From positions 1 to 22,492 of the forward strand of contig CALDNG010000290.1 of assembly GCA_937915285.1 (NCBI GenBank): 22,492 bases of DNA, read 5' to 3'. The notes beneath the pieces are model-generated. The model was not told the origin of the DNA. It searched no databases and worked only from the letters and a program-made list of their open reading frames with translations. Positions 1 to 22,492 of this stretch are shown here, piece after piece (within the stretch, counting starts at the first letter, position 1; each line of letters starts with the position of its first letter). The stretch is from an uncultured Desulfomonile sp. Its GTDB lineage: Bacteria > Desulfobacterota > Desulfomonilia > Desulfomonilales > Desulfomonilaceae. A program made the translations under genes and the position numbers.

Positions 1-363
1 ATCAGGGGCCTGTTCATCAAAAAATTCTCTCTCATGGCATCTCCTAACATCATCTTTAGAATGCGGCGCTGTTGATTCATCTCAATAGCTCTTATTCCAA
101 TTTATTAGAGGCCGTTTCAGATTTGCCGGTTGTTCAATTTGTGAAAGCTGAAAAACCCGCTTGAGAAAAGTTGAATTCAGGAGTATAACTAATAAGTTGT
201 ATTTTATATAACAATCGTAGAATTAAGTGATGCGCAATAACATCATTTTTGTAGAGTATCCATGTCCAGGGGCTCTAAACTCTTCGGACAGTCAATATTT
301 CTATCTACTGCATCACTTAATCGATCGCAATCATAAACAGTCCTCCGTTGGAGAAGCAGTATC
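1..363. other. Upstream region of the asparagine-synthetase-like gene
   Basis: No convincing complete gene is present. In the first forward frame an open frame runs from the window edge to a TGA at 73-75 (24 codons), so it may be the tail of an upstream gene, but it is too short to identify. The rest is AT-rich and contains the sigma-70-like promoter listed separately, giving the next gene a leader of roughly 165 bases. An open frame from 230 to 454 overlaps the next gene by about 90 bases, has no ribosome-binding site and resembles no family I know. Confidence 0.5.
161..189 (+). promoter_or_regulatory. Sigma-70-like promoter for the asparagine-synthetase-like gene
   Basis: TTGAGA (161-166, 5/6 match to the -35 consensus) is followed after exactly 17 bases by TATAAC (184-189, 5/6 match to the -10 consensus). 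Transcription would begin near 196, leaving an untranslated leader of about 165 bases before the start at 364. Prediction by pattern only. Confidence 0.45.
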
Positions 364-1839
364 ATGTCAATCAGGAAAAGTGAATTCGACGGACAATTTA
401 TTCTCTCTCAATATGAAAATGACCTTCCCGCAAAGTGGCGGAAAAGAAAAATAGGCCCATGGATTCTCGCAAGCCACAAAACCCTACCGATTATGGAAAT
501 GTTCCAGTCAGGGGGACAAACTATCGGCTGGTTGTTGGGATACCCTATCACAAATAATGCAGAATTGCTAAATTCTAAGCTAACATTTGAAGAGCAATTC
601 TTGCGCCCTGAGGATTTTGAAGCCTGGTTATGCGGTTTGTCTGGACGATTTGCCTGTATATATCTGCATGGTGATGTGCAGAGGGTTTATCTGGATTCGT
701 GTGGATCGCTTGCCTTGGTCTATTCGACCCAACGAAATTGCGTAGCATCCACAACCACATTGTTGGCTGATATTCACAGAGATGGCGCCCACGAATTAAT
801 CAGCCTCCTTGGAATGCCACATAGTGACGCATGGTATCCGTCGGGGCTTACACCCATGAAGAATGTCAGGCGTCTGTTACCAAATCATTATCTCGATCTG
901 AGCAAATGGAAACCGGTCAGACATTGGCCCAAGCCTTCTGATCTGGATACAAAGACTGATTTCAAACAGACGGTCCAAACAGTAATCGAATCTTTAAAAA
1001 AGAATATTGTTTCTGTTTCAAAACAATATCCGCTCCAGATGTCATTGACCGCCGGTCGAGACAGCAGGATGCTCCTGGCTTGCAGTAAAGAGGTCCTGCA
1101 CCGCATAAAATTTCATACCGGTGTTTGGGTGCCTTCGGGCGTGGATAGTGAAATAGGCCGTCAGTTGGCCACGAAGCTAAAGCTCAATCACGTCACCCTC
1201 AGCGTGAAACTCGCCCAACAACATGAATTGGATGATTGGCAGTTCCGGACAGGACACTGTGTGGCTGGAGAAATCTGGCGGATTCATCCGACTTCGAGGA
1301 AGATAGACCCTCACCGCGCATTCCTGCCGGGTTGCGCCGGAGAAGTCGGAAGGGCCTACTATTGGCGTGAGGATGACGAGAAACTACCAAGGCTTACAGC
1401 CCACGAAATACTAAAGCGAGCCAAGCTTCCAGCAGCGGGTGAGATCCTTCAATTTACCGATGCCTGGCTTGAGGAAATAGCCACCCTTGAATGGAACACC
1501 ATTTTGGACCTGATGTACATCGAGCAGCGTTTGGGTTGCTGGGCCGGGCCTCTTCAGTATGGTCAGGACGGCATGCACAAGGCAAGGCTTTTCCCATTCA
1601 ATGACAGAGCCATATTCAAAGCAATACTCAATTCTCCTGTTGAGCCAAGACGCAGACAGAGACTTGCGGACGATGTCCTGGAATCTGAATGGCCGGAGCT
1701 TCTCGATCTGCCTTTTAACAAGTTGACGGGCGCTGCAGGTCTGATACAGGCCGGAAGGAACATCATTTACTCCGTAGCCTCGGACAGGTTACGAGAATTC
1801 TATGACCAGTTATACGCCTGGAAATTCCAGGCGTGTTGA
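364..1839 (+). CDS. Asparagine synthetase-like protein (degenerate GATase II plus PP-loop domain)
   Basis: The 491-residue protein resembles asparagine synthetase B relatives found in polysaccharide and secondary-metabolite loci. Residues about 50-145 look like the glutamine amidotransferase (Ntn) half, with the family-like stretch GRFACIYLHG and a following VYLDSCGSLALVYS. The catalytic Cys that should follow the initiator Met is absent (the chain starts MSIRKSE), so glutamine hydrolysis is unlikely. Residues 158-180 (GLTPMKNVRRLLPNHYL) match the linker before the synthetase half. SLTAGRDSRM at 227-236 is the ATP-pyrophosphatase P-loop, here AGRDS instead of the usual SGGLDS. It may adenylate a carboxylate and transfer an amine, but the substrate is unknown. 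GGAG at 350-353 lies 10 bases before the chosen ATG. A strong palindrome overlaps its 3' end. Confidence 0.75.
   Translation: MSIRKSEFDGQFILSQYENDLPAKWRKRKIGPWILASHKTLPIMEMFQSGGQTIGWLLGYPITNNAELLNSKLTFEEQFLRPEDFEAWLCGLSGRFACIYLHGDVQRVYLDSCGSLALVYSTQRNCVASTTTLLADIHRDGAHELISLLGMPHSDAWYPSGLTPMKNVRRLLPNHYLDLSKWKPVRHWPKPSDLDTKTDFKQTVQTVIESLKKNIVSVSKQYPLQMSLTAGRDSRMLLACSKEVLHRIKFHTGVWVPSGVDSEIGRQLATKLKLNHVTLSVKLAQQHELDDWQFRTGHCVAGEIWRIHPTSRKIDPHRAFLPGCAGEVGRAYYWREDDEKLPRLTAHEILKRAKLPAAGEILQFTDAWLEEIATLEWNTILDLMYIEQRLGCWAGPLQYGQDGMHKARLFPFNDRAIFKAILNSPVEPRRRQRLADDVLESEWPELLDLPFNKLTGAAGLIQAGRNIIYSVASDRLREFYDQLYAWKFQAC
1814..1834. repeat. Perfect palindrome at the convergent gene ends
   Basis: Arms ACGCCTGGAA (1814-1823) and TTCCAGGCGT (1825-1834) are exact reverse complements around one central base. 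As RNA this makes an 8-bp GC-rich stem with a 5-base loop on either strand. It covers the last codons of the + strand gene, which stops at 1839, and faces the minus-strand transporter, which stops at 1885. No T-tract follows on either strand, so it is at most an atypical bidirectional terminator or processing barrier. Confidence 0.45.
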
Positions 1840-1884
1840 CCAGGATTTAGTGTTACCTGATTTGACAGAGACAGGTTGAATTCA

Positions 1885-4554
1885 TCAAATGTCGAAAAAA
1901 TCCTTGAATTTCAGGGCGCAGAATTTGCACATGTTGATGGCAATCTGGGGATAGACCCGTATAATTCCCTGAAACTGACTTCTGGGTAGAACAAATGTTT
2001 GTGTAGGCTCAACTGCCACGCATGTCACTTCAACAGGCAGATTGCTGAACATGCCCACGAACCCTAGAAAAGAGCCTGGACCTACACTGAATTTCAATAT
2101 TTGTTTGGATGTGTTGTAATTTTTGTAAACCCTCACCATGCCTGAGGTTATCAGGTATATAGAAAAATTTTCAGATCCTTCTGTCAGAATTAATTCGTTC
2201 GGCTCAAAATTACTAATCTCTGTCACAGTCGCCAATGCGTGAAGTTCACGAATCGTCATACCTTCAAAGATTGGAAACATGTAGAATTTCTCAATAAGCT
2301 CAACAGTATTGATCATTGTTCCTTCCCTTGGCGCAATGGGGTCAATATACCTCTGGGCGGCTCTTTTCACATGGACATTGTCATCGTAGGTCCTTGACTC
2401 AATGGCAGGGATTAAGGCCTCTTCAGGCCACATGTCACCCATGGACTCAACCGCAAGCAACCGTGTTAGAGGATCCTCAGAGTGGGACAGTAGAATAAGA
2501 GACCTTGTAACGGTGTCTTCCCTCATTAAGAGTAGCATGGATCTTCCGATTTCTATTTTCCGTTCAATAGGAATGTCTTCCAGAAGTGGAATCAAATATC
2601 TGGTGACCTCCCTATGCACAGTGCTCTCCAATAACTCCACTGCGATCGCTGCCTTATCCGATTTTATTGCATCGTATAATAGGCGCATGTCTGAATGATA
2701 CACCCAAAGTCCATAAAAAATGAGTCTTAATATCTCCTCATTAGACTCTTCCAGATATTTAATCAGCATTCTTATGTTGGGTGTTGCATGTATTGTTCTG
2801 AGTCGATGGATATAAATCAGATTGGTGTACACTTCCGTTACAGCCTTGTTCAGCAGAACACTGTTTTCGAACTCACTAATCGAATAAGATAAACGGATTA
2901 CCTCAAGTATGCCCTGTTTTCCGCGAGGATCCGCAGTAAGAATCGAGGCCTCCAGGTAGGGGAGAACACTCTTGGGATAATGTCGCAAGGCGTCAACTGA
3001 TGCGCTTCTTATCCTGTCATTTGGCTCAGAGAGCATCATGACGAGATGTCTGACGGCCCTGAAGTCATGATGTTTTGAAAAATATGAAATAGCCTCAAGT
3101 TTCGATGAACAGTCATCGTCGCTGAGCATGTCGAGTGCTTCTCTGGCGTTCCCAATGACAAAAGGCTCTTTTATTATTTCCTTGGTTGGCAGTTCCAAAG
3201 CCTGATGTGAAAGCCCGTCTCGAGCCGAGAAATGGTCAAATTTTACTTGATTTTCCGCTCCGGGTCTCTCATCCAAAGCCCCTGTCGGGGTCAGAACCTG
3301 TTTAAGGACGTGTTTGTAGACTGACCTGAAATGAACTGTTTCCGCCAGGAGGATGATTGACAAGAATAGTCCAACATAGGACAGGTCTCTAGGGTCCAGA
3401 AAAGGTTTGGCTGCAAGCATCAGCGTGGATCCCGCAAACATTCCTATTTTAAGAACACTCCCCCGAATGAAAGTACGACTCCATGTCTGTAGGTGTTCCG
3501 GTATAACTCCATAAAGGATTTTGTTCACTGGACCGGCAACCGCCCGCTGAATGAGAATGGAAGAGAATTGGCCATACCCTGCGACGAAAATATTAAACGC
3601 TGCTGGTAGAACGGAGAACAGGACAACAAAATTGAACGGAAAGACCAGTGATGCGTTGGGAAGCCCAAGCCACGAAATCAGGCGGGACGATGAAAACAGG
3701 GCCAGGAAAGTCGTCAGGGTTGTCAGGCCTCTGAAAAGACTGAAAAAAGTTATCAGGGATTGTTCGTCGGCAAACGAGCTGTTTGCAACCGTGTTAAACT
3801 GAAAGAAAAATATCGGGAGCAGAATATTAGGGGTAAGACCTGTGATAATAAGGTATTTTATTATCGGAAACTTCTTCATGAGTCCGGGAACTTCACGCAA
3901 CCGGACCGACGAACTAAGGGAATGCCCTTCTATGACAAGCCTTTCGGAAGATCCCAGGACTTCCGGCCCCCTGCGAAGCATATAAAAAGCAACCAGAATG
4001 TAAATTCCAGCAAATATTGCAAGAACATGCCTTTCTCCCAAGTTGTTCATCAGGAATCCAGTTGAAAAGCTTCCTGCTATCGTTCCCAAAAGCTGACTGG
4101 CTGTTATGAGAGGAAAGATGCGCTTCCCCTGTCTGGCGTCGAACATGTCTCCTGCCATATTCCAAATATGAACGAAAAGCACTGAATCGATCAGGAGCAT
4201 CATCTGGTAAATCAGCGGGTAGACCAGCTTCGATCCCGAGGAAATCATGAAAATGGAAACTGGCGCCATCAAAGCACAGAAAATTAGGAAAAACGATAGG
4301 ATGATTCGGTCTGGAAATACCCTGAGCAGGCGGTTGGTGAAGGCAAAGACTATCACGGTCAAAATGGCGTTGATCACAAGCATCAAAGGTATGGACTCCG
4401 GCCCATACCGTTTTAGAAAAGCGGTGTCCACAAAATTTCTGAAAATTGCGGTGACAAAAAAGAGGAAGAAACAGACTATCGATATCCACACAAGTTTCTG
4501 ATATTCGTTATGGAATACCCTCAAATACTTTTCCATTATTGGAATTGGTTTCAT
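1885..4554 (-). CDS. ATP/ADP translocase-like (NTT/MFS) transporter with HEAT repeats and C-terminal CNB-like domain
   Basis: 889 residues in three parts. Residues about 18-415 carry around 12 hydrophobic segments of the nucleotide-transporter (NTT/Tlc) and MFS type, with a charged GDMFDARQGKRIFPL stretch near 135-149. Residues about 475-740 are helical HEAT-like repeats, for example around 485-530 and 690-740. Residues 752-889 are a CNB/CRP-fold domain with a recognisable VGPGSFLGFVGMF stretch. NTTs of intracellular parasites import ATP; relatives with HEAT repeats in free-living bacteria have no settled substrate. The phosphate-binding cassette lacks the canonical Gly-Glu and Arg, so cyclic nucleotide binding is doubtful. 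The ATG at 4552-4554 has no clear Shine-Dalgarno; Met7 is an alternative. It follows the DUF4337-like gene by 122 bases on the same strand and may be co-transcribed. Confidence 0.8.
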   Translation of the reverse strand: MKPIPIMEKYLRVFHNEYQKLVWISIVCFFLFFVTAIFRNFVDTAFLKRYGPESIPLMLVINAILTVIVFAFTNRLLRVFPDRIILSFFLIFCALMAPVSIFMISSGSKLVYPLIYQMMLLIDSVLFVHIWNMAGDMFDARQGKRIFPLITASQLLGTIAGSFSTGFLMNNLGERHVLAIFAGIYILVAFYMLRRGPEVLGSSERLVIEGHSLSSSVRLREVPGLMKKFPIIKYLIITGLTPNILLPIFFFQFNTVANSSFADEQSLITFFSLFRGLTTLTTFLALFSSSRLISWLGLPNASLVFPFNFVVLFSVLPAAFNIFVAGYGQFSSILIQRAVAGPVNKILYGVIPEHLQTWSRTFIRGSVLKIGMFAGSTLMLAAKPFLDPRDLSYVGLFLSIILLAETVHFRSVYKHVLKQVLTPTGALDERPGAENQVKFDHFSARDGLSHQALELPTKEIIKEPFVIGNAREALDMLSDDDCSSKLEAISYFSKHHDFRAVRHLVMMLSEPNDRIRSASVDALRHYPKSVLPYLEASILTADPRGKQGILEVIRLSYSISEFENSVLLNKAVTEVYTNLIYIHRLRTIHATPNIRMLIKYLEESNEEILRLIFYGLWVYHSDMRLLYDAIKSDKAAIAVELLESTVHREVTRYLIPLLEDIPIERKIEIGRSMLLLMREDTVTRSLILLSHSEDPLTRLLAVESMGDMWPEEALIPAIESRTYDDNVHVKRAAQRYIDPIAPREGTMINTVELIEKFYMFPIFEGMTIRELHALATVTEISNFEPNELILTEGSENFSIYLITSGMVRVYKNYNTSKQILKFSVGPGSFLGFVGMFSNLPVEVTCVAVEPTQTFVLPRSQFQGIIRVYPQIAINMCKFCALKFKDFFDI

Positions 4555-4676
4555 CAGCTATGCCATTAATGATATATAAATTCAGGCGATCAGGGAATTT
4601 CCGTCAATTTAGCAATCTCACCTGATGTAATAAGTTATGGAAGCGCTAACAGTCCAGGCTGAAGTTTCAATAAGCT

Positions 4677-5210
4677 CTAAAAAAACAAATATAAACCGTT
4701 GAACAAATAAACGAACCCTCCGACACCCAGGAAAAGCCCAAGCAGCCAAAGTGGTTTTCTTTTCATCACGCTGGCTATTGAAGATAGCAATATAGCCAGT
4801 TGCAGAAGTATCACCGCTATACCGAACTGTTGGGAATGAACTGATGCTTCATCTCGTTCCTTCTCAAGGTTCAGCGCTTTCTGTTGTATCTCAGATTTTT
4901 CCTCTTCATATCTTTTGATGCTTGAACCGTAGGAGTCAATCCTTCTCTGGATGTCCTTAATTACGTCAGCAGAGGTGGAAGAAGGCAGAATCTTCAGTTC
5001 GGTCTCCAGGTTGTCCTTTTGAATCTCATAAAGATAACCTTTTATACTTTTTGCCTGATAATAAGCCCATTGATTAGAGGCTTGAGTCTGTTTCAATATG
5101 CTTCTGTTTGAGTATTTACCAACACTCAATGTGGAAAGAGTGGCCCCCAGGGCTAGGATTACGGTGGACAAGGCGACTAGGGAAAGCCATCTGTCATTAT
5201 TTTCACTCAT
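4677..5210 (-). CDS. DUF4337-like small membrane protein
   Basis: 177 residues from the ATG at 5208-5210. That start is chosen because AGGAG lies about 8 bases upstream and because the open frame extending to 5519 carries no recognisable domain before it. There is one hydrophobic helix near residues 10-30 and two more near 125-175. Between them a charged, coiled-coil-like region contains two YE-rich stretches. The stretch SNQWAYYQAKSIKGYLYE (about 46-63) is typical of the DUF4337 family as I recall it. Topology would place the coiled coil on one face of the inner membrane. Function is unknown. A plausible promoter lies 41-69 bases upstream. Confidence 0.8.
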   Translation of the reverse strand: MSENNDRWLSLVALSTVILALGATLSTLSVGKYSNRSILKQTQASNQWAYYQAKSIKGYLYEIQKDNLETELKILPSSTSADVIKDIQRRIDSYGSSIKRYEEEKSEIQQKALNLEKERDEASVHSQQFGIAVILLQLAILLSSIASVMKRKPLWLLGLFLGVGGFVYLFNGLYLFF

Positions 5211-5250
5211 ATGCGGACTCCTGAAACATAAATCGCGATTGTATCCACGA

Positions 5251-5279
5251 TTTTTAGGAAATGCCAAAGCCTTAGTCAA
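5251..5279 (-). promoter_or_regulatory. Sigma-70-like promoter for the DUF4337-like gene
   Basis: On the minus strand TTGACT (5279-5274, 5/6) is followed after 17 bases by TAAAAA (5256-5251, 4/6). The transcript would start near 5244, leaving a leader of about 34 bases with AGGAG just before the ATG at 5210. It may also serve the downstream transporter gene. Confidence 0.45.
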
Positions 5280-5429
5280 GATCATTATGAGTGTGATCTG
5301 ACCGTGAAGTAAGGTAGTCAGTTGGGCCGAAGAAAAAGCTTTTAAATCCTGAGGTTGGGGAGTAAGATAAAGACATGTAATTCTAGAAGCAGGCGAAGCC
5401 GAATTTATGATGCGTGAGGGGAATGGGAC

Positions 5430-5501
5430 ATGATTACCTATTGTAGGGAGGCTGTCGCCATTAATCCACGTCTGGGAGAAGAGGTTACTGAGGCGAGTTG
5501 A
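5430..5501 (+). CDS. Possible 23-codon leader ORF overlapping the WecA-like start
   Basis: An ATG at 5430-5432, with a purine-rich GAGGGGA about 7 bases upstream, opens 23 codons (MITYCREAVAINPRLGEE and 5 more residues) ending in TGA at 5499-5501. That stop overlaps the next gene's ATG by one base (TGATG), the arrangement of translationally coupled genes. The peptide resembles nothing I know. It could be a regulatory leader or chance. Confidence 0.25.
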   Translation: MITYCREAVAINPRLGEEVTEAS

Positions 5502-7024
5502 TGACTCCTGGAACAACAATTCTTTGCGCGGCTCTGTTTGGATTGGCGGCCACCTATGCGCTCGTTCCGATAATGAAGAGAGTTGCGTTGAGCCGAGACA
5601 TAATTGCTTATCCTGGTGGGCGGCGTAACCATCAGGCTCCTATTCCGCTGCTGGGTGGGGTTGCAATTTTTCTGCCTCTACTAGTGGCGTTTTCCTGCCT
5701 ATTGTTTGCCGACTTGCTTGGAGAAACAAACTTCAACGACCAATTCCGTTTCAAATTGCTGTCTTTATTTCTGGGCTCATGCTGGATTCTTTTACTGGGA
5801 ACCACAGATGACAAAATGAAACTGAGTTGGAAAAAGAAATTGGCAGGCCAGATATTCGGAGTGGTCGTTCTTATCTGGGGTGGTCATACCATCGGAAGCA
5901 CAACCATTCCTTACATAGGCCCGGTCAATTTCGGTTTTATGGGCTACATAATCCTTGGAGTTGCGGTAATAACGGTTACCAATGCGGTCAACCTGATAGA
6001 TGGAATTGACGGACTAGCAGGCGGGGTTTGTCTTTTTGCAGCAATTACAAGCGGGATAGTCGCATTCTTTAAAAATGACTTGGTAACCTCAGCGCTGGTA
6101 TTCACGTTGGCGGGAAGTCTGGTGGCCTACCTGAGATTCAATTTTCATCCGGCGTCCATATACATGGGTGACGGTGGCAGTCTGACACTGGGCTTTTTTC
6201 TTAGTGTTCTGGCTACGAGCAACATGGCCGTTTCGCAGGGTCAAAGATCTGGTACCATGAGCATGATGATCGTTCCCCTCCTGCCATTCGGTGTGGCGCT
6301 CATAGATGTGGCGCTTGCTGTTGTCAGGCGCTGGATCAGCGGCAGAAAAATATTTCTACCTGATGCGGATCACTTGCATCACAGATTCATGGAGGTCTTT
6401 GGACGGCCGAGGCTGGTTGTTTCGATATTCTATGCTTTCAGCGCAGTCTTTTGTGTGATCACGATCAGCATGGTCCTGGTTCCTGAATCGAATTATCTGT
6501 TCGAGGCGGTATGTTTCGCCGGTTTTGTGCTTATTGTGTCAATGGCGTTCGTGTTAAGGCTTTACAGGGTTGACCAACTTCCCACGATAATAAAGAATCG
6601 TCCTGATTTCAAATTCCTGTCATCTTTCCACACCTTCATGACAATGAGGGTTAGGAAAGCGAGGACGCTTGAGGAGCTTTTGAGTCTTATGGAATCAGGT
6701 GTGAGGGATCTGGATTTTGATTCAGTTGAAGTAAATGTTCAGGGCAAGTGGAGCATGAGTTGGATTAACCCCACCTGTAAGCATCCGGAATCCTGTCGAA
6801 ACCATTGCAATCGAATGTTCAGGGGATCCACGATAACAGTAAATTGGGTAGTACCTAATCACGATAGCGCTAATTATCAGAGATATCTTGAGCTTGTCTG
6901 GCATTGGTTCCTCAGCCAGTCTGAAAACAGGGCCAGACAACTTGTGAGTTCTCAGAATCATCCCGGGCGATTTATCCGTCCAGAGGATAAAGCAGCCATT
7001 TCCGACAAGAAACTTAGCGCCTAA
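5501..7024 (+). CDS. WecA/MraY-family polyprenyl-phosphate sugar-1-phosphate transferase with C-terminal extension
   Basis: 507 residues. Residues 1-355 are the polytopic PNPT enzyme that transfers a UDP-HexNAc-derived sugar-1-phosphate to undecaprenyl phosphate, the first membrane step of O-antigen, teichoic acid or exopolysaccharide synthesis. Visible motifs are the catalytic/Mg-binding DD at 103-104 (GTTDDKMKLSWKKK), NLIDGIDGLAGG at 164-175, MGDGGSLTLG at 222-231, and the WecA-type HLHH at 291-294. An extra soluble tail of about 150 residues (358-507) includes a Cys/His cluster at C426, C432 and C436; WecA and TagO are usually about 350-370 residues, so this is an addition. ATG at 5501 with GAGG at 5490-5493 is preferred over the adjacent TTG at 5498. 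It is divergent from the DUF4337-like gene and convergent with the following minus-strand gene. Confidence 0.9.
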   Translation: MTPGTTILCAALFGLAATYALVPIMKRVALSRDIIAYPGGRRNHQAPIPLLGGVAIFLPLLVAFSCLLFADLLGETNFNDQFRFKLLSLFLGSCWILLLGTTDDKMKLSWKKKLAGQIFGVVVLIWGGHTIGSTTIPYIGPVNFGFMGYIILGVAVITVTNAVNLIDGIDGLAGGVCLFAAITSGIVAFFKNDLVTSALVFTLAGSLVAYLRFNFHPASIYMGDGGSLTLGFFLSVLATSNMAVSQGQRSGTMSMMIVPLLPFGVALIDVALAVVRRWISGRKIFLPDADHLHHRFMEVFGRPRLVVSIFYAFSAVFCVITISMVLVPESNYLFEAVCFAGFVLIVSMAFVLRLYRVDQLPTIIKNRPDFKFLSSFHTFMTMRVRKARTLEELLSLMESGVRDLDFDSVEVNVQGKWSMSWINPTCKHPESCRNHCNRMFRGSTITVNWVVPNHDSANYQRYLELVWHWFLSQSENRARQLVSSQNHPGRFIRPEDKAAISDKKLSA

Positions 7025-7142
7025 CAAATTCTTTCAGTCTTTCGTGGTTACCTACCGGATACTGACGGCTCTACCGGGCGCCCAATCCTTCGATCCTGCG
7101 TGACGGACCCTTATCCCCCAATGGATGGTCTAAAAATTTTTA

Positions 7143-9782
7143 TCAATAAAAGAAGACCTGAATAGATTTGGCGAGGCTTGCTGCAAACAAAATGGCTACT
7201 GCGAAATGGGGGACAAACTCGAGTAGGGTTTTGGTTGGCCCGAGTCCTCGGCCAAGGCTCAATCTGTAGATCATGACACCAGAACCCGCCAACCCCAAGA
7301 CAATAAGCAACCGCTGAAAGAATAACGTCCAGTCAGGTGGTACGGTGATTACCATTTTCTGGAAGATCTCAAAATGAAATGTTTGCCACAGAACAATCGG
7401 AAAATAGACTCCCAGGTTGATCAGATAATACAAATGAAACGCCATGAAGCCTGTCATCACCAGAGGCAACATGGCCAGTCCGTATTTTGCAAAATTGTCC
7501 TTAAAGGTTTCTCCCGAGATTTTGGATGAAAAGTACGCTGATAGTCCAAGCAAGGAATTAGAAAAAATGATGATAGCGGTGAAAAATATTGTAAATATGA
7601 GTATATCTGGCAGGTCTATCATGGCCTGAGAAACCGAGTCATACACTGAGGACTTTTTTAACAGGTCGCTCATCAGTCCACCGAACATGCTTATAACGAG
7701 AAATGCGGTAACAGCCCCCACCTGTTTCATTTCCCATATTTCTCTTCCAGGAACCCTCAAATTAAGATTAATAGCTCCGTGAGGACAGTTCTTCACGCAA
7801 TTGCCACACATCTTACAAAAACGATTACTTCTCAAGGATGGAACCATCTGACCGAACGGGCATCCTTCTCTACCTTTGGCGCCAACGAAGCATTCATTTG
7901 AAACGCACTGTGAAGCGCAAACATTCCGGTCAGCCCTCAGCTCGAAAGCCGATACCTTGGCGAAAACTCCCATCATTCCGCCTAAAGGGCATAAGTACCT
8001 GCACCATGACTGACGCTCGAAAATTATTGAGAAAATAATGGCCATCCCGAATATCGTCAGAAGCAACAATCCTGTGTTGAAAGGAGAATTCCTGATGTCA
8101 GTGGCGGTCTCAAGCCAGATTATGAAAATAGCGGAGATAAAAATGATCCAGTCACTATTCTGTTTCAGGAAGGATGGGAACGGGGCGTCGAATGATATGA
8201 GCTTTTTTACCAGATGGCTGACACTTCCCATGGGGCATATGGAGCACCAGAAGCGAGCCCAGAAGAAAGCTCCAAAAATCATGGTTGGCCAGCCGACGGC
8301 CCAGCTAAAAAGGCCTCCAAGGTTATTAACAGGATCAGACGGCCCAAGGAACAGCATTATCAGGAGTATGAAAAAAAACGGGGTCGCGGCGCTCTGAAAT
8401 ATGGCCGGGAACAAGGGGCTTTTCAATGCGCCGTTAATCGACGGAATTCTCATCAGATTGATTTTTCCGTCGCCCTCTATTCGCCTAAGGTCGAAATAAA
8501 TGTCCTGAGGTCTTAGGACTCCATCCTCAGCCAATATTACTGCTCTCTTGAGAGTGGTTGCCAACTCCCTGTCGTTGCCTGGCCAGGAATAACTAACCAG
8601 AGTTTTTATGGTTTCTTTCGGGAGCTTGGAAACATCTTTGTGAAGTTCCTGTGAGTATTTGTTCACATAGTATTGTACGAGAGCAGGAATCTCTTTTCTG
8701 CGTTTCCTGAGAGGTGGCACATCTATGGAATGTGACATCAACCAGTGTAGGAGGGGATGTTTTTCCTGGGATATCTCCGATGCGTCGAGGTTTGTGGTGC
8801 CAATCAACCTGGTGTCGCAATTCTGGAAACTGTAGGAGCCGAGTCTCCTGAACTTCGAGGTTTTAAGAGTGTGGAGCAAATGCTTCTGCATTACCGGCGT
8901 CAGTTGCTCTATTCCCCTCACGAGAAGGGTTCCCTCTTCGGTCAGTTCGAGATATCCAGGAGTTTCAACCCTCACACCACTGTCATTTTTCTTCTCGGAC
9001 CCCAGGAACAGTTTCATCTGATACTCGGTGAGGTCAGTAGACTGGTCGGGGAGTTCGCAGTAATCTGCAGCGTGATCAATCTCTGCCAAAGGGCGTAAAA
9101 GGTCTAGAAAAAGAAATACCCGCTTATGATGAGAACACATCTTGTACATGGCGTGAGCCATAAACTCTTTTCCCACTCCGGTTTCTCCGGTGATCAAAAC
9201 CGGCCAGGGAGAATTGGCCAGTTCCTCCAGCCTTCGGCCTACTCTGCGACGGACTGTTTCGCTAACAAAGTAATCAGGGAAAAGGTGATCCTGCTGGCTA
9301 ATAAGATTCTGGAGGGCTCTTTTTTTTCTAGTATTCTTGTAAACGCTCTGATCAAGGCGGATGACCTTCCTGGCCATGTTCCGCAAGATGCTAAGCGAAA
9401 ACTCTGGATGGAATTTTAGAATGTTTTCAAATTCGTGAGACTCAAGCTCGAAAACCTGGCAATGATCCTTGGCGATCACCTCAGAATTGTGAGGGGCCGG
9501 TCTACCCGTAAGGTAGCTTACCTCTCCGATAACGTCTCCAGGATAAATAGTCTCCACTGAAATATCGGCGCCGTCTATCTCATGGAATATTACACTTGCC
9601 CTTCCGGAAACCAGGAAACGAATCATTGATCCAGGATCTCCTGGCGCTACAATCGCTGCGCCGGGCTGATATTCTTTAACCTCGCCCTTACTCCAGATCA
9701 ACTCTCTGAGTTCAACTGAACATTCCGGAAAAAGCTGGTCTTCTGCAGACGGTAAAAGGTATTGTGTAGCTCTATTAGGCAT
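7143..9782 (-). CDS. CNB - degenerate sigma-54-type AAA+ - NapH/NosR-like membrane iron-sulfur fusion protein
   Basis: 879 residues from the ATG at 9780-9782; an in-frame TTG at 9806 would add 8, and neither start has a good Shine-Dalgarno. Residues about 12-142 are a CRP-like CNB domain. Residues about 165-440 are an AAA+ domain of the NtrC type: Walker A GETGVGKE at 199-206, PPLRKRRKEIP near 356-366, WPGNDREL near 400-407. The GAFTGA loop is missing and the Walker B Asp is lost (GTLLVRGIE at 284-292), so sigma-54 activation is unlikely. There is no DNA-binding helix-turn-helix. Instead, from about 458, membrane helices carry CxxCP (C513, C516), CxxxCP (C594, C598), further Cys at 622, 626, 631 and 641, and a ferredoxin motif C656-C659-C662-C666, followed by four or five more helices. 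This suggests a membrane electron-transfer module controlled by a cytoplasmic sensor. It lies 172 bases downstream of the NtrC-type regulator on the same strand. Confidence 0.85.
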   Translation of the reverse strand: MPNRATQYLLPSAEDQLFPECSVELRELIWSKGEVKEYQPGAAIVAPGDPGSMIRFLVSGRASVIFHEIDGADISVETIYPGDVIGEVSYLTGRPAPHNSEVIAKDHCQVFELESHEFENILKFHPEFSLSILRNMARKVIRLDQSVYKNTRKKRALQNLISQQDHLFPDYFVSETVRRRVGRRLEELANSPWPVLITGETGVGKEFMAHAMYKMCSHHKRVFLFLDLLRPLAEIDHAADYCELPDQSTDLTEYQMKLFLGSEKKNDSGVRVETPGYLELTEEGTLLVRGIEQLTPVMQKHLLHTLKTSKFRRLGSYSFQNCDTRLIGTTNLDASEISQEKHPLLHWLMSHSIDVPPLRKRRKEIPALVQYYVNKYSQELHKDVSKLPKETIKTLVSYSWPGNDRELATTLKRAVILAEDGVLRPQDIYFDLRRIEGDGKINLMRIPSINGALKSPLFPAIFQSAATPFFFILLIMLFLGPSDPVNNLGGLFSWAVGWPTMIFGAFFWARFWCSICPMGSVSHLVKKLISFDAPFPSFLKQNSDWIIFISAIFIIWLETATDIRNSPFNTGLLLLTIFGMAIIFSIIFERQSWCRYLCPLGGMMGVFAKVSAFELRADRNVCASQCVSNECFVGAKGREGCPFGQMVPSLRSNRFCKMCGNCVKNCPHGAINLNLRVPGREIWEMKQVGAVTAFLVISMFGGLMSDLLKKSSVYDSVSQAMIDLPDILIFTIFFTAIIIFSNSLLGLSAYFSSKISGETFKDNFAKYGLAMLPLVMTGFMAFHLYYLINLGVYFPIVLWQTFHFEIFQKMVITVPPDWTLFFQRLLIVLGLAGSGVMIYRLSLGRGLGPTKTLLEFVPHFAVAILFAASLAKSIQVFFY

Positions 9783-9953
9783 TTCTGTAATGGACAGCGA
9801 AAACAATTTGGTGAACGTTGTTAAAAAGGGCCATAATTAACATGTCATGCTCATTTTAGCAGAGCAGATGATTAAATCAAACCATCATGTCGAAATTATC
9901 ATTGCATGACGCACGCACTCATTTGATCAATTACATCATCGGGCTATTATACT

Positions 9954-11381
9954 TCAATCCCTGACTGCCGTTTCAATTTTTATTCCATATTTCTCAATTT
10001 TTGCCAGCAATGTTGGACGGGACAAACCTAGAATCCTTGCAGCCTGTGATCTGTTTCCAGATGTTAGGGTTAGAGCCTCTGTCATCAACATTCTGGCAAA
10101 ATGATCAATTATATCGCCAAAAATTTTTTCACCTCCGCCTCCGATTAGCGCTCTTCTTATCCAAAGGCGAATGGCTTCATCCTCGGCCCCCTTACCAATC
10201 TCAACATCAGATGTTTCCACTTTAAGAGCCTGCGAGATTTCTTCTCCACTGATGGGGGCTCCCCTGCTAAAGATGAGGGCCTTCTGGATCGTGTTTCCGA
10301 GTTCTCTGACATTTCCGGGCCATGAGTATGTTTCCATGACACTTTTGGCTTCCTCACTGATACCCGGACTATTAACCGACATTTCACGAGCGTGTCTCTT
10401 TAGGAAGTAGTCGGCCAGCATTGGTATGTCGCCTTTTCGCTCTCGCAGAGGCGGTAATTGTAATGTTACTACCTTAAGCCTGTAGTAAAGATCCTCACGG
10501 AACCGCCCCTCGGCTAAAGCTGCTTCCAAGTCCCTGTTAGTAGCCGCAATCACTCTGACATCAACAGGAATGGGTGATCTGCCACCAAGTCTTTCTATGC
10601 TTTTCTCCTGAAGTAATCTCAATATCTTAGCTTGGATGCTAAAGGGCATGTCTCCTATTTCGTCCAGAAATACCGTCCCCCCGTTAGCTTGTTCGATTTT
10701 TCCCATTCTGCGGTTTACTGCGCCGGTGAAGGCCCCTTTTTCATAACCGAACAGTTCGCTTTCCAGTAGCGTCTCAGGGATAGCAACACAGTTAATGACC
10801 AGGAACGGTTTGTCTGAACGAACGCTGTGCTGATATATTGCCCTGGCCACGAGTTCCTTGCCGGTTCCGGATTCTCCGCGGATAAGTATTGTCGCTCCAG
10901 TGGAAGCTACACGCCCTATTTGTTTGAAGACCTCCTGCATAGCCCTGCTTCTGCCGAATATGGCCTGTGCGCTGTCCTTTTCCGGAAGCATGTCCATCTC
11001 GACCCTCGAGCGCATGAACCTGCCCGCTTCCAGGGCTTTATCAATGGTGGCCAGCATCTCTGGAATGTCAAAAGGTTTCAGAACATAGTCATAAGCCCCC
11101 ATTTTTGTGGCTTCTATGGCAGTGTCCGTGTTTCCGTAGGCTGTCATTACGATGACCGGGGCCTTGGGCTGTATTTCGTGCATCGCCCTGAAAGTCTCCA
11201 GGCCATCCATTCCCGGAAGTCTGACATCCATTATCACGAGATCCGGTTGGTCCTTCTTAAATACTTCCAATCCGGCCTCACCCGTAGGACAAGTCCGGAC
11301 ATTGTGACCTTCCGCCAATAGCAGCTTCTCAAAACTATGCCTCAATTGGGCATCATCATCCACTATCAAGATATTTCCCAA
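9954..11381 (-). CDS. NtrC-family sigma-54-dependent response regulator
   Basis: 475 residues with the complete three-domain layout. Residues 1-120 form the receiver domain, with acidic D8-D10, phospho-acceptor D52, T80 and K102. Residues about 138-375 form the AAA+ domain: Walker A GESGTGKE at 169-176, the sigma-54 contact loop GAFTGA at 216-221, Walker B GTVFLDEIGD at 235-244, PPLRERKGDIP at 310-320 and WPGNVREL at 354-361. Residues about 435-466 are a Fis-type helix-turn-helix (NRSQAARILGLSRPTLLAKI). It should bind enhancer sites and open sigma-54 promoters when phosphorylated. Its ATG lies one base after the sensor kinase stop, so the two form one operon. The sigma-54 promoter at 13253-13268 in the same intergenic interval is an obvious candidate target. 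Confidence 0.95.
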   Translation of the reverse strand: MGNILIVDDDAQLRHSFEKLLLAEGHNVRTCPTGEAGLEVFKKDQPDLVIMDVRLPGMDGLETFRAMHEIQPKAPVIVMTAYGNTDTAIEATKMGAYDYVLKPFDIPEMLATIDKALEAGRFMRSRVEMDMLPEKDSAQAIFGRSRAMQEVFKQIGRVASTGATILIRGESGTGKELVARAIYQHSVRSDKPFLVINCVAIPETLLESELFGYEKGAFTGAVNRRMGKIEQANGGTVFLDEIGDMPFSIQAKILRLLQEKSIERLGGRSPIPVDVRVIAATNRDLEAALAEGRFREDLYYRLKVVTLQLPPLRERKGDIPMLADYFLKRHAREMSVNSPGISEEAKSVMETYSWPGNVRELGNTIQKALIFSRGAPISGEEISQALKVETSDVEIGKGAEDEAIRLWIRRALIGGGGEKIFGDIIDHFARMLMTEALTLTSGNRSQAARILGLSRPTLLAKIEKYGIKIETAVRD

Positions 11382-11382
11382 G

Positions 11383-12849
11383 TTAGGCTCCAGTTGCAGG
11401 TAGAGTTATGATAAAGGTGGCTCCATGACCTTCGTGAGATTCAAGCGAAAGCTCACCCCTGTGCTCCTCTACGATCCGTGTGGCTATACTCAAACCTAAT
11501 CCGGTACCCTCCTCCTTTGTGCTGAAAAAGGGTTGGAAAAGTTTTTCCTTGATTGAGTTTGGCACTCCCGGACCGTCATCACTGACCTTTATCACAATAT
11601 TTTTTGTAAAGGAATTCTTCGACCGGACTTCCTCCTGGATGACTATGTGTCCGCCGTCAACAATGGCGTCACATGCGTTTACTATAAGGTTGACGAACAC
11701 TTCTTTCAGTTGATCGGGGTCCGCTGATATTTCCGGAAGTCGCTGGTTTCTCTCTATCCTAACCTTCACGTCGTAGGACTCAAGCCTATGTCTTAACAAC
11801 TGAACAGCCATATCGACTGCATCCGATGGACTGACTTGTTGCATCTTCAGTTTTGGAGGTCTTGAGAATTCCAGAAAATTTCCGACTATTGTATCCAGAT
11901 GGCGTATTTCCTCGGAAATAACTTCAAAATCCTCCACCTGGCTACGGCTAAGCGCAAGCGTCCGTTCCATCGAGAAAAGGCGCATCTTGACCGAAGTTAA
12001 TGGGTTTCGGACGCTGTGAGCAACTCCAGCAGCCAGTTTTCCAACCAGCGCCCATTTCTCGGCCTGTTCCAGATGCTCCCGGGACCATTCAAGTTTGCTT
12101 TTTGTCTGGTCCACGTCCGCTATGAGGGTCTTAAAGATTTCACTAAGCGCTTTGACCTCATTCTCCTGAGGAACCCCCACTGCGCCTAAATTTGTGGCCA
12201 TGGCTAACTGCCTGATGGGACCAAGGACTTGTTTGATGAGTATGTAAGCCAGCAGGAGACCGAGTACAAGCACAGTGAATAAACCGGCGAAGGCTGAAGC
12301 GTTTAAAAGCACTGCCCTGTCACGTATCTTTTCCTGGGCGAACGATATCCTGTCAGCGTATGCAGCATTAAATTGGCGACATAAGTCGATTATCTTGAAA
12401 AACTGACCCCTGACATTTTTATGAAGCTTGTAACCCTCTTCTTTGTAACCTCTCTTGTAAAGATCAACCACCTCGTCCCGTGAAATACTATAGCGTATGT
12501 AAAGTGAATCTATCTCGTTCAGAATCTCGCGCTCTTTTTCAGTGACAGCCCACTGCCTGGCACGCCTCAGCCAGATTTCGAAAGCCGCATGATGCTTATC
12601 GAGTTCCTTGATCCACGATTCATCATTATCCTGAAAATAATAAGTCACATAGCCCTTTTGCATTACAAGGGCGTTTTCAAGTTCCTGAGCCGCCTGCATC
12701 GCTGAGAAATCAGTTTCGAAAATGTTGTTTATCAACCGGTCAATCTTGAATGTATAGGCTATTGATATCAAAGCTCCAGCGGCAGTTATGATCACAAGAG
12801 CGCTCAGGACAATCAAAAGACGCGTCTGAAGACTGAGTTGTCTCCACAT
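11383..12849 (-). CDS. Membrane sensor histidine kinase, partner of the NtrC-type regulator
   Basis: 488 residues. Transmembrane helices lie near residues 10-32 and 183-206 and enclose an entirely helical periplasmic region of about 150 residues like the four-helix bundle of chemoreceptors. A HAMP-like segment (about 207-255) precedes HisKA with phospho-acceptor H278 in AAGVAHSVRNPLTS. The ATPase domain shows the N box NLIVNACDA at 387-395, the G1 box DDGPGVP at 424-430 and the G2 box EGTGLGLSI at 447-455. It should phosphorylate D52 of the regulator encoded one base downstream. GGAGG at about 10 bases from the ATG at 12849 supports the start. The signal is unknown; the bundle has no obvious ligand motif. 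Confidence 0.94.
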   Translation of the reverse strand: MWRQLSLQTRLLIVLSALVIITAAGALISIAYTFKIDRLINNIFETDFSAMQAAQELENALVMQKGYVTYYFQDNDESWIKELDKHHAAFEIWLRRARQWAVTEKEREILNEIDSLYIRYSISRDEVVDLYKRGYKEEGYKLHKNVRGQFFKIIDLCRQFNAAYADRISFAQEKIRDRAVLLNASAFAGLFTVLVLGLLLAYILIKQVLGPIRQLAMATNLGAVGVPQENEVKALSEIFKTLIADVDQTKSKLEWSREHLEQAEKWALVGKLAAGVAHSVRNPLTSVKMRLFSMERTLALSRSQVEDFEVISEEIRHLDTIVGNFLEFSRPPKLKMQQVSPSDAVDMAVQLLRHRLESYDVKVRIERNQRLPEISADPDQLKEVFVNLIVNACDAIVDGGHIVIQEEVRSKNSFTKNIVIKVSDDGPGVPNSIKEKLFQPFFSTKEEGTGLGLSIATRIVEEHRGELSLESHEGHGATFIITLPATGA

Positions 12850-12904
12850 CGATTCAAATCCTCCACATTTTCCGGGAATTTCACCTGAAATGTTAGTAGT
12901 GGTT

Positions 12905-12931
12905 GGGTATCTTTTCTAAGGATCCATACCC
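12905..12931. promoter_or_regulatory. Inverted repeat in the leader of the kinase-regulator operon
   Basis: GGGTAT (12905-12910) and ATACCC (12926-12931) form an inverted pair separated by 15 bases, with centres 21 bp apart (two helical turns). It lies 56-82 bases upstream of the kinase ATG. It could be an operator, possibly for autoregulation, but two 6-base half-sites can also arise by chance. Confidence 0.25.
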
Positions 12932-13116
12932 GGATTGATCGCCTGCATAAATTTGCTAGATCAAGCCTTTAAAATAACTTAAAAAAAGAAAACTGTCGAC
13001 AGATTATTTCGTTTCGCGCAAGCTCATCCACAGCTCTGACACGGTCCAGCCTAAAGGTTGCTAAACAACTCCTGTCGGACGCATTTCTGTCTAGTAAGGC
13101 ACTGTTATTATTATCA

Positions 13117-13175
13117 GTTGTGAATTCCAACCCAATGATAGTTGTTTTACAACCGGAATAGCCGGAATACAACCG
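13117..13175. promoter_or_regulatory. Candidate enhancer-binding sites for a sigma-54 activator
   Basis: Two neighbouring inverted repeats share the half-sites GTTG and CAAC: GTTG-7 bases-CAAC at 13117-13131 and GTTGT-TTT-ACAAC at 13141-13153. In addition TACAACCG occurs at 13148-13155 and again at 13168-13175, exactly 20 bp apart. The dyads lie about 125-165 bp upstream of the expected start of the sigma-54 promoter, the usual distance for NtrC-type enhancers. Which regulator binds is an inference; the adjacent one is the simplest candidate. Confidence 0.45.
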
Positions 13176-13252
13176 CTCAGTGGCTTGACACAGCAGGTCG
13201 TAACAGTTTGAAATTAAACGCGTTATTGTTAGGTAAGTGTCTTTGGGGTATA

Positions 13253-13268
13253 TGGCACAGAGTTTGCT
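13253..13268 (+). promoter_or_regulatory. Sigma-54 (-24/-12) promoter
   Basis: TGGCACAGAGTTTGCT matches the consensus TGGCAC-N5-TTGCW throughout, with the invariant GG (13254-13255) and GC (13266-13267) at the correct spacing. Transcription on the + strand would start near 13278-13280. No normal-length gene follows before the terminator at 13393-13416, and the next gene, iorB, is on the opposite strand. It is divergent from the kinase/NtrC-type operon. Confidence 0.75.
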
Positions 13269-13310
13269 TCTCCTGGCTGATAGCAATGAGCCAACGGTTC
13301 CGCAGGGCCG

Positions 13311-13391
13311 ATGCGAGCTGAAGTCCCTATTTGGTCTTGCCTTGCGGAACTGATTTCAGGATTCTTTCAAACCTTTGGGTTTGCAAAATAA
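13311..13391 (+). CDS. Possible 26-codon peptide within the sigma-54 transcript
   Basis: ATG at 13311 to TAA at 13389-13391, just before the terminator. The peptide begins MRAEVPIWSCLAEL and ends FFQTFGFAK, so it is rather hydrophobic. The only purine-rich element, AGGG at 13304-13307, is just 3 bases from the ATG and would be buried in the predicted stem, so translation is doubtful. Listed as the alternative reading of the candidate small RNA. Confidence 0.2.
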   Translation: MRAEVPIWSCLAELISGFFQTFGFAK

Positions 13392-13392
13392 A

Positions 13393-13416
13393 AAAGGACG
13401 CCGATAGGCGTCCTTT
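13393..13416 (-). terminator. Intrinsic terminator of iorAB (possibly bidirectional)
   Basis: AAAGGACGCC (13393-13402) and GGCGTCCTTT (13407-13416) form a perfect 10-bp stem with loop GATA. Read on the minus strand, the stem lies 18 bases beyond the iorB stop and runs into TTTTTATTTT, a classical U-tract. Read on the + strand the tail is TTTCTGTG, weaker but possibly enough to end the sigma-54 transcript. Confidence 0.85.
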
Positions 13417-13434
13417 CTGTGTAAGAGACATTGT

Positions 13435-14022
13435 TCAAGACGCTAGTGAACGTCCCTCATTAAAAGCCTTCAGGTTTATATCCAACAGCTTTGGTTTGAG
13501 AGATTCCTTTAAAACTTCTTCATATGTTTCTACCGGTATGTCTAGGTAATTGGATAGCACCCCGAGTAGAATGACATTGATAACCCGGGAATTCCCAATC
13601 TTGTTTGCTACTTCCGTCCCATTCACTATGACTGAACGTGGAGCCTTTTCTTTAACCTTTTCTATGATGCCGGCAGGGTAGTCCTGTAGACCGGTGAATA
13701 CCGCCGGGGGAAGGATTCTCTGATCGTTCAGAATCACCTGGCCTTCTTTGGACAGGAAAGGGAAATATCTGAGGGTTTCAATCTGTTCAAAGGATACCAG
13801 CACGTCGGCCTCTCCCATTTTTATGATTGGAGAGGACACCTTCTTACCGAACCTCACATGACTGGAAACCGACCCGCCACGTTGGGCCATTCCATGTATT
13901 TCGTTTTTCTTTACATCGTATCCACGACGAGCGGCGACACGACCGAGCACATCACTGGCCAGAATGATTCCCTGGCCTCCAACTCCCACGATCAGGACAT
14001 TATAAACTTTATCAAGGCTCAT
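13435..14022 (-). CDS. iorB: Indolepyruvate:ferredoxin oxidoreductase, beta subunit
   Basis: 195 residues, the usual size for IorB. It is the gamma-domain-type subunit of the 2-oxoacid:acceptor oxidoreductase family and partners IorA in oxidative decarboxylation of aryl pyruvates (from Trp, Phe, Tyr) to aryl-acetyl-CoA, reducing ferredoxin in the cytoplasm. The N-terminal VGVGGQGIILASDVLG (residues about 12-27) and the NEIHGMAQRGGSVSSHVRFG stretch (about 41-60) are diagnostic for the family. Its ATG overlaps the iorA stop codon (ATGA, 14019-14022), so translation is coupled. The intrinsic terminator follows 18 bases after the stop. Confidence 0.93.
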   Translation of the reverse strand: MSLDKVYNVLIVGVGGQGIILASDVLGRVAARRGYDVKKNEIHGMAQRGGSVSSHVRFGKKVSSPIIKMGEADVLVSFEQIETLRYFPFLSKEGQVILNDQRILPPAVFTGLQDYPAGIIEKVKEKAPRSVIVNGTEVANKIGNSRVINVILLGVLSNYLDIPVETYEEVLKESLKPKLLDINLKAFNEGRSLAS

Positions 14023-15800
14023 GACGCCTCCTCAATAGCGTTGAACTTGCAGACCTCGAAACAAGTGTTGCATCCGACGCAAAGTGAAGCATTAATTCTG
14101 GAATATCCCTTAAACTTCTTTCCCTTCACCGTTCTCTCTTCCTTAACGTATTCCAGCGCGGGGCATCCAGTGTTTATGCAACTCTTGCATCCCGTACAGT
14201 TTTCGGGGTTTATTGAGAGCGGTTTGTCCGGAAGTATTCTTCCGGTTTTTAGCAGTGCGCAGGGCGCTTTGGCTATGATCACGGAAGGCTCGTCAGCGTT
14301 CAGCTCTTCAGAAAGCACCTGCTGAAGCTCTTTCACCTTGTATGGGTTGACCTTACGAATTCGTTTGAAGCCAAATGATTCACAAAGTTTTTCCATATCC
14401 GCCGTTATGGTCTGATCCTCACGCAGGGTGTAACCGGTTCCTGGGTGATGCTGCGCCCCCGTCATGGCCGTGGTGCTGTTGTCCATTATCACTATGGTCG
14501 CTGCTCCGCCATTGTAGGCCAGTTCAAGCAAAGGCGTCATGCCTGAATGGTAGAAGGTGGAATCACCAATAACCGCTACCGCCTTTCCCTTGGCCAGGTC
14601 GCCGAGGGATCTGGCTAAACCCGCCGCTATACCGATGCCGGCGCCCATGCAAAGACAATTGTCCAGCATTCCTAAGGGCGGCAAAGCGCCAAGAGTGTAG
14701 CAGCCAATGTCACCGGCTACGTAAAGTTTGTGTTTCTTCAACGCAGTGAATGTAGCCCTGTGGGGACATCCAGGACACAAGTTGGGTGGACGCATAGGCA
14801 GTTCAACGTCTATCGATCCAATGGATTCGGCGGACGATTTTCCCTTTAGAGCTATCTCAATCTTTTCAACGGACAATTCACCGCAAAGACCTGTCAGGCT
14901 CTTGCCCTCTACCTGAATACCCATCAAACGAATTGCCTCTTCAAAAAACGGGTCAAGTTCCTCAATGACAACCAGTCTGTCAACCGACGCTGCAAATTTC
15001 CTGATCAACTTTTCCGGAAGTGGCCAAACCATCCCCAGCTTCAGAAAGGAAGCTTCTGGAAGGGCTTCTCGGGCGTACTGGTAAGCTATTCCCGAAGCTA
15101 TTATTCCCAGTGACTTAGACCCCTCAGTAATTATGTTGTACTGAAATGTCTCCGCAAATTCAGCAAGGTCCTTCATGCGCTGCTCTACCCAAGGGTGCTT
15201 TTTGCGCGCCATGGCCGGGAGCATAACGAACTTCACGGGGTCTTTCTTTAAACCCAATTCCACCGCACCCTCTGTCCTTGAACCGGTTTCAACCAGGGAC
15301 ATCGAATGCGATACCCGCGTAGTGCTTCTGAAAATTACCGGTGTATCGAATTTTTCAGAAATCTTGAGCGCTTCTCCGATCAGATCTTTGGCCTCCTGGC
15401 TATCGGACGGTTCGAGACACGGTGTCTTGCCAAACTTGGCATAGTTACGTGTGTCCTGTTCGTTCTGCGATGAGTGCATCTCCGGATCGTCACATACAAC
15501 AATAACCAGACCTCCGTTGACACCGGTGTAAGAAAGAGTCATGAAGGGGTCGGCCGCAACGTTCAAGCCTACGTGCTTCATCGCTGCTAAAGCCCTGGCG
15601 CCGCCATATGCCGCGCCGGCGGCCACTTCCAACGCAACCTTCTCGTTTGGAGCCCATCCAGCTTTTATCTCCGGATACCTGTCCCCTATGTATTCCAGAA
15701 TCTCCGTGCTGGGGGTGCCGGGGTAGGCCGAGGCCAACCTCACACCATACTCATAGGCTCCTCGTGCAATAGCTTCGTTTCCTGACAATAGCTCTTTCAC
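14019..15800 (-). CDS. iorA: Indolepyruvate:ferredoxin oxidoreductase, alpha subunit
   Basis: 593 residues. It starts at the GTG at 15798-15800, because AGGTG lies 8 bases upstream; an in-frame TTG two codons earlier is too close to that site. SGNEAIARGAYEYGV and AYPGTPSTEILEYI at the N-terminus are typical IorA pyrimidine-binding sequence. CPGCPHR at about 342-348 and GDSTF...MDNSTTAMTG at about 412-448 form the thiamine-diphosphate domain. The C-terminus carries two 4Fe-4S motifs, C535-C538-C541-C546 (the last gap is longer, CINTGC) and C575-C578-C581-C585. In anaerobes the enzyme ferments or assimilates aromatic amino acids via aryl pyruvates. It forms a two-gene operon with iorB. A promoter with a perfect TTGACA and a 14-bp palindrome lies in its leader. 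Confidence 0.95.
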   Translation of the reverse strand: MKELLSGNEAIARGAYEYGVRLASAYPGTPSTEILEYIGDRYPEIKAGWAPNEKVALEVAAGAAYGGARALAAMKHVGLNVAADPFMTLSYTGVNGGLVIVVCDDPEMHSSQNEQDTRNYAKFGKTPCLEPSDSQEAKDLIGEALKISEKFDTPVIFRSTTRVSHSMSLVETGSRTEGAVELGLKKDPVKFVMLPAMARKKHPWVEQRMKDLAEFAETFQYNIITEGSKSLGIIASGIAYQYAREALPEASFLKLGMVWPLPEKLIRKFAASVDRLVVIEELDPFFEEAIRLMGIQVEGKSLTGLCGELSVEKIEIALKGKSSAESIGSIDVELPMRPPNLCPGCPHRATFTALKKHKLYVAGDIGCYTLGALPPLGMLDNCLCMGAGIGIAAGLARSLGDLAKGKAVAVIGDSTFYHSGMTPLLELAYNGGAATIVIMDNSTTAMTGAQHHPGTGYTLREDQTITADMEKLCESFGFKRIRKVNPYKVKELQQVLSEELNADEPSVIIAKAPCALLKTGRILPDKPLSINPENCTGCKSCINTGCPALEYVKEERTVKGKKFKGYSRINASLCVGCNTCFEVCKFNAIEEAS

Positions 15801-15842
15801 TGCCAATTCACCTTTCGTTTTTATTCAGGGTGTGTGATCTAT

Positions 15843-15856
15843 TCAGGCGCGCCTGA
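15843..15856. promoter_or_regulatory. Perfect 14-bp palindrome in the iorA leader
   Basis: TCAGGCGCGCCTGA is self-complementary over all 14 bases. It lies 43-56 bases upstream of the iorA GTG and about 65-80 bases inside the predicted transcript. ATTCAGG also occurs just before it at 15823-15829. With no loop it is more likely a protein-binding operator (roadblock) than an RNA hairpin. The regulator is unknown. Confidence 0.4.
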
Positions 15857-15927
15857 GGAAAAGCTTTAATTTTTAATAAAATGCGGGAAAATAATTTCGA
15901 GGTAGGGATCTCCTGCCTTGTACGCAT

Positions 15928-15957
15928 ATCCTACTCTGTATTCTCCAAATGTGTCAA
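15928..15957 (-). promoter_or_regulatory. Sigma-70-like promoter for iorAB
   Basis: On the minus strand a perfect TTGACA (15957-15952) is followed after 18 bases by TAGGAT (15933-15928, 4/6 match to the -10 consensus). The start would be near 15921, giving a leader of about 120 bases that contains the 14-bp palindrome. Confidence 0.5.
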
Positions 15958-16260
15958 GATATTCACGTGAGGATTTTTTCGTTAAGGCTTCAGGTTATCC
16001 TTTAAAGACATAACACACTGAAATATTGAGGGTACCACGATCCAATTTTTATGATGACTCTTTTCATGGTTCATTCATATGAATAGATGAATCAAAAAAA
16101 CAGGAATGCTATATCAATATTTAACTTTATATATCTTATATTAGTATTTGTAATGTAATACTAAAATTCTCACTAAAAGTTTTTAATTGATTTAAGTATG
16201 ATAAAATGCTAAATATACACACTATTTTTATCTATTACCAATGCTAAGCGTGGGAACGTC
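15958..16260. other. AT-rich intergenic region upstream of the L,D-transpeptidase
   Basis: Divergent interval between the iorA promoter and the L,D-transpeptidase start, with no credible ORF. It is markedly AT-rich from about 16085 to 16235. Two symmetric elements are visible: the 12-bp palindrome ATTCATATGAAT (16073-16084), and TTAGTATT (16141-16148) inverted as AATACTAA (16157-16164) with an 8-base spacer. Several A/T hexamers resemble -10 boxes, but none has a convincing -35 partner, so I do not place a promoter. Confidence 0.4.
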
Positions 16261-17334
16261 ATGCTGAAATTAACGTTAGTGGCGGCAGTAGTTGTGTGTT
16301 TATCTGTTGGGTCCGGGTTTGCGCAACAGGTTGATGAGCGTGGCAAGCAGAGAGGGCCTCGCCAGGCCAAGCTCGGCGAAATGCCCAGATCAGTGGGGCC
16401 TTCAATGATGGCGAGGAGCTTCAATGATAGGTCGGACGCTGGGACAGTGACTCCGGTCTCCGTTGAAATCCCTTCCAGCCAGTCCGGAATGCAGCCTAAA
16501 TCCAGCCCTGACATGCGACAGTCGAAATCCTCAAACCAGATCAGTTCAGCAACGCGGCTTTCGAATCGAAAATCCCTATATGATTTGAAGATGCCTGGTG
16601 AATATGCTGGATTGGGTTTGCCGTCACTCATGAACACCCCGAACTCTTTCAGGACCGCATCATTAGTAGAGAGAAATCGTATTGAATCACTGCTGATGCC
16701 GGGTAGTTTCCTGAGAGGTTTGGGAGGTCTTCCGTCAATCCAGGAGGTTCCGGTCGAAAAATTGACTAATGAGGAAACAACTTATTGGAAGAGATTATTG
16801 ATCGAGGTAAGCCACTCGTCCCACATTTTCAAGTTATTTTCGGAGGCGGCCGATGGAAGAAGAGAAACACTTTACGAGTGTAAGATTGGATTAGGGGCTC
16901 CTGAATTTCCGACTCCGGTTGGGGTTTACTATGTGACTCATATTTATGATCAGGACCCTTGGTGGATACCGCCTCCTAACAGGGCGTGGGCGGCAGGTGA
17001 TTCTCCGAGTCAGCGTGTATATGGTGGAACCATGGCGCCGCTGCTCAAAAAGAAAATGGTCAGTGTCAGGAAGAAGGATAGGGAAAAATCACAGGAGGAT
17101 TTTGTTGAGAATCAGGTGAAACTCGAAGATTATGGATATCGTTTTCACGGCACCAATCAACCGAGGAGTATAGGACGAAACCAGTCTCATGGTTGTGTGA
17201 GGATGTTGTCTGATGACGCCAAGAGAGTTTCCAACCTAATAAAGGATCATGTCGGGGCCCTTGATCGGAGGGAATCGGAGAATGGCCCTTATGTAGTGTT
17301 AAAGTCTCCTGTTATACTCAACCTTGTAAAGTGA
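16261..17334 (+). CDS. Secreted L,D-transpeptidase (YkuD/ErfK family)
   Basis: 357 residues. Residues 1-21 are a signal peptide with a short positive start, a hydrophobic core and SGFAQ at the cleavage region, so it acts in the periplasm. Residues about 25-170 are low-complexity and probably disordered. The YkuD domain spans about 178-350: an IGLGAPEFPTPVGVYYV stretch (209-225), HGT at 297-299, and the catalytic SHGCVRM at 309-315 with nucleophile C312 and R314. Such enzymes make 3-3 peptidoglycan cross-links or attach proteins to peptidoglycan; which applies is not visible. The start has only a weak ribosome-binding site (GTGGGA), but the signal peptide supports it. It converges with the hybrid kinase gene, whose stop is 31 bases away. 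Confidence 0.92.
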   Translation: MLKLTLVAAVVVCLSVGSGFAQQVDERGKQRGPRQAKLGEMPRSVGPSMMARSFNDRSDAGTVTPVSVEIPSSQSGMQPKSSPDMRQSKSSNQISSATRLSNRKSLYDLKMPGEYAGLGLPSLMNTPNSFRTASLVERNRIESLLMPGSFLRGLGGLPSIQEVPVEKLTNEETTYWKRLLIEVSHSSHIFKLFSEAADGRRETLYECKIGLGAPEFPTPVGVYYVTHIYDQDPWWIPPPNRAWAAGDSPSQRVYGGTMAPLLKKKMVSVRKKDREKSQEDFVENQVKLEDYGYRFHGTNQPRSIGRNQSHGCVRMLSDDAKRVSNLIKDHVGALDRRESENGPYVVLKSPVILNLVK

Positions 17335-17365
17335 TCTGCGGACGAGCGTCTGAGGCCCCGCAGCG

Positions 17366-19903
17366 TCAATCCAGGAGTCGCCGGATGGTTTCGGCCAACT
17401 GGTTCTTGCCTATCGGCTTTGTTATATAGGCGTTTATCCCCATTTCCGAAGCCTTGCTCTCCTCGACTACGTCGGTATAACCGCTACACAGGATAACTGG
17501 CAAGTCGGGGTTATTGAGTTTTATCTGTTGGGCCAACTGTATGCCGTTCATAATCGGCATTGTCATGTCGGTGATTACGAGATCGAATTTCTTTTCAGTA
17601 TCTCCCATGATCTTCATGGCTTCGGGACCTGATGTGGCTGTTGAAACCGCGTATCCCATGAGTTCAAGCAACTGTTTGGACATCTCCAGTATGGACTCAT
17701 CATCGTCAACAAAAAGTATTCTTTCAGATCCCTGGACCTCATCACACTTTTCTGTGATTTCAGTCTGCTCGCTCTTTTCTTCAAAAACATTGAAGTAGAC
17801 ATAAAACGTAGATCCTTTTCCAACCTCGGAATCCACTTCTATTGCTGCGTTGTGATTGTCCAATATTACGTGAATCATCGGCAGGCCCATGCCCATGCCT
17901 CTACCGGCCTGTTTAGTGGTGAAAAAAGGATCAAAGATCCGGTCTTTTATTTCCTTGGTCATCCCACTGCCTGTATCTTTAACCGTCAGGCGAACATATT
18001 CTCCAACAGAGAGCTTTATTTTTGAATCAATAGCGTTGCAATCAATGACTATGTTGTCCAGTCCGACATAAAGTGCGCCACCATGATCCATCATGGCATC
18101 CCTAGCATTGACAAGCAGGTTCACTATTAGCTGGTACATCTGGGTGGCGTCCGCCTGGATCATGTCCTTACTGCAGTCAATGTGTTCCTCCATCTGGACA
18201 TTCCCAGGCATTGCGCCTCGCATGTATTTAAGTGTTTCTTTGAGAAATGGCGTTAGGCGGAGCGGTTTTTTTTCCTGGGTGTCGCCCTGTCCAAATGCGA
18301 GGATTTGGTTAACCATCTCCTTGATTCGTTGACCGGCTTTGAGGACATTGTTCAGGTAGTTTGCTGTTCTTGATCCTGGTTCGGTCTCCCCAAGGGCCAG
18401 ATCGGCATATCCGGTCATGACAAACAGGGCATTGTTGACATCATGAGCTATACCACCGGCTAGAGTCCCAACCGCTTCCATCTTTTGAGAATGGCTCAGC
18501 GCCTCCTGTATCTGTTTCAGTTCAGTTATGTCTACGGCTGATACTGCGAGTTCCGGTTCACCCTTTTCATTTCTGATTAGAACTCCGCTCATGATCATAG
18601 GGAACTCTCTGCCAGATTCGTGAAGATGCCAGACCTCCTGCGCGTTGAAAGATCCCCTCTCGGCCAATAGGGTATTCAGTCTGTTGACTTCGAGCATCTG
18701 CTCAGGTGTATGAAAAACGTTAAGACGCTGGCCGACAACCTCTTCAGTAGACAAACCATGAACTCTGGCGAAATAGTTGTTGGAGTAAACCACCTCACCG
18801 CGCAGGTTAGCTATGGCAATTCCAAAATTAGCCTTATCCACAGCCAATTTGACGTTCCTGGCATTGTCGTCAGAATAGATGGTTTCGGGTTGCGAATCCG
18901 ATTCAAGAGCCTTAAGCGTGCTTACTGACGCAACATAAGATGGGTCGACATGAACAGCAGCTACTTGTTGGCCGGCATTTTTTCCAGCTTTCATAAGCTC
19001 CAGTTGAATGTTCAATCGCCGATTATCTTCTTCGAGTTCCTTGCTCCTTCTGGTTTGGGATAGAATGAATGAATTCATTTCAGTGATGTCCCGTCCCACC
19101 AACTGATAGAATGCAGGAGACCCCTTTTCATCAAAAAAAACCTTCTGGTGCCAGTCAAAAAGCCTTATTTCCCCAGATGGTGTGGCCAGACCAAACTCAG
19201 ACCGAGTGTAAGGACATTCCGGAGTCAACAGAGACAATATAGTCTTGGGATCGAATTCAGGTTGGCTGGATGCCCAGTCGAAAAAGTTCTGCCCGATCAG
19301 TATATCCCTGTTTTTCCGAACCAGGTTGCAAAAGGCCTGATTCACAAAACTGAGACTCGCGTCGGGTAGAATTCGGACAACCAGATCATTGTGGTTTTCT
19401 ACAATTGACCTGTATTCAGCCTCAACAGATCTCAAGGTTTCCTCGGATCTCAAATGGGCTGTCAGATCCCTGAAATAGCGACTTCCCAGGAATAGAAGGA
19501 ATTTTCTAAGCTTGGCTGAGTCTTCCGGAGAGATGCGAACAATCTGAAAACCGCTTAGCGGATCATTGTTGAAGTGATCGACGGCAGTCCATTGGCACTT
19601 TGCCACGAATGAGAATCTTTCCACTGGAAAATGTTCATCTGCGCATACGACCCAGTGGATGACATCTCCACCGGTCGTGTGAATCTTCCTCAGTCCAATA
19701 CCTCTTGAGGTAATGTCAATCACAAATCCTTTACGATGGTGTCTGTTGGCATCGTAGACAGGAAGATCGACATAGACCCTCTTTCGGTCCAGAACTCTGG
19801 TGTTCGTGGAACTCGGGTCGGATTGAGGAACAGTCTTATCGCCTGTGGGAGTAGATGGTACGGTTCCTCCCTTAACTGGCTTAGGTTTTTCCTCTTGTTC
19901 CAT
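17366..19903 (-). CDS. Soluble PilZ-like/PAS/PAS hybrid histidine kinase with receiver domain
   Basis: 845 residues without membrane segments. After a Pro/Thr-rich start (1-35), residues about 36-145 resemble a PilZ (c-di-GMP) domain: R36-x3-R40 and DITSRG at 63-68 approximate RxxxR and (D/N)xSxxG. PAS domains lie at about 155-275 and 350-465, with a coiled coil between (280-305). HisKA has H487 in [11 protein letters not shown]. The ATPase domain shows [10 protein letters not shown] (595-604), DTGSGM and GMGMGLPM. The C-terminal receiver (about 727-845) has phospho-acceptor D779 and KP at 829-830. It should autophosphorylate and pass phosphate to its own receiver and onward; there is no DNA-binding output. 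TATAAT at 19975-19970 lies about 65 bases upstream of the ATG. Confidence 0.92.
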
Positions 19904-19969
19904 GCTGTAGAAAACCCCAAATCAACAGATTTGCATGATTGTGGAAAGAAACCACATTCCAACACAAAA

Positions 19970-19975
19970 ATTATA
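19970..19975 (-). promoter_or_regulatory. Possible -10 element for the PilZ/PAS hybrid kinase
   Basis: A perfect TATAAT on the minus strand, about 65 bases upstream of the kinase ATG. No good -35 hexamer stands 16-18 bases away, so either an activator is needed or the match is fortuitous. In the predicted leader TGTGG and CCACA (19940-19944 and 19952-19956) can form a small 5-bp hairpin. Confidence 0.3.
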
Positions 19976-20186
19976 TTCTATCTATAAAATTTTTGTTGAA
20001 CAATTTCGGATGATCCTAAAAAAGGATGTCCCGAGGGAGCCTTGCTAACGGTAAGACTTTGTTACAGCCATTGAAACAGCCGTTTCTAAAAAAGGAGATG
20101 ATGATCCTGTTCAGGAATGCTGATTTTGCACAAAAGAGATTGTCCGGTGGATTGTCAGCAATTCTTAGAAAAGACCTGCTTTTAGG

Positions 20187-22040
20187 CTACCTGGTTCCGA
20201 GACGGGATTCAATTTGGCGCATTAAGTGTGAAAACGATACCGGTTTGGTAAACACAGCATCGATTCCGCACACTTCTATGCGGTCCTTGCTGCTGGTCTG
20301 TCCTCCCCAACCTGTTAGCATGAAGAAGGGTGTCTTCGGAATATTTTTTTCGATGCAGATTTCTTTCATCCTCGCTGCTACATCCCATCCTGTCATGTTC
20401 GGCATTCCCAGATCGCAAATAACCACATCACATCCGTGTTCCAGAAATTTCTCAATAGCGTCTTGGCCGTTTGTCGCAACAAGGGCTGAGTGACCATGCA
20501 TCTCCAAACCCTCTTTGAGTATTTCAAGTATTGATTCATCATCATCAACACAAAGAATTCGCAATTTGCCGTCTTCAGGAAGGTTTGTTCCCCAGGGCCC
20601 CGGCAAACGATGGTTCTCTAACGGTACAGTTACGGTAAACCTTGAACCCGAGCCCTTTTGTGAGTCCACTGATATGGAACCATTATAACGGTTTATTATG
20701 CCCAGGCTGCTTGACAGACCAAGACCGCTCGAATGATAGCCCTTTGTCGTCCAAAAAGGCTGAAAGATTTTCTCTTGGTCTTCCAAGGGAATACCCGTTC
20801 CGTTATCCTCAACGATGAACTCAATGCTATTGCCTTTAAAGCCGGTTGAAACAGAAAGTATTCCCCCTTGGGGCATAGCCTCCGCCGCGTTTTTTATGAG
20901 GCTCATGGCAACCTCAAAAAAATCCTCCTCGTGCCCCTTTAAAAAAAGACCAGGGGTCAATTCACGTTTCATATCAATGAGAACGCCCTTGAGTTCCGCA
21001 TTTGTTTTCCACCACGGACGGCTCATTTCAACAGCATTTTTTACCACCTGAGACAGATCGAATTCGCGCTCATGTGCTGAATCATCTGCTACGCTGATCC
21101 CTGCAAACTCTTGCAACCTTCGAACCGTGATTGCGCCGAGTTCTGAATTCTCCATTATCATGTGGAGTTGTTTTTTAACATCGGTCACTTCACCATTTTC
21201 GATTCGGGCCAATGCCAGACTTGTCGCCCCAAGGATCACCTGAAGGATATTGTTAAAGTTGTGCGCCACCCCTGTGGCAAGGTCAGCCACTGCCTTAAGT
21301 TTCTCGTTCTCGAGTCTGATCTTCTCAGTCAGTTCATGATCCGTGACATCTTCGAGGAACAATTGGCTGCCTAAAACATCCCCCGTCCAATCAGAGACCG
21401 ATGCTATCAGGCACTTTAGAACGAGATTCTTGTTATCTTTCTGCTGGAGCCTTACCTCTGATGAAACTTCAGTGGCCTTTTCAAAACTCTGCCTCAATAA
21501 CCTGTCAATCCCGGTTTGAATAAAGGCCGAGTTCAAAAACACATTTTCCGGCTTACTCACATCCGAGCCATTGAAGTTGAGCATCCGCCTGAACCTGGGG
21601 TTGCTGTGCAACAACTCCCCTTGCCTGTTTATGTAAGCCATGGCGATGGGCATTTTGTCTATAAGGGTCCGGTGCTGGATGGAGGTGATTCGTTCAATTA
21701 TCAATGTTTTCTGGTGCTCTGGGCCTTCCGTCCGTGCAATGTCCCTGATGGAACATAATATCCACTTTGTGCCTTCATTTAATAATTCCGAGCTGCGAAT
21801 TTCAGCTATCCTTACAGGCGCATTCTTACTGATAATCTCAATTTCTGAAACTGAACCTTTTGTTAGAGGAAGACCAAAATTCTGTCCCAGTAATTCATTC
21901 TGGCTCATTCCAAACAAGCTCTCTGCGGCCGAATTGGCGCGTCTTACCGAACCTGTTGAGTCCAGGATCAGTATCGCATCCTTCAACTGGTCGATTAACT
22001 CGAAGAAAAATGTTGACGAATCAGCATTGTCAAATGTCAT
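20187..22040 (-). CDS. PAS/PAS hybrid histidine kinase with receiver domain, downstream of the kaiC-like gene
   Basis: 617 residues, cytoplasmic. PAS domains lie at about 12-100 (LKDAILILDSTGSVRRANSA) and 122-235 (MPIAMAYINRQGELLHSNP). The phospho-acceptor H260 sits in ATGVAHNFNNILQV. The ATPase domain shows SLIKNAAEAMPQGG (380-393), EDNGTGIP (411-418) and SGLGLSSSLGI (438-448). The receiver spans about 493-615, with acidic DDDE at 499-502, phospho-acceptor D543 and KP at 599-600. It begins 6 bases after the kaiC-like stop codon, so the two are almost certainly co-transcribed, and the kinase is a likely partner of the KaiC-like protein, analogous to cyanobacterial SasA. No SasA-type KaiB-like N-terminal domain is present. 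The ribosome-binding site is weak, consistent with translational coupling. Confidence 0.92.
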   Translation of the reverse strand: MTFDNADSSTFFFELIDQLKDAILILDSTGSVRRANSAAESLFGMSQNELLGQNFGLPLTKGSVSEIEIISKNAPVRIAEIRSSELLNEGTKWILCSIRDIARTEGPEHQKTLIIERITSIQHRTLIDKMPIAMAYINRQGELLHSNPRFRRMLNFNGSDVSKPENVFLNSAFIQTGIDRLLRQSFEKATEVSSEVRLQQKDNKNLVLKCLIASVSDWTGDVLGSQLFLEDVTDHELTEKIRLENEKLKAVADLATGVAHNFNNILQVILGATSLALARIENGEVTDVKKQLHMIMENSELGAITVRRLQEFAGISVADDSAHEREFDLSQVVKNAVEMSRPWWKTNAELKGVLIDMKRELTPGLFLKGHEEDFFEVAMSLIKNAAEAMPQGGILSVSTGFKGNSIEFIVEDNGTGIPLEDQEKIFQPFWTTKGYHSSGLGLSSSLGIINRYNGSISVDSQKGSGSRFTVTVPLENHRLPGPWGTNLPEDGKLRILCVDDDESILEILKEGLEMHGHSALVATNGQDAIEKFLEHGCDVVICDLGMPNMTGWDVAARMKEICIEKNIPKTPFFMLTGWGGQTSSKDRIEVCGIDAVFTKPVSFSHLMRQIESRLGTR

Positions 22041-22046
22041 TTGCGG

Positions 22047-22492
22047 TCACATATCTTTGAAGATTTCACCTATCTGCTCCAGGTCGCTGACTTCTGTGTA
22101 AATCGGGCGGCCGGACAGTATGCCGGTGACATTTCTGAAAGGTTTGCTGATATGCATTCCACCCTGATCAATAAGGAATTCGCGTATTTCCTTATTATGG
22201 GTTGAGCCCCGCATTTTTAGAACAGTCAGGCCTCGACGCATCTCGCCAAATATTTCAACGTACCTTAAGAGTATTATGGAGTCTGTGATTGTTGAGATGT
22301 GAGCTTCAGTGACTGAAACTCCTCCCATGAGCGATGGAGTGGTGGAAGTGAATAATCCTATGACCTCCTGATGTTTTATGAAAGAAGTCAGACCAATCAC
22401 GAATTCCCTGAAACCCTTCTTGGTCGATACCCTCTCCAGAGCTGAGAGGCTATCAACTGCAATACGTTTTGGCTTGAATTCTTCAATAGCGG
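22047..22492 (-). CDS. KaiC-like RecA-family ATPase, C-terminal part (5' end outside the window)
   Basis: The frame is open from the window edge to TGA at 22047-22049, giving about 147 residues of the last RecA/KaiC domain. KRIAVDSLSAL is the Walker B strand. MGGVSVTEAHISTITDSIILLRYVEIFGEMRRG and KMRGSTHNKEIREFLI closely follow the end of the KaiC CII domain as I recall it, including the S-T pair (codons 22293-22295 and 22290-22292) equivalent to S431/T432 and the T (22308-22310) equivalent to T426. KaiC proteins are hexameric autokinase/ATPases; outside cyanobacteria they often act in stress or signalling circuits rather than true clocks. Whether this one has one or two RecA domains, and whether kaiB is nearby, lies beyond the window. 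Confidence 0.9.
   Translation of the reverse strand, partial: AIEEFKPKRIAVDSLSALERVSTKKGFREFVIGLTSFIKHQEVIGLFTSTTPSLMGGVSVTEAHISTITDSIILLRYVEIFGEMRRGLTVLKMRGSTHNKEIREFLIDQGGMHISKPFRNVTGILSGRPIYTEVSDLEQIGEIFKDM

Follow-up and report, generated by a model that had tools for sequence, protein, structure and literature searches.

A candidate sigma-54-dependent small RNA gene beside a histidine kinase/NtrC-type regulator pair in Desulfomonile-like bacteria

In an uncultured Desulfomonile sp., the gap that separates a histidine kinase gene from an iorB-like gene probably harbours, in a judgement held with fair rather than high confidence, a stand-alone, lineage-specific gene of Desulfomonile-like bacteria for a sigma-54-controlled regulatory small RNA (sRNA), the loop of which would pair with mRNAs. 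The predicted sRNA extends on the plus strand from 13279, a start placed about 12 nt past the -12 GC of the promoter, to approximately 13418, where the terminator ends, in a window (the whole stretch of DNA analysed) of 22,492 nucleotides. The original prediction, made from this DNA alone, proposed a sigma-54 promoter driving a structured, non-coding and possibly undescribed RNA, and it is supported by conservation in a sister genome (G397), by the Rfam comparison and by the lack of a common plus-strand reading frame of at least 20 codons.

The 585 bp gap contains both the sigma-54 site and the folded RNA. The kinase gene (11383–12849, minus strand; Pfam domains 4HB_MCP_1, HisKA and HATPase_c) diverges from the sRNA and adjoins a gene for an NtrC-family sigma-54 activator with receiver, AAA+ and Fis-type HTH domains in Pfam (9954–11381, minus strand), the obvious candidate for activating the promoter. 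The iorB-like gene (13435–14022, minus strand; indolepyruvate oxidoreductase beta, NCBIfam NF005322, 257 bits against a cut-off of 237) converges on the sRNA and has iorA as its upstream neighbour. The first accepted plus-strand gene past the sRNA is a YkuD gene at 16261, and the earlier plus-strand frames (13858–14325 and 15175–15444) both lie opposite iorAB; the RNA is therefore not a leader. The organism labels among the named relatives of the kinase are Desulfomonile (tiedjei or sp.), Desulfomonilaceae, Deltaproteobacteria and Pseudomonadota. Two further genes of the window deserve mention in their own right. An unusual 887-aa fusion (7143–9806, minus strand) joins a cyclic-nucleotide-binding domain, an AAA+ part of the sigma-54-activator type and a part resembling 4Fe-4S polyferredoxins; its Pfam hits include no DNA-binding HTH, and inspection by eye revealed no GAFTGA motif. 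A 491-aa ORF (364–1839, plus strand), with zero Pfam hits at E 0.001, resembles asparagine-synthase-like proteins by eye.

The promoter TGGCACAGAGTTTGCT (13253–13268, plus strand) is an exact TGGCAC-N5-TTGCT sequence, which bears out the full -24/-12 match claimed for it. It is the sole exact match to this pattern within the window and the sole site reaching the maximal score in the sigma-54 scan of the window, where 0.04 exact TGGCAC-N5-TTGCW sites are expected on both strands (100 first-order Markov shuffles). Loose sigma-54-like matches with at most two mismatches are not enriched in the window (3 observed vs 6.0 expected). The G397 counterpart reads GGGCAC-N5-TTGC; 12 of its 16 columns are identical, with GGCAC and TTGC retained and the first T replaced by G, and the -24/-12 bases stand between diverged flanks. 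Transcription and its dependence on sigma-54 are inferred.

Downstream of the promoter, the plus strand folds into a main stem of 13 pairs, two of them G-U in the window, between a 5' arm at 13296–13308 and a 3' arm at 13339–13351, so that the long-range stem originally predicted at 11 bp is present and slightly longer. Within it, an inner helix (13317–13322 with 13330–13336, six pairs and one bulge) presents the apical loop GUCCCUA (13323–13329), which is invariant in the window and G397. The fold of 13279–13422 reaches -53.1 kcal/mol (z -3.67), an energy that includes the contribution of the terminator and is equalled or bettered by none of 200 shuffles; the G397 counterpart gives z -4.74, with one of 200 shuffles equal or better. 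The second hairpin of the original prediction (13368–13383, plus strand) exists in the window, where its two 6-bp arms are perfect inverted repeats of each other, but is not kept in the G397 alignment. The conserved RNA core spans 13285–13356 (plus strand).

The search of 42 genomes of the class with the DNA of 13245–13425 returned one strong match, in G397 (E 9e-21, 88% over 75 bases), the remaining listed matches being short with E at least 0.026. The gene order of G397 is that of the window (kinase, gap, sRNA, iorB), read across two contigs, one carrying the kinase and the other the sRNA and iorB, which overlap by 96 identical bases; the kinase proteins are 87% identical. In the comparison of these two genomes, 64 of 74 aligned columns of the core are identical (86%, two columns being edge gaps) against 94 of 259 (36%) of all upstream sequence (Fisher p 4e-15). 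The upstream identity amounts to 34/107 columns far upstream, then 27/70 and 33/82 nearer, and the leader between promoter and core retains 7/16. The core also exceeds the DNA identity of iorB (77%). Both the promoter and the main stem, the loss of which in close relatives would have spoken against the prediction, are thus conserved in G397, the sole readable relative, and the kinases P0002–P0008, 83–88% identical, point to the existence of further sister lineages; among the genomes compared at the DNA level, G397 (87%) is the one with a kinase this similar.

The substitutions that separate the two cores leave the structure intact. There are eight, five of them in helices, and 19 of 19 named pairs are retained. 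In the helices, one pair has changed on both sides, from C-G to U-A, and three pairs on one side: the main stem carries the double change and two one-sided changes, the inner helix a single U-G to U-A change, and pairing is preserved in both. When substitutions were simulated at random, 1.4% of runs retained every pair; for runs with at least five helix hits the figure was 0.13%. With one side of the structure displaced by 1–3 columns, 26–55% of cells were paired vs 100% unshifted, which lends the structure mild support, as it was derived from the same two sequences. The shuffle control of pairing, with two sequences, had no power and is uninformative, since 276 of 500 shuffles do as well as the real alignment. 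An extra inner A-U pair outside the named structure (columns 33/54 of alignment A4) is A-C in G397. Read from the minus strand, 15 (window) and 16 (G397) of the 19 pairs would form; the G-U pairs thus favour the plus strand as the RNA, and a minus-strand RNA, whether a long kinase leader or an iorAB 3' element, is disfavoured on the same ground.

The range of the element was assessed in the genomes of the kinase search, a sample of 395 genomes of the phylum (G397 included) followed by the 42 genomes of one class. A covariance model built from the window and G397 cores, with which G397, itself used in the building, scores 104 bits, detected the core in 1/42 class genomes and 1/395 sampled phylum genomes under the stricter filters of Infernal; the match was G397 both times. 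With 18 sources, the model found the two true loci and, at the same places, weak (13 bits) matches on the antisense strand. Kinase carriers number 14 of the 42 class genomes at E <= 1e-170, and in the 13 others the core is absent by this model. Rfam includes models for GlmY/GlmZ, Qrr and CrcZ. The Rfam scan gave zero matches at gathering score for this RNA, in line with the earlier statement that no family was recognised, and the 10 window hits obtained when E was allowed to rise to 10 include neither GlmY/GlmZ nor Qrr nor CrcZ. The STnc50 family (RF02059) matched below threshold (29.4 bits vs a gathering score of 55, E 0.0027) and covered 13354–13424 only. The candidate is probably a narrow-range addition to the known functional class of sigma-54-dependent sRNAs that matches no Rfam family at gathering score.

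A second candidate RNA came to light at the equivalent locus of two other kinase carriers, G405 and G406. This hairpin (L118:1125–1215, minus strand, with matching L117/L145) consists of GTGGAGGGC..GCCCTCCAT enclosing ACGAGAAAGGCCACACGCGAGAGGGAACTTTT and lies 3' of a sigma-54 promoter divergent from the kinase and 5' of a CBS-like gene, in a region that is 82% identical between the two genomes over about 110 bp, promoter included. Rfam gave nothing at gathering score in L144/L145 and nothing up to E 1 in L118/L117. Kinship of this hairpin to the RNA of the window was considered and rejected, as there is no covariance-model match and the common GGCC..GCGAG letters are too few.

Other explanations of the conserved hairpin have to be weighed against an sRNA gene acting on distant mRNAs. 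The RNA could be real but local: a transcript converging on iorB might lower iorAB expression because polymerases collide or because it reads through antisense to iorAB, and the hairpin would do no more than stabilise it. The predicted sRNA and iorB are convergent and have in common a terminator stem with 10 perfect base pairs (13393–13416); at 13391–13418, 22/30 columns are identical in G397. The original prediction assigned this stem to the sRNA; the stem is present, but the terminator scan of the window called it on the minus strand only, i.e., for iorB. The terminator is bidirectional, with the stronger T-run on the iorB side, and since the scan recognises the minus strand only, it serves iorB at least equally well. 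The weak T-run of the plus strand in the window (TTTCTGTGT after the stem) would favour read-through, and G397 has the same arrangement; the plus-strand T-run of G397 (TTTTTAGTTTT) is good, however, which argues against read-through there. Moreover, conservation sits in the upstream hairpin and not near iorB, where 16/35 columns are identical in the stretch 3' of the core and 9/27 at 13419–13440. A purely local role is therefore unlikely in our estimation.

A coding function has less to recommend it. Frames of at least 12 codons touching the core, with ATG, GTG or TTG starts, number seven in the window (21 to 105 codons) and four in G397, and those window frames that begin with ATG and run for 33 and 26 codons are interrupted in G397. 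No plus-strand frame of at least 20 codons is common to the two genomes even with GTG and TTG starts allowed, which upholds the original description of the region as having no normal ORF. The only pair of that length, a 21-codon TTG frame at the same place on the minus strand, has 6/21 residues alike by hand count, and the coding reading was rejected on these two grounds. The longest plus-strand ATG stretch open in both genomes, 11 codons from the ATG at 13286 to a TGA, could specify a conserved peptide (MSQRFRRADAS in the window, MCQRFREADAS in G397) with the hairpin as its context. We regard this as highly improbable: two of the 11 residues differ, one via two base changes, the changes keep the stem paired, no convincing ribosome-binding site was seen by eye, and the next accepted gene on the strand begins only at 16261. 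Chance is hardly more attractive. A sigma-54-like site that arose at random beside the terminator of iorB, together with a hairpin of no significance, would fit the detection of the element in just one other genome among the 42 of the class and the 395 of the phylum, and loose sigma-54-like matches are common; yet 86% core identity within diverged flanks with all named pairs retained, together with an exact promoter expected 0.04 times per window, makes such a coincidence very unlikely.

Two GTTG-N5-CAAC dyads, possible enhancer sites, occupy 13057–13069 and 13141–13153 in the gap, 84 bp apart; from the centre of the nearer one to the -24 GG the distance is about 107 bp. The window holds four such dyads vs 0.29 expected, the two outside the gap being at 12724 and 21600, and none of 100 shuffled windows had a pair within 300 bp. 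Neither gap dyad is conserved in G397, the gap of which carries GTGGTTTAAAAACCAC in place of the window dyads, and the pattern is not enriched over a reversed-pattern control in seven genomes, two results that speak against the dyads as activator sites.

A different motif emerged from the relatives. In five kinase carriers besides G397 (G405, G406, G314, G407 and G408), a sigma-54-like promoter points away from the kinase on its upstream side, preceded in each by TTTACA-N3-TGTAAA..CTGACA or a close variant; by hand arithmetic, the motif lies 111–115 bp from the promoter in G405, G406 and G407, whereas for G314 and G408 the distance is about 208 bp. Looser sigma-54 matches only, more than 1,200 bases away, were found in G403, G332 and G388. 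Farther along the promoter strand, a CBS-like gene, recognised by eye, is present in G405, G406, G314 and G407, preceded by another frame in G407; the first genes of G408 are different. The motif TTTACA-N3-TGTAAA-RAANNCTGACA has 38 sites in six genomes vs 1 for the reversed control, and of the 18 sites out of the 38 that were fetched (L194–L211), all but one, which belongs to G397, have a sigma-54-like site at a distance of 30–330 bp (17 of 18, vs 21% of random positions). Class-wide, 54 sites occur in the 14 kinase carriers and 6 in the other 28 genomes (reversed control, 5 in all 42), the carriers G400, G403 and G409 being without a site. The motif has the appearance of an enhancer that serves a sigma-54 regulon, and this regulon is plausibly that of the neighbouring regulator, a correlation that is confounded by kinship.

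Activation of the promoter by the neighbouring kinase and NtrC-type regulator, as QseEF drives glmY, would be compatible with the sRNA reading, and these three observations (the five promoters with their upstream motif, the proximity of 17/18 sites to sigma-54-like sites, the concentration in kinase carriers) favour it. QseF recognises the consensus TGTN12ACA, and RapZ is a partner of GlmY/GlmZ. Against activation by the neighbour, neither the gap of the window nor that of G397 contains the motif of the relatives (best matrix scores 4.7 and 6.6, where the 18 building sites score 22.6–41.6 and four further sites from relatives, not used in the building, 30.6–35.5), despite five motif sites elsewhere in the G397 genome and a recognition-helix stretch, LSRPTLLAKIEKYGI, that is identical in the window and G397. 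The link between motif and regulator is, moreover, correlational, with three carriers lacking sites. Seven other loci (L115, L116, L085, L086, L120, L121 and L088) scored at most 5.0 in the motif scan, which left out L119; L114, L119 and L120 hold 356, 197 and 351 upstream bases, and the gap of L114, which is G397, was completed with a second contig. Activation through the relatives' motif was rejected for its absence from the window and G397, and control by the neighbour in any form is tentatively given somewhat less than an even chance.

For the preferred reading, an sRNA gene with its own sigma-54 promoter, the course of events would be as follows. Once activated by a bacterial enhancer-binding protein, sigma-54 RNA polymerase would start near 13279 and would stop at the terminator common to iorB; the RNA would form the 13-bp stem capped by the inner hairpin displaying GUCCCUA, and this C-rich loop could, probably with the assistance of Hfq, pair with target mRNAs where their ribosome-binding regions are rich in G. 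C-rich loops are known to seek Shine-Dalgarno sequences. The invariant loop would be the natural pairing seed. The hfq gene was found above the cut-off in 6/6 relatives tested, which makes a pairing sRNA plausible. Pairing of the loop region with the 11 gene starts of the window gave nothing convincing; the lowest energy, at the gene at 22040 (minus strand), is matched by 6% of 200 shuffles.

One complementarity of the loop region drew attention. The 17 nt at 13324–13340 (plus strand) are exactly complementary to the RNase P RNA of ten relatives: the exact 17-mer occurs in 10/42 class genomes (G403, G402, G404, G332, G388, G106, G407, G406, G314 and G405), by coordinates always within RF00010 matches on the opposite strand, five of which were also scanned directly. 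RNase P RNA was matched in 39/42 class genomes, and most genomes therefore differ somewhere in the stretch. The duplex of the window loop with G405 rnpB reaches -36.0 kcal/mol, matched by 0/500 shuffles. In G397, rnpB reads GCAAGACCTAATAGGGA and the sRNA is complementary to it at 14 of 17 positions, without covariation, the duplex of -20.6 kcal/mol being matched by 8.8% of shuffles. Some complementarity remains in the crosses of the window loop with G397 rnpB (-28.0, matched by 0.8% of shuffles) and of the G397 loop with G405 rnpB (-25.2, 0.4%). That the loop regulates RNase P in antisense fashion, pairing over about 17 nt with a conserved part of its RNA under the condition sensed by the sigma-54 system and lowering tRNA maturation, seems extremely doubtful; it was rejected for the want of covariation in G397 and the 3/17 mismatches with its own rnpB, and the complementarity is a probable coincidence.

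Regulatory RNAs seem to have received little attention in Desulfobacterota. The open-licence literature searched, on sigma-54 and small RNAs in Deltaproteobacteria and on small RNAs in Desulfomonile, yielded no account of an RNA of this kind, and no mention of sigma-54 was found in extracts of a computational survey of ncRNAs in Oleidesulfovibrio alaskensis G20 (PMC11124144). Among the relatives, the divergent sigma-54 promoter leads to a CBS-like gene in some lineages and to the RNA here, suggesting that its output has changed between lineages.

The likeness to GlmY/GlmZ and Qrr drawn by the original prediction holds for the layout but goes no further. In Enterobacteriaceae, according to extracts of PMC6075780, GlmY is an enhancer-dependent sRNA gene with a sigma-54 promoter beside the genes of the QseE/QseF kinase and regulator; the pair is also covered in PMC8745638. 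Like glmY as described in those extracts (PMC6075780), the candidate has a sigma-54 promoter and stands beside genes for a histidine kinase and a sigma-54 response regulator. Unlike glmY, its kinase genes are divergent and not downstream, there is no Rfam match at gathering score, and the host group is different. The CrcZ and CrcY RNAs are sigma-54-dependent, and CrcZ titrates Hfq via many A-rich motifs. In Pseudomonadaceae, extracts of PMC8871633 describe a CrcZ/CrcY-type regulatory RNA gene next to CbrAB as a transcription unit of its own, with CrcZ antagonising catabolite repression; CrcZ and CbrAB are also treated in PMC6296734. The candidate likewise adjoins a two-component system as a separate unit, but its conserved part is one stem-loop and it has no Rfam match. 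The Qrr sRNAs of Vibrio depend on sigma-54 and the response regulator LuxO and consist of stem-loops ending in a terminator; the candidate resembles them in the layout of promoter, stem-loops and terminator and differs in the lack of an Rfam match and in the one copy found in G397. In C-rich-loop sRNAs, e.g., the staphylococcal ones with a UCCC motif, an exposed loop pairs with Shine-Dalgarno sequences, and the exposed UCCCU of the candidate could do the same; the staphylococcal RNAs belong to a different phylum. If transcribed, the candidate would add to Desulfobacterota a sigma-54-controlled sRNA beside a kinase/regulator pair, echoing the glmY–qseEF and crcZ–cbrAB arrangements.
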